The notes beneath the pieces were generated by a model, which ran no database searches, was not told where the DNA came from, and saw only the letters and a program-made list of their open reading frames with translations. Shown here piece after piece: positions 1 to 64,000 of a stretch of DNA of 64,000 bases (its first letter is position 1; each line of letters begins with the position of its first letter). The translations under genes and the position numbers were made by a program. Source of the DNA: Opitutia bacterium Tous-C4FEB (GTDB lineage Bacteria; Verrucomicrobiota; Verrucomicrobiia; Opitutales; Opitutaceae); assembly GCA_002304445.1 (NCBI GenBank), contig NEVA01000002.1:1-64000 (forward strand), given 5' to 3'.

Positions 1-657
1 TTGCGTCTCCATCCAGTCCGGCAGCCGCGGCGACGGAGCGCCGGGGTAATTCGCTAAACCGTGCTCTTAAATATGACTTCTGCTTTCGACTGATGGATGT
101 TGCCCGTAGGGTCAAAAAACTCGAAGCTACAATTTTTCAAGGATTGATCGCTCGACCGAGGGGTTGCGCGGAGGCTGTGGTGTCTGAAAATTCAACCGAC
201 AGCTACACCGCGTCGCGACAATACTCTCTCGTCGCACCTTCACGTCCGCAAACCCGCGGGGATGGTTCACTATGCCCCCCCGGATTTTGATTCGCTTCAA
301 AAGTTCGCATCCATGGCGGTTGAAGCGAATGAAGCGAATTGATGGCGACAAACCCAGCTGCAAACCGGACATGACGGTTCCATCCTTTGACTCAACTTCG
401 ATTTGCCTAGCGGGCCTCCCTCTGAAGACGCCCGATTCGCTTCAAAAGTTCGTGGTTTGATCCATGCCGGGCAGCCAGTGGGGGAAAATCAGAACCTTTT
501 TAGAGTTCGGTCAAAAAATTGTGCAAATTGCTCAAATGCGCATTAAAAGGAAACTCCCGATTCGATTGATCCACCATTTCCGCCCGAACTTCGGGCGCAC
601 GCATCCGACGGTTTTCGATCTCCGTTCCAAGGGTAGCGGTGCGGTCCACTCCGGCAA
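1..657. other. Non-coding stretch downstream of hipA
   Basis: No convincing gene is seen. Open frames here are short, read like random sequence, and none has recognisable domains. The stretch contains a 19-base direct repeat (listed separately) and several inverted partial copies of the same GAAGCGAAT-type word around 323-342. It may be the decayed flank of a mobile or accessory region beside the toxin-antitoxin pair. No integrase, tRNA or IS end was found to support that. Confidence 0.4.
289..452. repeat. 19-bp direct repeat pair
   Basis: The word GATTCGCTTCAAAAGTTCG occurs exactly at 289-307 and again at 434-452, 145 bases apart. Between the copies, around 323-342, lie two tandem inverted partial copies of the form GAAGCGAAT. 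The repeats are visible directly. Their function is unknown; a short duplication or remnant of an inserted element is possible. Confidence 0.6.
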
Positions 658-2004
658 TTACTCGAATGCCCCTCGCTTCGTTTTTCTCCTGCCCGCGGAA
701 GCCGCTGAGACCGTTGCATCATCGCGTAACGGCTGGGTCTGCCGAGTCATCTCTTTCTGCCAATATTCGATCATAGCGGGAGGGACTTCGGCTTTGGTCG
801 CCGCGGTTCGCCACCCGCCGAGGGTTGCTGCTTCCACTTGACCGTAGATCTCCCGGGCTGCTTTGGCTGATATGCCGCCGATCTCGGCTAAGCGGAGGAG
901 GGAAGTGAATCTGATCGGGACCTGCGCGCTGCCGAGCCAGTGCAGGGCGATGAGCGTTGTGAAGACGCTGGGATTGAGATCGTAGGCGGGCGCGAGTGAC
1001 CAAGTCATAGTATTCTCATCGTAGAGAAAACTATGGTTGCGACCGTGGTCATCGCGGTTTGTCGCAAGAAGGTTGAAAACTGCACGTCGAAAACACTCTG
1101 CCGCCTCTTGGGCTCCGGCAAGCCGGCGGCTTAGGCGCATGAAGTCCTCGTAGTCGATGGCGCCGTCTGCGGCCTTGCGGTGCATCATGCCGCTAAGCGT
1201 GTGAACGTGTCGCCGTCCAACAGGCCCGTCGTTCCGCAGATAGCGATCGAATCGCTCTACCGCAAAATGCCGCCGCTGGCCGTCAAAGACCAGGCATCCC
1301 CGGGGGACACGGATCCCTGCATTTTTCGCCATCAACCAGAAAGCGAATTCGACGGCACCTTCAGCCTCATCGCTGGAACGTGCGAATTTTAGTATGCAGG
1401 GGCTGTAGCCGGGAGGAGGATTACCCCCGACAAGAATTTCGTGACGCTCGATGAATTCACCTTCCAGTCGCAGGTGGACTGATGTCTTGGGATAGGCGCC
1501 TCCTAGGGTGCTGCCACCCTTGGCTAGGGCGGCGTTAACTTGCTCCGCAGATAGGGGCACGGGAGTAGCACGCAGTCGGTCCGCGTCGCGCGTGAGTGTG
1601 GCGAGATCTACGGCAGACGGGTTTTGCTCGGCGCCGGCCCCCAGCACTGGCTCGAATGTGATCGCCCCAGGACCGCGCTGACCGATGGCTGCAAGTTTAC
1701 CCAGTGGCGTCTGCACTTCCGGCATCTCGTGGCGCAGCATGCGTTCACCCCAAGCATCGGGTAGCGAGTCGGCAATTAGACCGGGCAACCCGCTCGCGAA
1801 GGGCGTGTCGCCTGGCTTGAAGATGCGCAGTCCTGTTGCGAACGAAGCTAAAGGCAGACTCAAGGGCGAAAGGTCGTGGCCGCTTTCGAGGAAAGACCGG
1901 TCAATTTCGAGCGCGTGAATAGGGCCGTCCGGCCGATAGGCGAGAACGCCCAGCGGCCGATCGAGAAATTTTAGCTGAAGAAGTTGGGGCTCTTTAAAAG
2001 CCAT
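658..2004 (-). CDS. hipA: HipA-family serine/threonine kinase toxin
   Basis: This is a 448-residue HipA-type toxin kinase. In E. coli HipA phosphorylates glutamyl-tRNA synthetase and drives growth arrest; relatives hit other targets. The N-terminal HipA domain is followed by a glycine-rich loop near residues 163-176 (GGSTLGGAYPKTSV) that matches the nucleotide-binding and autophosphorylation region. The catalytic motif NRDDHGRN is at 316-323, and the metal-binding AYDLN is at 340-344, so the kinase looks intact. It starts at an ATG overlapping the hipB stop by one base (TAATG), which implies translational coupling. HipB normally sequesters HipA and represses the operon. Its target here cannot be read from the sequence. 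Confidence 0.93.
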   Translation of the reverse strand: MAFKEPQLLQLKFLDRPLGVLAYRPDGPIHALEIDRSFLESGHDLSPLSLPLASFATGLRIFKPGDTPFASGLPGLIADSLPDAWGERMLRHEMPEVQTPLGKLAAIGQRGPGAITFEPVLGAGAEQNPSAVDLATLTRDADRLRATPVPLSAEQVNAALAKGGSTLGGAYPKTSVHLRLEGEFIERHEILVGGNPPPGYSPCILKFARSSDEAEGAVEFAFWLMAKNAGIRVPRGCLVFDGQRRHFAVERFDRYLRNDGPVGRRHVHTLSGMMHRKAADGAIDYEDFMRLSRRLAGAQEAAECFRRAVFNLLATNRDDHGRNHSFLYDENTMTWSLAPAYDLNPSVFTTLIALHWLGSAQVPIRFTSLLRLAEIGGISAKAAREIYGQVEAATLGGWRTAATKAEVPPAMIEYWQKEMTRQTQPLRDDATVSAASAGRRKTKRGAFE

Positions 2005-2330
2005 TAGTTGACTGGTTTGACGGCGGCGGGCGCACGCCGTCTCGGCTTGGCGGATTCGCTTCGGGCGAGGAACGAACGGATGTCTTTAGGGGCATCGGTC
2101 GGTCGCTCGAGCGCAGTGAGAAAGGTGTCGGCCAGGCCGAGTGTGACCAATAATTTCGCCAGCCCGTGAAAACCGATCTGCCCGGAGCGTTCGAACCGCC
2201 GGACCGTGGCGACGCCAACCCCGCTGCGTTTAGCCAAATCATCCTGACGCCAACCGAGTGCTAATCGATTAGCCCGGATTGAATCGGCGACTTCACGGAG
2301 CACGTCGACTTCGGTTTTAAGCGATAACAT
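2004..2330 (-). CDS. hipB: HipB-like helix-turn-helix antitoxin
   Basis: A 108-residue Xre-family protein lies directly upstream of hipA and overlaps it by one base. The helix-turn-helix covers about residues 14-60 (RLALGWRQDDLAKRSGVGVA then TVRRFE). The basic, alanine-rich tail (about 85-108) is typical of disordered antitoxin C-termini. It is expected to neutralise HipA and repress its own promoter. The promoter region just upstream is much richer in A+T than the neighbourhood and carries three direct repeats that could be the operator. Confidence 0.9.
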   Translation of the reverse strand: MLSLKTEVDVLREVADSIRANRLALGWRQDDLAKRSGVGVATVRRFERSGQIGFHGLAKLLVTLGLADTFLTALERPTDAPKDIRSFLARSESAKPRRRAPAAVKPVN

Positions 2331-2339
2331 CTGATCACT

Positions 2340-2383
2340 AGTATTAAAAAAAAGTATTTAAACAATCAAAATTAGTATATTAA
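2340..2383 (-). promoter_or_regulatory. AT-rich hipBA promoter with triple direct repeat
   Basis: Between hipB and the aldolase terminator the sequence turns sharply A+T rich. Three direct copies of AGTAT(A/T)TTAA-like words lie at 2340-2347, 2353-2361 and 2374-2383. On the hipB strand they read TTAATACT, TTAAATACT and TTAATATACT, which also resemble -10 elements. Autoregulation by HipB is known for the family; that these repeats are its binding sites is inference. Confidence 0.5.
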
Positions 2384-2423
2384 ATTAGGGTATGGGCTGA
2401 TGAAACGAAGCCTTTACGGCGCG

Positions 2424-2455
2424 AAAAAGCCGGCGATCGGGAAGCGCGCCGGCTT
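2424..2455 (-). terminator. Rho-independent terminator after the aldolase gene
   Basis: A perfect 9-base-pair stem (AAGCCGGCG / CGCCGGCTT, loop of 11) is followed on the minus strand by a run of T. It lies 28 bases past the aldolase stop codon. Confidence 0.85.
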
Positions 2456-2482
2456 GTTCTGATGGGGAGGTGAGGCGTCGGA

Positions 2483-3433
2483 TTATTTACCCAACGAGGC
2501 GCGGAGGCTGTCGAGTTGGCCGGCGCTGCCGAGGAGGACGTTGCGGCTGGCGATGAATTTCGCGTATTCCTCGATGAAGATTTTGCCGGGTGGGCGGAAA
2601 TCGAAATCGCCGGGCTTGTCGCGGAAGTATTCGCGATGGACGCGGGTCCAGACGAGGCGGCCGTCGGTGTCGATGTTAACCTTGGTGACACCACGTTTGG
2701 CGGCGGGAAGGTATTCGTTTACATCGACGCCCATGGAACCGGCGATTTGGCCGCCGGCGGCGTTGATCCGGGCGACTTCGTCCTGCGGAACCGAGGAGGA
2801 ACCATGCATGACGAGCGGGTAACCGGGGAGGCGCGCTTTGATCTTTTCCAAAACGTCGAAGTGGAGGGACTGTTTGCCCTTGAACTTGAAAGCGCCGTGC
2901 GAGGTGCCGATGGCACAGGCCAAGGAGTCGCAGCCGGTTTTCTTGACGAAGTCTTCGGCTTCGACGGGGTCGGTGAGGCAGGCGTTACCTTCCTCAACCT
3001 TGATGTCTTCTTCGACGCCGCCGAGCATGCCGAGTTCGGCTTCGACCGAGATGCCCTTGGCGTGCGCCCGATCGACGACGCGTTTGGTGATCGCGACGTT
3101 CTCGTCGAACGGATCGTGCGAGGCGTCGATCATGACGGAACTGAAAAAGCCGGAGTCGATGCACTCGTAGCAGGTCTGCTCGTCGCCGTGATCAAGATGG
3201 ACGGCAAAAATAGCTTCGGGAAAGATTTCTGCGGCCGAGCGGATGATCGCTTCGAGCATGCGCTTGTCGGTGTATTTTCGGGCGCCCTTGGAAATCTGGA
3301 TGATGAACGGAGCCTTGGAATCAATGGCGCCCTTAAAGAGGCCCATCGCCTGCTCGGCGTTGTTGATGTTGTAGGCGCCGACGGCGTATTGACCGTAAGC
3401 GTGTTTAAAGAGCTGTGCAGTGGTGACGATCAT
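2483..3433 (-). CDS. fba: Class II fructose-bisphosphate aldolase
   Basis: This 316-residue zinc-dependent aldolase interconverts fructose 1,6-bisphosphate with dihydroxyacetone phosphate and glyceraldehyde 3-phosphate in glycolysis and gluconeogenesis. Metal and substrate motifs are visible: AVHLDHGD (zinc histidine and catalytic aspartate) near residue 77-84, EAELG with the neighbouring GG near 131-138, GTSHGAFKFKG near 176-186, VMHGSSS near 208-214, and the phosphate-binding KVNIDTD near 251-257. Length and motif order fit the family. It reads towards its own terminator and is separated from the next upstream gene by a second terminator, so it is probably transcribed alone. Confidence 0.95.
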   Translation of the reverse strand: MIVTTAQLFKHAYGQYAVGAYNINNAEQAMGLFKGAIDSKAPFIIQISKGARKYTDKRMLEAIIRSAAEIFPEAIFAVHLDHGDEQTCYECIDSGFFSSVMIDASHDPFDENVAITKRVVDRAHAKGISVEAELGMLGGVEEDIKVEEGNACLTDPVEAEDFVKKTGCDSLACAIGTSHGAFKFKGKQSLHFDVLEKIKARLPGYPLVMHGSSSVPQDEVARINAAGGQIAGSMGVDVNEYLPAAKRGVTKVNIDTDGRLVWTRVHREYFRDKPGDFDFRPPGKIFIEEYAKFIASRNVLLGSAGQLDSLRASLGK

Positions 3434-3542
3434 GGGCGTGTGGGATGATGGGAATCACGGATACCGTGCCGACCGGAAAATTATGCGACAAGGGAAATTT
3501 CCGCGGATGACGCAGGCCGTGCCAAGGGGACGCCGGAAAAGG

Positions 3543-3566
3543 AAAAAGCCCGACCAGCGGTCGGGC
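3543..3566 (-). terminator. Rho-independent terminator
   Basis: GCCCGACC-AGC-GGTCGGGC forms a perfect 8-base-pair stem with a 3-base loop. On the minus strand it is followed by TTTTT. It lies about 40 bases beyond the stop of the hypothetical gene ending at 3605. Confidence 0.85.
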
Positions 3567-3604
3567 CTACAGGGCCGGAAAGGCGAGTCCGATCCACCCG
3601 GACT

Positions 3605-4720
3605 TCAGCCGCCCTTCTTCTTGCCGCCTGTGTTCGCCGGGGTCGTACCGCCACCGCCGCCGGTGTTGCCGCCCATCGTCTCACGAAAGGTTTGGCTGAT
3701 TTTTTGTTGAGCGGCTTGCTCCCGCTGGAGCTGCCTTAGGGCATCGACCTGCGGGCCGCTGAGCACGCCCTGGGCAAGATTGACCGCGGCATCGGTGATC
3801 GGGGTTCCGGTGTTGGCACCGCCACCAAATCCCCCAAGCATGCCGCCTCCAAGATTGCCGGCGATCATTACGGCCGGACTACCGCGCCCGCCGCCGGCGG
3901 ACTCGGACACGCCGGCCGGTCGGCTAGAGATCTGTCCGGTGGTTGCGGCGGTGCGCTGCGGGGCGGTCTGGCTGAGGATCTGGACCATCGAGGCAGATTG
4001 CGCGGCGGTGAGCGGAGTCGCGGTGTAGCTCAGACGTTGGCTAAGCTGGTCGGTCGTGGCGCGCTGAGGCATGGTCTGTTCAAAACTCTTATACTGTTTG
4101 AACCCCTCTTCACCGATCGACGCTTTGATACCGGCGTCGATATCAGCTTGGGTGCTGGCGAGGAGGCTGCGGAAAGCTTCGGGGTCTCGACGCGGGTCGA
4201 TGCCTTGCTCGCGGGCGGCAGTGAACACGTCCATCGCGGAGGTCTGGCGTTCGACGAGGAGATTTTTGAATTTATCGAGCTGCGCGGGCGACAGGTTCAG
4301 GCTCTTGAAAAGCGAGGCGTAGCGGGCGTCGAGTTGACCCTTTTGCTGCAAGGCCAGAGCGCGTTGGATCTCGGGTTTTTGGAGGGTTGACAGGGCGTTG
4401 GTCAAACCGCCGGGTCCGCCGGGACCGCGAGTACGGCGGTCCCCGCGAGGGCCACGTTCGCCGGGAGCGGCGCCGTCTTCGACCTCGGCCATGGTCTCTT
4501 CACTCCCGGCAGAGTCTCGCTTGGCGGCGAGTTGGTCGGCGAGATCTTTGGCCCGTTTTTCCGAGGCCCAAAGCCGCTTCTGAAGATCCGCGCGTTCGTC
4601 GCCGCTGAGGGCCGCGGCGCGGAGCGCGATGAGTTCCTGATACTGCTTCCACGCGTAGGCGGCACCTCCGACCGTGGTGCAAGCGAGGATGACGACGAGG
4701 TAGGATTTTGGGGATTTCAC
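3605..4720 (-). CDS. Anchored or secreted protein with glycine-rich tail, function unknown
   Basis: About 371 residues from a GTG start (VKSPKSYLVVILACTT...). An N-terminal hydrophobic segment (about 6-22) suggests a signal peptide or membrane anchor facing the periplasm. A short coiled-coil-like charged stretch follows, then an Arg/Gly/Pro-rich linker (about 70-95). The central region contains a LNLSPAQLDKFKNLL-like segment, the kind of helical repeat seen in periplasmic LTxxQ (Spy/CpxP-like) proteins. The C-terminus is rich in Gly, Thr and Asn and ends in lysines. The GTG at 4720 is chosen because the frame upstream reads into the topoisomerase gene. The family was not recognised with confidence; a periplasmic stress role is only a guess. 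Confidence 0.7.
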   Translation of the reverse strand: MKSPKSYLVVILACTTVGGAAYAWKQYQELIALRAAALSGDERADLQKRLWASEKRAKDLADQLAAKRDSAGSEETMAEVEDGAAPGERGPRGDRRTRGPGGPGGLTNALSTLQKPEIQRALALQQKGQLDARYASLFKSLNLSPAQLDKFKNLLVERQTSAMDVFTAAREQGIDPRRDPEAFRSLLASTQADIDAGIKASIGEEGFKQYKSFEQTMPQRATTDQLSQRLSYTATPLTAAQSASMVQILSQTAPQRTAATTGQISSRPAGVSESAGGGRGSPAVMIAGNLGGGMLGGFGGGANTGTPITDAAVNLAQGVLSGPQVDALRQLQREQAAQQKISQTFRETMGGNTGGGGGTTPANTGGKKKGG

Positions 4721-4829
4721 GGGTGGATGATTGATGGAAGACGCGAGAGCAGGCGTGAAGTTACCCTCCGCCAGAAGTTGGTGCGGCTGTGAACTCCGCG
4801 ACGGGGGCGGGGGGGTGCCGGTGATCGAA

Positions 4830-7631
4830 CTAGCGTGGGGGAAATTCGAACTCGGCTTTCTTTTTGTCTTTGGAAAGGACGAGGTAGGCGGAAAAATGCG
4901 AGCCACGTTTGGAGACCAGTTCCTCAATGAGGCCCGTGCGGCCGTCGGTGACGAGGCGCTCGATTTCCTCGACGGGGAGTTCTTTGCCGCAGAGCACGCG
5001 CTTTACCTCAAAAACACTGCGCAGGGTGCCATCGGCCTGAGGTTTGGTGACGTAGAACGCCTCGGGCGTGAGCATGAGCGTGCCCTCGTCGTGAAACTTA
5101 CTCGTGATGAGGGTCTGGGCCTTCGAGAAATCGACGGGGACCCTGGCCTTGCGCTCGACGGTCTTGCCATCCTTGCCGACGCGGGGTTTGCGGGGCGGAA
5201 ATTCCCAGGAGAACTTCGGGCCGACGCGGGTAAGGAAGGCGTCGAAGGGGCGGCCTTTTTTCGAGATGAATCCGACAATGAGGTCGGTCTTGGGCTGGGA
5301 GACCAGTTGGATCGCGATCTCGCGGGTGATGGGCTTCTGGCACATCAATCGGCCTACGGAGAATTTTTGCTCGTAGGTGTCGCCGGATTTTTCGCGGAGG
5401 ACGTAGCTTGTGGGAGCTTCGCAAAGCTCGGCGCCGGTGGCGGGGTCGGTCCAAAAAGGCGTCAGATCGGCGAGTTCGAACTTGTTGCCAAAATCGAGAT
5501 CGACGCGGCGCTTGCCCTCATGTTTCGGGTCGTCGGCGAGGACGAGTTTTGAAGGGAAGCGGTTGCCGGTGCGCGGGGAGACGAAGCCGTCGAGCGGGCC
5601 GATCTCACCCTTGGTCACGAGTTCTTTGACTTCGTGCTCTTCGAGCTTCCGGCCGGTGATGACTTTATAAACCATCAAAATTCCGTCCTGCGATTTGTAG
5701 CCCCGGAGGGTCTCAAGCATCGGTTTGCCGTCGGTGGGGGAGATGATGTCGGTGGTGCGGGCGGCGGAGTCGTCTTCCTCGAAATTTTTGGTGCGGTCGA
5801 CCACGCCTTTTACGACCTCGACGATCTCGGCCATGAATTTGTCGCGGGGGTATTTCCCATGCTCCATCTGGCGGAGTTTGTGTTCCCACTCGCCGGTCAT
5901 GTCGGGGCGGGTGAGGGCGTCGGCTTTAACTGCCGTAAGGAACTGGAGCAGTGATTCGGCCTTCGGGGTCGGGACGAGTTCGCGCTGGGCGCGCTCCATG
6001 TATTTTTGATTGATGAGGCCCTCGACGGTATCGGCGCGGGTCGCGGGAGTGCCGAGGCCGCGTTCTTTCATGGCTTCGGCCATGTCTTCGTCGTCGACGA
6101 GTTTGCCGGCGCCTTCCATGGCGGAGAGGAGCGTGGCTTCCGTGTAGCGCGGCGGCGGCCGGGTGGCCTCGGCGTGCAGCTTTGCGTCGCTCGTGCGGGC
6201 TTGGGCGTTGTCCGCGGGCGAAAGGGCCGGGAGAGCCTTGGAGTCGGGCGAGTCGTCGTCGACGGTGTTCTTGCCGTAAACGGCGAGCCAGCCCGGAGCG
6301 GTGAGGACCTTGCCCTCGGTTTTGAAATCGTGGCCCGGCGCGACGGTGCTGATGCGCGTGGTGACGTCGAACTCGGCGGACGGGTAGAACGCGGCGACGA
6401 AGCGGCGCGCGATCATGTCGTAGACCTTGGCTTCCATCTCATCGAGGTTCTTGGGCTCGGTGGTGGTGGGGATGATGGCGAAGTGATCGGAGATTTGGGC
6501 GTTGTTAAAGATGCGCTTGTTGGGGCGCAGCCAGCCGGACGCGAGCAGGTGAGCGGCGTGTTTGCCGAGGTCGCCCTGGAGGTTGTTGAGCGTCTCGCGG
6601 CAGGTGGGAATGTAATCTTCGGGCAGCGCGCGTGAGTCGGTGCGGGGGTAGGTGATGACCTTGTGGCGTTCGTAGAGGGCTTGGGCGATCTGGAGGGTGC
6701 GACGGGCTGGGAGGCCGAAACGACCGTTGGCTTCGCGCTGGAGCGTGGTGAGATCGTAGAGGCGGGGGGCGGCTTGGTTGGAACCCTTCTTTTCTTCGGT
6801 GACTTGGGCAACGGTGCCTTCGGCGCAGGCGGCGAGAACGGCTTCGCCCAAGGCTTTTTGCCAGATGCGATCGATGCGGTCGTGCTCGTCGTCGGCGATT
6901 TTTTTGAAATTTGCGCGTTGGTAAACGCCCTCGTAGGTACCTTTGGCGACGGTGAACTGGGCGGTGACGCGCCAGAAATCACGGGGCTTAAAGTTTCGGA
7001 TCTCGAGTTCGCGCGCGAAGATGATCGCGAGCGTGGGCGTCTGGACGCGGCCGACGGAGGCGACATTGCCGGCGCGGGAGCCGAACATGCGCTTGGTGAG
7101 GGCGCGGGTCCCGTTGATGCCGATGAGCCAATCGCTCTCGGAGCGGCAGCGGGCGGCGTCGGCGAGGCCGGCCATTTGCGCGCCTTCGCGGAGATTCTTG
7201 AAGGCGGTATTGATGCCTTCGGTGGTCATGGTCTGCATCCACGCGCGCTTGAAGGGGATTTTGCTCTTCGTAAGCTGGTAGATGTAAGTGAAAATCAGCT
7301 CACCCTCGCGGCCGGCGTCGCAGGCGTTGATGAGCAGTCCGATATCTTTTCGCGCGAGAAGTTTCTTGAGATGCGAGAAACGATCTTTGGAGGCCTCGAT
7401 GGGTTTGAGGCCAAATTTTTCCGGGATAATCGGCAGCATCTCGAGCCGCCAGAAGCCATATTTCTTTTTGTCGATATCCTCAGGCATCTCGAGCTCGACG
7501 AGGTGACCGACGGCGGAAGAGATCACATACTCATCATTTTCATAATGGTCGCCGGATTTCGGGATTTTACCAAGGGAACGAGCGAGGTCGGCAGCCACGG
7601 AGGGCTTTTCCGCGATGATGAGAGTCTTCAT
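4830..7631 (-). CDS. topB: DNA topoisomerase III with C-terminal topoisomerase repeats
   Basis: A 933-residue type IA topoisomerase that relaxes or decatenates DNA by single-strand passage. It opens with the Toprim domain (MKTLIIAEKPSVA, and the acidic motif NACDAGREGE near 102-111). The active-site tyrosine is Y328 in HKVITYPRTDSR. The core runs to about residue 600. Beyond it are repeated C-terminal modules of the Toprim_Crpt type: stretches starting near SPTDGKPMLET, CQKPITREIA and CGKELPVEEIE, each ending in a conserved strand such as FEFPPR. These lack zinc-finger cysteine clusters. The start at MKTLIIAEKP is unambiguous for the family. The downstream hypothetical gene follows after about 110 bases on the same strand. 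Confidence 0.93.
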   Translation of the reverse strand: MKTLIIAEKPSVAADLARSLGKIPKSGDHYENDEYVISSAVGHLVELEMPEDIDKKKYGFWRLEMLPIIPEKFGLKPIEASKDRFSHLKKLLARKDIGLLINACDAGREGELIFTYIYQLTKSKIPFKRAWMQTMTTEGINTAFKNLREGAQMAGLADAARCRSESDWLIGINGTRALTKRMFGSRAGNVASVGRVQTPTLAIIFARELEIRNFKPRDFWRVTAQFTVAKGTYEGVYQRANFKKIADDEHDRIDRIWQKALGEAVLAACAEGTVAQVTEEKKGSNQAAPRLYDLTTLQREANGRFGLPARRTLQIAQALYERHKVITYPRTDSRALPEDYIPTCRETLNNLQGDLGKHAAHLLASGWLRPNKRIFNNAQISDHFAIIPTTTEPKNLDEMEAKVYDMIARRFVAAFYPSAEFDVTTRISTVAPGHDFKTEGKVLTAPGWLAVYGKNTVDDDSPDSKALPALSPADNAQARTSDAKLHAEATRPPPRYTEATLLSAMEGAGKLVDDEDMAEAMKERGLGTPATRADTVEGLINQKYMERAQRELVPTPKAESLLQFLTAVKADALTRPDMTGEWEHKLRQMEHGKYPRDKFMAEIVEVVKGVVDRTKNFEEDDSAARTTDIISPTDGKPMLETLRGYKSQDGILMVYKVITGRKLEEHEVKELVTKGEIGPLDGFVSPRTGNRFPSKLVLADDPKHEGKRRVDLDFGNKFELADLTPFWTDPATGAELCEAPTSYVLREKSGDTYEQKFSVGRLMCQKPITREIAIQLVSQPKTDLIVGFISKKGRPFDAFLTRVGPKFSWEFPPRKPRVGKDGKTVERKARVPVDFSKAQTLITSKFHDEGTLMLTPEAFYVTKPQADGTLRSVFEVKRVLCGKELPVEEIERLVTDGRTGLIEELVSKRGSHFSAYLVLSKDKKKAEFEFPPR

Positions 7632-8169
7632 TGAGCCGCGAGCGGTTACGGGGCGGGCGGGGCGATTTCAAGGCTTAGTTTTTTTGCCAAACCCGGCGGC
7701 GGAGGCGAAACCTGAGGCTAAAGGCGACCGGTGATCGGGTGCGCCGACTCGTCGGGCGGCACTGCGAATAACGGTGGCAGAAACTACCGTTTCTCGTTCG
7801 ATTTGGCAGAGGCGGCTGCCGCGCTTTCACGCTGAGTGCGGTTGAATCGAAAGGCGAACGCAACGGCGCAGCGCTGAAGATATTTGGGCTATGCGCCAGT
7901 CACCATGTCGTCGGCTCTCGCTTTGGTCGGCGATGGTTCGCTTTTCAGAGAAACGTTATTCGGCAGGGCATTGGCCGTCGTTGAAAGAGGCTGACATCCA
8001 ATAGCGTTTGCTCTGAGCCAAGTCCAAATCGAGTCGTTAACAGCGCTGGGTAGTGCTGGGTAATGCCGGCGAATCGCCTCAGTTCCGCCTCGACTTTAGC
8101 TCTCAATCCCGTTTGCTGGAGAATTCTGTCCGGTCACCGGTCGTTCTTCATTCTAGATATCACCCTCAC
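7632..8169. other. Divergent intergenic region between topB and the thymidine phosphorylase gene
   Basis: About 540 bases hold the promoters of two divergent genes. Nothing else was recognised: no RNA gene, hairpin with T-run or conserved small frame. An open frame continues upstream of the phosphorylase ATG to about 8053, but its residues do not resemble the family. Confidence 0.5.
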
Positions 8170-9516
8170 ATGAGCAGCAAACGCAATATTCCGACACGGC
8201 GCTTCATTAAGCCAACCTTTGAGTTTCTGATTGAAAAGAAACGAGACGGCGGCGAGTTCAATCAAGAGGAGATACGCTATATCATTGATAGCACGCTTGA
8301 TGGTGAGATGCCTCAACACCAATTGGCTGCGTTGGCCATGGCGATTTATTTTTCCGGAATGTCGGCTCAGGAGACTGCGGATTTGACCGAAGAAATGATG
8401 CTTTCGGGCGAGGTCATCGACCTCTCCCATATCGCGAAACCCAAGATCGACAAGTATTCGACCGGTGGCGTAGGCGATAAGACATCACTTGTGTTGGTGC
8501 CTTTGGCGATGGCGGCCGGGGTCGTTGTTCCGATGATGTGCGGAGTTGAGCACGATTATGTGATCAACACGTTGGAGAAGCTTTCGGCGGTGCCGGGCTT
8601 CAAGACGCATTTTTCAAATGAGCAGTTCGCCTCTCAGTTGGCCAAAATCGGCGGGGCTATCATCGCTCAAACCGAGGATTTGGCTCCGGCCGATGCCAAG
8701 CTCTACGAGTTGCGGAAGGAAACAGGAACGATCCCAAGTCTCCCGCTCATTACCGGGAGCGTTTTGTCGAAGAAACTGGCGGAAGGCTCTGAAGGCCTTG
8801 TGATCGACGTCAAGTGGGGCAATGGCTCGTTTATCAAAGACCTTGAACAGGCCAAGCAGTTGGCCCGTTCGATGACCCGCGTGGGTCGATCCATGAAACG
8901 GCGTTGCGTGGCGTTGGTGACCGATATGAATCAGCCGTTGGGCGACACGGTCGGCACATCGCTTGAGATCAAGGAAGCGATTGCTCTGCTTAAGGGCGAG
9001 GGCCCCGAGGACATGAAGGAACTCGTGCTAAAGCTCGGCATGGAGATCGTCCGGCTCGCGGGTGTTGCGGGTTCGACACTTTCGGCGAAACAAACCGTTC
9101 AGCGGCACCTGACCGACGGTTCGGCGCTGGAGAAGTTCAAGGATTTGATCAAGGCGCAGGGTGGTGACACGTCGTTTATTGATCACCCGGAGAAATTCCC
9201 GGCGGCGAAGCATATCCGCAAGTTGCCCGCCCCGAAGCGTGGCTATGTCCACACAATCAATGCCGCGATGATTGCTCGCGGCGTGCATTTGTTGGGCGCC
9301 GGCAAAGAGACTTCGCATGACAAGATCGATCACTCAGTCGGCGTTTCGGAAATCAGAAAGGTCGGCACCCAAGTCAAGCAGGGCGAACCGCTGATGATGA
9401 TTCACTACAACGACGAGGCGAAACTCGAGCAGGCGCTCGAGTATTTTAAGAACGCCTACCGCCTGGCGCCGAAGCGCCCGACACCGCCGCCGCTGATCGT
9501 TGAGCGGGTGGCATAA
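8170..9516 (+). CDS. deoA: Thymidine/pyrimidine-nucleoside phosphorylase, divergent
   Basis: A 448-residue member of the nucleoside phosphorylase II family, which splits pyrimidine nucleosides with phosphate in salvage. Family signs include DKYSTGGVGDKTSL (phosphate loop), LYELRKETGTIPSLPLITGS with Lys-Lys following (base-binding Arg, Ser, Lys), and the all-alpha plus alpha/beta layout ending in the usual C-terminal domain. The ATG at 8170 is chosen because MSSKRNIPTRRFIKPTFEFL fits the family N-terminus. The signature that normally follows the phosphate loop (SGRG-x-GHTGGT-x-D form) is replaced here by CGVEHDYVINTLEKL. The enzyme may therefore be altered in activity. It is a single gene with its own terminator. 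Confidence 0.85.
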   Translation: MSSKRNIPTRRFIKPTFEFLIEKKRDGGEFNQEEIRYIIDSTLDGEMPQHQLAALAMAIYFSGMSAQETADLTEEMMLSGEVIDLSHIAKPKIDKYSTGGVGDKTSLVLVPLAMAAGVVVPMMCGVEHDYVINTLEKLSAVPGFKTHFSNEQFASQLAKIGGAIIAQTEDLAPADAKLYELRKETGTIPSLPLITGSVLSKKLAEGSEGLVIDVKWGNGSFIKDLEQAKQLARSMTRVGRSMKRRCVALVTDMNQPLGDTVGTSLEIKEAIALLKGEGPEDMKELVLKLGMEIVRLAGVAGSTLSAKQTVQRHLTDGSALEKFKDLIKAQGGDTSFIDHPEKFPAAKHIRKLPAPKRGYVHTINAAMIARGVHLLGAGKETSHDKIDHSVGVSEIRKVGTQVKQGEPLMMIHYNDEAKLEQALEYFKNAYRLAPKRPTPPPLIVERVA

Positions 9517-9548
9517 GAATCGGGTCAAAGCGTTTCTCCGGCTTTATT

Positions 9549-9581
9549 CGCCAGAGCCTCAAGCTCTGGCGTTTTTGTTTT
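9549..9581 (+). terminator. Rho-independent terminator after deoA
   Basis: CGCCAGAGC-CTCAA-GCTCTGGCG is a perfect 9-base-pair stem with a 5-base loop, followed by TTTTTGTTTTT. It is 33 bases past the stop codon. Confidence 0.92.
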
Positions 9582-10164
9582 TACAGCCTCTGCAAGGGCC
9601 CGAAACAGCGCCGATTCTCAGATCTGTCGCCCAGTATCTCCTCGTAGATTAAGCGGACGGGCTTGCGGTGACAGGGTTCAAAGCTTGGGGCGCGTTGACA
9701 CCTGGAATAGCGGTGGTGCCCGCAACAGGCCTGATGCGGTGAAGTTAACCGCATCGGTTTTTGTGGGCAGGAGTCGCGGATCAACCCCAACGGAAATCGC
9801 TCCCGTGCCGAAAACAAACGGGCTGATACGGCTGAGTTGAAACGCAGGTGCTTGCCGATCGGGCGTACGCGCACAGCTCACATAAACCAAAAAAACTACA
9901 GGTGAACCACGGATAGACCCGAATGGACACGGATCCCAAACCGACGGGAGCAGCGAACGACTCACCCATGAGGTGAAGCCGGTTCTCCCGTCTTTATCCG
10001 GATTAATTCGTGCGCGCCGTTAGCGTGTTTTCATAAATTCAGGGCAGATTGACGGGGGAAAACGCAAAAGAGTTGTGGAATGAGGGCTGGGAACGGGTTT
10101 CTTTCTCAGAATCTCAACGCTTGCGCTCGTGCTTTGGCGTTGGCGACATGCAACGACCAATTCC
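9582..10164. other. Intergenic region upstream of lpxC with repeat-like text
   Basis: About 580 bases without a supported gene. A second terminator-like hairpin lies at 9733-9762. Around 9903-9935 the sequence reads CCACGGATAGACC followed by GAATGGACACGGAT, a word that recurs with variation inside the segment. It looks like a degenerate intergenic repeat rather than coding sequence. The promoter of lpxC/fabZ should lie in the last 150 bases, but no clear -35/-10 pair was seen. Confidence 0.45.
9733..9762 (+). terminator. Terminator-like hairpin
   Basis: GATGCGGT-GAAGTTA-ACCGCATC forms an 8-base-pair stem followed by GGTTTTTG. No gene immediately precedes it apart from the already terminated deoA, so its role is uncertain. 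Confidence 0.45.
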
Positions 10165-11496
10165 ATGAAGCAACGAACTCTAGCGCGCGAAGTTTCGATC
10201 CAAGGCAGCGCTCTCCACAGTGGTGAGGCCGTCACCCTCACTTTGAAGCCCGCGCCGGTCGATCACGGTTACGTTTTCAAGCGGGTAGACCTGAGCGGCG
10301 CACCTGAGATTCGCCCTCGTTCGGATTTGGTGACGGATCTCGTGCGGGCGACGACCATTCAGTCGGGGCACGCCAAAATCCAGACCGTTGAGCACGTGCT
10401 AAGCGCCCTGAGTGGCTGCGGCATCGACAACGTCATGGTCGAAATGACGGCCTCCGAGCCTCCCATCCTCGACGGTTCCGCCAAGCCGTTCGTCGACCTG
10501 ATCATGAGCGGTGAGCCGACCGAACAGGAGAAGGATCGCGAGTATTTTACCCTCGATGCGGCGGTTTCAGTCACCAAGGGCCAGTCGTCGATCATTGCGC
10601 TGCCTTGCGACGAGCTCAAAATCTCCTGCACCTCGGCCGATGATCGCGGCATCCATACCCAGCATCTTTCGCTCACGATCGATCCGGATGTCTATATGAC
10701 ACAGGTAGCCGCCGCGCGAACCTTCACGATCTACGAAGACATCGAGGAGTTGCTCAAACTCGGGAAGATCAAGGGCGGTTCGCTCGACTGCGCGGTCGTC
10801 ATCCGTGGCGACAAAATCATCTCGAGGGAAGGCCTGCGGTTTAAAGATGAGTTCGTCCGGCATAAGATCCTTGATATCATCGGAGACATCACGCTGCTCG
10901 GGCTGCCGCTCAAGGCCCACATCATCGCGACCCGACCGGGTCATGCCATCAACGCCGACCTCACGAAGGCGCTCGCCGAAAAACTCGCCGAGCGCCTCAA
11001 AGGTCCGAAGAAAAAACCCCGGCCGGCAATGGTGATGCCCGACGAGACCGCCCTCGATGTGCGGCGGATTCTCGACACGCTGCCGCACCGGTATCCGTTC
11101 CTCATGATCGACCGCGTGGTCGAATTCGTCGGCCCGGATGCTCTCGTGGCCATCAAGAATGTGAGTATCAACGAGCCGTATTTTCAGGGGCATTTTCCGG
11201 GAAATCCGGTGATGCCGGGCGTGCTTCAGCTCGAAGCGATGGCGCAGGCGGCCGGGATTCTCATGCTGCGTCGCGGTTCGAGTGAGGGTAAAACCTCGCT
11301 CTTCATGAGCGCCGACAAGGTCAAGTTTCGCAAGCCCGTCCGCCCCGGCGACCAACTCATCATCAACGCCAAGCTCACCAAGACCCGTGGCAACAAACTC
11401 GCGACCTCTGAGGTGACCTGCACCGTCGACGGGCAGGTGGTTTCCTCCGGTGAATTGATGTTTGCGATCATCGACACCAGCGAGGTCGAGGGCTGA
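10165..11496 (+). CDS. lpxC/fabZ: Bifunctional LpxC deacetylase / FabZ dehydratase fusion
   Basis: This 443-residue fusion joins two enzymes. Residues about 1-290 are LpxC, the zinc-dependent UDP-3-O-acyl-GlcNAc deacetylase that commits precursors to lipid [12 protein letters not shown] carries one zinc histidine and [14 protein letters not shown] carries the second histidine and aspartate. Residues about 305-443 are FabZ, the 3-hydroxyacyl-ACP dehydratase of fatty acid synthesis, with [13 protein letters not shown] and the catalytic [20 protein letters not shown]. Such fusions are known from Bacteroidota, Chlorobi and Verrucomicrobiota. The ATG at 10165 ([14 protein letters not shown]) fits LpxC. 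lpxA follows after 10 bases, so the two are one operon in the lipid A pathway. Confidence 0.95.
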
Positions 11497-11506
11497 GCCC
11501 AACGCC

Positions 11507-12286
11507 ATGGCGATCCATCCCACCGCGATCATCGAGGCCGGCGCCCAACTCGGGGTCGACGTCGACTTGGGCGCTTACAGTTTTGTCGGCCGCGAGGTCG
11601 TGCTCGGTGACCGCGCCCGCTTGCACCACCACGCCTCAGTCGAGGGCCGCACGACGCTCGGCGCCGGTTGTGAGGTGTTCCCATATGCCTGCATCGGCGG
11701 CAAAACGCAGGACTTGAAATACAAGGGCGGCGCACCGGGTATCCGCATCGGAAATGACAACGTCTTTCGCGAGTATGTGACCGTGCATGCCGCGACGTTC
11801 GACGGCGATTTCACGGTGATCGGTTCGGGCAACACCGTGCTCGCCTACAGCCACATCGCGCACGATTGCGTGATCGGCAATCACTGCGTCATGAGCAACG
11901 GCACCATGCTCGCGGGCCACGTCATCGTGGAGGACCATGTCATCATCGGTGGCTACGGCGGGGTGCATCAATTCTGCCGGCTCGGGGCCTACGCGATGCT
12001 CTCGGCCACGGCGAAACTCGTGCAGGACTTGCCGCCGTTTTTCATCGCCGACGGCACGCCGGCGGTCGTCCGCGCTTACAACAAGGTCGGCCTTGAGCGT
12101 AACGGCCACACGGCGGAGCAACTCGACCGCGTGAAACAGATTTTTCGCATTCTCTATCGCGACGGGCTCAATCGCAGCCAAGCGCTGGAAAAACTTTCCG
12201 CCCACGCCGATGCGGCCACGGCGGAATTTCAGCGCGTCATCGCGTTCGCCAAAAAGAGCGAGCGCGGGATCGCCCCCGGAGCCTGA
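11507..12286 (+). CDS. lpxA: Acyl-ACP--UDP-N-acetylglucosamine O-acyltransferase
   Basis: A 259-residue cytoplasmic trimeric enzyme that places the first acyl chain on UDP-GlcNAc in lipid A synthesis. The left-handed beta-helix hexapeptide repeats run from about residue 4 to 180 (IHPTAIIEAGAQLG, YSFVGREVVLG and so on). The catalytic histidine is in YSHIAHDCVIGNHC, and GGYGGVHQFCRLG is typical of LpxA. The C-terminal helical acyl-carrier-protein-binding domain follows. The ATG at 11507 gives the usual MAIHPTAII start. It is co-transcribed with lpxC/fabZ and converges on hisI. Confidence 0.95.
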   Translation: MAIHPTAIIEAGAQLGVDVDLGAYSFVGREVVLGDRARLHHHASVEGRTTLGAGCEVFPYACIGGKTQDLKYKGGAPGIRIGNDNVFREYVTVHAATFDGDFTVIGSGNTVLAYSHIAHDCVIGNHCVMSNGTMLAGHVIVEDHVIIGGYGGVHQFCRLGAYAMLSATAKLVQDLPPFFIADGTPAVVRAYNKVGLERNGHTAEQLDRVKQIFRILYRDGLNRSQALEKLSAHADAATAEFQRVIAFAKKSERGIAPGA

Positions 12287-12313
12287 GGTTTGCGGCGCGG
12301 CGGGGGCCGTCGC

Positions 12314-12775
12314 TTATTTCTTTTTGTAGACCGTCGCCGGGTCGAACACCGGCCGGCCGATCAGTTCCAGCTTCAACGAGTCGGGCGCTTCGGCGGCGGC
12401 GCCGGCGGCAAGCTTCCGGTAAAAACAGGATTTGTAGCCGTTGTGGCAGGCGGCGCCGCCCACGTTCTGCACCTTGAGCAAGATCACATCTTGATCGCAG
12501 TCCACGCGCAGTTCGCGGACGAGTTGGGCGTTGCCGGATTCCTCACCCTTCACCCAAAGCTTGTTGCGCGAGCGGCTCCAATAGCTCGCCTTGCCGGTCT
12601 TCAGCGTGAGCGCGAGCGACTCGGCGTTCATGAAGGCGAACATCAAAACTTCGTTGGTGGTTTCGTCGGTGGTGATGCACGGGATCAGGCCATCGGGGCC
12701 GAACTTCGGTTGCAGCACGGTGCCCAGCTCGATTTCGGCCGAGGTGGTGCGGGCGGGAAAAACAAATGCGCTCAT
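12314..12775 (-). CDS. hisI: Phosphoribosyl-AMP cyclohydrolase
   Basis: A 153-residue HisI that opens the purine ring of phosphoribosyl-AMP in the third step of histidine synthesis. Metal-binding features are visible: [13 protein letters not shown] (Cys and two Asp) and [15 protein letters not shown] (Cys, His, Cys). [19 protein letters not shown] is a family hallmark. There is no HisE domain, so the pyrophosphohydrolase must be encoded elsewhere. The C-terminus ends in lysines. The DUF971 gene lies 17 bases upstream on the same strand and is probably co-transcribed. Confidence 0.93.
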
Positions 12776-12792
12776 GGATAAAAACGTCAGGG

Positions 12793-13101
12793 CTAGCTCT
12801 GGGCGGCGAGGTTTCGCAGGTAATCGTAGCTGTAGAGGCCGGTGCGGTGACCGTCGCTAAACTCGAAGCGGAACGCGTAGTTTCCCACTTTTTCCCAGCC
12901 AAGCACTTTTACGCCGGGAAAGGCGCGCGGGCCCGTGCCGCCATACTGGTTGCCGAGCACGTCGCGCTCACCCTGCGTCTCGGCGCTGGGAGACGCGGCG
13001 CGCAGGCGTTCGGGCAGAAAATAGGTTTCCTCACCGTCATTCCAGCGCACGGCGACTTCCTCGCCCACCAACTGAATATCGACCGGGTCAAAACGAAACA
13101 T
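12793..13101 (-). CDS. DUF971 domain protein
   Basis: A 102-residue protein made up of a single DUF971 domain, the small fold also found at the N-terminus of gamma-butyrobetaine hydroxylase. The pattern [17 protein letters not shown], then [26 protein letters not shown], is typical of the family. Related proteins are often encoded near iron-sulfur or Mrp/ApbC-type genes; that context is absent here. It precedes hisI in the same direction with 17 bases between. Molecular function is not established. Confidence 0.85.
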
Positions 13102-13287
13102 GGCGCCACCTTAACTCGCCGCCGCCGGGTGAGAACAACTTATTTTATCAGCGCGGGTGCCCGGGCGGCTCGCTGGAGAATCCGCCGGCTCCGCCTTCTG
13201 CTGCCGTTGCGTCGCCAAAAAAAACAGGGACGACTTTCACGTTGACGCACCTCGGGAGCGCCCTTTGCTCTGGCCCTTCACGCAGAT

Positions 13288-13363
13288 GGCAAGATAGCTC
13301 AGTTGGTAGAGCAGTTGACTGAAAATCAACGTGTCCCCGGTTCGATTCCGGGTCTTGCCACCA
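13288..13363 (+). tRNA. tRNA-Phe (GAA)
   Basis: A complete 76-base cloverleaf. The acceptor GGCAAGA pairs with TCTTGCC, the anticodon arm is GTTGA-CTGAAAA-TCAAC with anticodon GAA, the T arm holds GGTTCGATTCC, the discriminator is A, and CCA is encoded. A terminator follows. Confidence 0.97.
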
Positions 13364-13370
13364 CTTTCAA

Positions 13371-13406
13371 AAAGCCCCGCTTCCGGTCACGGCAGCGGGG
13401 TTTTTT
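13371..13406. terminator. Bidirectional terminator between tRNA-Phe and a convergent gene
   Basis: GCCCCGC and GCGGGGT pair around a 14-base loop, with A runs on the left and TTTTTT on the right. It can stop the tRNA on the plus strand and the convergent gene ending at 13420 on the minus strand. Confidence 0.8.
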
Positions 13407-13419
13407 GTGCCGCGAAGGC

Positions 13420-13809
13420 TCAGGCGCTCCAGTTGATCGCCTTCTTTGGCCAAGCACTCTTGCGGGTCCAGGGACCGGAAATGTCGTTCATTTCGATGCC
13501 GATGCGTTTGGCTTCGCCCGAGGGTTTCATTTCGATGAAATAAACGGCGTCCACCGCGCTGGTGCCGTCGGCCAGTTCGCCGTAGTAGATCGTCATCAGA
13601 AAATGCGCGGTCTCTTTCAGATGTTTTGCGAGACTCGGCGTGAGATCGTTTTCAAAGGTGCCGGCTTCCTCGGACCAGATCGCGGAGATCGTGACTTTGC
13701 CGTCGGCCGCCGGGGCGACTTTCATGCCGTTCTTTTTGGCGTAGGCTTTGAGGGCGGGCAGCTTTTTGACGGCGACCGGTGAGCTGTGCATGACGATGGT
13801 GGTGGACAT
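13420..13809 (-). CDS. Hypothetical protein, 129 residues
   Basis: The start at MSTTIVMHSS is chosen because the frame further upstream runs into the SRAP gene region and is low-complexity arginine-rich text. The product is a soluble mixed alpha/beta protein without signal peptide or membrane segment. A recognisable globular pattern spans the length (KVTISAIWSEEAGTFENDL, AHFLMTIYYGEL). No family was recognised. It ends at a shared bidirectional terminator and appears to be transcribed alone. Confidence 0.65.
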   Translation of the reverse strand: MSTTIVMHSSPVAVKKLPALKAYAKKNGMKVAPAADGKVTISAIWSEEAGTFENDLTPSLAKHLKETAHFLMTIYYGELADGTSAVDAVYFIEMKPSGEAKRIGIEMNDISGPWTRKSAWPKKAINWSA

Positions 13810-13920
13810 AAATGGAAATGGGTGGCGGTGGGTGCGGAGCCGAGATTCTTGGATTCGCCGCCGATTGCCAGCCTGCGGTTGAATGACGCCGGTGACGATT
13901 GACCGACGGCTCGCGGGTTG

Positions 13921-13956
13921 CATCGGAGACCGGGAGCTGCGTGGGTTTCTCCGATG
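13921..13956 (+). promoter_or_regulatory. Inverted repeat enclosing the SRAP start codon
   Basis: CATCGGAGA (13921-13929) and TCTCCGATG (13948-13956) are perfect 9-base inverted copies with 18 bases between. The right arm ends in the ATG start codon. In mRNA the arms would pair and hide the start; as DNA they could be a protein site. Either role is inference. Confidence 0.5.
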
Positions 13957-14661
13957 TGCGTTCGCTATACCCTGCATCAATCTGACGCGGCCCTGAAGGC
14001 GATCTCGCGGGCGCTGGCGAAGACGCTGACGGCTGCGGTAGCGGCGGAGCCGAGGTATAACGTCACGCTCACGCACCGGATGCCGGTCGTCGCGGCGGGT
14101 GGCGACAGCGAGGCGGAGGTGCGCGGGATGGTCTGGGGGCTCGTGCCGTTCTATGAGCGGGCGAAGACGCCGCGGCGGATGTTGCCCAACGCCAAGGCCG
14201 AAACGGCGACGACGCTCGCGGCATTCAAAGACGGTGTCGCGCACCGGCGGTGTCTCGTGCCGGCCAACGGTTTCTATGAGTGGCGGACCGAGGGAAAAAT
14301 GAAGCTGCCGCATCTCTTCACGTTGCGTGACGACGAGCCGTTTGCCTTTGCCGGGATCTGGGAGCCGGCGGACGGCGATCTCCCGGAGACGTTTGGCGTG
14401 CTGACCACGGAGCCGAATGCGCTCGTGGCGCCGATTCACGGTCGGATGCCCGTGCTGCTGACCGAGGCGACGATGGCGCGCTGGCTCGGAGCGGCACCGC
14501 TGGCCGCCGAGGAATATCGGGCGCTCACGCGGCCCTTGCCGGCGGAGCGGATGACCGTGCGGCCGGTAAATCGTTTCGTGAGCAATTCCAGGAATGATGG
14601 GCCGCAATGTCTTGAACCGCCGGAGGATGCTCCGCCGGAACTGAATTTAGGCTTCACGTAG
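13954..14661 (+). CDS. SRAP domain protein (YedK/HMCES family)
   Basis: A 235-residue SOS-response-associated peptidase-type protein. The family crosslinks covalently to abasic sites in single-stranded DNA through Cys2, shielding them from cleavage. After removal of Met the protein begins with Cys2 (MCVRYTLH). Other family signs are NAKAETA (active-site Asn and Glu), RRCLVPANGFYEW, and the late histidine in APIHGRMPV. The ATG at 13954 is fixed by the need for Cys2. The gene precedes lexA and the imu cassette with a 72-base gap, which supports a DNA-damage role. The tail (about 205-235) is less conserved. Confidence 0.92.
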   Translation: MCVRYTLHQSDAALKAISRALAKTLTAAVAAEPRYNVTLTHRMPVVAAGGDSEAEVRGMVWGLVPFYERAKTPRRMLPNAKAETATTLAAFKDGVAHRRCLVPANGFYEWRTEGKMKLPHLFTLRDDEPFAFAGIWEPADGDLPETFGVLTTEPNALVAPIHGRMPVLLTEATMARWLGAAPLAAEEYRALTRPLPAERMTVRPVNRFVSNSRNDGPQCLEPPEDAPPELNLGFT

Positions 14662-14690
14662 CTTGATTTTCGGCCGGGGTGCGTTTCAGG

Positions 14691-14712
14691 TGATAGCCTA
14701 TCAACTGATAGG
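14691..14712 (+). promoter_or_regulatory. Palindromic operator candidate upstream of lexA
   Basis: Two overlapping perfect palindromes: TGATAG-C-CTATCA (14691-14703) and CCTATCA-AC-TGATAGG (14697-14712). They lie 22-43 bases before the lexA ATG, where a LexA autoregulatory box would be expected. The words do not match the E. coli (CTGT-N8-ACAG) or Bacillus (GAAC-N4-GTTC) LexA boxes. Assignment to LexA is inference from position. Confidence 0.6.
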
Positions 14713-14733
14713 TATCTTCAATCCCCTCCCGCC

Positions 14734-15339
14734 ATGCTCACCGAACGTCAGGAACAGATTTTGGATTTTGTCCGCGAGTATCAACGCGTGCACTGCGTCA
14801 CCCCCTCGACGCGCGAGATCGCGCGGCAGCTCGGTTCGTCGCAGCCGACGATTTTGGGTCACCTCCAAGCGCTCGCGAAGAAGTCACAGTTGGAGAAACT
14901 CGCCGACGGCAAATGGGGCCTGAAGACCTCGGCGGTGCAGGGGCATTTGTTCGAGGTGCCTGTGTATGGCGCGATCCCGGCGGGCCGGCCGGCGATGCAG
15001 GAGCAGGAGGTGGAGGAAACGCTGCGGATCGATCCGGCGGTGTTTGGGCTCACGCCGGCGCGCGCCTCCGAGTTTTGGCTGCTGCGGGTAACGGGCGACT
15101 CGATGATCGGGGCGAATATTTTGGAGGGCGATCTCGTCGCACTCGAGCGGCGTGAACCGAAGGCGGGCGAGATCATCGCGGCGCTCGTGGATGAGACGAC
15201 GACGACGTTGAAACGCATGGTGCGCCTGCGCGGGCGCACGGTGTTGCGGGCGGAGAACCCGCGTTACCCCGACCTCACACCCGAGCGCATCGAGTCGCAG
15301 GGCGTGGTGGTCGGGGTGATCCGGCGCAACGTGGCCTAG
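14734..15339 (+). CDS. lexA: LexA repressor
   Basis: A 201-residue SOS repressor. The N-terminal winged helix (about 1-65) contains the LexA-type HTH (PSTREIARQLGSSQPTILGHL). The self-cleavage site is Ala83-Gly84 in GAIPAGRP. The catalytic dyad is Ser123 (TGDSM) and Lys160 (TTTTLK), matching the S24 peptidase fold. RecA-stimulated cleavage would release the operon. It heads a run with imuA (18-base gap), imuB and dnaE2, so it likely controls this mutagenesis cassette and itself. Recognition-helix residues differ from proteobacterial LexA, in keeping with a different operator. Confidence 0.93.
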   Translation: MLTERQEQILDFVREYQRVHCVTPSTREIARQLGSSQPTILGHLQALAKKSQLEKLADGKWGLKTSAVQGHLFEVPVYGAIPAGRPAMQEQEVEETLRIDPAVFGLTPARASEFWLLRVTGDSMIGANILEGDLVALERREPKAGEIIAALVDETTTTLKRMVRLRGRTVLRAENPRYPDLTPERIESQGVVVGVIRRNVA

Positions 15340-15357
15340 TCGACGAGATGAACGCCC

Positions 15358-16026
15358 GTGTCCGGTTCCGCCTCCACGCTCTCCGCCCTGCGGTCCCTGC
15401 TGGCTGCACGTTTTCCGGAAAAAAACCGGAGACCGGCCGGCTGTGTGCCCACGGGCGTCGCAGCGGTCGATGAGGCGCTGGGCGGCGGGTTGCCGGTGGG
15501 GCGATTGACGGAGGTCGTCTCCGCGGTGGCGAGCAGCGGCGGGCAGACCTTGCTGACGCGATTGATTGAGGAGACGCGCGTGGCTCGGCGGCGGATTGCA
15601 CTGGTGGACGGGGCGGACGGGTTTGCGCCGGAGTCGGTGTCGGCTGATGCGTTGCGGCACGTGGTGTGGGTGCGCGGACAGGACCTCGCGCAGGCGCTGG
15701 CGTCGGCCGATGTGCTGGTGCGCGACGGAAATTTCGCCGTGGTGGTGGTGGATCTGCGCGGGTGCGACGAACGGGCCTTACGGAAAACGCCCTCGGCGAC
15801 CTGGCACCGGCTGCACCGGGCGACGGAGGCGGGCGCGACGGCGGTGCTGGTGCAAAGCACGGGCGCGCTCGTGCCGGCGGTGCCGTGCCGGTTGATCCTC
15901 GGGCGGGCGCACGCGCTCGCGAGCCGGCGGGTGGAACGCGGAGAGCTGGCGGCCCAGCTCACGGTCGAGGTTGCGCGTGGGCACGCGGGGCTGTTGACGG
16001 ACGGCGTGGAGGCGCAGGCCGGATGA
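15358..16026 (+). CDS. imuA: ImuA, RecA-like accessory factor of the mutasome
   Basis: A 222-residue protein starting at a GTG 18 bases after lexA; an ATG 10 bases earlier is out of frame. The RecA-like fold is indicated by TGVAAVDEALGGGLPVGRLTE at the front and the hydrophobic VVVVDLRG strand near residue 127. The Walker A position reads ASSGGQTLL, so the P-loop lysine is replaced by Gln and ATP hydrolysis is doubtful. Family members work with ImuB and DnaE2 in damage-induced mutagenesis. It overlaps imuB by four bases (ATGA). Confidence 0.88.
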   Translation: MSGSASTLSALRSLLAARFPEKNRRPAGCVPTGVAAVDEALGGGLPVGRLTEVVSAVASSGGQTLLTRLIEETRVARRRIALVDGADGFAPESVSADALRHVVWVRGQDLAQALASADVLVRDGNFAVVVVDLRGCDERALRKTPSATWHRLHRATEAGATAVLVQSTGALVPAVPCRLILGRAHALASRRVERGELAAQLTVEVARGHAGLLTDGVEAQAG

Positions 16027-17474
16027 ATTACGCGGCGCTGGTCGTGCCGGATTTTTCGCTGCATGCGGTGCGGCGGAGCGATGCGTCGCTCGCGGGGCGG
16101 CCGCTCGGCATTGTCGCGGGCGAGGGCCGCACGGCGGTCGTGCGGGCGGTGTCGCCCGAAGCGACCGGCGTCGAGCCGGGACTGGCGGTCACGCTCGCGA
16201 TGGCGCGGTGTCCGGCGCTGGTGTTGCGGCCGCGCGATCCGACGGCGGAGACGGAGGCGGGCTGCATGGTGATCGCGGCGGCGTTGACGCTTTCGCCGCG
16301 AGTCGAGCACACCGGCGCAGGCTGGTGCACGGTGGATTTGCAGGGAGCGGACGAGGCGCGGACGTTGGTCACGTTGCGCCTGCGGCTGGGGGACTTGGCG
16401 GCGGTGGGGATTCCGGTCCGCGCGGGTATCGCGGGGACGCCGCTGCTCGCGGCGTTGGCTGCGCGCAGCACGGAGACGGTGTGCCTGGTGCGCGCGCCGG
16501 CGGAGTTTTTGCGACCGCTGCCGCTCGCGTGGGCCGAGCCCACGGCGGCGCACGCGGAGATTCTGGCGGGGTGGGGCGTGCGGACGCTGGGCGACCTGAC
16601 GGCGTTGCCGAAAGGCGAAGTTGGGCAACGCCTCGGGCCGACGGGTGCGGCGCTTTGGGAACGCGCGGCGGGCGAGACGACGCGACCGCTCAAACTGGTG
16701 GAGCCGAAGAAATCGTTTGCGGCGGCGTGGGCGTATGATCCGCCGGTGGAGTCGCTCGAACCGCTGCTGTTTTTGTTGCGACGTTACGCGGAACGGGTGG
16801 CGCTGGAATTGCGCGCGGCGGGATTTGTCGCGGAGAAACTCGCGCTCACGCTGCTGCTGGAGGACGAGACCGATCACCGGCGGGAGTTTCGCCTGCCCGA
16901 GCCGGGGGCCGACGTGGACGGGTGGCAGCGGATCCTGCACGCGCACCTCGAAACGCTGAAGACGGCAGCGCGCGTGGTCGGTGTGCGGCTGGTGGCGACG
17001 CCGGCTCGGCCGCCGGAGAAACAGGACGGATTGTTTGAGACGGGGCTGCGTGATCCGGCGGTGTTTTGGGAAAGCCTCGCGCGCGTGGGCGCGCTGGTGG
17101 GCGACGACCGCGTGGGCACGCCGGTGGTCGCGGCAACGCATCGGGCGGATGCGTTTGTCCTGACGAAGCCCGCCGAGGCGGTGCCGGAGCCGGAGTCCGC
17201 ACCGGTGCATGCAGCGAGGGGGCTGGTGCTGCGACGGTTCCGGCCGGCGTGGCCGGTGCACGTGCACTGCGACGGAGCGAGACCGGTGGAGATCGTTGGC
17301 GGACAAATCGGCGGGGACGTGTGCGCGGCGAGCGGGCCGTGGCGGAGCGAAGGCGAGTGGTGGACGGCGGCGGCGTGGGCGGTTGAGCTCTGGCAGGTGG
17401 AGTTGGCGGCCGGCGGGTTGTATCAATTGGCGCGGACGGCGGACGGCTGGTGCGTCGAGGGAGTTTTCGACTGA
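16023..17474 (+). CDS. imuB: ImuB, Y-family polymerase-like mutasome hub
   Basis: A 483-residue Y-family polymerase relative. The N-terminus (MNYAALVVPDFSLHAV) aligns with the DinB palm start. The second acidic motif, normally S-x-D-E, reads TVDLQGADEA here, so catalytic metal ligands look degraded, as known for ImuB. A helix-hairpin-helix-like region (GWGVRTLGDLTALPKGEV) and a little-finger-like part follow. The C-terminal region (about 360-483) is the family-specific tail thought to contact partners. The role is to link ImuA and DnaE2 to the sliding clamp. It overlaps imuA by four bases and dnaE2 by one, showing tight coupling. Confidence 0.9.
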   Translation: MNYAALVVPDFSLHAVRRSDASLAGRPLGIVAGEGRTAVVRAVSPEATGVEPGLAVTLAMARCPALVLRPRDPTAETEAGCMVIAAALTLSPRVEHTGAGWCTVDLQGADEARTLVTLRLRLGDLAAVGIPVRAGIAGTPLLAALAARSTETVCLVRAPAEFLRPLPLAWAEPTAAHAEILAGWGVRTLGDLTALPKGEVGQRLGPTGAALWERAAGETTRPLKLVEPKKSFAAAWAYDPPVESLEPLLFLLRRYAERVALELRAAGFVAEKLALTLLLEDETDHRREFRLPEPGADVDGWQRILHAHLETLKTAARVVGVRLVATPARPPEKQDGLFETGLRDPAVFWESLARVGALVGDDRVGTPVVAATHRADAFVLTKPAEAVPEPESAPVHAARGLVLRRFRPAWPVHVHCDGARPVEIVGGQIGGDVCAASGPWRSEGEWWTAAAWAVELWQVELAAGGLYQLARTADGWCVEGVFD

Positions 17475-20400
17475 TGGCGCGCGGGGATTACGTCGAGTTG
17501 CACGCGCGGAGTGCGTTTTCGTTTCTGCGGGGCGGCTCGCTGCCGGAAACGCTCGCGGCGGAGGCGGGACGACGGGAGTTGCCGGCGGTGGCGCTCTGCG
17601 ACCGGGACGGGGTTTACGGGGCGGTGCGGTTGCACATGGCGGGCAAGGAGGCGGGCGTGCGCGCGCTCGTGGGGAGCGAACTCACGATGGAGGACGGGAG
17701 CGTGGTGCCGGTGCTGGTGGCGTCGCAGGCGGGCTATCGGCGGCTGTGCGGGCTGCTGACGACGGCGCACCTGCGGGCGGCGAAGGGCGAAGGGCGCGTG
17801 GCATGGTCGGAGTTGGCCGAGGACAATGCCGGGCTGATCGCGCTCACGGGCGACGAAGCCGGCCCGGTGCGGCGCGCGTGGCGGGCGCACGGGGCAAGGG
17901 CGGCGGGCGAGGGCGGGGAGAAGTTGCGCCGGATTTTTGGGCGCGACCGGCTTTTTGTCGAAGTGCAGCGGCATCACGTCGCGGGCGAGGAAGCGGAGAA
18001 CGAGTTTTTGGCGGATTGGGCGGGGGCGCATGGATTGCCGCTTTTGGCGACCAACGGCGTGCTCCACGCGACGCCGAGCGCGCGGGCGGTGCTCGATGTG
18101 TTCACCTGTTTGCGCGAGCACACGACGCTCGATGGGGCGGGGCGACGGCTGGCGATCAACGGCGAGCGGCACCTGAAAACCGGCGCGGCGATGGCGGAGC
18201 TGTTTTGCGATCTGCCCGAGGCGGTGGCCAATACGGCGCGGCTGGCCGAGCGGTTGGAGTTCACGCTCGCAAATCTCGGCTACCGGTTTCCCGACTACGC
18301 GGTGCCGGCGGGCGAGACGCAGGATACGTTTGCGCACAAGATGGCGTATTTCGGCGCGCAACAACGCTACGGCTCGGTCACGGGCGACGTGCGCCGGCAA
18401 CTGGACCGCGAGTTGGCGCTGATCGCGAAGCTGGGGTTCAGCGGGTATTTTCTGATCGTATGGGATCTGTGCACGTTTGCCCGGGAGCGCGGGATTTTGG
18501 TGCAAGGGCGGGGAAGTGCGGCCAACAGCGTGGTCTGCTACGCGCTCGGGATCACGGCGGTCGACCCGATCGCGAGCAAGTTGCTCTTCGAGCGGTTTCT
18601 CTCCGAGGGGCGCTCGGACTGGCCTGATATCGATCTCGATCTGCCGAGCGGTGACGCGCGCGAGAGCGTCATCCAAGAGGTGTATCGGCGCTACGGGAAA
18701 CTGGGCGCGGCGATGACGGCCAACGTGATTTCGTTTCGCGGTAAAAGCACGATGCGTGAGGTGAGCAAGGTGCTCGGCCTACCCGACGATGTGTTGGACC
18801 GGTTCAGCAGTCTGTTTCACGGCGGGGATTATCCGCACACGCTGGCGTTGAAGGAGCAGTTGAAACTCGCGGGGATCACGGCGGACCACCCGCGGCTGGA
18901 GGCGCTCGTGGCGACGTGTCAGCAGGTGCACGGACTGCCGCGCCACCTCGGGCAACATTCGGGCGGCATGGTGCTCAGCGCAGGGAATCTCTCCCAATAC
19001 GTGCCGCTGGAGAACGCGCGGATGCCGGGGCGCAGCGTGCTGCAATGGGACAAAAGCGACTGCGAGGACATGGGCATCATCAAGGTCGATCTCCTCGGGC
19101 TGGGCATGATGGCGGCGATGCAGGAGACGCTCGAAATCTGTGCGGCGCGCGGGCAACCGGTGGACTTGGCGCGGTTGCCGAAAGACGACCCCGCGACGTT
19201 TGAAATGATCCGCGCGGCGGACACGGTGGGCGTTTTCCAAATCGAAAGCCGGGCGCAGATGGCGACGTTGCCGCGCATGAAGCCGGTGACGTTCTATGAC
19301 CTAGCGATCGAGGTGGCGATCATCCGGCCGGGACCGATCCAAGGCGACGCGGTGAACCCTTATCTGAAACGACGCACGGGCGAGGAACCTGTGACGTATC
19401 TCGACGAACGCGCGCGGCCGATCCTCGAGCGCACGCTCGGCGTGGTGTTGTTTCAGGAGCAAATTCTGCGGATCGCGATGGAGCTGGGCGGATTCAGCGC
19501 GGCGGAGGCGGACGAGTTGCGGCGCGCGATCGGGTTCACGCGTTCGCAGGAGCGGCTGAACCGCTCGAAGGCGAAGCTGGGCGCGGCCCTAGCGAAGAAC
19601 GGCGTCACGCCGGCGGCGTCGGAGTACATCTTGAAATCGCTGGCGTCGTTTGCGCTCTACGGATTCCCGGAAAGCCACGCGATCAGCTTTGCGTTGATCG
19701 CCTATGCCTCGGCGTGGCTGAAGGTGCACCGGTCGGCGGCGTTCTACGCGGCGCTGCTCAACTGCCAACCGATGGGTTTTTATTCGAGCGCGTCGCTGGT
19801 GCAGGACGCGCGGCGGCGCGGTGTGAAGACCTTGCCGCCGTGCGTGCTGGCGTCGGATGAGCGGTGCCGGGTGGACGCGGATGACACGATCCGGCTCGGG
19901 CTCGGCTCGGTGAAAGGCGTGCGGGCGGCGGCGGTGCAATCGATTCTGGCGGCGCGGCGCGAGCGGCCGTTTGCCTCGATGGCGGATTTCTTGCGGCGCA
20001 CGGTGTGCAGTGCGGCGGAGCGGCGCGCGCTGTCGGGTGCGGGGGCGTTGAACACGTTGTCGGCGCACCGGCGCGCCGCGCTCTGGGCGGTCGAGGCCGT
20101 GAACAGCGGCGACGATCTATTCCGTCACGCGCCGGCGGCGGACGCAGACACGGAGTCGCCGCTGGCGGCGATGACGCTCGGCGAGCGGCTGCAGGCGGAC
20201 TACGAACACCTCGAAATCACCGTGGGCGCGCACCCGATGAGGCTGTTGCGGGCGCAGTTGCCCGGGGTGACACCGGCGGAGAAGTTGGGAGAGTTGGCCT
20301 CGGGGTTGCGCGTGCAAATCGCCGGAGCGGTCATCACGCGGCAACGGCCCGGCACGGCCAAAGGCGTGTGCTTCATCACGCTCGAAGACGAAACCGGACA

Positions 20401-20584
20401 CGCCAACGCGATCGTGCGGCCGGGGCTGTTTGAGTCGGCGCGGCTCATCATCAATCTGGAGCCCGCGCTGCTGATCGCGGGCCGGCTGCAAAACGAACGC
20501 GGCGTGATCCACGTGTTGGCCGAGACGATCACGGCGCTGCCGGTCGGCGGACTGCCGGCGCAGGCGAGTCACGATTATCACTAG
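17474..20584 (+). CDS. dnaE2: Error-prone DNA polymerase DnaE2
   Basis: A 1036-residue C-family polymerase used for translesion synthesis. The PHP domain opens with YVELHARSAFSFLRGGSLPE and CDRDGVYGAVRLH. The catalytic palm contains WPDIDLDLPSGDARE near residue 390 with the paired aspartates. KVDLLGLGMMAAMQ and the fingers follow, then a C-terminal OB-fold region (about 930-1030, VQIAGAVITRQRPGTAKGVCF). The size and short C-terminus fit DnaE2 rather than replicative DnaE1. The ATG overlaps the imuB stop by one base. It completes the lexA-imuA-imuB-dnaE2 cassette and should be damage-inducible. Confidence 0.93.
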   Translation: MARGDYVELHARSAFSFLRGGSLPETLAAEAGRRELPAVALCDRDGVYGAVRLHMAGKEAGVRALVGSELTMEDGSVVPVLVASQAGYRRLCGLLTTAHLRAAKGEGRVAWSELAEDNAGLIALTGDEAGPVRRAWRAHGARAAGEGGEKLRRIFGRDRLFVEVQRHHVAGEEAENEFLADWAGAHGLPLLATNGVLHATPSARAVLDVFTCLREHTTLDGAGRRLAINGERHLKTGAAMAELFCDLPEAVANTARLAERLEFTLANLGYRFPDYAVPAGETQDTFAHKMAYFGAQQRYGSVTGDVRRQLDRELALIAKLGFSGYFLIVWDLCTFARERGILVQGRGSAANSVVCYALGITAVDPIASKLLFERFLSEGRSDWPDIDLDLPSGDARESVIQEVYRRYGKLGAAMTANVISFRGKSTMREVSKVLGLPDDVLDRFSSLFHGGDYPHTLALKEQLKLAGITADHPRLEALVATCQQVHGLPRHLGQHSGGMVLSAGNLSQYVPLENARMPGRSVLQWDKSDCEDMGIIKVDLLGLGMMAAMQETLEICAARGQPVDLARLPKDDPATFEMIRAADTVGVFQIESRAQMATLPRMKPVTFYDLAIEVAIIRPGPIQGDAVNPYLKRRTGEEPVTYLDERARPILERTLGVVLFQEQILRIAMELGGFSAAEADELRRAIGFTRSQERLNRSKAKLGAALAKNGVTPAASEYILKSLASFALYGFPESHAISFALIAYASAWLKVHRSAAFYAALLNCQPMGFYSSASLVQDARRRGVKTLPPCVLASDERCRVDADDTIRLGLGSVKGVRAAAVQSILAARRERPFASMADFLRRTVCSAAERRALSGAGALNTLSAHRRAALWAVEAVNSGDDLFRHAPAADADTESPLAAMTLGERLQADYEHLEITVGAHPMRLLRAQLPGVTPAEKLGELASGLRVQIAGAVITRQRPGTAKGVCFITLEDETGHANAIVRPGLFESARLIINLEPALLIAGRLQNERGVIHVLAETITALPVGGLPAQASHDYH

Positions 20585-20639
20585 GGTTCTTAATAACCGG
20601 CAATGGCTGCGACTGCAAAGCGGCAGGCTGGGGCTAAAC

Positions 20640-20965
20640 TAAACGACGCGCTGCGAGCTGCGATGCGACGCTTGAACGTGCGAGCCGCGGCGCGCCCAAA
20701 ATGTGCAAAAAGCTAATTTGCTGAAGGGCATGCAAGCCGCGGCTGTGCGTGAAGGGATACGCGGTATGGTGACCGTCCACGAGGCAGCTTCCGTCGGCCG
20801 CGAGGCGCAGGCGTCGCTCGGGGTGAGAAACACCTCGTCGACGACGAGCAGTGCTGCGGGAGCGAAATAGCGCGCGGGACCGGAACCGATCGTCAGGCTG
20901 CTGCGCTGGATCTGTAGGCGGGCGATTTCTCCGAGGAGTTTCGTTCTCGTGCGCCTGATACCCAA
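20640..20965 (-). pseudogene. Degenerate MOSC-like gene remnant
   Basis: Reading minus from about 20965, one frame gives LLGEIARLQIQRSSLTIGSG then a short YFAPAALLVVDEVFLTP stretch. The similarity then continues in a second frame with LAADGSCLVDGHHTAYPF and THSRG. Together these resemble the first half of a small MOSC-domain protein (VxRLQVQRxxLK..., then DxHHxxHPxSRxRG). A single frameshift near 20815 joins them. The second half is absent or unrecognisable, and no good ATG was found. The resemblance is from memory of the family pattern, so the assignment is tentative. Confidence 0.42.
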
Positions 20966-20988
20966 CGATTGTTTCGGGTTGGGTGCGA

Positions 20989-21046
20989 GTAGGAGCGGCT
21001 TGACGCCGCGACGGAGTGGGGAATCGCGGCGTAAAGCCGCTCCTAC
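20989..21046. repeat. REP-like imperfect inverted repeat
   Basis: GTAGGAGCGGCTT-GACGCCGCGA (20989-21011) faces TCGCGGCG-TAAAGCCGCTCCTAC (21024-21046), giving a long near-perfect hairpin with a 12-base loop. It sits between the ends of two converging transcripts (dnaE2 remnant side and metH). Size, GTAG head and intergenic position are like REP elements. It may also act as a transcription stop for metH. Confidence 0.75.
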
Positions 21047-21074
21047 AGTTTGGATTCAACTGCCCGGCAAGAAA

Positions 21075-24959
<3,885 letters not shown>

Positions 24960-25000
24960 GGCGGGAAAATTAGGAGCCAAAGCGACGTTGGCAAGTTTTC

Positions 25001-25028
25001 ATATCTACACATCTTCATGTGTTGATAT
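25001..25028 (-). promoter_or_regulatory. Operator-like dyad upstream of metH
   Basis: ATATCTACACAT (25001-25012) and ATGTGTTGATAT (25017-25028) are inverted copies with one mismatch and a 4-base centre. It is about 42 bases before the chosen metH start. A long AT-edged dyad of this kind suits a dimeric repressor; ArsR-family methionine regulators such as SahR are a candidate by function only. No regulator gene is next to it. Confidence 0.6.
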
Positions 25029-25094
25029 GATGGGGCTTGATTATACGACGGGGTCAAAGATTCTGGCGGCGCCTGACGTTCTTTTGAAATTTCT

Positions 25095-25303
25095 TAGAAA
25101 CAGGGAAGGCCGTGAAAACCGGCCACAGTTACGCTGCGGTATCGCATCACAAACCCCCACCGGGCCGTCCGTCAGGCGGCTTCGGGTAAAGCCAATCGGG
25201 ACTCTCATCCCGGTGAAGGCGAGGGGTGAGGCACTGTCCCGTCGAGCGGGCCGAAAGGCGCGCGCGGCGACGCGACGACATATGCGGAGTCCGAATATCT
25301 GAT
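25095..25303 (+). ncRNA. Cobalamin riboswitch
   Basis: The conserved blocks of the B12 riboswitch appear in order: AGGGAAG (25102), GCCGTGAAAACCGGC with its hairpin, a CGCTGCGGTA block standing for the usual CCCGCCACTGT, a CACTG block followed by GGGCCGAAAGGCGC, and the closing GGAGTCCGAATATCTGATC that corresponds to the family's AGTCAGGAGACCTGCC. It lies about 160 bases before the BtuB-like gene. A GC hairpin (25322-25343) without a T-run follows, so control may be at translation. Family knowledge: cobalamin binding lowers expression. Confidence 0.9.
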
Positions 25304-25321
25304 CTTCGAAAGCTCACGCGT

Positions 25322-25343
25322 CCGCCGCGATTACGCGCGGCGG
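25322..25343 (+). promoter_or_regulatory. GC-rich hairpin in the riboswitch leader
   Basis: CCGCCGCG-ATTACG-CGCGGCGG forms a perfect 8-base-pair stem directly behind the riboswitch aptamer. No uridine run follows, so it is not a classical terminator. It may be part of the expression platform, which is inference. Confidence 0.5.
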
Positions 25344-25463
25344 CTGCGAAATCTTCATCGTAAAATGAAGCGTGAGGGTAGCCCGAGCCGCGCCGGTTTC
25401 TTTGCCGCTAAAGAGACGCGGCGGGGTGCGCCTGCTCTTGCCTGCCCAGGAAGACAGACACCT

Positions 25464-27326
25464 ATGCATAAAATCAAATTCGCCGCCCTCGCGCGGCTTG
25501 CTACCGCATCGCTGCTTTCGAGCATCGGCATCGACCTCGGCCTTCGGGCCCAAGTCAGGCCGGCCCAGCTCGATCCCTTCGTGACCACGGGCACGCGCAC
25601 GCCGGCCGCGCCGAACACGTTGGGCTCGGTCGTAAACCAAATCACCGCCGCCGACCTGGCGCGGCGTCAACAGACCTCGCTCAAGGACGCGCTCGGCGGC
25701 AACAGTGGCACGCCACTCTTCGCCACCGGCGCGACCGGCGCGCTCGGCTCGCTCTTTATGCGCGGGGCCAACTCCAATCAGACGCTCTTCCTCGTCGACG
25801 GCATTCGCTTCAACGACCCGAACACCGATTACCAGGTCTTCCTCGGCGGCGCGTGCGTGAGTGCGTGCGACAGCCTCGAAATCGCGCACGGCCCGCAAAG
25901 CACGCTCTATGGCGGCGAGGCGATTGGCGGCGTGATCTCGCTCCGGGCCCAGCGCGGCACCGGCGCGCCCAGCGCCCGCATCGCGGCTGAGGCCGGCAGC
26001 TTCGGCACGGTGCAAGGTTCGGTCTCCGCTCAAGGCGCGAGCGGCGCCAACGGCTACAACTTCGCCTCTGCCGGCGGCCGCACGGCGAACGACCGCTCCA
26101 ACAATTCATTTACCTCGGCCACCACCACGCTGCGACTCGACCGCACGCTTAACCAACGCGTGAGCATCGGCGGCACGGCGCGTTGGTTTCACGGTGACTA
26201 CGGCGACCCCGGCGATCGTTTCACCAACGACCCCGACAACTCCACGCGCGAGGACAACGTGCTCGTGACGGCCTTCGCCGACCTGAAATTGGCCGATGCG
26301 TGGACGGCGCGCACGGTGCTCGGCGGACAGGATCGCCGTTTCGTCGCGGAGAGCCCACGCGCAGGCCGCGCGACCGCGTTTACGGTCGTGAAAAACCGCC
26401 GCGCCGTGCTCGACGCGCAGACCACCTACAACGGCATCGAGCGCCATAGGGTGACGGGCGGCTTCACCGCCGAGGCGAACCACACGCGCAACACCGGCTT
26501 CGGCAACATCAACAAAAAGCAGGGCCTGTTCGCGATCTTCGCGCAGGACGAATTCTCGCCCATCGACACCGTCTATCTCACCGGCGGATTGCGCAGCGAT
26601 GATTTCGACACGTTCGGCCGCGCGACGACGGGCCGCGCGACGGCGGCGTGGCTTGTGGCGCAGCGCGCGCTCAAGCTCCGCGCGACCTACGGCACGGCGT
26701 TTCGCTCACCCAGTTTTCTCGATCTTTACGGCCAGAGCGCATTCTACGCAGGTAATCCCAACCTGCGTCCCGAGCGCGCCCGGGCTTGGGATGTCGGGGC
26801 GGACTACACTTTGCCGGGACGGCGCGGCACGTTGAGCGCGACGTGGTTCTCGACGGATTTCACTGACCTGATCGCGAGCACACCGAGTTTTCGCAGCGTG
26901 GAAAACATCCAGAAAGCGCGCACGCGTGGAGCCGAGCTCTCGGCGAAGACAACGTTGCCCGGAGCGCTCGAGGTGCGGGCGAGCTTCACGTACCTCGAAG
27001 CTCAGAACCTTACTTTGAACACGCGTCTGCTGCGCCGGCCGCGCCAGAGTGGCGGCGTGGATGCGTGGCGCGACTTCGGGGGCGGTGTAAGCGTGGGGGC
27101 CGGCGCGACCTTTGCGGCGAACCGCCGCGATGTGAACGCGCGGACGTTCGCGCAGATCGACCACGAGGATTTTTCGGTGACCCGCATTTACGCAGCATGG
27201 CAGGTCACGCCGCGGCTCACGGTCAAGGCGCGCCTCGAAAACCTCCTCGACGAAAGCTACGAAGAAGTGAACGGCTACCCGGCGCTCGGCTTTGGCGCGT
27301 TCGGCGGGGTGGAGTGGAAGTTCTAG
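25464..27326 (+). CDS. btuB: BtuB-like TonB-dependent receptor (cobalamin uptake)
   Basis: A 620-residue outer-membrane receptor. The ATG at 25464 is preceded by AGGAAG, and a signal peptide (about 1-30, MHKIKFAALARLATASLLSS) follows. A TonB-box-like LDPFVTTGTRTP leads into the plug domain (about 45-160, LFLVDGIRFNDPN, EIAHGPQSTLYGGEAIGG). The 22-strand-type barrel ends in the expected aromatic residue (FGGVEWKF). The plug has an unusual cysteine pair, GGACVSACDSLE. The upstream cobalamin riboswitch and divergent metH make vitamin B12 or a corrinoid the likely cargo. BtuCDF genes are not in the window. Confidence 0.9.
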   Translation: MHKIKFAALARLATASLLSSIGIDLGLRAQVRPAQLDPFVTTGTRTPAAPNTLGSVVNQITAADLARRQQTSLKDALGGNSGTPLFATGATGALGSLFMRGANSNQTLFLVDGIRFNDPNTDYQVFLGGACVSACDSLEIAHGPQSTLYGGEAIGGVISLRAQRGTGAPSARIAAEAGSFGTVQGSVSAQGASGANGYNFASAGGRTANDRSNNSFTSATTTLRLDRTLNQRVSIGGTARWFHGDYGDPGDRFTNDPDNSTREDNVLVTAFADLKLADAWTARTVLGGQDRRFVAESPRAGRATAFTVVKNRRAVLDAQTTYNGIERHRVTGGFTAEANHTRNTGFGNINKKQGLFAIFAQDEFSPIDTVYLTGGLRSDDFDTFGRATTGRATAAWLVAQRALKLRATYGTAFRSPSFLDLYGQSAFYAGNPNLRPERARAWDVGADYTLPGRRGTLSATWFSTDFTDLIASTPSFRSVENIQKARTRGAELSAKTTLPGALEVRASFTYLEAQNLTLNTRLLRRPRQSGGVDAWRDFGGGVSVGAGATFAANRRDVNARTFAQIDHEDFSVTRIYAAWQVTPRLTVKARLENLLDESYEEVNGYPALGFGAFGGVEWKF

Positions 27327-27364
27327 GCGCGTGGCGCAAGAAAACGTTCCCTTTCGGGTGAATC

Positions 27365-27383
27365 ATCGGCCAAATCGGCCGAT
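27365..27383 (+). promoter_or_regulatory. Inverted repeat at the start of the exported cupin gene
   Basis: ATCGGCC-AAATC-GGCCGAT is a perfect 7-base inverted repeat whose right arm runs into the ATG at 27382. It could form an RNA hairpin over the start or be a short btuB attenuator; there is no T-run. Confidence 0.4.
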
Positions 27384-28401
27384 GACTATTTCTCCCGAAT
27401 CGTTCGTTTTCGTCGCCTCAATGTGCTTGGGCATGTGCGCGGTCGGTGTGGCCGCCCCGGTGGGGCCGGCCAAAAAATTGATCGAGCATTTCAAGATGGA
27501 GAAAATCCCCGTCGAGGGCGCTTGGTTTCACGTCACTTACGGGAGCAAGGATACGATCCCGGCGGCGGCGTTGCCGGCGCGCTACGGTTCGCCGCGCGTG
27601 GCAGGCACGGCGATCTATGCGCTTGCGACGCGGGAGGATTTTTCGGCGATGCACCGGCTCAAGACGGATGAAGTCTGGCATTTTTACCTCGGGGATCCGC
27701 TGGAGTTGCTGTTGCTGCATCCGGACGGTCGCGGCGAAGTGGTCGTCATCGGGCCGGATATTTTCGCCGGGCAGCATCCGCAATACACGGTGCCGGCGGG
27801 CGTGTGGATGGGCGGGCGGCCGGCCAAGGCGACGGCCGAAGCTTACACTTTTTTTGGATGCACGATGGCGCCGGGATTCGACTACGGGGATTTTGAAACG
27901 GCGTATCGCGACGAGCTGGCGCGGGACTATCCCGCGTGGACGAAACTCATCGGCGAGCTGATGCGGCCCGAGCAGGCGACGCGGCCGAAAACGGCACCTG
28001 TGTCCGAGGTGCAGAAGGCGGCGGAGAAAACGGTGTTTGAGCCGGATTCGGTGCCGCCTTTCACGATGGCCCCCGGGGTGGTGTTGCGCGAATTGATCGG
28101 TCGCGTCGGGCAAGCGCGCACGGAGCGGGTGAGCGTGGCGCGATTCCTCCTGCAGCCGGGCAAGTCCTCCGGGCAGAGTTACAATAAAGTGGGCGAGGAG
28201 TTTTTCCTGATCATTGCGGGACGAGGCATGGCGATGGTCGCGGGCGAGACCACGGCGGTTGAAACGGGCGCGGTCGTGGTGATGCGGCCGGGCGTGGCGC
28301 ACTCCCTGACCGCGGCGACGGATTCGACCTTGGAGTTCTATGCGATCACAGCGCCGGCGTTTAGCCCGGATGATTACGTGCCGGTGAAGGGGAACGACTA
28401 A
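27382..28401 (+). CDS. Exported DUF985 cupin with a second C-terminal cupin domain
   Basis: A 339-residue protein. An N-terminal signal peptide (about 1-26, SFVFVASMCLGMCAVGVAA) sends it out of the cytoplasm. Residues about 32-185 form a DUF985 (cupin_5) domain: LIEHFKMEKIPVEGAWF, FSAMHRLKTDEVWHFYLGDP, TMAPGFDYGDFE. Residues about 225-330 form a second beta-barrel cupin (GKSSGQSYNKVGEEFFLIIAGRG, VVMRPGVAHSL). Substrates of DUF985 cupins are not settled. It is followed after 3 bases by a single-domain DUF985 paralogue, and preceded by btuB with a 55-base gap, so all may share a transcript. Confidence 0.85.
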   Translation: MTISPESFVFVASMCLGMCAVGVAAPVGPAKKLIEHFKMEKIPVEGAWFHVTYGSKDTIPAAALPARYGSPRVAGTAIYALATREDFSAMHRLKTDEVWHFYLGDPLELLLLHPDGRGEVVVIGPDIFAGQHPQYTVPAGVWMGGRPAKATAEAYTFFGCTMAPGFDYGDFETAYRDELARDYPAWTKLIGELMRPEQATRPKTAPVSEVQKAAEKTVFEPDSVPPFTMAPGVVLRELIGRVGQARTERVSVARFLLQPGKSSGQSYNKVGEEFFLIIAGRGMAMVAGETTAVETGAVVVMRPGVAHSLTAATDSTLEFYAITAPAFSPDDYVPVKGND

Positions 28402-28404
28402 GTT

Positions 28405-28986
28405 ATGCCAACGGAAGACACGTTCATTTCTTCAACAGGGCGCCCGTTGCCGCCGGCGGCAGTGGCGTGGATCAGGCACTTTAAAATGGAGCGGATTCCG
28501 CAGGAAGGAGCCTGGTTTGCGCCGGCGTTTCAAAGTGACGAGACGATCGCGGCCGGGTCTTTTTCAGCCCGGTATCCTACGCCGCGATTGGCCTACAACT
28601 CAATCTACGGGGTCCAGACAACCGATGATTTCTCAGGGCTGCATCGACTCCGGTCCGATGAGCTGTGGCATCATTACGAAGGCAGCCCCGTGCAGTCGTT
28701 GATGCTGTATCCCGATGGTCACGGAGAAATCTCGGTGCTAGGCCATGATCTGGCGGCCGGACAGAGGCCGCAGTGGCGGGTGCCCCGAGGGGTGTGGCAG
28801 GGCTCACGTCCGCTCGGAGGCGACGCGGCGTGCGCGTTGATCGGGAATTCGATGGCCCCCGGATTTGATTACGGAGATTTTGAAATCGGCTACCGTGAGG
28901 AACTGCAGGCGCAGTATCTCGCGTTCAGCGACTTGATTGCGGAGTTGACGCGGGACGAGCATGGGCGGCGGCGGGATGAACGGTAA
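28405..28986 (+). CDS. DUF985 cupin protein
   Basis: A 193-residue cytoplasmic DUF985 (cupin_5) protein, paralogue of the preceding gene's first domain: WIRHFKMERIPQEGAWF, FSGLHRLRSDELWHHYEGSP, SMAPGFDYGDFEIGYREEL. It has no signal peptide and no second cupin domain. The close spacing (3 bases) to its exported relative points to tandem duplication and co-transcription. The C-terminus is rich in Arg and Glu. The reaction is not known. The dgcA-like gene starts 53 bases later. Confidence 0.85.
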   Translation: MPTEDTFISSTGRPLPPAAVAWIRHFKMERIPQEGAWFAPAFQSDETIAAGSFSARYPTPRLAYNSIYGVQTTDDFSGLHRLRSDELWHHYEGSPVQSLMLYPDGHGEISVLGHDLAAGQRPQWRVPRGVWQGSRPLGGDAACALIGNSMAPGFDYGDFEIGYREELQAQYLAFSDLIAELTRDEHGRRRDER

Positions 28987-29039
28987 AGAAAGGGTTGTCG
29001 GAGGGCTTTTCTTCACGGCAAATGACGAGGTTGCGTCAT

Positions 29040-30086
29040 ATGGCCAAAATTGAATTTAGCTTTCAGCAGTTCACGAAGCGGGTGCCGCTTACGATCAGTC
29101 GGGGCACGTCGACGCACACGATGATGGGTTGGCTGCGTTGGACGGAAAACGGCGTCGCCGGTTGGGGTGAGGCGGTGCCGTTTGCGATCGACGAGCAGCC
29201 GCAGACGGTCGAGGGCTACGAGGCGGCGTTGGCGGCTAACCGGAGTTGGCTGGAGCAGGCGACGGCGTGGGAGCGAATTGAAATCGACCGGCGGATGCGG
29301 GCCGAAGGCGCGCCGTCGGGTCTCATCGCGGCCGTGAATCTCGCGCTGTGGGACTGGCTTGGAAAACGGCTCGGTCAGCCGGTGTGGCGGCTGTTGGGGT
29401 TGCCGGCGACGCTGGGCCCGTTGACCTCGGTGACGGTCGGCATCTCTGAGCCGCAGGTGGCGGCGGATCGCGTGCGATTGTGGCGCGAATCGGGCGACGT
29501 GCGGGCCTTCAAGGTGAAGCTTGGATCGAAAGCGGGTGCCGCTGCGGACCGAGCGATGTTTGAGGCGGTGTTGGGCGCGATTCCGAAAGGCGCGCGGGTG
29601 AGCGTGGATGCCAATGGCGGCTGGACGTTGCCGACGGCGATAACGATGGCGGCGTGGCTGGCGGAGCGTGGCGTGGATCATTTGGAGCAGCCGCTGCCGC
29701 GCGGGCAAGAGGCCGATCACTTGGCTTTGCGGGCGACGATGACGATTCCTTTGATCGTCGACGAAAGTTGTCGCACGGCGGAGGAATTGGTGCGCCACGC
29801 GGTCGGGATTGATGGCGTCAATATCAAGCTTATGAAGTGCGGCGGGCTCGACGGGGCGCTACGATTGGTGCACACGGCGCGGGCGCATCGGCTGAAAATT
29901 TTGGTCGGGTGCTACGGCAACACGGCGCTGGCCAACACGGCGGCGGCGCAGCTCGGCGGGCTCGTGGATTACCTCGACCTTGATAGTCACCTGAATCTCG
30001 CGGACGACGCGTTTCGCGGCGCGCGGTTGGTGGCGGGGCGGTTGGAGTTGCCGGAAGCGCCCGGCTTTGGAGTTTCCCATGGTTAA
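29040..30086 (+). CDS. dgcA: Enolase-superfamily epimerase, DgcA / dipeptide epimerase type
   Basis: A 348-residue muconate-lactonising subgroup enzyme. Catalytic and metal residues are in order: FKVKLG (Lys), VDANGGW (Asp), HLEQPL (Glu), VDESC (Asp), and NIKLMKCGG (second Lys). This pattern fits L-Ala-D/L-Glu epimerase. When paired with a DUF1611 gene, as here with an 8-base overlap, relatives act as N-acetyl-D-glutamate racemase (DgcA) in D-glutamate catabolism. I favour that role from context. A dipeptide epimerase in peptidoglycan recycling remains possible. The start at MAKIEFSFQQ suits the family. Confidence 0.85.
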   Translation: MAKIEFSFQQFTKRVPLTISRGTSTHTMMGWLRWTENGVAGWGEAVPFAIDEQPQTVEGYEAALAANRSWLEQATAWERIEIDRRMRAEGAPSGLIAAVNLALWDWLGKRLGQPVWRLLGLPATLGPLTSVTVGISEPQVAADRVRLWRESGDVRAFKVKLGSKAGAAADRAMFEAVLGAIPKGARVSVDANGGWTLPTAITMAAWLAERGVDHLEQPLPRGQEADHLALRATMTIPLIVDESCRTAEELVRHAVGIDGVNIKLMKCGGLDGALRLVHTARAHRLKILVGCYGNTALANTAAAQLGGLVDYLDLDSHLNLADDAFRGARLVAGRLELPEAPGFGVSHG

Positions 30087-31158
30087 TCCTACGTCCCAAA
30101 CGATTCGCCAGCCCCAGCGGCTCGCGATTCTACAACACGGCGGGTTCACGGCGCGCTTTGGCAAGACCGGGCTCTCGCTGCTGCGCTATCGCGGCGCCGA
30201 AGTGGTCGCGGTGATCGACCGCGAGACGGCGGGGCGCTCGTTGCGCGAGGTGAGCAACATGCCGGGGCTGCCGGATATCCGGGTCGTTGCGAGCGTGGAG
30301 GAGGCGTTGGCGAGCCGGCCGACGGCGCTGGCCATCGGCATTTCGCCGAGCGGCGGCATCGTGCGCGAGGAGTGGTGGCCGGAGTTGCGCGCGGCGATTC
30401 GCGGCGGTGCTTCATTATGGAACGGGTGTCACACGCCGTTGGTTTCTGATCCGGAAATCGCAGCGGCGGTGCGGCCGGGCGTCTACGTGTGGGACATGCG
30501 GCGCGAGCCGGCGGGCCTGCGGCCGGGGTCGGGCGGGGCGCGCAATCTAGCGTGCAAGCGCGTGCTGTTTGTCGGCACGGATATGAATATCGGCAAGATG
30601 ACGGCGGCATTGGAGTTCGACCGCGAGGCGAAGGCCCGGGGCGTGCGCTCGGCTTTCATCGGCACGGGGCAGACGGGGATGATGATCTGCGGCTCGGGCA
30701 TGTGTCTGGACGCGGTCCGCGTGGACTATGCGAGCGGGGCGGTCGAGGCGGAGTTGATGCGCGACGGGCCGGGCGCGGACATCGTGTGGGTCGAAGGGCA
30801 AGGCTCGATGTTGAACCCGGCTTCGACGGCAACGTTGCCGCTGTTGCGCGGCACGCAACCGACCCATCTCGTGCTCGTGCACAAAGCGGGCATGAAGCAC
30901 CTCCATGCGTTTCCCCACGTCACGATCCCGCCGTTGAAGGAAGTGGCGGCGTTTTATGAGATGGTGACGGCGGCGGCAGGGGCCTTGCCACCGGCGCGAG
31001 TCGTGGGCGTCGCGCTCAACACGTGGGGGCTGGACGAGGCGACGGCGCGCGCGGAGATCGCGGCGACGGCGCAGGCGACGGGGCTGCCTACGACGGATGC
31101 GGTGCGGTTTGGCACGCGGGAGATTTTGGATGTGATAATGGCGGACGCGGGGATCTAG
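30079..31158 (+). CDS. dgcN: DUF1611 protein, DgcN-type D-amino-acid N-acetyltransferase
   Basis: A 359-residue DUF1611 protein. It has an N-terminal Rossmann-like part (RLAILQHGGFTARFGKTGLS, VVAVIDRETAG) and a C-terminal P-loop part (VLFVGTDMNIGKMTAALEF, FIGTGQTGMM). DgcN acetylates D-glutamate to N-acetyl-D-glutamate, which DgcA epimerises to the L form. The immediate overlap with the dgcA-like gene supports this pairing. Activity on D-Glu here is inference. An ATG at 30079 is preferred to the in-frame TTG 12 bases upstream. Confidence 0.83.
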   Translation: MVNPTSQTIRQPQRLAILQHGGFTARFGKTGLSLLRYRGAEVVAVIDRETAGRSLREVSNMPGLPDIRVVASVEEALASRPTALAIGISPSGGIVREEWWPELRAAIRGGASLWNGCHTPLVSDPEIAAAVRPGVYVWDMRREPAGLRPGSGGARNLACKRVLFVGTDMNIGKMTAALEFDREAKARGVRSAFIGTGQTGMMICGSGMCLDAVRVDYASGAVEAELMRDGPGADIVWVEGQGSMLNPASTATLPLLRGTQPTHLVLVHKAGMKHLHAFPHVTIPPLKEVAAFYEMVTAAAGALPPARVVGVALNTWGLDEATARAEIAATAQATGLPTTDAVRFGTREILDVIMADAGI

Positions 31159-31585
31159 GGCTCTCAGCGCGTCAGTAGCCTTTGGTCTGATCCTCATCAA
31201 TCGCTCCACATGGAGACTCAATTTAGCGGCCAAGGCAGCTGGGATTGTTATCCAGAAAAGTGCATCGCATTCATACTTCGATAACCATGCGGGTGAACTT
31301 CACGCAAAATCTACATGAAACCGGTCTTTTGGCTGGTAGCAGTCCAGCTGCGATCTCCTCAAACTATCTGGGTACCGGTACGCCTGAGGAAGCGAAACGA
31401 CACTTTTGGTTAACTCCACAGTCTAGTTCTCTTGTAGCCATGAGTATTTCAACGAATTCTTCTTCTGTTGCAGGAAATTCGAACGAGACGACATTGCGCG
31501 TAGTGGTGTGATTGACCTGCGGCTAGAGGTTGAATTCGGTCAGTAACTGGGCAGTGAACCCAGTTTAAACAAAGTCGAAAAATAA
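31159..31585. other. Intergenic region after dgcN, unusually low in GC
   Basis: About 430 bases with clearly lower GC than the coding neighbours. Short open frames exist on both strands, around 31245-31511 plus and 31380-31530 minus. None has a convincing start, domain or codon pattern. It may be an old insertion or decayed gene; nothing definite is seen. Confidence 0.4.
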
Positions 31586-31621
31586 AAAAGCCCCTGTAAC
31601 TTACTGGTTACAGGGGCTTTT
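31586..31621. terminator. Strong bidirectional terminator
   Basis: AAAAGCCCCTGTAAC-TTACTG-GTTACAGGGGCTTTT is a perfect 15-base-pair inverted repeat. On the minus strand it follows the initiator tRNA by 4 bases and ends in a T run; on the plus strand it would stop transcripts from dgcN. Confidence 0.95.
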
Positions 31622-31625
31622 AAAT

Positions 31626-31702
<77 letters not shown>

Positions 31703-32264
31703 ACGAATGGGAGGCAGAGGAACGCTCACGCTCGTGGCACTGTCAACGGATTTTTCCTGCCCCGAGAAAATGGGGGACTCGGAGTGAGGATGAGGCCCAC
31801 TGCCGTGCTGCTCAAACCTCGATCTAGCGGCGGAAAGTCCAGTCCAGATGGAAAATCGGGCTTTTTTTGGGCACTTTCGCGTCTGCACAAGCAGTAGCAT
31901 TGCCGGGTTGTAGAAGCTCGCTCCTCGAGATGGTGGGGTGATGAGCGCGATCCTTTCATGGACGATTCTTTAGATCCACGACTCTCTTCGACCCGTCCGG
32001 GCTCAGTTCCTCCCGTCTTGGCCTTGCCTCGGCGCCGCGGTTTGCCCCGCGGGCCGCTGGCGATTTCTGAGACGGCGGCGGCCTCAAGCCGAAGATGAAG
32101 CTGTCCGGGACGGGAACGAGTTTAACGAGTGACCGATCACTCCCGCAGTAAGCATCGGGCGAGAAAACGATGGAGGAATCTCGCGTTGACCTGTTCCTTC
32201 GATTGCTCGAATTTCAGTGCAACATTTGTTTTTTCCGGCCGTCAATGAGAGCGGTATCTTTACT
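31703..32264. other. Intergenic region before the beta-barrel gene
   Basis: About 560 bases with no supported gene. It contains the promoter of the tRNA (minus) and presumably that of the plus-strand outer-membrane gene. Minus-strand open frames at about 31664-31959 overlap the tRNA and look random. Confidence 0.45.
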
Positions 32265-33458
32265 ATGAAATCTTCACGTTTGGTATTATCCCTTGGCATC
32301 CTTTTTACCTGCGTGCTTAGCGCCCAGGAGGAGCGTCAGGCCCCGCCGACCGAGATTCCCGATTTTTCCAATTTGGATGAGTTTATTTACGTGCCCAAAT
32401 CGACCATGCAATTTGGCGCCCGAAACATGAGCGGCCCGAAAACGTCGTTCTCCGGCAAAGGCAAATTGACCACTGATGTCCAAAGTGGGACCGATATTGT
32501 CGGCTTGGAGCCGCGCACCTACCATGATGGCAGCGTGTCGATCGACGCCCGAACGACCGTCGTGGACAACGGCGATGGCACCACCTCAACCCTCTCGGCA
32601 CCCAATGACGGCAAGACCAACACTTGGAATTTCATTTCTGACAAACAGCTGACCGCCGACGGCTACATGCTCTTTCGCACCTATTCGGCGGACATCACCG
32701 ATACCAGAATTCGAAGCCGAGATGCGGGACGCACTTCCGGCGTGGAGTTGGGGGTTGCCTACGACATGGGCAAACTGATGAACCGCTTTGACTGGAGCAT
32801 TATCGCCGCTGCAGGCGTGAACGATATCGCTTCGAGTCTCGAGGATGCGGTGGCGGCGCGACTCACAACCGTGACGGATACATACAATTTGTTCGGGCGC
32901 CTTCCGCCGGCAGCGCCTTATTCTGCGCCGTCTTCGGTCACAACCTCGGTGGTCAACGCCGATGGCACGACGAGCTCCGACACGGCCGATACCACCACTT
33001 TGCTCAGCAATCGTCCGATTGATCGGAAAATGGTTTTTGCGGACGATTCTTCAAGTGTCCGCAACCGTTGGAAACTCAAAGGGGCATATTACACCGTGAG
33101 GGTGGGGCCTTCAGTTTCGTTTCAAATCACAACGCGGCTCAAAGTCATGGCGAGCGCCGGATTTGCTGGTGTCTATGCCGGGTCAACCTATTCGGTTAAT
33201 GAGTCCTTTCAGCCCGAAACCGGAGCAGAGATCTCCGTCGATATAGAAGATGAAACCACTAAGTTTCTTGTCGGTTATTATGCTGACGCCAATCTGCAAT
33301 TCGACGCCACCGAGCGCACGGGCTTTTACGTCGGGGCGGTCTATCAGGCGACAGGGAGTTACGATCAAGAAATCGCCACGGCCAACGCCAACTATGTCTC
33401 CAATGTTGATCTTAACGGTCTTAACGGTTTCCGGGCAGGTTTGACTTACAAATTCTAA
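32265..33458 (+). CDS. Predicted outer-membrane beta-barrel protein, function unknown
   Basis: A 397-residue protein with a clear signal peptide (about 1-20, MKSSRLVLSLGILFTCVLSA, cleavage near AQ). The mature part alternates polar and hydrophobic residues in the manner of beta strands. It ends in GFRAGLTYKF, the terminal aromatic residue typical of barrel proteins inserted by the BAM complex. Loops are rich in Ser, Thr and Asp. No transport family was recognised. It is flanked by convergent ispH and appears monocistronic. Confidence 0.72.
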   Translation: MKSSRLVLSLGILFTCVLSAQEERQAPPTEIPDFSNLDEFIYVPKSTMQFGARNMSGPKTSFSGKGKLTTDVQSGTDIVGLEPRTYHDGSVSIDARTTVVDNGDGTTSTLSAPNDGKTNTWNFISDKQLTADGYMLFRTYSADITDTRIRSRDAGRTSGVELGVAYDMGKLMNRFDWSIIAAAGVNDIASSLEDAVAARLTTVTDTYNLFGRLPPAAPYSAPSSVTTSVVNADGTTSSDTADTTTLLSNRPIDRKMVFADDSSSVRNRWKLKGAYYTVRVGPSVSFQITTRLKVMASAGFAGVYAGSTYSVNESFQPETGAEISVDIEDETTKFLVGYYADANLQFDATERTGFYVGAVYQATGSYDQEIATANANYVSNVDLNGLNGFRAGLTYKF

Positions 33459-33537
33459 GCGGGGCTTTCGAATGAGCGGGCGGGCTCTGGGGCCGTGGGG
33501 AACGTAAGAAAAAGCGCGAGGAATGAGGCTGCTGCTG

Positions 33538-35256
33538 TCAGCCTTCCAAGTCCTTTAGCAACGCGCTGATGGGTCTAAGCCGATGGCTCGGGAAAAATGA
33601 GTTTAGGCGGGTGATCACCTGCTGAATGATGCCGTCAGGGCACGAGGCTCCACCGGTGATCAGGATTCTTCTCGGCGGGACAGCCTCACCGTTTCGCTCG
33701 GCCAACTCATCCTCGGGCCATAGTTTTCGGGCCTCCGTGTGGCCTGCGCCGCCGCCGTAAACGTAGTGTTGGACTTCGGACCGTGATGTGATGTTTGACT
33801 CACTCTGGATAAAAAACGACTTGGCTCCTAAACGTTCGTCGCAGAGCCGGTGGAGCTGGTAAGTGTTGGACGAGTTTTTTCCACCAATCACGAAGGCTGC
33901 ATCGAGAGGATCGGCCAAGGCACGGCTGAGCGCATCTTGGTTCACCTGAGTTGCGTAACAGAGCGTGTCCCGCCGACTCGTTCCTCCCACCCGTGAATCG
34001 TCGCCGTATTTGGCGCGATAAACACTTCTTAGATGTTCGATAATGCCCAGAGTCTCGTTCATCAGGAGCGTGGTCTGGTTCACTACCGCGACCCGCTCGA
34101 AGTGCTTTTCGACATCAAAGTCCGGTGTGTGTTTGCCTGCGAATCGGGTGTAAAACTCCGCCCGGACGGATGGGTCGTCGCTTGCAATGAGTGCGGCGAG
34201 TTGCCGCGTTTCGTCGATATTGCGCACGATCACAGCCGGAGCATATCGGCGGGTGTTTGAGAATGTCGCCTTAGTCTCCTCGTGTTCGCTCTTACCGTGG
34301 ATGATTACGGTGTAGCCCTCCCGACCGTAGGCTCGTGCTGCTTTCCAAACCTTTTCCACCAGCATGCAGGTTGCGTCATATTTGCTAAACCCAAGGCCTC
34401 GGCGCACGAGGCGTCGCTTATCCTCATCGGTCGCGCCAAAAGCCGGGACGATAACGATGTCGTCGGGCGTAAGCGTGTCCCACAGGTCGGGCGAGCCCTC
34501 GGTTCCGTCGACGGTGTAGGCGTGGCCCTTGTCGGTTTGGAGATAGCGCAGGCCGCGTCGAAGCAGGTCCTCATTGACGAATGGATTGTGGATCAACTCG
34601 GATAGCATGAAGACTCGCCGGCCGGGATTCTCCGCTAGGGTTTCATACGCGCGTTCGATTGCGTTTTTGACGCCCAGGCAAAATCCAAAGTGGCTCGGTA
34701 TGACGTAGTGGACCGCGCCAAAATCGAGAATCACCGGCGCGGTCGCCGTGCGTTCGTGCTGTCGGACCAGCGCCTTGATCGCGGCGCAGAGCTGGGACTG
34801 GTAAAGCGAGCTGGCTGCCAAATCCTGTTCGTAAATGGCCGTGTTCCGTTCCTGCGCGGGGCGAAATTTATAAATGAAGTCGTTTTCGCCCAAGTGGAGG
34901 TAGGGAATATCGACCAAGTGAGGTTCGAGCTTCCCGAGCAAAACGCTCAGAGAGGGCGCCAACGCCGCCGGGTTGCTCGAAAGGGTGTCGAGCGATTGAA
35001 ATGCTATCTCGCTGTCTGCCGGCGCGCCGTCGACGCGGGAGAAAAAGACTCGGTAGCTCCGACCGGCTGCATCTGCGGAGAAATACTCGGCGGCAGGGGT
35101 GTGCGTGGGGAACGATGACTCCAGTCGCGCATTGGCCATCGCCAGATCTGTTCCGGTGAAGGGCAAGCCAGCCTTCGAACCGAGTCGCCGGACGGCGAGC
35201 TGGTTGTTGCCATTGAACGCGAGAATTGCGACGAGCGCAGGGGAGCTTGGATTCAT
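33538..35256 (-). CDS. ispH: IspH, HMBPP reductase, with a long N-terminal extension
   Basis: A 572-residue protein. From about residue 170 it is IspH, the [4Fe-4S] enzyme that makes isopentenyl and dimethylallyl diphosphate in the MEP pathway. Cluster cysteines are C193 (FGFCLGVKNAIERA), C297 (KYDATCMLVEKVW) and C433 (DTLCYATQVNQ); GKSEHEET and GGKNSSNTYQLH bind substrate. The HEET motif, an NQTT segment and the insert before it resemble the long plant/cyanobacterial type. The first 170 residues (ILAFNGNNQLAVRRLGSKAG and on) match nothing I know. The ATG overlaps the upstream small gene by four bases. Confidence 0.9.
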   Translation of the reverse strand: MNPSSPALVAILAFNGNNQLAVRRLGSKAGLPFTGTDLAMANARLESSFPTHTPAAEYFSADAAGRSYRVFFSRVDGAPADSEIAFQSLDTLSSNPAALAPSLSVLLGKLEPHLVDIPYLHLGENDFIYKFRPAQERNTAIYEQDLAASSLYQSQLCAAIKALVRQHERTATAPVILDFGAVHYVIPSHFGFCLGVKNAIERAYETLAENPGRRVFMLSELIHNPFVNEDLLRRGLRYLQTDKGHAYTVDGTEGSPDLWDTLTPDDIVIVPAFGATDEDKRRLVRRGLGFSKYDATCMLVEKVWKAARAYGREGYTVIIHGKSEHEETKATFSNTRRYAPAVIVRNIDETRQLAALIASDDPSVRAEFYTRFAGKHTPDFDVEKHFERVAVVNQTTLLMNETLGIIEHLRSVYRAKYGDDSRVGGTSRRDTLCYATQVNQDALSRALADPLDAAFVIGGKNSSNTYQLHRLCDERLGAKSFFIQSESNITSRSEVQHYVYGGGAGHTEARKLWPEDELAERNGEAVPPRRILITGGASCPDGIIQQVITRLNSFFPSHRLRPISALLKDLEG

Positions 35257-35510
35257 GCGCGCGCTTCTTCGTCTGGCTCAGATTCGTCCTTAAACGGGTT
35301 TCCGACGTATTCGACGTCGAAGTGTTCGCTCTCCTCAAGATGCGTTATCACGGCTTTGGTCACGGAAAGGCGGGCCGTCGGCGGAAGGTGGAAAAAATCA
35401 CTTTCCAGTCTTTCGGCGATACGAATTCGCGCTTCGTCCCGGTCTGTCGTACCGTCCAAAAAATCGGAAAGCTCATCCACGATCTCAGCAATGACTGGCT
35501 CAAGATTCAT
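35253..35510 (-). CDS. Small acidic protein coupled to ispH, function unknown
   Basis: An 85-residue acidic helical protein (MNLEPVIAEIVDELSDFLDG at the start). It has no signal peptide, cysteine cluster or recognised domain. Its stop overlaps the ispH start as ATGA, so the two are translated together. It may assist or regulate the extended IspH; that is inference from coupling alone. Glu and Asp are frequent near the C-terminus. Confidence 0.7.
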   Translation of the reverse strand: MNLEPVIAEIVDELSDFLDGTTDRDEARIRIAERLESDFFHLPPTARLSVTKAVITHLEESEHFDVEYVGNPFKDESEPDEEARA

Positions 35511-35573
35511 CGCTGCTAACGTGGGGTTAGTTCCAGCGCTGGCAAGGCTCCGGCGTGGCAGACGGGGTTCGTT

Positions 35574-36041
35574 TCAGTGACGAATTCTGGAATCGAATTC
35601 AAAGGGCGCGAAGGCACCGATTTCGATCTTCGAGAAATCGGGATGATCCGGGTTCAACAGATAGTTGAATTCTCCAAGGACAACCGAGCTCGGCACCTGC
35701 AGTGCGACGCTTCGCTCGGCCTTGGCCCACTCTGATCCGAACGCCTGCGTTTCAGATCCGTAAGGCGTGGCTCGCCAGTTCTCGGGCACCCGCCTCGGGT
35801 GCTCGATCAGATTCGTCGGGATCGTAGCCGGTAGGATTGCCCAAGGCTGGGCGAAGAGCAGTCCGGGATCGCGGACGTTGACCAGCACTTCCATGGCAGC
35901 CAGCGAGCGCGATTCGCTGCTGTAGGCAATCCTCAGCCCAGCCGGACTCCACCGACCGCCAAAAAGCCGTGAGCCTTCGCCGGAGAAAGCATCGGCGGCG
36001 TGCCGCTTTTGGCAAAGCCTCCAGACGGTGACCCGGCTCAC
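35574..36041 (-). CDS. RES-domain toxin (NAD-degrading type)
   Basis: A 155-residue RES-domain protein. RES toxins (MbcT, ParT and relatives) consume NAD+ or ADP-ribosylate targets. The named residues are in place: Arg30 in GGRWSP, Tyr40 in LRIAYSS, Glu51 in AAMEVLVN, and Ser118/119 in VPSSVVLGEFNYLLNP. The length matches the family. It overlaps the upstream antitoxin by four bases (ATGA), the normal antitoxin-first order for Xre-RES pairs. The function is inferred from family; the target is not known. Confidence 0.9.
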   Translation of the reverse strand: MSRVTVWRLCQKRHAADAFSGEGSRLFGGRWSPAGLRIAYSSESRSLAAMEVLVNVRDPGLLFAQPWAILPATIPTNLIEHPRRVPENWRATPYGSETQAFGSEWAKAERSVALQVPSSVVLGEFNYLLNPDHPDFSKIEIGAFAPFEFDSRIRH

Positions 36042-36484
36042 GTCACGATTCCGTGCTCGATCTGACCGATCAAGGTCTCGACCGCGCGAGCGCCCTGCTC
36101 CGTGCGGGCAAGATCGAGCGGTGTGCGTCGCCCAAGAGCCGGCAACTCCATGCTCAACCAGCGGCGGGTGTCATCGTGGGTGCCGAATAATTGTTTTGCC
36201 GTATCGTAGAGCCGCATGACGCGCACCGCACGCTCGCCCTCGGGAATCTTGAGGCGGGCATGGGCTGCCACCCGGCGGGCGTAGGTGCGGGGGGGGATAT
36301 GAATCAGTTTGGCCAACTCATCGGTGGTGAACCCGGCCTGTTTGCCAAACTCCATCACATCTTGGATGGGCAGGCCTTCCTCGACGCGATTCGCCATGGC
36401 CGCGTGGTCGTTTAGGTGTGCAGGAGGCATCTGAGCCGACTTGGCCTTTTTCATGCCTTGAGAAATGCGAGTCTCTCGCGCCAT
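36038..36484 (-). CDS. Xre/MbcA/ParS-type antitoxin (DUF2384)
   Basis: About 148 residues from the ATG at 36484. A helix-turn-helix-like region (GFTTDELAKLIHIPPRTYARR) precedes the C-terminal toxin-binding DUF2384 domain with GRRTPLDLARTEQGARAVETL. It should wrap the RES toxin and repress the operon. A frame exists up to 36541, but a 10-base inverted repeat at 36502-36529 probably marks the promoter, so ATG 36484 or 36454 (MKKAKSAQM) is more likely. alaS ends directly upstream on the same strand. Confidence 0.87.
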   Translation of the reverse strand: MARETRISQGMKKAKSAQMPPAHLNDHAAMANRVEEGLPIQDVMEFGKQAGFTTDELAKLIHIPPRTYARRVAAHARLKIPEGERAVRVMRLYDTAKQLFGTHDDTRRWLSMELPALGRRTPLDLARTEQGARAVETLIGQIEHGIVT

Positions 36485-36501
36485 CCGCAATTCAATTTTG
36501 C

Positions 36502-36529
36502 CAAATGGCAGCGACTTGACTGCCATTTG
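36502..36529 (-). promoter_or_regulatory. Inverted repeat operator candidate for the RES module
   Basis: CAAATGGCAG (36502-36511) and CTGCCATTTG (36520-36529) are perfect inverted copies separated by 8 bases. They sit between the alaS stop and the antitoxin start, where autoregulation by the antitoxin-toxin complex would act. Binding is inferred. Confidence 0.65.
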
Positions 36530-36537
36530 CCGAGGCG

Positions 36538-39231
36538 TCACGCGCTCATTATCTCAGCGAGTTTTCCGATGTCCTTGCCTCCGCCCATGGCGAAATCGGG
36601 TTTACCACCACCTTTGCCGCCGATCTGGGCGGCGATGGTCTGGACGATCTTGCCGGCAGCGTGGCCGGCTTTGATCGCGGCGGGGGAGCAGAACGCCACG
36701 AGGCTGGCCTTGTCGCCGTAGGTGGCGCCAAGTTGAACGACGCCTTCGCCGAGCAGGCCGAGGACTTGGGAGCCGAGCGACCGCAGGGCTTCCTGATCGT
36801 CAACGGGCGCGACGGCAGAGACGAATTTGAGGCCGTCGCGCACGGTGGCCTTGGCGGCGAGCTCGGTGGCGAGGCCGGCGAGGGCTTTCTGCTGGAAAGC
36901 CTTTAGCTGCTTCTCGAGTTCCTTTTGGTGGGCGAGGAGGGCTTCGAGTTTCTTGGTGACGTCGGCGGTACCGGCGCCGAGGTGGGCGTTGACGGCGGCG
37001 AGTGCGGCTTCCCGGGCGTTAATGAAGTCGATGGCGGCCTGACCGGCGACGGCTTCGATGCGGCGCGTGCCGGCGGCGACGGCCATCTCGGCGACGACCT
37101 TGATGAGGCCGATTTCACCGGCGGTGCTGACGTGGGTGCCGCCGCAGAGTTCGCGGCTGTAGCCGCCGATATCGACAACGCGGACGAACTTGCCGTATTT
37201 GTCGCCGAAGAAGGCGAGGGTGCCCTCGGGCTTTTGGTCGAACTCGGTCTCGTAGGTTTCGACCTTGGCGTTGTCGATGACCTTCGCGTTGACGAGCTGT
37301 TCGACCTCGCGGAGCTGGGCGTGGGTGACGGCTTCGAAATGGGAGAAATCGAAGCGCATGCGTTCGGGCGTCTTCGAGGTGCCGGCCTGTCGGACATGCG
37401 TGCCGAGGACCTTGCGGAGCGCCCAATGGATCAAGTGCGCGGCGGAGTGCTGGCGGGAGATTGCGCGGCGGCGGACGGCGTCGACGGAGAGTTCGGCTTT
37501 GGCGCCGACGGAAACGGCGGATGCGCCCTCGGCGACCTTGTGCAGGTGGCGGCCGGCTTTGTCCTTCACGCAATCGGTGAGGTGGACAAGTTGGCCGTTG
37601 ATTAGCGCGGTGCCGGTGTCGCCGGCTTGGCCGCCCATCTCGGCATAGAAGGGCGTCTGGTCAAATACGAGAAACGTGTCCTTTTCGGCTGTGATGACGT
37701 CGATGAGTTGGGCGTGCGCAGTCAGGTGGTCGTAGCCGAGGAACTTGGTAGATTGAAGATCAACACTGGTGTCACCCTCGGTGGCAGCGACAACGATGAC
37801 TTTTTTGGTCGAGGCTTGGCCTCGTTTTCGCTGTTCCTCCATCAGGCGCTCAAACTCAGCGGCGTCCACAGCGAGTCCGCGCTCGGCGGCCAAAAGCTGC
37901 GTCATATCCAGAGGAAATCCGTAGGTATCGTAGAGCTCAAATGCGGTCGCTCCGGAGACTGCGCCAGCCCCAGCTGCCTTCGTGAAAATCTGTAGCCCGC
38001 GCTCCAGCGTGCGGCCAAAGCTCTCTTCCTCCGCGCGGATGACGCGGCGGATAATGTCCTGTTGAGCGACGAGCTCGGGGAACACGGGGCCGAGGGACTC
38101 GACGACGGGGGCGACGAGCTGTTCGAAGAAGCCGGTGGCGAGCCCGAGTTTTTTGCCGTAGAGAATCCCGCGGCGCAGGATACGGCGGATGACGTAGTTG
38201 CGGCCGTCATTGCCGGGCATAATGCCGTCGGCGATGGCGCAACTGATCGTGCGGGCGTGGTCGGCGAGGACGCGGAAGGCGATGTCGGTGTTTTCCTGCT
38301 CGGTGAGGCCTTCGCGTTTTGTGGGAACGGTGCGGGCGTAAGTCTTGCCCGAGAGTGCGGTGATCTTGGCGAAGAGCGGGGCGAAGACGTCGGCCTCGTA
38401 GTTGGAGGGCTCGGGGGTGAAATCGGTAAAACCCTTCGTCGAGGCGTGGATGCCGGCGACGCGTTCGAAGCCCATACCGGTGTCGACGTGCTTGGCGGCG
38501 AGCGGCGAAAAGGTGCCGTCGGCGTTGGCGTTGAATTGGATGAAGACGTGATTCCAGATCTCGATGCAGCGTGGGCTGGAGGCGTTAACGCCCTTGCGGC
38601 CTTCGATTTCGTCGTCGGAGGGCAGGAGGTTAAAATGGATCTCGGAGCACGGGCCGCAGGGACCGGTGTCGCCCATCATCCAGAAATTATCCTTCTTGTT
38701 GCCGTGGACGATGTGGAGGGCCGGATCGAGGCCTTCTTTCCGGAAGATCTCGGCCCAGATATCGTAGGCCTCTTGGTCGAACTCGGCGGGGTCGCCCTTG
38801 GCTTTGTTGGGCGAGTAAACGGTGGCGTAGAGGCGCTTGGCGGGAATGCCCCAGACCTTGGTAATGAGCTCCCAGCCCCACGTGAGGGAGTCCTGCTTGA
38901 AATAGTCGCCGAAGGACCAGTTACCCAACATCTCGAAGAGAGTGTGGTGGTAGGTGTCGAAGCCGACGTCCTCGAGGTCGTTGTGTTTACCGCCCGCGCG
39001 GATGCATTTCTGGGTGTCGGCGGCGCGGGTGTCTTTGGATGGTTTGACGCCGGCCCACTTGGAGACGTCGGGCGCGCGGTCACCGAGGAAGATGGGCACG
39101 AACTGGTTCATGCCGGCGTTGGTGAAGAGCAGTCCGGGCGAGTCCGGCAGCAACGAGGCCGAAGGCACGATCGTGTGGCCCTGTTTGGCGAAGAAATCGA
39201 GGAACGACTGGCGGATTTGCGCGGAGGTCAT
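36538..39231 (-). CDS. alaS: Alanyl-tRNA synthetase
   Basis: An 897-residue class II synthetase that charges tRNA-Ala. The catalytic domain begins MTSAQIRQSFLDFFAKQGHT, with motif-2/3-type segments (WKHN-like FDTYHHTLFEMLGNWSFGDY). The editing domain has HSAAHLIHWALR and CGGTHVSTAGEIG, the His and Cys zinc ligands that clear Ser- and Gly-tRNA. The C-Ala domain ends in GGGKPDFAMGGGKD. All are present. The start at 39231 is supported by family alignment; frame upstream is not homologous. It follows leuB by 64 bases on the same strand and precedes the RES module. Confidence 0.95.
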   Translation of the reverse strand: MTSAQIRQSFLDFFAKQGHTIVPSASLLPDSPGLLFTNAGMNQFVPIFLGDRAPDVSKWAGVKPSKDTRAADTQKCIRAGGKHNDLEDVGFDTYHHTLFEMLGNWSFGDYFKQDSLTWGWELITKVWGIPAKRLYATVYSPNKAKGDPAEFDQEAYDIWAEIFRKEGLDPALHIVHGNKKDNFWMMGDTGPCGPCSEIHFNLLPSDDEIEGRKGVNASSPRCIEIWNHVFIQFNANADGTFSPLAAKHVDTGMGFERVAGIHASTKGFTDFTPEPSNYEADVFAPLFAKITALSGKTYARTVPTKREGLTEQENTDIAFRVLADHARTISCAIADGIMPGNDGRNYVIRRILRRGILYGKKLGLATGFFEQLVAPVVESLGPVFPELVAQQDIIRRVIRAEEESFGRTLERGLQIFTKAAGAGAVSGATAFELYDTYGFPLDMTQLLAAERGLAVDAAEFERLMEEQRKRGQASTKKVIVVAATEGDTSVDLQSTKFLGYDHLTAHAQLIDVITAEKDTFLVFDQTPFYAEMGGQAGDTGTALINGQLVHLTDCVKDKAGRHLHKVAEGASAVSVGAKAELSVDAVRRRAISRQHSAAHLIHWALRKVLGTHVRQAGTSKTPERMRFDFSHFEAVTHAQLREVEQLVNAKVIDNAKVETYETEFDQKPEGTLAFFGDKYGKFVRVVDIGGYSRELCGGTHVSTAGEIGLIKVVAEMAVAAGTRRIEAVAGQAAIDFINAREAALAAVNAHLGAGTADVTKKLEALLAHQKELEKQLKAFQQKALAGLATELAAKATVRDGLKFVSAVAPVDDQEALRSLGSQVLGLLGEGVVQLGATYGDKASLVAFCSPAAIKAGHAAGKIVQTIAAQIGGKGGGKPDFAMGGGKDIGKLAEIMSA

Positions 39232-39295
39232 GGGAGTGGGAAAGGGGCTGCAGGCAAACAATCGAGCGAGGTTGACGGGCTTCAGAGCGTCGAAA

Positions 39296-40396
39296 TCAGA
39301 GATTCGCAATGATCGCGTCGGTCATGGCCTTGGTGCCGACTGACGGTTTGCCGAAGGCGATGTCGCCGGTGCGCGTGCCGCCGGTGACGGCTTTTTTGAC
39401 GGCGGCCTCGATGCGTTGGGCGGTCGGCTCCATGGCGAAACTATAGCGAAGCATCTGCGCGACCGAGAGGATCTGCGCGCAGGGATTGGCGATGCCTTTG
39501 CCTGCGATATCGGGCGCGGTGCCGCCGGCGGGCTCGTAAAGGCCAAAGGGATGGCCGAGGGAATTTTTGCCCGTGCCGAGCGACGCCGAGGATAACATCC
39601 CGAGGGAGCCGCAGATGACGGCCATCTCGTCGGAGAGGATGTCGCCAAACATGTTTTCGGTGACGAAGACGTCGAACTGGTTGGGATCGCGCGCGAGCTG
39701 CATGGCGGCGTTGTCGACATACATGTGACTGAGGGCGAGGTCGGGCGCGTGGGCGGCGCAATACTCGGTGACGGTTTTCCGCCAGAGCACGGAGGTCTCA
39801 AGGACGTTGGCCTTGTCGACGGAGCAGAGCTTTTTTTTGCGAGCGCGCGCGGCGGTGATGGCGACCTTGAGGATGCGTTCGATCTCGGATTTTTTGTAGA
39901 CCATCGTGTCCACGGCCTGGATGTCGCCGTCGGCGAGTGTGGTGGTCTGCTTCGGCAGGCCGAAGTAGAGGCCGCCGGTGAGTTCGCGGATGCAGACGAT
40001 GTCGATGCCGTCGGGGATGCGCTCGGTCTTCAGCGGGGAAGCGTCGGTGAGCTCACGGTAAAGCAGACCGGGACGGAGGTTGGCGAAGAGCGTGAAATGC
40101 TTGCGCAGCGGAAGAAGAGCGGCGCGCTCGGGCTGTTCTTTGGGTGGGAGCTTTTCCCATTTCGGACCGCCGACCGAGCCGAAGAGGATGGCATCGGACT
40201 CGGCACAGAGTTTCAAAGTGGAGTCGGGGAGGGCCTTGCCGTGGTTGTCGATGCCCGCGCCGCCGACGTCGGCGGTGGTGTAGGCGAGGGTGAGACCCTC
40301 TTGTTTGGTGACGTGTTCGAACACGCGCAGGGCCTCGGTCATGACCTCGGGTCCGATGTAGTCACCTGGCAAGACGGCAAACTTTAGAGTAGGCAT
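39296..40396 (-). CDS. leuB: 3-isopropylmalate dehydrogenase
   Basis: A 366-residue NAD-dependent decarboxylating dehydrogenase of leucine synthesis. Family signs: the N-terminal [19 protein letters not shown] (the usual GDGIGP has Tyr for the second Gly), [35 protein letters not shown], and [17 protein letters not shown] with the metal aspartates, then [17 protein letters not shown]. It could in principle accept related malates, but length and motifs favour LeuB. leuA, leuC and leuD are not nearby. Divergent from gltS. Confidence 0.93.
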
Positions 40397-40541
40397 AGGA
40401 ACCTCAAAACGTGACAAACGCCGATGCGGCGAGGCAAGCCGCCAATACGCGTCTCCGTTTCGCGCCGCACCGCAAATGGAGCTTCCCGCGCCTTGGGATT
40501 TTGTCCGATGATAGCGCCGGTCTGTTGCCCCCTGCTTATCG

Positions 40542-41825
40542 ATGACTCTTACGCCAATTTCTGCCTGGTGGTTGCTGGCTTTGGCCTGTCCCGTGTTGTT
40601 CGCGGGCGAGGCCCTGTTGCGGCGGGTTCCCGTACTTGTGCGGTGCAATATCCCGGCATCGGTGACGGGTGGGCTGTTGGCGGCGGCGCTGGTCCTCGGC
40701 TTACAGGCGACGGGGCTGCTGCAGATTTCGTGGCAGACGCGCGTCACGGCGGGATGGTGGACTTGGCTGGCTACGCCCGAGTCCGAGTGGTTGTCGCGGC
40801 CGGCCAAGGCCGTCAATTTACCGCTGCTCGTGGGTTTTTTCACCTGCGTGGGTTTGGCGGCGCCGCTGAGTATTTTACGCACGGGCGGACGGGCGCTGGT
40901 GATTTTGCTGGGCGCGGCGACGGCGATGGCGGTGTTGCAGAATTTTGTGGGCGTAGGGTTGGCGAAGATCATGGACGCTCCGCCCTTGCTCGGCGTGGTG
41001 TGTGGATCGCTCACGCTGGTGGGTGGGCATGGCACGGTGCTGGGTTTTACGTCACGGTTTGAAGAGGCCGGGTTTGCGGCGGCGGCAACGGTGGGCGCGG
41101 CGGCGGCGACGTTCGGTCTGGTGGCGAGCGGCCTGCTGGCGGGGCCGCTCGCGGAATGGTTGCTGCGGCGTCGAGGGCTCGTAGTGACGGGTGTTGAAAA
41201 CAGGGGCGGCGGGCCGGAGATTTCGAAGACGGGTTTAATCGGAGAATTGCGGGAATTTCTCTCCGAGCCAAAAATGGCGGTGGTTCACCTGTTGCTCGTT
41301 GCGGTGTGCATCAAAGCGGGGGCGTGGGTGAGCTTCGGGCTGGTAAAGCTGGGCGCGGCGTTTCCGGCCTACATGGGCGCGCTGCTCGTCGGGCTGGCCG
41401 TGCGCGCGGCACACGATGCGGCCGGCGGCACATGGCTGCGAACCGCGACGTTGGTGCGCCTCGGCGGATTGCTGCTCGCGCTGTTTCTTGCGGTGACTTT
41501 GACCGCGCTGAATCTCGCGGAATTGGCCAAGGTCGCAGGACCGATGCTCGTGATCTTAACGGTGAATATCGGGATGACACTCGCGTTTGCCGCGTTCGTG
41601 GTGTGGCCGTTGCTGGGGCGGGACCACGAGGCGGCGGTAATGGTGGCGGGTCTGGTGGGCTTCGGCGTGGGCTCGACGGCGACCGCCGTGGCCGCGATGA
41701 ATGCGATCGTGCGTCGCCGCGGACCGGCGCCGCGCGCACAGGCCATCGTGCCGGCGACCGGCGGGTTCCTGATCGATCTGACTAACGCGCCGACGACCAC
41801 GGCGTTTCTCCAATGGCTACGCTGA
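40542..41825 (+). CDS. gltS: Sodium/glutamate symporter GltS
   Basis: A 427-residue membrane protein with about ten to twelve hydrophobic segments arranged as two halves. The half signatures are GSLTLVGGHGTVLGF in the first half and GLVGFGVGSTATAVAAMNAI in the second, the re-entrant glycine motifs of the ESS family. It should import glutamate with sodium. It overlaps the D-aminoacylase gene by 13 bases, so a joint role in recovering glutamate or D-glutamate derivatives is likely. Substrate stereochemistry cannot be read from sequence. Confidence 0.9.
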   Translation: MTLTPISAWWLLALACPVLFAGEALLRRVPVLVRCNIPASVTGGLLAAALVLGLQATGLLQISWQTRVTAGWWTWLATPESEWLSRPAKAVNLPLLVGFFTCVGLAAPLSILRTGGRALVILLGAATAMAVLQNFVGVGLAKIMDAPPLLGVVCGSLTLVGGHGTVLGFTSRFEEAGFAAAATVGAAAATFGLVASGLLAGPLAEWLLRRRGLVVTGVENRGGGPEISKTGLIGELREFLSEPKMAVVHLLLVAVCIKAGAWVSFGLVKLGAAFPAYMGALLVGLAVRAAHDAAGGTWLRTATLVRLGGLLLALFLAVTLTALNLAELAKVAGPMLVILTVNIGMTLAFAAFVVWPLLGRDHEAAVMVAGLVGFGVGSTATAVAAMNAIVRRRGPAPRAQAIVPATGGFLIDLTNAPTTTAFLQWLR

Positions 41826-43390
41826 CACGTCACCTCATCGCCTGTATTCTTCCGGCGTTGTCAGCCGTGGCGGCGGAGTTCGATATTTTGATCCGCGGTG
41901 GACGGTTGCTCGATGGCAGTGGGACACCGTGGGTTTATGCGGATCTGGGGATCAAGGGTGACCGAATTGCGGCGGTGGGACGTCTGCAGGGGGCCTCGGC
42001 GAAAACGGTGATCGAGGCGGCGGGGCTGTATGTCTCGCCGGGGTTCATTGACGGCCACTCTCACGCGGGGCCGGCGTTGGCCGGCGAGAAATTGGCGGGC
42101 GCGGAGGCACTGTTGGCGCAAGGAATCACGACCGTATTCGTCAACCCGGACGGCGGCGGTCCCACGGACCTGGCGGTGCAACGCGCGATGATCGAGCGTC
42201 AGCGCCCGGGGGTGAACGTCGCGCAGCTCATCGGGCACAATTCGGTGCGGATCGACGTGCTCGGGAACGCCGACCGCGCGCCGACGGAGGCGGAACAGAC
42301 GCAGATGAACGGGCTCGTGCGCCGCGCGATGCAGGCGGGGGCGTTTGGGCTTTCGGCCGGGCCGTTTTATACGCCGGGTAATTTTTCGAAAACCGAGGAG
42401 CACATCGCGCTGGCGCGCGTGGCGGCGGAGTTCGATGGGTTTTACACGAGCCATATCCGCGACGAGAGCGACTACAACGTCGGCTTGGTTGCGGCGGTCG
42501 ATGAGTTGATCCGCGTGGCCCGCGAGGCGCAGTTGCCGGGGATCGTCACGCACATCAAGGCCCTGGGGCCGCGGGTTTGGGGGCTTTCCGCGCAAGTGAT
42601 CAGAAACATCGACGCGGCGCGGGCGGAGGGCGTGGAGATTTTTGCCGATCAATATCCTTACGAGGCGGGATCGACGGGGCTGACGGCGGCAATCGTGCCG
42701 GCTTGGGCCCGGGAGGGTGGCGACGGGGCGTTGCGCGCGCGATTGGCTAACGCGGAGACGCGCGCTCAGATTCGGACCGAGATGCTCGAGAACATCGAGC
42801 GACGCGCCGGGGCGGCGAAAATCATGATCAGCCGGCATCGGGCCGATCCGGCCTTGGAAGGGCGAAGACTTGATGAAATCGCGCGCGCGCAGGTACTCGA
42901 ACCGGTCGATGCGGCGATCGGGATCATCCGGGCCGGTGGAGCGTCGATCGTGACGTTTGTGATGGGCGAGGAAGACATCCGTCGGTTCATGGTGCAGCCA
43001 TGGACGATGACGTGCTCCGACGGCGAGTTGGTCGCGCTCGGCGACGGCGTGCCGCATCCGAGGGCGTTTGGAGCGTTTCCGCGCAAGCTGCGTCGTTACG
43101 TGGTCGAAGAGAAGGTGCTCACGTTGGAACGCGCGATCCACTCGATGACGGGATTGCCAGCGACGGTGTTTCGACTGCCGGAGCGGGGTGTGCTGCGGGT
43201 CGGGGCCATGGCCGACGTGGCGGTCTTCGATCTGGCTGCGGTGCGGGACGTCGCGACGTATGAAGATCCGCATCACCACTCCGAAGGTATGAAGGTCATC
43301 ATCGTTAATGGCCGCGTGGCCTTGGACGGCGGCAAGGTCACCGGCGAGCGAGCGGGACGCGTTTTGGCGAAGACGGTCCAAGGGAAGTGA
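41813..43390 (+). CDS. N-acyl-D-amino-acid deacylase, exported
   Basis: A 525-residue amidohydrolase-superfamily D-aminoacylase that releases D-amino acids from N-acyl forms. A signal peptide (about 1-21, HLIACILPALSAVAA) implies periplasmic action. Motifs: FDILIRGGRLLDGSG, SPGFIDGHSHAGP (metal histidines), GLSAGPFYTPGNF, HIRDES, HIKALGPR, and MTCSDGELV with the catalytic aspartate. Later HHHSEGM and the beta-sandwich end complete the fold. Overlap with gltS and the nearby dgcA/dgcN suggest D-glutamate salvage. Confidence 0.88.
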   Translation: MATLTRHLIACILPALSAVAAEFDILIRGGRLLDGSGTPWVYADLGIKGDRIAAVGRLQGASAKTVIEAAGLYVSPGFIDGHSHAGPALAGEKLAGAEALLAQGITTVFVNPDGGGPTDLAVQRAMIERQRPGVNVAQLIGHNSVRIDVLGNADRAPTEAEQTQMNGLVRRAMQAGAFGLSAGPFYTPGNFSKTEEHIALARVAAEFDGFYTSHIRDESDYNVGLVAAVDELIRVAREAQLPGIVTHIKALGPRVWGLSAQVIRNIDAARAEGVEIFADQYPYEAGSTGLTAAIVPAWAREGGDGALRARLANAETRAQIRTEMLENIERRAGAAKIMISRHRADPALEGRRLDEIARAQVLEPVDAAIGIIRAGGASIVTFVMGEEDIRRFMVQPWTMTCSDGELVALGDGVPHPRAFGAFPRKLRRYVVEEKVLTLERAIHSMTGLPATVFRLPERGVLRVGAMADVAVFDLAAVRDVATYEDPHHHSEGMKVIIVNGRVALDGGKVTGERAGRVLAKTVQGK

Positions 43391-44076
43391 CCGGGCGTTT
43401 TCACGATTGCACGACGGGGAAAAGCCCGTGGATTGACGGCGTGAACTTGCATGTGTTGCCCGCCGGGCCGATCCAGACCAACGCGTATTTGCTGACTGCG
43501 CCCGAGCGCGGGGAGGCGTTCCTCATCGACGCACCGGGCGATGTCTGGGCGGACGTCGCTCCGATTTTGGCCCGCGAAAAGTGCAAGCTCGCCGAGCTCT
43601 GGCTGACGCACGGCCATTGGGATCACACGCAGGGCGGCGCCGAGGTCGTGCGCGAATCCGGGGCCAAGGTGCGGGCGCACCGCGACGACCGAGTGCTGAT
43701 CGAGACGCCCGAAGTGATGAGTGCTTTCCTTGATCGCGGGATCTCGTTGGAGCCGATCAAGGTCGATCACTGGATCGCGCAAGGTGAGCGGCTTGCGGCC
43801 CTCGGCTTGACGGTCGAGGTGCGGCATGTGCCGGGGCATTGCCCCGGGAACGTGTTGTTCTATTTCGAAAAAGCAGGAGCGGCGTTTGTGGGCGACGCGC
43901 TGTTCAACGGCAGCATTGGCCGGACGGATCTGCCGTTGGGCAACCATGCGCAACTGGAAGCCTCGATCCGCGCGCAGATTTATTCATTGCCGCCGGCGAC
44001 GACGGTTTATCCCGGCCACGGCGAACCGACGACGGTGGGTCAGGAGATGACGCACAACCCGTATGTCCGCGGCTGA
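43387..44076 (+). CDS. MBL-fold metallo-hydrolase, glyoxalase II-like
   Basis: About 229 residues from a GTG that overlaps the previous stop as GTGA; another in-frame GTG at 43441 (VNLHVLPAGPIQTNAYLL) fits family N-termini better and would give 211 residues. The metal motif is LTHGHWDHTQGG, with later ligands in VPGHCPGN, FVGDALF and YPGHGEPT. The layout fits small hydroxyacylglutathione-hydrolase-like enzymes. The exact substrate is unknown. It overlaps ribD by 14 bases. Confidence 0.87.
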   Translation: MTGRFHDCTTGKSPWIDGVNLHVLPAGPIQTNAYLLTAPERGEAFLIDAPGDVWADVAPILAREKCKLAELWLTHGHWDHTQGGAEVVRESGAKVRAHRDDRVLIETPEVMSAFLDRGISLEPIKVDHWIAQGERLAALGLTVEVRHVPGHCPGNVLFYFEKAGAAFVGDALFNGSIGRTDLPLGNHAQLEASIRAQIYSLPPATTVYPGHGEPTTVGQEMTHNPYVRG

Positions 44077-45223
44077 GCACGAAATTTTCATGCGGCGAGC
44101 GCTGGGCGTCGCGCGCAGCGTCTGGGGCACGACGCATCCGAACCCCATGGTGGGAGCGGTGATCGTCGAAGAGGGACGGGTGGTGGCCGAGGGTGCGACC
44201 GCGCCTGATGGCGGGCCCCATGCCGAGCGTTTGGCGCTCTTGGCGTGCGGAAGACCGCCGCGACCCGGCGCCACACTCTACGTGACGTTGGAGCCTTGTT
44301 GCACCCACGGGCGCACGGGCGCGTGCACGGAGGCTATCATCGCCTCGGGGATCAAACGCGTCGTGGTGGGCGCAACCGATCCGTTTCCCGCGCACCGAGG
44401 GCACGGCTTCGAAGTGTTGCGGGCCGCGGGAGTCGAGGTGAACACGGGCGTGTTGGAGCGCGAGTGCGCGGATCTGAACCTGATTTTCAACCACTGGGTG
44501 ACGCAGCAACAGCCGTTGATCGCGGCCAAGGCGGCGGTGACCCTGGATGGGCGCACGGCCTGCCGCACCGGAGATTCGCAGTGGATCACGGGGGAGACGG
44601 CGCGGGCCGACGTGCATCGTTGGCGCCGGTTGTTTCCGGCGATCGCGGTGGGCGCGGGCACGGTGCTGAAGGACAACCCCCGGCTGACGGCGCGGATGGA
44701 AGGTCAGGACGTGTGGTGTCCGCTGCGGTTTGTTTTCGACGGGCGGCTACGCACGGTGAGCGACCGGTTTGTGCCGCATGTTTATGCCGATGAGTTTCGC
44801 GCGCGGACGATCGTGGTCACCACGACGAATGCAGGGCAAGGCTACGTGCGGAAGCTGCGGGATATGGGCGTGCAGGTGTGGGTGTGTGAATCGCAGACCC
44901 AGCGCGTGACCTGGGCGGAGTTTCGTCGGCGCTGCGTTGAGGCCCGGTTGAGCGGCGTTTACGTGGAGGGCGGGGCGCAGTTGATGAGTCAGCTCGTGCA
45001 GGAGCGGCAGCTGGACTATTTGTTTCTTTATCGCGCGCCGGTGCTGCTGGCGGATGAGCGGGCCAAGCCGATGCTGACTGGACTCCGGACGGAGAACCTC
45101 GCGCACGCTCTGCGGCTGGCCGACGTGCGGTCGGAAATTTACGGTGACGATGTGCTCACCCGCGGACGCGTGCTCTATCCGCCGAAGCTTTCGATTGATG
45201 AAACTGTATTTAGCCTCGGGTAA
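44063..45223 (+). CDS. ribD: Bifunctional riboflavin deaminase/reductase RibD
   Basis: A 386-residue fusion. The N-terminal deaminase (about 1-145) has the zinc motif PHAERLAL and the LEPCCTHGRTGACTEAI block. The C-terminal reductase (about 150-386) has AKAAVTLDGRTA, VGAGTVLKDNPRLT, and VEGGAQLMSQLV. It converts the GTP-derived pyrimidine to the ribitylamino intermediate of riboflavin synthesis. rdgB begins inside its last codons (26-base overlap). Other rib genes are not in view. Confidence 0.95.
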   Translation: MSAAEHEIFMRRALGVARSVWGTTHPNPMVGAVIVEEGRVVAEGATAPDGGPHAERLALLACGRPPRPGATLYVTLEPCCTHGRTGACTEAIIASGIKRVVVGATDPFPAHRGHGFEVLRAAGVEVNTGVLERECADLNLIFNHWVTQQQPLIAAKAAVTLDGRTACRTGDSQWITGETARADVHRWRRLFPAIAVGAGTVLKDNPRLTARMEGQDVWCPLRFVFDGRLRTVSDRFVPHVYADEFRARTIVVTTTNAGQGYVRKLRDMGVQVWVCESQTQRVTWAEFRRRCVEARLSGVYVEGGAQLMSQLVQERQLDYLFLYRAPVLLADERAKPMLTGLRTENLAHALRLADVRSEIYGDDVLTRGRVLYPPKLSIDETVFSLG

Positions 45224-45800
45224 CGCGCACAAAGCGGCGGAGTTGCAGGGTCTCGCGACGGCCGGTGGTCTGAATGTGGAGATTGTCTCGGCGCGCGCCG
45301 TCGGCGGGATGCCGGAGGTCGTCGAGGACACCGGCACGTTTGTTGGTAACGCGCGGAAGAAGGCGCTCGCGTTGCGCGCGAAACTGCCGGCCGACGCGTG
45401 GGCGCTCGCTGACGACAGCGGGCTCTGCGTCGACGCGCTGGGCGGCGGGCCGGGGGTGGAGTCCGCGTATTTTGCCGGGCCGCAAGGTGACGGTGCGGCG
45501 AATCTCGCGAAACTCGTGGGTGTGATGCGCGAGGTACCGGAAGGAAGGCGCGGCGCGAAGTTCGTGTGCGTGCTGCTGGTATGCGGGCCGGGCGGAGAGG
45601 AGAAGATTTTCGAGGGTGAGAGCGCGGGGCGGCTGGCCCACGAGCCGAAGGGTGGCGCGGGTTTTGGTTACGATCCGTTGTTTGTGCCGGAAGGGCATGA
45701 GCACAGCTTTGCGCAGTTGGGCGACGCGGTGAAGGCCGGGATCAGCCACCGCGCGCGAGCCTGGGCGCGATTGGCGGAATGGGTGCGGGGTCGGGCGTAG
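45198..45800 (+). CDS. rdgB: Non-canonical purine NTP pyrophosphatase
   Basis: A 200-residue Ham1/RdgB house-cleaning enzyme that hydrolyses ITP, dITP and XTP to monophosphates. Signature segments: LYLASGNAHKAAEL, ALADDSGLCVDAL, GRLAHEPKGGAGFGYDPLF, and the closing SHRARAWARL. The ATG at 45198 overlaps ribD by 26 bases. It is the last gene of the gltS-to-rdgB overlapping group, which ends in convergence with the PQQ dehydrogenase gene. Confidence 0.93.
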   Translation: MKLYLASGNAHKAAELQGLATAGGLNVEIVSARAVGGMPEVVEDTGTFVGNARKKALALRAKLPADAWALADDSGLCVDALGGGPGVESAYFAGPQGDGAANLAKLVGVMREVPEGRRGAKFVCVLLVCGPGGEEKIFEGESAGRLAHEPKGGAGFGYDPLFVPEGHEHSFAQLGDAVKAGISHRARAWARLAEWVRGRA

Positions 45801-45842
45801 GGCGAGGGCTTTGACCGGCCCTTGGCCCGGGCGTGGGCGGGG

Positions 45843-45868
45843 AGGGCGGGTCGGAGACCCTGCCCTAC
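45843..45868. repeat. GTAG-headed stem-loop at the end of the PQQ dehydrogenase gene
   Basis: AGGGC-GGGTC, a GGA loop, then GACCC-T-GCCCT form a bulged stem. Read from the minus strand it begins GTAGGGCAGGGTC, and the TAG of that GTAG is the stop codon of the dehydrogenase. It resembles a small REP-type element and may work as a transcription barrier between convergent genes. Confidence 0.5.
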
Positions 45869-48231
45869 TTCGAGGGGAGCGCGAAGGCCACGTAGGCGTC
45901 GCCGGGACCGCTGGCGCCGCCGACGCGGCCGCCGCCGGTGGCGGTGATGACCACGAACTGCCGGCCCCCGACCTCGTAGATCGCCGGCGCGGCCGTGCCG
46001 GCGAAAGGAAGTTTCGCGGACCAAAGTTCGGCCCCGGTGTCGGCGTCGAAGGCGCGGAATTTTTCATCGGCGGTGCCCGCGACGAAGACGAGGCCGCCGG
46101 CGGTCACGCTCGCGCCGCCGAGATTGTGTGCGCCGGTCTTGGGCACGCCGGCCTTGGCGAGTTCCGGGTGTTCGCCGAGCGGGGAGCGCCAGAGAATTTT
46201 CCCCGTGTTGAGATCGTAGCAGTTGAGCAATCCCCATGGCGGCTTGATCCCGGGGTAGCCCTCGTGGTCGTTGAGAAAACCGAAGCCGTTGAAGAAATAG
46301 CGGGGGTGGTCCGTGGCGCCGGGACCGCCGCCGCCGGAGCGCGAGGGCGGTTGGTTGCGACGCAGGAGAAAATCGACGAGGTCGCGGCGCTGGGCGGCGT
46401 CGGGAACGAGGTTGGGCGGCATAACGCCGCGGCCTTTGACGATGATCTCCTCGACTTCGGCCTCGGTCATGCGCGCTTTCAGGCCGAGAAGCGGTGGGAC
46501 CATCCCGACGCCTTGGCGGTTTGGCGCGTGGCACGAGGCACAGCGCTCGATGTAAAGGATCTCGCCGGCTGAGGGAGGAAACTTCGGGTCTCGTTCGCGC
46601 TCGTCGTTGGCGATTACGGTGATTTTGGAAACGACCCGATTCGAGGTCACGTAGAGCCGGCCGGTCGGCACATCAACGGCGGCGCCGGACCACTCGGCCC
46701 CGCCACGGGAGCCGGTGAATAGATTCGGTTTTCCCTCGGTGAACGGCTGAAAAAAACCGTAGGTCGAGCGCGCGACCTGGGCCTCGACAAAGGCGCGCGC
46801 CTCGGGAGTTCGCTCGGTGATGTCGGCCGGATCAAAGCCCATGCGCGAGATGGGCTCGGGTAGTTCGGGATCGGGTTGGTAGTCAGCGGTGCGCTCGCCG
46901 GGGAGCGTGGAGACGGGCGCGCGGCGAAGGCGGACGGGGAAGACGGGTTGGCCGGTGACGCGGTCGAGGATGAAGAGGTGGCCGGCTTTGGAGAGGCTGG
47001 TGACGACATCGACCCGGCGGCCGTCGCGCGTGATGGTGAGGAGATTGGGCGGTGCGCAGACGTCGAGATCCCAGATGTCGTGGCGCACGTCTTGAAAGTG
47101 CCAACGGCGTTCGCCGGTGAGCACATCGAGCGCGACGACGCAGTTGCTGAAGAGATTGTCGCCGAGGCGGTCGACGCCGACCATGTCGGGGCGAGGTGCG
47201 CCAAAGGCGACAAACGCGAGCCCTCGGGTGTCATCGATGGAAAGGCCGCTCCAGCCGTTGGCGCCGGCGCGGGGCTCGACCCAAGTTTCGGCGCCGAAGT
47301 CGGTCTCGCGCGCAACGGAGCGAAATCGCCAGAGCTGTTGGCCAGTGCGCACGTCGTAGCCGAAGGCATCGCCGAAGAGACCCGTCGTCACAAACACATG
47401 GCGGAAGACCGCGCCCGCAGCCGTGGTCCCGGTAGGAAGCAACGTGCGTCCAGCCGTGCCGAACGAGGCGAGGGGCTCGCCGGTTTTTGGATTCAGGGCG
47501 TAGATGAAGTCTCCGGCGCCGACGAGGAGGCGCGCGGAGTTCTCGGCGTCGCCGGGCCAGTAGACGAGGCCACGACGGGCGGGGTCGTCTTGGAGGCGTT
47601 TGGAGGCGGGATTGTCCGCAAGGGAGCGACGCCAGAGCTCGCGGCCGGTGGCGGCGTCGAGGGCGACGAGGGCACGGCCGGGAGTCGGGGCATAGAGCAC
47701 GCCGTCGACGATGATGGGCGTGCATTGGATATTGGACGCGCCGTCGCCGGCGCGAAACGTCCATGCGGGGGCGAGGTCCTTGATGTTTTCGCGGGTGATC
47801 TGGGTAAGCGCGGAGTAGCGGCGGGAGGCGTTGTCGCCCTGCGAGCGGGGCCACGTTTTCGAGTCGGCGTGGTCGGGCGCGGCGGGCGCGAGCGAGGCCG
47901 GGTCGGCGGCGGGGATGAACCGGAATTCGGGAAGCGCTGCGCGGGCGACCGGATCATCGAGGGAGGCGGTGGGTGCGGCACCGGCAAGCGGCGACAGGGT
48001 ACCGAGGGCCAGCAGGAGAAAGCGCATGGCGACGGCGCCGCTAGGGCTGGCGTTGATGCCGGTGGCGCGCGGGGCGAGGGTTTCGTTGAATTGAGCGCGC
48101 TTGGGCCCGATGGTTTCCGCGCGCAGGCGAGCCGGCTGGTTTTGAAGCCACGTCTGCGCGGCGAGTGTGGTCGCCGAGAACAATGCGAGCAGCAGGGCGG
48201 AGTAACCAAGTAGGCGGACGAAAGAAGTCAT
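45865..48231 (-). CDS. PQQ-dependent dehydrogenase with embedded cytochrome c domain
   Basis: A 788-residue exported quinoprotein. Beta-propeller blades of the PQQ type are visible: TWPRSQGDNASRRYSALTQI, ALDAATGRELWRR, ALDVLTGERRWHFQ and YDLNTGKILWR. A c-type cytochrome is inserted before the last blades: heme site CASCH followed by RGVMPPNL with the likely Met ligand. It would pass electrons from an alcohol or sugar to a respiratory acceptor. Two hydrophobic leaders occur: at residues 1-25, and again at residue 69 (MRFLLLALGTLSPLAGAA). The second ATG at 48027 is a reasonable alternative start. The substrate is not determinable. Confidence 0.88.
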   Translation of the reverse strand: MTSFVRLLGYSALLLALFSATTLAAQTWLQNQPARLRAETIGPKRAQFNETLAPRATGINASPSGAVAMRFLLLALGTLSPLAGAAPTASLDDPVARAALPEFRFIPAADPASLAPAAPDHADSKTWPRSQGDNASRRYSALTQITRENIKDLAPAWTFRAGDGASNIQCTPIIVDGVLYAPTPGRALVALDAATGRELWRRSLADNPASKRLQDDPARRGLVYWPGDAENSARLLVGAGDFIYALNPKTGEPLASFGTAGRTLLPTGTTAAGAVFRHVFVTTGLFGDAFGYDVRTGQQLWRFRSVARETDFGAETWVEPRAGANGWSGLSIDDTRGLAFVAFGAPRPDMVGVDRLGDNLFSNCVVALDVLTGERRWHFQDVRHDIWDLDVCAPPNLLTITRDGRRVDVVTSLSKAGHLFILDRVTGQPVFPVRLRRAPVSTLPGERTADYQPDPELPEPISRMGFDPADITERTPEARAFVEAQVARSTYGFFQPFTEGKPNLFTGSRGGAEWSGAAVDVPTGRLYVTSNRVVSKITVIANDERERDPKFPPSAGEILYIERCASCHAPNRQGVGMVPPLLGLKARMTEAEVEEIIVKGRGVMPPNLVPDAAQRRDLVDFLLRRNQPPSRSGGGGPGATDHPRYFFNGFGFLNDHEGYPGIKPPWGLLNCYDLNTGKILWRSPLGEHPELAKAGVPKTGAHNLGGASVTAGGLVFVAGTADEKFRAFDADTGAELWSAKLPFAGTAAPAIYEVGGRQFVVITATGGGRVGGASGPGDAYVAFALPSK

Positions 48232-48334
48232 GCGGGGCGGCGAGCCGGAATCGGCCGAAGCTGAGTCGGCGCAGGGGGAGCGTCAAAACTTTCGACAACG
48301 GGCGAAGCGTGCGTTTGGTTGTCCGGCTACCAGC

Positions 48335-49870
<1,536 letters not shown>

Positions 49871-49904
49871 TGCGACTCGCACGGCAGCGGGAGAGCTTCG
49901 GGGT

Positions 49905-51323
49905 ATGACGATTCTGCCGATCAATCCCGCGGCCAACGCCAACCCCGAGGCGTTGCGTGCGTTTCTGGAACAGTGCCGGTCGGCGGCGGCGCGGGCGGGA
50001 CGGGCGAAGCTGGTGAGTATATCGATCGCGGTGGACGCGCTCGATCCGTTGGCGGTCTTGGAATCCATCTTCGAGCCGGGCGAGCCGCACTTTTATGCGG
50101 AGCGGCCCGACATCGGAAGCGCGATCGCCGGGGCGGAGACGGCGGCGGCGTTTGAAAGCACGGGGCCGGGCCGGTTTGAGGCCGTGCAACGGTGGATCGA
50201 CGCGATGCTGCAAGACACGATCGGGGTGGGCGACGTGAGCGCACCGTTTGGCGGACCGCATTTTTTCACGGGCTTTGCGTTTGCTGACGAAGTGGAGGCC
50301 GGCGAGCCGTTTGCCGCGGCGCGGGTGTTTGTGCCTCGTTGGCAGGTGGCGCGAGCGGGCGCGGTGACGACGGCGGTGGCAAATTTCCTCGTGCCGCCCG
50401 ATGCGGATCTCAACGCATTGGCCGAGCGGGTCTGGCGGGCGCACCGGAAGTTTGGCGGGTTTCGCTATCGGGAGACTCCCTTAACAGAGCCGTCGGCTGA
50501 AGCCATCTTTCAGGTACGGGAAGCGGGTGATTACCGCGCGGTCGTGGCGAAGGCGGTGGCGAGGATCGACGCGGGCGAGTTCACGAAAATTGTTTTGGCC
50601 CGGGCGCAGGAGTTTGCGTCGGACCAGCCCTTGCATCCGCTGCGAGTGCTCAACGGGCTGCGCCAACGATTTCCGGACTGTTATGCGTTTTCTTTGGCGA
50701 ACGGGAGAGGGCAGAGCTTTATCGGTGCGAGTCCCGAGCGGTTGGTGCGGGTGAGCAAAGGGGTGCTCGAGACGGAGGCGCTGGCCGGATCCATTCGCCG
50801 GGGAGCGGGCGCGAGCGAGGATGCGGCGCTGGCGGGGACTTTGTTGCGCAGCGAGAAGGACTGCCGGGAGCACCAGCATGTGCTGGCCGCGATCACAGCG
50901 CGGCTGGAGCACCTCGGGCTGGCCCCGGAGTATGCGGCGGAACCGGGACTGAGGCGGCTGGCCAACGTGCAGCATCTGCACACGCCGATTCGGGCGACGC
51001 TGCCCAAGAACGTGCGACTGCTCGCGGTGCTGGCGGCCTTGCACCCGACTCCGGCGGTGGGTGGGTCGCCGTTGGCGGCGGTGCTGCCGGCGATCCGCGG
51101 TTTGGAAAGTTTCCCGCGCGGGCTTTATGCGGGCGCGATCGGTTGGTCGAACGCGCGGGGCGGCGGTGAGTTTTTCGTCGGCTTGCGCTCGGCGTTGGTA
51201 GACGGGGGCACGGCCCGCGTCTATGCCGGGGCGGGGATCGTCGCGGGCTCGACGCCCGAGAAGGAATTTGCGGAAACTGAACTCAAGTTTAAGGCTATGC
51301 TCGAAGCGCTTCGAAACTCATGA
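49905..51323 (+). CDS. menF: Isochorismate synthase
   Basis: A 472-residue chorismate-binding enzyme that makes isochorismate for menaquinone. Motifs: FTKIVLAR, SFIGASPERLV, TEALAGSIRRG, LHTPIRATL, HPTPAVGGSP, GLYAGAIGW and VYAGAGIVAGSTPEKEF. It couples to menD through an ATGA overlap of four bases, which favours MenF over a siderophore EntC role. The N-terminal third (about 1-190) is poorly conserved, as usual. Confidence 0.93.
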   Translation: MTILPINPAANANPEALRAFLEQCRSAAARAGRAKLVSISIAVDALDPLAVLESIFEPGEPHFYAERPDIGSAIAGAETAAAFESTGPGRFEAVQRWIDAMLQDTIGVGDVSAPFGGPHFFTGFAFADEVEAGEPFAAARVFVPRWQVARAGAVTTAVANFLVPPDADLNALAERVWRAHRKFGGFRYRETPLTEPSAEAIFQVREAGDYRAVVAKAVARIDAGEFTKIVLARAQEFASDQPLHPLRVLNGLRQRFPDCYAFSLANGRGQSFIGASPERLVRVSKGVLETEALAGSIRRGAGASEDAALAGTLLRSEKDCREHQHVLAAITARLEHLGLAPEYAAEPGLRRLANVQHLHTPIRATLPKNVRLLAVLAALHPTPAVGGSPLAAVLPAIRGLESFPRGLYAGAIGWSNARGGGEFFVGLRSALVDGGTARVYAGAGIVAGSTPEKEFAETELKFKAMLEALRNS

Positions 51324-53059
51324 ACCTGCCCGATCTCGATTTCCGTTCGGTAAACACCCTCTGGGGTAGCGTCACGGCTGAGACGCTGGCGCGCTGCGGC
51401 GTGCGGCGTGCCGTCATCTCACCGGGCTCGCGCTCGACGCCGCTCACGGTCGCGTTTACGCGCCATGCGGAGATCGAGTGTATTCCGGTGCTGGACGAGC
51501 GCTCGGCGGCTTTTTTCGCGCTCGGCATGGCGAAGCAGCGCGGTGAACCGGTGGTGTTGCTCTGCACCAGCGGGACGGCGGGAGCGAATTATCTGCCCGC
51601 AATCATCGAGGCGCGGGAGTCGGCGGTGCCGTTGATCGTTATCACGGCGGATCGTCCGCCGGAGATGCGCGGCTGCGCGTCGGGCCAGACCATCGACCAG
51701 CTGAAAATGTTCGGGGATTTTGTGGGCTTCTTCCACGAGTTGGCGTTGCCGGAGGCGAACGAAGCGCGCCTGCGATATCTGCGGCAGACGCTCTCCCACG
51801 CGGTCGAGCGGGCGATGCAGCCCGTGGCGGGACCGGTGCATTTGAACGCGCCGTTTCGGGATCCCTTGGCGCCGACCGACGACGGCGGGGTGACCGCGGC
51901 GGCGGTCGCGGGCACCGACTGGCAGGTGTTTTTCCAGAATTTGGGTTCGCCGGTTTCGACGAGTGTAAGCGGGGGGATTCCGCGGTTTTCGCCCGACGTG
52001 CACGGGGTGATCATTGCCGGGCCCTCGCAGCCGGGTGATCCGGGCGCGCACGCGGCGGTGGTCGGAGAGATCGCGCAGAAGCTCGGTTGGCCGGTGCTGG
52101 CGGACGGGCTTTCGCCGCTGCGGAATTTCTCCGGCACGGTGCCGCATCTGGTGAGCACCTACGACACGATCCTCCGTAACCCCGAAGTCGCGGAGCGGTT
52201 GAAACCGGAGGTCGTCATCTGTCTCGGCAGTTGGCCGACGAGCAAAGTCCTGCGGGCGTGGCTGGAGGCGAGCGGCGCGCGGATGTGGTTGGTGACGCGG
52301 CGCACCGACAACCGTGATCCGCTGCATGGTCGCACCGTGCATCTGCCGGTCTCTCTGGCGGCGCTGGCGGCGGAGTTGCCCCAGACGATGGAGACCAATG
52401 GCTACGAACAGATGTGGGCGGGCTACGAGCACCATGTGCGGGTGGCTCTGGACGACCGGGTGACGCAGATCGATGGGTTTTTCGAGGGCCGTGTGACGAC
52501 GATGCTCTCAAACCATTTGCCGGTGGAGACGACCCTTTGCGTCGCAAACTCGATGCCGGTGCGGGACCTCGAATATTTTTGGGCGCCGGGCGATACCTTT
52601 ATCCGACCGATGTGCAATCGGGGCGCGAACGGCATCGACGGCACGCTCTCGACGGCGCTGGGGGTCGCGCACGCGGCAGGCGCGCCGACGGTTTTGCTCA
52701 CGGGGGATTTGGCGCTGCTGCACGACACGAACGGCTGGCTGATCGTGCCGAAGTTCAAGGGCGCGCTCACGGTGGTGTTGATCAACAACGCGGGCGGCGG
52801 GATCTTTGAGCACTTGCCGATCGCGGAATTTGAGCCGCCGTTTGAGGAGTTTTTCGCCACACCGCAGGCGGTGGATTTTGCCAAATTGTGCGCGGCCTAC
52901 GGCGTGGATCACATCGCGGTGAGCGATTGGGCGCAGTTCGCCGAGTTGATCGCAAATCCGCCGTTGAACGGTGTGCGGGTGCTGGAGGTACGGACGGATC
53001 GCAAGGCCGACGCTGCCTCGCGAAAGAAGCTGTTCGCGGAGTTGGCGGCCGAGTTGTGA
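51320..53059 (+). CDS. menD: SEPHCHC synthase MenD
   Basis: A 579-residue thiamine-diphosphate enzyme joining isochorismate and 2-oxoglutarate in menaquinone synthesis. It begins near AVISPGSRSTPLTVAF, DERSAAFFALGMAK and CTSGTAGANYLPAI. The ThDP-binding C-terminal part contains NRGANGIDGTLSTALG and LTGDLALLHDTNG ... INNAGGGIFEHLP. Downstream men genes (menH, menC, menB) are absent from the window. Translationally coupled to menF. Confidence 0.94.
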   Translation: MNLPDLDFRSVNTLWGSVTAETLARCGVRRAVISPGSRSTPLTVAFTRHAEIECIPVLDERSAAFFALGMAKQRGEPVVLLCTSGTAGANYLPAIIEARESAVPLIVITADRPPEMRGCASGQTIDQLKMFGDFVGFFHELALPEANEARLRYLRQTLSHAVERAMQPVAGPVHLNAPFRDPLAPTDDGGVTAAAVAGTDWQVFFQNLGSPVSTSVSGGIPRFSPDVHGVIIAGPSQPGDPGAHAAVVGEIAQKLGWPVLADGLSPLRNFSGTVPHLVSTYDTILRNPEVAERLKPEVVICLGSWPTSKVLRAWLEASGARMWLVTRRTDNRDPLHGRTVHLPVSLAALAAELPQTMETNGYEQMWAGYEHHVRVALDDRVTQIDGFFEGRVTTMLSNHLPVETTLCVANSMPVRDLEYFWAPGDTFIRPMCNRGANGIDGTLSTALGVAHAAGAPTVLLTGDLALLHDTNGWLIVPKFKGALTVVLINNAGGGIFEHLPIAEFEPPFEEFFATPQAVDFAKLCAAYGVDHIAVSDWAQFAELIANPPLNGVRVLEVRTDRKADAASRKKLFAELAAEL

Positions 53060-53178
53060 ACGACGGGGATGCCGGCGCGCGATTGGCCCGCGTAGCCGGA
53101 AATGGCTCGAGACTCCTTCGGCTCGACCCCACGCCCGGCGAGTTACGCTATGCGGGAACTTGGCTGGGGATGGCGTGA
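53056..53178 (+). CDS. Possible small coupled protein, 40 residues
   Basis: A GTG overlaps the menD stop as GTGA, the same junction used elsewhere in this window. The 40-residue frame (VNDGDAGARLARVAGNGSRL onwards) ends at 53178. No domain is recognised and the frame may be chance. The position gives it some interest. Confidence 0.25.
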   Translation: MNDGDAGARLARVAGNGSRLLRLDPTPGELRYAGTWLGMA

Positions 53179-53214
53179 CTGAAGGACGTTATGGTCCGAC
53201 AATCCTTCACCGCC

Positions 53215-55143
53215 ATGTCCCTAAATCTAAAACTCATTCCAAGTAAATGGCTGCGCACGCTGGGCCTCGCGGCGATGCTTGCAACGGTGCCGGTCTTTGC
53301 CGCCAAGCCGCCGGCGGTTCCCGCCGACGCTGGGGCCGCGAGCCGCGCCGCGCTGGGCGACAAAGATGCGATCGTCTCGGCCACGCCGATGAAAATCGAG
53401 GCGACCGACGGGGTGGGCACCGCCGGGCAATTGGTGGTAGCGGCGGAAGTGATCAGCGCCGATACACGCTCAGACCTGACCTACACGATCACGGCCCAAC
53501 CGGCGCACGGGCGGATCGGGTTGGCCGGCGGCGGCGATGAGGACGTTTTCAAGACGACCACGGCGCGCCTCGGCTACTTTGCGTATCGTTCCGACGAAGG
53601 TTACGTGGGCGAGGACTCGTTCGCTTACTCGGTGCGCAATGAGACGTCCGGCCTGGTGTTCAATAACACGGTCTTCGTCACGGTGATGCCGCCGCCGGCG
53701 GTCGTGCTGGGAAAGTTCGAGGTCGGCGCCAGCCGTGAAAACGCCACGAGCAACGTGCGCCCCGTGGTGCTGATGACGCGGCCGAACGCCCCGATCACGC
53801 AAAAGGTGCCCAATCACGAGGAGTTCATGAACACGACGGATCGCGCGGTCATCGTCGCCCCGAAGGTGGCCTACGTGCTGGACGAAAAGGCGAAGCCGCA
53901 GAACGGCGTAGCCCGCCTCGACCGCGCGAGCGGTCAGCTCACCTATTCGCCCAACCCCGGCTACATCGGCGAAGACCGGTTCAAGTATTATACGATCGAT
54001 GAAAACAACCCGGCGCTCGGCTTGGAGAATTCCGTCACCATCAACATCGAGCCTGTCCGCGACGTGAAGCGGGTATCTGTCGATCGCTCCCGCAGCCGCG
54101 AAGTCGACCTCGTGTTCGTCATCAACAATTCGCGCTCGATGGCCGAGCACCAGAGCCGGATCGCGGCCAATCTCCGCCGTTTTCGCGCACTCTTCGACGC
54201 ACGCGATCTCGACTACCGGATCGGGGTGTTGACGACCGACTTTGTGAACGGGGATCTGGGCCGGGGGTCGGTTGACCAAGGCCATTTCAAGGCAGTGCGC
54301 TCGACGGAGATCGACGCGGCGGGCAATCCGGTGCTCGACCGAAACGGTCGCCCCAAGACGCTGACTAAGCGGGTCGCGAGCAACGGCACGCTGGTGACGC
54401 TCCCGGTGCTGGCCCAGCCGTGGATTACGCCGAAAACGCCGGACGGCGTCTTCGCCGAGTTGGTGAAGGTCGGCACGAACGGTGACAGCAACCGCACGGC
54501 GTTCACGTCCGTCTATAATTTTGTCGCGGGATATGCCAACCAGCAGCACGCCTTCCTGCGGCCCGACGCCACTACCATCGTGGTCTTCTTCATGGACGAG
54601 GAAGAGACCCGCATGGCCCTGTGGAAGGAGCAAAAGAACGGTCCCCGCCAAGCCGAGTGGATCGAAAACGGGAAACTTCCCGACCTGCTGAACCAGTTCA
54701 ACGCGCGCAACCCCAGGGAACGGCAGACGCTCGACGGCTATATCAATTATTGGGTGCTGCGCCCTTTCATCATCGTGAAAGGCAACCGGCGCGGAAAACT
54801 GGAGATGCACGCCGTGGTCTCACCGGCCAACGTGTCGCACCGCCGGGCGGCCGAATTAACCGGCGGCACCGTGCTGAACATCGCCTCCGATTTCTCCGGC
54901 CCTCTGGCTGCGCTGGGTGACCGCATCGCTGACACCGTTGCCGTGGCGCTCGCGCCGATCGGCCCTGCGGCGACGTTTTATCAAAAGAGCCTGCTCGTGC
55001 TGGTCGATGGCCAGGAGGTGCGCCCCGATCCGCAAAACGGTTGGGTCTACGACACTCTTACGCACAGCGTCCGGTTTCAAGGCACCGCGAAGAAGCAGGC
55101 GTTTCTGGCCAAGATCGACATCACCTACGAGGAGCACCTGTGA
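53215..55143 (+). CDS. Secreted protein with cadherin-like and vWA-like domains
   Basis: About 642 residues from ATG 53215; another ATG lies at 53191. A signal peptide (LRTLGLAAMLATVPVFA) leads to two Ig/cadherin-like modules (about 50-160 and 200-275; SDEGYVGEDSFAYSVRNET and PNPGYIGEDRFKYYTIDENN). A von Willebrand A-like part follows (VDLVFVINNSRSMAEHQ, then TTIVVFFMDEE). The MIDAS DxSxS reads NNSRS, so the first Asp is Asn. A role in adhesion or cell-surface interaction is likely; the binding partner is unknown. A hairpin follows the stop. Confidence 0.8.
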   Translation: MSLNLKLIPSKWLRTLGLAAMLATVPVFAAKPPAVPADAGAASRAALGDKDAIVSATPMKIEATDGVGTAGQLVVAAEVISADTRSDLTYTITAQPAHGRIGLAGGGDEDVFKTTTARLGYFAYRSDEGYVGEDSFAYSVRNETSGLVFNNTVFVTVMPPPAVVLGKFEVGASRENATSNVRPVVLMTRPNAPITQKVPNHEEFMNTTDRAVIVAPKVAYVLDEKAKPQNGVARLDRASGQLTYSPNPGYIGEDRFKYYTIDENNPALGLENSVTINIEPVRDVKRVSVDRSRSREVDLVFVINNSRSMAEHQSRIAANLRRFRALFDARDLDYRIGVLTTDFVNGDLGRGSVDQGHFKAVRSTEIDAAGNPVLDRNGRPKTLTKRVASNGTLVTLPVLAQPWITPKTPDGVFAELVKVGTNGDSNRTAFTSVYNFVAGYANQQHAFLRPDATTIVVFFMDEEETRMALWKEQKNGPRQAEWIENGKLPDLLNQFNARNPRERQTLDGYINYWVLRPFIIVKGNRRGKLEMHAVVSPANVSHRRAAELTGGTVLNIASDFSGPLAALGDRIADTVAVALAPIGPAATFYQKSLLVLVDGQEVRPDPQNGWVYDTLTHSVRFQGTAKKQAFLAKIDITYEEHL

Positions 55144-55166
55144 TGAACGTCCCCGCGGGACGTTCA
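55144..55166 (+). terminator. Hairpin after the vWA gene
   Basis: TGAACGTCCC-CGC-GGGACGTTCA is a perfect 10-base-pair stem right after the stop codon. No T tract follows, so it may be an mRNA-stabilising or weak terminator structure. Confidence 0.5.
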
Positions 55167-55570
55167 CAATGTCACGTGCGGGGATGACGAACAGGCGTAC
55201 GAACAGGGTCTTGTCTCGTCTCCCGAGAGAAGGTTTCCGTGCACCCGACGCAGTCGCTAACTGCCACGAGGCAAGACCTGCCGCTTTAGCTGCCCTCGCG
55301 TTTTGATCGAACGTGCCCTATGAACGCGGCGCCCGATCACGGACTGCAAAAAGCAAGGCGCCCCCTTTTCCGGACCCAGCGAGAGCAAAGTGTAATGTGG
55401 CCGTGCCATTCGGACGTGCCCCGCAGAATCGAACGGGTTGGCCCAAGTCGGACGCGAGCCGAATGAACTTTGGGGCTCGCGCATGGTGGGGATTTTTGGG
55501 CGAAAAAAAGCATCGTGCTGCGAGCGTCTGAGCGGATAATTTTCGCCGTTCCCCCAACCCCTCGTTCCCC
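55167..55570. other. Intergenic region before the Gfo/Idh/MocA gene
   Basis: About 400 bases with no supported gene or RNA. Small frames on both strands are overlapping and unlike known proteins. The promoter of the oxidoreductase gene should be here, but no clear elements were identified. Confidence 0.45.
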
Positions 55571-57019
55571 ATGTCCTTTATTACCCGGCGTTCGTTTTTG
55601 CACACTTCCGCGCTCGCCACCGGCGCCGCGCTTCTCGCCCGCAGCACTTCTTCTTATGCCCGCACCGTCGGGGCCAACAATCGGCTGCGCATCGCCGTCG
55701 TCGGTCTCAACGGCCGCGGCAAAGCCCACATCGCCGGCTGGTCCGAGCAGAAGGATGTCGAGATCGCCTATCTCATCGATCCCGACCAAAAAATCCTCGA
55801 TCGAACGCTCGCCGGCCTGAAGGAAAAATCGGGCGACAAATTCGCCGCGAAGGGCCTCGCCGATCTCCGCCGCGCGCTCGAAGACCCGACCCTCGACGCG
55901 ATCTCCATCGCCACGCCCAACCACTGGCACTCGCTCATGACGATCTGGGGCGCCCAGGCGGGTAAACACGTCTACGTCGAGAAACCGATGAGTCACGACG
56001 TCGCCGAGGGCCGTGCGGCGGTCGCCGCGCAAAAACGCTACGGTGTCGTAGTCCAACACGGCACGCAGCGCCGCAGCGACGAGAAGATCGCCGGGCTACA
56101 CGAGGCGATCCAGGCGGGCAAGTTCGGCCGGTTGAAAATTTCCTACGGCTATTGCTGCAAACCGCGCGACACGATCGGCCTCAAAGCCCCGACGATGCCC
56201 CCGGCGAATCTCGATTGGAATCTCTGGCGCGGCCCTGCGGTCACCGATTACCACCCGAATCTGGTGCACTACAACTGGCACTGGTTCTGGAAGACCGGCA
56301 ACGGCGATATGAACAACCAGGGCACGCACCAGCTCGATGTGGCGCGTTGGGCGCTCGATCCGAAGCTCACCAGCCCGACGCGAGTGATGGCGCTTGGCGG
56401 CCGTTTCAAGTGGAACGACCAAGGCGAGACGCCCAACACGATGTTCGCCGTCGCGGAGTATCCGAACGGGCAGCAGGCGTTCTTCAACGTCCGCAACGTG
56501 AACTACCCGGGCTACCTCAACCAGGTGGAGAACGAGTATTACTTCGAGGACGGCGGGAGGATCGTGCGCAACCAGTATTTCGCGAAGGGCAGTGCGGTCG
56601 GCGAAAAGCTTTCGATCGCGCCCGGCAAAGTGACGCCCGGCGGGAACTGGGGTTCGTTCATCGCCGCCTGCCGCGCCGGCAAACCCGAGATGGCCAACGG
56701 CGACGTGGAAGCGGCGCACTACGGTTCGGTGCTCGGCCACCTCATGAACAACTCCTACCGTCTCGGCACGAAGGTGCCGTTCAACGCCAAGGCCGGTCGC
56801 TTTGGCGACAACGCAGACGCCTATGAACACTTCATGAAGTTGCACGCGATCATGCGGGACGGCGTCGGCGTGCCGGAAGACGGCGCGGAGTATGTCGTCG
56901 GCCCGTGGCTCACCTTCGATCCGCAGAGCGAGCGCCACACCGGCGCGTTTGCGCAGGAAGCTAACGCGCTCCTTGCCGACCCACGCAGCACGGGCTTCGA
57001 ACTGCCGAAGCTGGGTTAG
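55571..57019 (+). CDS. Tat-exported Gfo/Idh/MocA family oxidoreductase
   Basis: A 482-residue NAD(P)-dependent sugar or inositol dehydrogenase-type enzyme. A twin-arginine signal (TRRSFLHTSALATGAALLA) at the N-terminus implies export in folded form with its cofactor. The Rossmann part has LRIAVVGLNGRGKAHIAGW and ATPNHWHSLM, followed by the EKPMSHDVAEGRAAV segment (EKP motif). The C-terminal domain has WRGPAVTDYHPNLVHYNWHW and GTHQLDVARWAL. Tat-exported members are common in Verrucomicrobiota and Planctomycetota and probably process sugars; the substrate is not known. Confidence 0.9.
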   Translation: MSFITRRSFLHTSALATGAALLARSTSSYARTVGANNRLRIAVVGLNGRGKAHIAGWSEQKDVEIAYLIDPDQKILDRTLAGLKEKSGDKFAAKGLADLRRALEDPTLDAISIATPNHWHSLMTIWGAQAGKHVYVEKPMSHDVAEGRAAVAAQKRYGVVVQHGTQRRSDEKIAGLHEAIQAGKFGRLKISYGYCCKPRDTIGLKAPTMPPANLDWNLWRGPAVTDYHPNLVHYNWHWFWKTGNGDMNNQGTHQLDVARWALDPKLTSPTRVMALGGRFKWNDQGETPNTMFAVAEYPNGQQAFFNVRNVNYPGYLNQVENEYYFEDGGRIVRNQYFAKGSAVGEKLSIAPGKVTPGGNWGSFIAACRAGKPEMANGDVEAAHYGSVLGHLMNNSYRLGTKVPFNAKAGRFGDNADAYEHFMKLHAIMRDGVGVPEDGAEYVVGPWLTFDPQSERHTGAFAQEANALLADPRSTGFELPKLG

Positions 57020-57279
57020 GTTTTGGCGGGCGGGAATACTCCCGCTGGCGAGGGCAGCAAGATCAGGGGTAGGTTGCTGGTTCCTTGGGCCTGACCCTCG
57101 CTTGGACTTCGGCATTCTTGGCGGCTTCGTCCGCAGCGTGCAGGAGTTTCGTGCGACCCAACCTTCTTTTTTCCTCCCGAAGACAGGCGGTCGTCGCTCA
57201 TCGCCGGCGGCGCCGCGGCGATTTTCAAATGCGTCGGTTGACGCGAGCGGTGCCGGGCACAGTCTCGGGGCATTCCCCG

Positions 57280-57996
57280 ATGGCTGCTTCCCGGACAAGA
57301 AAAGCATTCGTCTGCGCGGCTTTCGCCCTCGGCCTGTCGCTCAGCGGTTGCGCACACGCCGACAAGATCAAGGCCTATGCAACCGCCCAGTCCGACGCCG
57401 CCGCAAGGCGGACGGCCTATTCCATTCGCGAATTTCCGGCTCCGGCCAGTCCTCTCCCAATCGATGCTGTGGCGGGCAATAAACACGTCCGCACCGCGCT
57501 CGCCGCGAAGGGCATGGATGAAGCGCCGGCCTCCGATAAGGCCGACGTCGAGGTCACCTATAGCTATAATCTCCGCGAGATTCGTCGCGCGCGGACCGTC
57601 TCCGAGCCCGTCCACGGATCAACACCAGGCGGCAGCTATACCGAGACCGAGCTCGTTATGGATGCCAACGGCACCATGACCTCGCGAACCGTTACGCGGA
57701 ATCTTCCCGACATTCCGTTCGTCGACCGCACGCGCGAACGACAGGTCACGGATGTCAGTTACGAAAAATCTCTGCACCTCGTGGTGGCGGAGAAAAATTC
57801 GACGCCCCCTGGCGTTCCCTCGCGCGTGTGGGATATTTCGATCAGCTACGAGGACAAGGACCGCAACATGGACAAAGCCATGCCACTCTTGGCCGCCGCC
57901 GGCTGCGCTCACATCGGCTCCAAAACCGACGGTACGATCACGGTCCGCCTCCGCAGTAAGGACGAGGTCGTCGCGCTTCTTAATCGCGGCTTTTGA
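57280..57996 (+). CDS. Predicted lipoprotein, DUF4136-like
   Basis: About 238 residues from ATG 57280. The lipobox LSLSGCAHAD indicates cleavage before Cys and lipid anchoring. The mature part has the AYSIREFPAPA and EVTYSYNLREIRR pattern and a strand-rich C-terminus resembling the DUF4136 fold. An ATG at 57229 would add 17 residues ahead of the leader. The function is not known. It lies between the oxidoreductase and the convergent higA. Confidence 0.72.
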   Translation: MAASRTRKAFVCAAFALGLSLSGCAHADKIKAYATAQSDAAARRTAYSIREFPAPASPLPIDAVAGNKHVRTALAAKGMDEAPASDKADVEVTYSYNLREIRRARTVSEPVHGSTPGGSYTETELVMDANGTMTSRTVTRNLPDIPFVDRTRERQVTDVSYEKSLHLVVAEKNSTPPGVPSRVWDISISYEDKDRNMDKAMPLLAAAGCAHIGSKTDGTITVRLRSKDEVVALLNRGF

Positions 57997-58097
57997 TCCG
58001 CGTTGCCGGGAATGGCATGGAATGCCGTTATCTTCGCGATGACGTTCGCGACTCGCTTCGCCTTCGTCTAACCCCGTTGGGCTCCGACCCCTTTGCC

Positions 58098-58523
58098 TCA
58101 GGCGGCGACGGGGTGGTTTCGCCGGTGTGTTTTGCGGCGGAAATTTGTTGGGTGAGTTTGGGAGGGCGGAGCGGCCGACTCCTGCACCAGAACGGCTGCC
58201 GGGATTTTCAGGCCGTCGTGCAAAGCGCGGATCATAGCCAAACTGAGCGGACGCTTTCGGTTCATGACTTCGGAAATCTTGCTCTTGCTTTGAAGGTAGG
58301 GGAGCAGGTCGGCGGTCTGCAGGCCGGCTTGCTCCAGACGGAAGCGAATAGCCTCGATGGGGTCGGGCGCGGCGATGGGGAAACGAGACTCCTCGTAGGT
58401 CTCCACGAGCAACGACCACAGTTCGAGTTCGGCCTCGTCGGGCGACGACTGTTCCATCAAGCGCTCGACATAGGTGAGGGCCGATTTGTAGTCGCGATCA
58501 GTTTTGAGGACTTTGGGTTTCAT
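58098..58523 (-). CDS. higA: HigA-type antitoxin
   Basis: A 141-residue Xre-family antitoxin of the long HigA type. The N-terminus (DYKSALTYVERLM...PDEAELELWSLLVETYE) is the family's toxin-contact part. The helix-turn-helix is at about 60-112 (QTADLLPYLQSKSKISEVMN, RKRPLSLAMIRALH). The last 20 residues are basic and disordered. It follows higB by 14 bases, the reversed toxin-first order normal for HigBA. It should repress through the palindrome upstream of higB. Confidence 0.92.
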   Translation of the reverse strand: MKPKVLKTDRDYKSALTYVERLMEQSSPDEAELELWSLLVETYEESRFPIAAPDPIEAIRFRLEQAGLQTADLLPYLQSKSKISEVMNRKRPLSLAMIRALHDGLKIPAAVLVQESAAPPSQTHPTNFRRKTHRRNHPVAA

Positions 58524-58537
58524 GGCAGGGGTGGGAT

Positions 58538-58831
58538 TTAGGCGGTGGTGGCGTCGATCTTGTCGTAGTTGGCGTGCGTGCCGATGAAGCGGATGAAGGC
58601 GATGCCGGTGTTGAAATGGATGCGAACGATGAGGCGGTAGGTGTTGCCCTTGATGTTAAAAACGACGCGGTTGCCGGGCAGAAGATCGGCTGAGCGATAG
58701 CGGGCTTTGATGTCGTTGAACGTTTTCCAGTCGGCGTGCTTCGTCTCATGAAACCAGGCTTTGAGCGGTTGCTCGGAGTCGGCGTGCCTCTCCCGGAAAT
58801 CCTTCAGAGTTTTCCGCGAGATTACGCGCAT
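58538..58831 (-). CDS. higB: HigB-type mRNA interferase toxin
   Basis: A 97-residue RelE-fold toxin. The pattern MRVISRKTLKDFRERHADSE, LKAWFHETKHADWKTFNDIK, NRVVFNIKGNTYRLIVRIHF, and FIRFIGTHANYDKIDA is the HigB hallmark, with basic residues and the terminal His/Tyr available for RNA cleavage on the ribosome. The ATG at 58831 is chosen over upstream in-frame codons because the palindromic operator lies 17 bases before it. Confidence 0.92.
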   Translation of the reverse strand: MRVISRKTLKDFRERHADSEQPLKAWFHETKHADWKTFNDIKARYRSADLLPGNRVVFNIKGNTYRLIVRIHFNTGIAFIRFIGTHANYDKIDATTA

Positions 58832-58847
58832 GTCTGGCCGAGGAGAT

Positions 58848-58864
58848 GTTCCCAATTTGGGAAC
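58848..58864 (-). promoter_or_regulatory. Palindromic operator of higBA
   Basis: GTTCCCAATTTGGGAAC is a perfect 17-base palindrome (8-1-8) placed 17 bases before the higB ATG. HigA or the HigBA complex is the expected ligand. It is the clearest operator in the window. Confidence 0.8.
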
Positions 58865-58967
58865 CGAGTCAAGCTCGGGCTCACACAAGACGTCTGGCTT
58901 GCAGACGCCGCTTCGGGTTTTCGGACGACGGCCTCAGCAAGACTGAGGCCCTCCATGACAGACCCGG

Positions 58968-61298
<2,331 letters not shown>

Positions 61299-61418
61299 TT
61301 ATGCGGAAAGCTGCTATGAGGCGGAAACCGCCCCGGGGTGGCGGTGGGCAGACTCCGGTCGGGGCCGGGCGACGGAGTGCGGGGTGGGGTCAACTCCACC
61401 GATCCTTCGAAAACCAAG

Positions 61419-62540
61419 TCAGGCGGTGATGGTTTCGAGGGAGCAGCCGTCGGCGTTCGCGTGGGGTGTCTCGCAGTTGGGGCGGGCGATGACGCCGGGG
61501 TAGGGCTCCAAGGCGAAGTTGCGGGACGGATCGGTGAGGAGGTGCTGGTCGCAGACAGCGAAGAGCTGGGCCTCGGTCTCGGTGCGGCGCATGTCGTGCA
61601 GAAAGGCGCCGTCGGCGTCGACGCTCTGACCGACGAAGTTGAGATATTTCTTCATCTTGTTCACGTGGTAGCGCTCTTCGAGATCGGGGCGTTGGGTGGC
61701 GCGGTAGAGGCGTTCCACGTAGTCGCGGGCGTCGGCGAGGGTGAGCGGCGTGACGGGTTGGCCGGAGAAAATCTCGCGGCACTGGCGGAAGATCCAGGGG
61801 TTGCGGATGGCGTGGCGGCCGATCATGACGCCGGCGGCACGGGTTTGCCCCACGATGCGGGCGGCGGCGGGGGCGGAAGTGACGTTGCCGTTGGCGAGGA
61901 CGGGGCAGCGGACACGGGCGACGGCGTGGGCGATGAAATCGTAGTGAACCTCGCTGCGATACATCTCTTTCACGGTGCGGCCGTGGACGCTGAGCAGGTC
62001 GACGCGGTGTGTGTTGACGAGATCAAGGACGCGGTCGAAGTGGCGGGTGTCTTCGAAGCCGATCCGCATCTTGACGGTGAAAAGGCCGGGGCACGCGGCG
62101 CGGAGGGCGGCGAGGATCTCGCCGATTTTTTCAGGGTCGCGCAAAAGGCCGCCGCCGACGTTTTTCTTGTAAACTTTGGGCGCAGGGCAGCCGAGGTTGA
62201 GATCGATGCCGGCGATGGGGTGCGAGAGCAGGTCGGCGACGGTGCGGGTGAGGTGCGTAATGTCTTCACCGATGAGCTGGGCGAAGACGGGACGACCGGT
62301 GGCGTTCTCGTCGATGGAGCGGAGAATGTGTTTTTCCGGGCGGGACATCGAGTGGACGCGGAGAAACTCGGTGAAGAAATAGTCGGGAGCGCCGTAGTGG
62401 GCGACGACGCCCATGAAGGCGAGGTCGGTGACGTCCTGCATCGGGGCGAGCGCGGTCAGCGGCTGGCCGGGAACGATCCGGGTTGGCAGGGACGTGGCGG
62501 GCGGGGTGGGGACCGCCGCGGGGGAGGCGGGCGCGGTCAC
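61419..62540 (-). CDS. dus: tRNA-dihydrouridine synthase
   Basis: A 373-residue FMN enzyme that reduces uridines in tRNA D loops. The TIM barrel begins LTALAPMQDVTDLAFM. The catalytic cysteine is in DLNLGCPAPKVYKKNVGGGL. VHGRT, ANGNVTSA and GVMIGRHAIRNPWIF bind FMN and tRNA. It starts with GTG, overlapping the upstream DUF151 stop as GTGA. Which subgroup (DusA, B or C) it belongs to is not resolved. Some low-complexity Pro/Ala residues precede the barrel. Confidence 0.9.
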   Translation of the reverse strand: MTAPASPAAVPTPPATSLPTRIVPGQPLTALAPMQDVTDLAFMGVVAHYGAPDYFFTEFLRVHSMSRPEKHILRSIDENATGRPVFAQLIGEDITHLTRTVADLLSHPIAGIDLNLGCPAPKVYKKNVGGGLLRDPEKIGEILAALRAACPGLFTVKMRIGFEDTRHFDRVLDLVNTHRVDLLSVHGRTVKEMYRSEVHYDFIAHAVARVRCPVLANGNVTSAPAAARIVGQTRAAGVMIGRHAIRNPWIFRQCREIFSGQPVTPLTLADARDYVERLYRATQRPDLEERYHVNKMKKYLNFVGQSVDADGAFLHDMRRTETEAQLFAVCDQHLLTDPSRNFALEPYPGVIARPNCETPHANADGCSLETITA

Positions 62541-63007
62541 TTGTCGTCGCCGGAGTCGTTTTCTTCGGCCTGCTGCTTGAGCACGCGTTCCAAGACTTCG
62601 GACATGTCGTCGACGCCGGCAAAAACCGCGCGGGCAACGTAGAGGGGGCGCTTGTGTTGGAGCGCGAGGACGATGGAATCGCTGGGGCGGGCGTCGATCT
62701 CGATGAGTTTGCGGCCGAGCTCGTTCTCCATGTGGAGCAAGATGCGGGCGAAATAAGTGCCCTCGCGAGCGTCGTTGATCAGGACGTGCTCGAGCTTGGC
62801 CCCGAGGCCGAGGAGGATGCTGGCGATGAGATCGTGGGTGAGCGGACGCTCCTTCTTTTCGCCCTTGAGCGACATCTGGATCGCGTTGCCGACGGAGTGA
62901 TCGACGTAGATGACGAAGGTTTTCTCTTCGTTGCCGAGGAATACGGCGCAGCCGTTGGCGGTGGGCATGACGCCCTTGATGGCGACGGTAACGACGTCTG
63001 GTTTCAT
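62537..63007 (-). CDS. DUF151 (bifunctional nuclease family) protein
   Basis: A 156-residue protein with the DUF151/BFN fold: VFLGNEEKTFVIYVDHSVGN, IQMSLKGEKKERPLTHDLI, REGTYFARILLHMEN, IDARPSDSIVLALQHKRPLYV. The last pattern (DARPSDAIALAL) is the family hallmark. Some members have nuclease activity; many are uncharacterised. Acidic residues end the protein. It is coupled to dus through GTGA overlap and follows lpxI by 52 bases. Confidence 0.9.
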   Translation of the reverse strand: MKPDVVTVAIKGVMPTANGCAVFLGNEEKTFVIYVDHSVGNAIQMSLKGEKKERPLTHDLIASILLGLGAKLEHVLINDAREGTYFARILLHMENELGRKLIEIDARPSDSIVLALQHKRPLYVARAVFAGVDDMSEVLERVLKQQAEENDSGDDK

Positions 63008-63059
63008 GAGAAAAGAGAGCCTGCCGCGGCGGAAGAAAAGCGCAAGCCGCAGGGTGGGG

Positions 63060-63911
63060 TCATTCGAAACCAAGGAGGCTGATACCGTGCTGCTTCGCGG
63101 CAGCGAGGACAGCGGGTTTTTCGAGCATGATGACTCGGCTGGTTTCGAGGGCGGCAGCGGTGATGCCGGCGGCGCGCATCGTCTCAAGAGTGCGCAGACC
63201 AAAACAAGGGACATCGAACCGGAAATCTTGGCGGGTCTTGACCGTTTTGACGAACAAGGTCTGGTCGGTCTTGAGGGTGCCGGCGCGGGTGAGCATGGCA
63301 TCGGTGCCCTCGTAGGCCTCGACGGCGAGAACGGTACCTTTGCGAACGACGCACCCTTGGCCGATATCGAGCCGGGCGCATTCGCGGGCGATCTGGATAC
63401 CGTGATCGATGTAGTCCTGCTCGATGGGAAAACTGCGTCCGGTCATGCTGCCGGAGGTGGCGAGTTGGTCGTCGAGAAAGGAGCGGGCGTCGAGCAGAGT
63501 GACGCCGATACCGGAGATTTCCTCGGCGATGGCGCCAAAAATGGTTTCGGCGTTGCGGCGCTTGAGCGAGGCGAGGATGCGGATGGCTTTCAGGTCGGGG
63601 TGAAGGCCGTTGAAAAGTTTCCGCGGCGAAATCTGGCCGGCCATGATAGCGTTGGCGGCACCGAAATCTTTGAGGGCGCGGAGCATTTTCCCGATCTGGC
63701 CGACGAGAATTTTGCGCTGCTCGTCGGGAGTGAAAGAGGCGATGAGCTCGGGGGCGGTTTCTTCTTCGAACGCGACCAAACGCAGGGGAACCCCCGCGCG
63801 GCGGACGGCGTTGGCGATAAGCTGCGGGTAGATGCCTTGGCCGGCGATCAGGGCAATGGGGCGGGTTCGGTCGAAATTGGACGGAAGAAAATTGGATAAT
63901 GGGGTGGGCAC
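63060..63911 (-). CDS. lpxI: UDP-2,3-diacylglucosamine pyrophosphatase LpxI
   Basis: About 283 residues from a GTG at 63911; the frame runs to 63983 but the extra part does not resemble the family. LpxI cleaves UDP-diacyl-GlcN to lipid X in lipid A synthesis, replacing LpxH. Signs are PIALIAGQGIYPQLIANAVR, VGQIGKMLRALKDFGA, MAGQISPRKLF, and VVRKGTVLAVEAYEGTDAML with the catalytic acidic residues, ending FDVPCFGLRTLETM. It complements lpxC/fabZ and lpxA in this window, though not in the same operon. Confidence 0.9.
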   Translation of the reverse strand: MPTPLSNFLPSNFDRTRPIALIAGQGIYPQLIANAVRRAGVPLRLVAFEEETAPELIASFTPDEQRKILVGQIGKMLRALKDFGAANAIMAGQISPRKLFNGLHPDLKAIRILASLKRRNAETIFGAIAEEISGIGVTLLDARSFLDDQLATSGSMTGRSFPIEQDYIDHGIQIARECARLDIGQGCVVRKGTVLAVEAYEGTDAMLTRAGTLKTDQTLFVKTVKTRQDFRFDVPCFGLRTLETMRAAGITAAALETSRVIMLEKPAVLAAAKQHGISLLGFE

Positions 63912-64000
63912 GGGAGAGGCCGAAAGGTTGCGCGAGCGTTGTGGTGGAATGAAGCCAAATGCAGGACGAGAAAAACGCCACACGGAGGGTGGGGCGTAAA

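Follow-up and report, generated by a model that had tools for sequence, protein, structure and literature searches.

Downstream of a SRAP gene in the genome of Opitutia bacterium Tous-C4FEB, lexA stands at the head of the mutasome genes imuA, imuB, and dnaE2. The arrangement raises the question of whether all five genes answer to one repressor, and of what site that repressor reads. We examined the locus within a window of 64,000 nucleotides (the whole stretch of DNA analyzed) and compared it with related loci. LexA here is probably a local, self-repressing switch for the mutasome that acts through a re-specified operator, with SRAP outside its control.

A lexA-headed mutasome and its predicted operator

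Boundaries, codons, and family profiles agree with the preliminary description in placing SRAP, lexA, imuA, imuB, and dnaE2 on the same strand (Table 1). Its further claims of an 18-bp gap between lexA and imuA, short overlaps within imuA-imuB-dnaE2, and a complete mutasome headed by lexA are confirmed by coordinates and family matches. The three adjoining imu genes belong to the expected families, with ImuA scoring below its NCBIfam cut-off. The SRAP translation begins MCVR, which supplies the expected Met-Cys start, and its relatives in the PDB include YedK and HMCES, a 5-hydroxymethylcytosine-binding protein.

Table 1. Features of the SRAP-lexA-mutasome locus (window positions).
Feature	Positions	Strand	Description
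SRAP gene	13954-14661	+	abasic-site crosslinking family; ATG..TAG; PF02586, E 2.5e-54; outside the predicted operator-controlled unit
Weaker tandem operator copy (predicted)	14682-14697	.	CGTTTCAGGTGATAGC; precedes the main operator by 15 bp
Main predicted LexA operator	14697-14712	.	CCTATCAACTGATAGG; CCTATCA-AC-TGATAGG, perfect 7-2-7 palindrome between SRAP and lexA
lexA	14734-15339	+	TIGR00498, 123.6 bits (cut-off 110.95)
HTH turn (residues 34-36) and recognition helix (37-49)	14833-14880	+	AlphaFold2 helices 26-33 and 37-49; block pLDDT 93 and 92
imuA	15358-16026	+	GTG start; RecA-like; ImuA model NF033429, 51 bits (below cut-off 150)
imuB	16023-17474	+	IMS and IMS_C domains; Y-family-like; 4 bp shared with imuA
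dnaE2/imuC	17474-20584	+	NF004225 error-prone polymerase (DNA polymerase III alpha), 1176.9 bits (cut-off 939); 1 bp shared with imuB

The lexA product is the only Peptidase_S24 match in the genome, a 3.76-Mb draft of 39 contigs with 96% completeness. It matches both the winged HTH (PF01726) and the S24 peptidase (PF00717) above cut-offs. Residues A83, G84, S123, and K160 are present, in columns invariant among 35 aligned sequences, and the protein was also aligned with LexA repressors from the PDB; we take A83-G84 to be the cleavage site and S123/K160 the Ser/Lys dyad.

The preliminary description also proposed an operator type peculiar to this locus, to which it gave no position. We locate it in the 72-bp gap between SRAP and lexA (boundaries and codons checked directly), as a predicted palindromic operator-like site in lexA's own promoter with counterparts in relatives. 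The canonical operator sequence is GTGTTCANNTGAACAC. Operators of the canonical Verrucomicrobia type are GTTC-N4-GAAC, with the half-site TGTT at positions 6-3; at our locus, within the same phylum, the half-site is CTAT instead. The Verrucomicrobia LexA motif was the subject of Erill (2016). Scanning for a sigma-70 consensus yielded no promoter.

This part of the gene order is ordinary: imu cassettes with lexA at their head have been described before, and 74 of 123 related loci have imuA after lexA. The review PMC3901139 describes the lexA2-imuA-imuB-dnaE2 (imuC) genes of Pseudomonas putida as one transcript controlled by its own LexA2. Our locus, known from sequence, resembles that operon in its lexA-headed mutasome; it differs in having one LexA, rather than the two LexA regulons described there, together with a different half-site and a tandem 15-bp operator. 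It is thus a known kind of lexA-headed damage-response mutation operon, and its standout feature is the operator.

SRAP as a neighbor of the cassette

Joint control of SRAP, lexA, and the imu genes, so that abasic-site protection would be induced with mutagenic bypass, was the central proposal of the preliminary description. SRAP and lexA do share a strand across a short gap, a terminator scan listed none between them, and SRAP precedes lexA in several lineages. However, the predicted operator lies after SRAP, and no operator-type palindrome precedes SRAP, either here or where relatives share this adjacency. Within 200 bp upstream of SRAP, no palindrome of at least 6/7 pairs was found in our genome, in L136 and L137 (its 95-96% relatives), or in G024 and G038. 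In G069 and G030 there was only a G+C-rich 6/7 palindrome at -187, unlike their operator. Among 33 distinct SRAP upstream regions (200 bp plus 20), two perfect 7-2-7 palindromes occurred, both composed of G+C only.

The adjacency itself is sporadic. SRAP adjoins lexA in 7 of the 44 loci whose LexA is at least 52% identical (our own, L136, L137, L146, L151, L152, and L031, some of them nearly the same species), and in none of the 79 loci with LexA below 52%. In G024, SRAP and lexA occur together with no imuB match. Joint SRAP control is unsupported because no operator-type site precedes SRAP, and we regard a five-gene co-regulated block as improbable, although read-through from an SRAP promoter into lexA may occur. 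SRAP genes beside mutagenic SOS genes of the imuA-imuB-dnaE2 type, sometimes with lexA, have already been published (Aravind 2013, PMC3765255). Unlike the neighborhoods described there, here a predicted LexA operator parts SRAP from the cassette.

Operator dialects and the LexA recognition helix

We compared a sample made up of 120 genomes from a larger family, setting aside weak or partial LexA matches, and the best 80 of 178 loci. Of 128 unique loci, 110 have a palindrome of at least 6/7 pairs ahead of lexA (11.4 in mononucleotide shuffles), and 73 have a perfect one (0.3 in shuffles). Their geometry is fixed across loci, while the half-sites fall into about 12 types, or dialects; the GTTC-N4-GAAC geometry is the commonest type in the sample. 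Among 17 close loci, 15 have their best second site at a spacing of 15 bp, against 1.9% when each operator flank was shuffled; the count changes slightly under another tie rule, used with mononucleotide shuffles. This tandem spacing was found in three dialects, and both exceptions among the 17 are of the TTGT type. Five loci have an extra gene in front of lexA; there a site of this type is found 409-421 bp upstream, ahead of the extra gene, and reading by eye shows a second copy 15 bp further on.

Of the 71 family genomes with at least one LexA match, 63 have exactly one. Where two LexAs coexist, their dialects differ in G001, G064, and G003, are identical in G005, and differ in G066 if a weak second site is accepted; G055 and G020 gave no clear call, and the second copy of G111 was left out of the comparison. 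The G003 locus L097 has two overlapping palindromes, of which the GTT one was taken. We count 19 dialect changes on a poorly resolved tree, a figure inflated by doubtful GAA-type calls (L097, L099, L128, and L135).

The half-site covaries with the LexA protein. The HTH turn of our LexA is one residue shorter than that of most relatives, and its residue 38, equivalent in the alignment to Asn41 of Escherichia coli, is Pro. All 19 LexAs with the one-residue turn deletion lack G at operator position 5, whereas 82 of 83 LexAs without it have this G; the one exception, L017, is a miscall within coding sequence, and its later-found operator has the G. Residue 38 is Pro in 7/7 TAT rows, Gln in 3/3 TGT rows, and Ala in 9/9 ACT and ATT rows.

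Among pairs binned by C-terminal-domain identity from 0.65 to 0.85, which are mutually non-independent, recognition-helix identity is 0.38, 0.51, 0.56, and 0.50 between dialects and 0.62, 0.71, 0.73, and 0.67 within them, versus 0.56-0.73 and 0.58-0.79 for the other residues of the DNA-binding domain. Greedy disjoint pairs (identity 0.6-0.9) gave 0.51 for the helix and 0.69 for other residues between dialects (n=26), and 0.84 and 0.81 within a dialect (n=34); the other residues, too, differ somewhat more across dialects. Below 0.65 identity, the association of helix and dialect is little or opposite, and the GTT type occurs with many different helices; thus, there is no simple helix-operator code. 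The match may reflect only a few independent events: AU tests do not reject single clades (TAT, p 0.20; TGT, 0.19; deletion-type rows as a whole, 0.44), and within the deletion type four dialect changes are enough. LexA and its predicted operator seem to have shifted jointly to a dialect of their own, one that varies among relatives.

LexA binding to these palindromes is predicted, which leaves room for an unrelated regulator, or for dialect differences that are noise in chance palindromes. Either seems very improbable. Against them stand the excess of perfect palindromes over shuffles, the 15-bp tandem spacing, the tracking of dialect with recognition helix among close relatives, and the dialect that recA and lexA share within each of G044 and G098.

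Natural changes of this kind resemble LexA408, which is said to combine altered residues with a CCGT site: L017, L148, and L150 have Ser where E. coli has Asn41, and their half-sites are CCGT or GCGT. Unlike LexA408, L149 has an operator of exactly CCGT-N8-ACGG yet Thr at this position, and L020 has Ser with one TGTT arm. LexA408 is a laboratory altered-specificity E. coli LexA with an altered helix and operator (PMC8222386, PMC9614035), whereas the family LexAs are natural and present several alternatives. PMC8565304 treats LexA motif hypervariability with a duplication model and describes SOS repressors that shift their motif; in Weeksellaceae, the palindromes at the repressors' own promoters diverge. 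That repressor is non-homologous and has paralogues, while here a canonical LexA shows about 12 half-sites in one family. Our literature search, which covered few subscription papers and neither Erill 2006 nor Erill 2016, turned up none that deals with LexA operators in Opitutaceae.

A regulon of one operon?

CCTATCAACTGATAGG has a single exact match in the draft genome (14 specified bases); at two mismatches it matches three more places, as many as a reversed-pattern control (3). The recA promoter region has no match at up to four mismatches, and recA carries a different palindrome. Pattern searches with ORF context revealed no clear second target in this genome, and when nine relatives were each searched for their own dialect, the matches were about as numerous as in the control. 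In G024, a second exact match to its dialect lies at C51:2427. A near-match common to G018 and G062, CACTCAAATGACTG, was rejected because in each of the two it falls within a long ORF.

LexA might instead have kept a global SOS role, recognizing more degenerate sites elsewhere. The core TATCANNTGATA at one mismatch occurs at 17 places versus 7 for the control, and of the 13 places read away from the cassette, 6 fall outside ORFs under a crude filter, with 2 more unread; a wider regulon is therefore possible, in a genome that is a draft. Given the single exact match, the recA region, and the control-like numbers in relatives, set against the second match in G024, we consider a global role unlikely.

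Elsewhere, in a scan controlled by mononucleotide shuffles, recA of G044 and G098 carries its own genome's lexA dialect with 0 mismatches, and that of G004 matches its own dialect partially (3-4 mismatches). In G066 the cassette LexA is of the GTC type, yet a GTT-type site stands at recA; here, as in G010 and G083, the scan gave no start and recA was read by eye. No site at up to three mismatches was found at recA of G000, G018, G062, G088, G059, G085, G107, G001, and G050, which have T/A at operator position 5; the recA of G024 is fragmented, and the region scanned there may not be its promoter. Most genomes with G at that position likewise lack a recA site at this threshold, so regulon loss is not established as the cause of dialect change.

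We therefore return to the local switch. The genes lexA-imuA-imuB-dnaE2 would form a single damage-inducible mutagenesis operon, read as one transcript, which its own LexA would bind and repress at the tandem operators (14682-14712) just ahead of lexA. Upon damage, RecA filaments would trigger LexA self-cleavage at A83-G84 and open the operon, and ImuA-ImuB-DnaE2 would carry out error-prone bypass until fresh LexA closed it again. In this genome LexA seemingly controls little or nothing beyond its own operon, and SRAP would be a neighbor transcribed separately. This LexA and its operator belong to a group in which the HTH-turn deletion and Pro, Gln, or Ala at the Asn41 equivalent accompany half-sites re-specified to CTAT (our own) and to CACT, CATT, and TTGT in relatives; the inner C-A-N2-T-G geometry is largely retained, and the 15-bp tandem is retained in every type except TTGT.

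More tentatively, at a little less than an even chance, LexA of this one family radiated into about 12 repressor-operator pairs on a common scaffold. The turn deletion would have freed a near-invariant G:C pair, after which Pro, Gln, and Ala swaps at the Asn41 position chose the half-sites. What allowed such re-specification would have been the reduction of LexA to a switch for just itself and the mutasome, control of recA having gone to another regulator.

Operator change here appears between genera of one family, and a likely cognate operator can be read next to each lexA. These natural repressor-operator pairs are a ready set for testing joint change of a repressor and its site, and could test whether a shrunken regulon permits such change. 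They are also a possible source of orthogonal repressors for laboratory circuits.

The five-gene block and its layout

All five genes lie where the preliminary description placed them, and the junctions agree with it: an 18-bp gap separates lexA from imuA, and overlaps of 4 and 1 bp link imuA-imuB and imuB-dnaE2. Family searches back every gene name, with ImuA scoring below its curated NCBIfam cut-off. The 3.76-Mb draft genome has one Peptidase_S24 match. The same block occurs in the nearest named relatives, the isolate Opitutus sp. GAS368 (L136) and an Opitutia bacterium (L137), whose LexAs are 95-96% identical to that of the window. A tRNA-Phe gene lies a short distance 5' of SRAP.

Positions of the features discussed
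Feature	Position	Strand
tRNA-Phe (GAA)	13288-13363	
SRAP	13954-14661	+
Predicted LexA operator	14697-14712	
lexA	14734-15339	+
imuA		+
imuB		+
dnaE2		+
recA promoter palindrome	G000:C38:100258-100276	

Gene order was compared, as the preliminary description had proposed, across 123 unique related LexA loci with at least 1 kb upstream, split at 52% LexA identity into 44 and 79 (42 and 75 with 1.5 kb downstream). Here, imuA follows lexA within 1.5 kb at 20/44 of the more similar loci and 54/79 of the less similar ones. Thus, the lexA-headed cassette is common in related loci, and it has already been described outside this group (PMC3901139). SRAP stands before lexA at 7/44 and 0/79, respectively. 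A palindromic operator at lexA with no adjoining imuA is seen at L010, L139, L143, L145, L008, L011, L014, L007, L012, and L016. Nine genomes checked among the imuA-less loci had no ImuB-grade match, and LexA of such loci appears to repress only itself. No LexA match (E 1e-3) was found in 49 of the 120 family genomes examined.

Operator sequence and geometry

The preliminary description was right to propose a distinct operator type, which is more interesting than stated there. The predicted operator, CCTATCAACTGATAGG, lies in the SRAP-lexA interval and has no other exact match in its genome; 15 bp 5' of it is a second, weaker copy. We infer LexA binding and induction throughout. The 80 nt 5' of lexA were compared for 128 unique related genes, drawn from family genomes and from other Verrucomicrobiota: 110 carry a 7-2-7 palindrome in which 6/7 or more positions pair (11.4 in mononucleotide shuffles), and 73 a perfect one (0.3 in shuffles). 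Most share the centre C-A-N2-T-G, and variation falls outside it. At L123, L125, L129, L130, L131, and L133 the centre is two bases shorter (GTGTTCATGAACAC), and the geometry differs.

Half-sites were typed on positions 6-3; a strict filter passed 79 rows and failed 49, and a looser one passed 102. The strict count gives TGTT 40, CACT 8, TGTC 8, CTAT 6 (the window's own type), TGCT 5, TGAA 3, TTGT 2, and TGTA 2, with CATT, TGGT, TGGA, TGAT, and CGAA occurring once each. With doubtful TGAA and CGAA dropped and CGTT added, there are twelve types, four of which rest on one locus each in that count.

Among the 17 loci whose LexA is 68% identical or more, 15 have their best second site at a spacing of exactly 15 bp (shuffled flanks, 1.9%). 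These tandem loci are of types CTAT, CACT, and CATT; L007 and L012, which depart from this spacing, both belong to type TTGT. At L017, L020, L148, L149, and L150, the tandem operator is separated from lexA by an extra gene at the head of the imu operon, judged glyoxalase-like by eye. In these five loci, an operator-like site lies 409-421 bp upstream, ahead of the extra gene, and inspection by eye shows another copy 15 bp further on.

The LexA helix and operator dialect

At C-terminal-domain identity 0.65-0.85, LexA pairs of different dialects (half-site letters) are less identical at residues 36-42 than same-dialect pairs, and other DNA-binding-domain residues differ less; at 0.55-0.65, the helix-dialect difference reverses sign. 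In an AlphaFold2 model, residues 34-36 form the HTH turn and residues 37-49 the recognition helix. Operator position 5 is T or A in 19/19 LexAs with a one-residue HTH-turn deletion, and G in 82/83 without it. The single exception, L017, stems from a miscalled operator.

Residue 38, which occupies the E. coli LexA Asn41 position when aligned via relatives (direct HMMER alignment sets the gap elsewhere), is Pro in 7/7 TAT rows, Gln in 3/3 TGT rows, and Ala in eight ACT, one ATT, and one doubtful GAA row. L017, L148, and L150 have Ser there and half-site CGTT; L149 has Thr and exactly CCGT-N8-ACGG. These pairings of residue and half-site are reminiscent of LexA408, the laboratory altered-specificity E. 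coli LexA, and its operator. AU tests rejected a single clade for none of the TAT, TGT, or deletion types; thus, the helix-operator match may reflect few independent events.

SRAP, recA, and the reach of the regulon

Joint control of SRAP with lexA-imu, as first proposed, is not borne out: no operator-type palindrome precedes SRAP in this genome or in relatives sharing the adjacency, and SRAP precedes the operator instead of following it. Read-through from SRAP into lexA is possible.

The genome's recA promoter region has no site of lexA-operator type. It carries a perfect 9-1-9 palindrome, TAAGACATATTATGTCTTA (loci L231 and L295), unlike the lexA operator. This recurs at recA of genus relative G109 (0 mismatches), which has no LexA match, and of G018 and G062 (2 mismatches), and was not found at recA of genus relative G088. 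The five genomes searched (this one and the four relatives named) hold no further exact copy, and the window's genome has one 2-mismatch place. In relatives G044 and G098, recA bears exactly its genome's lexA dialect.

In nine relatives whose operators are of type CACT, CTAT, or TTGT, the search for ImuB gave either nothing or DinB-like proteins at 24-28% identity, hence no ImuB-grade match, and their dialect matches are near control level, bar the lexA site itself. G024 has a second exact TTGT-type match besides its lexA site. In the window's genome, the core operator with 1 mismatch occurs at 17 places versus 7 for the control; therefore, a larger LexA regulon is possible there. The kind of operon is already known; what is new is its variation in operator and LexA helix.
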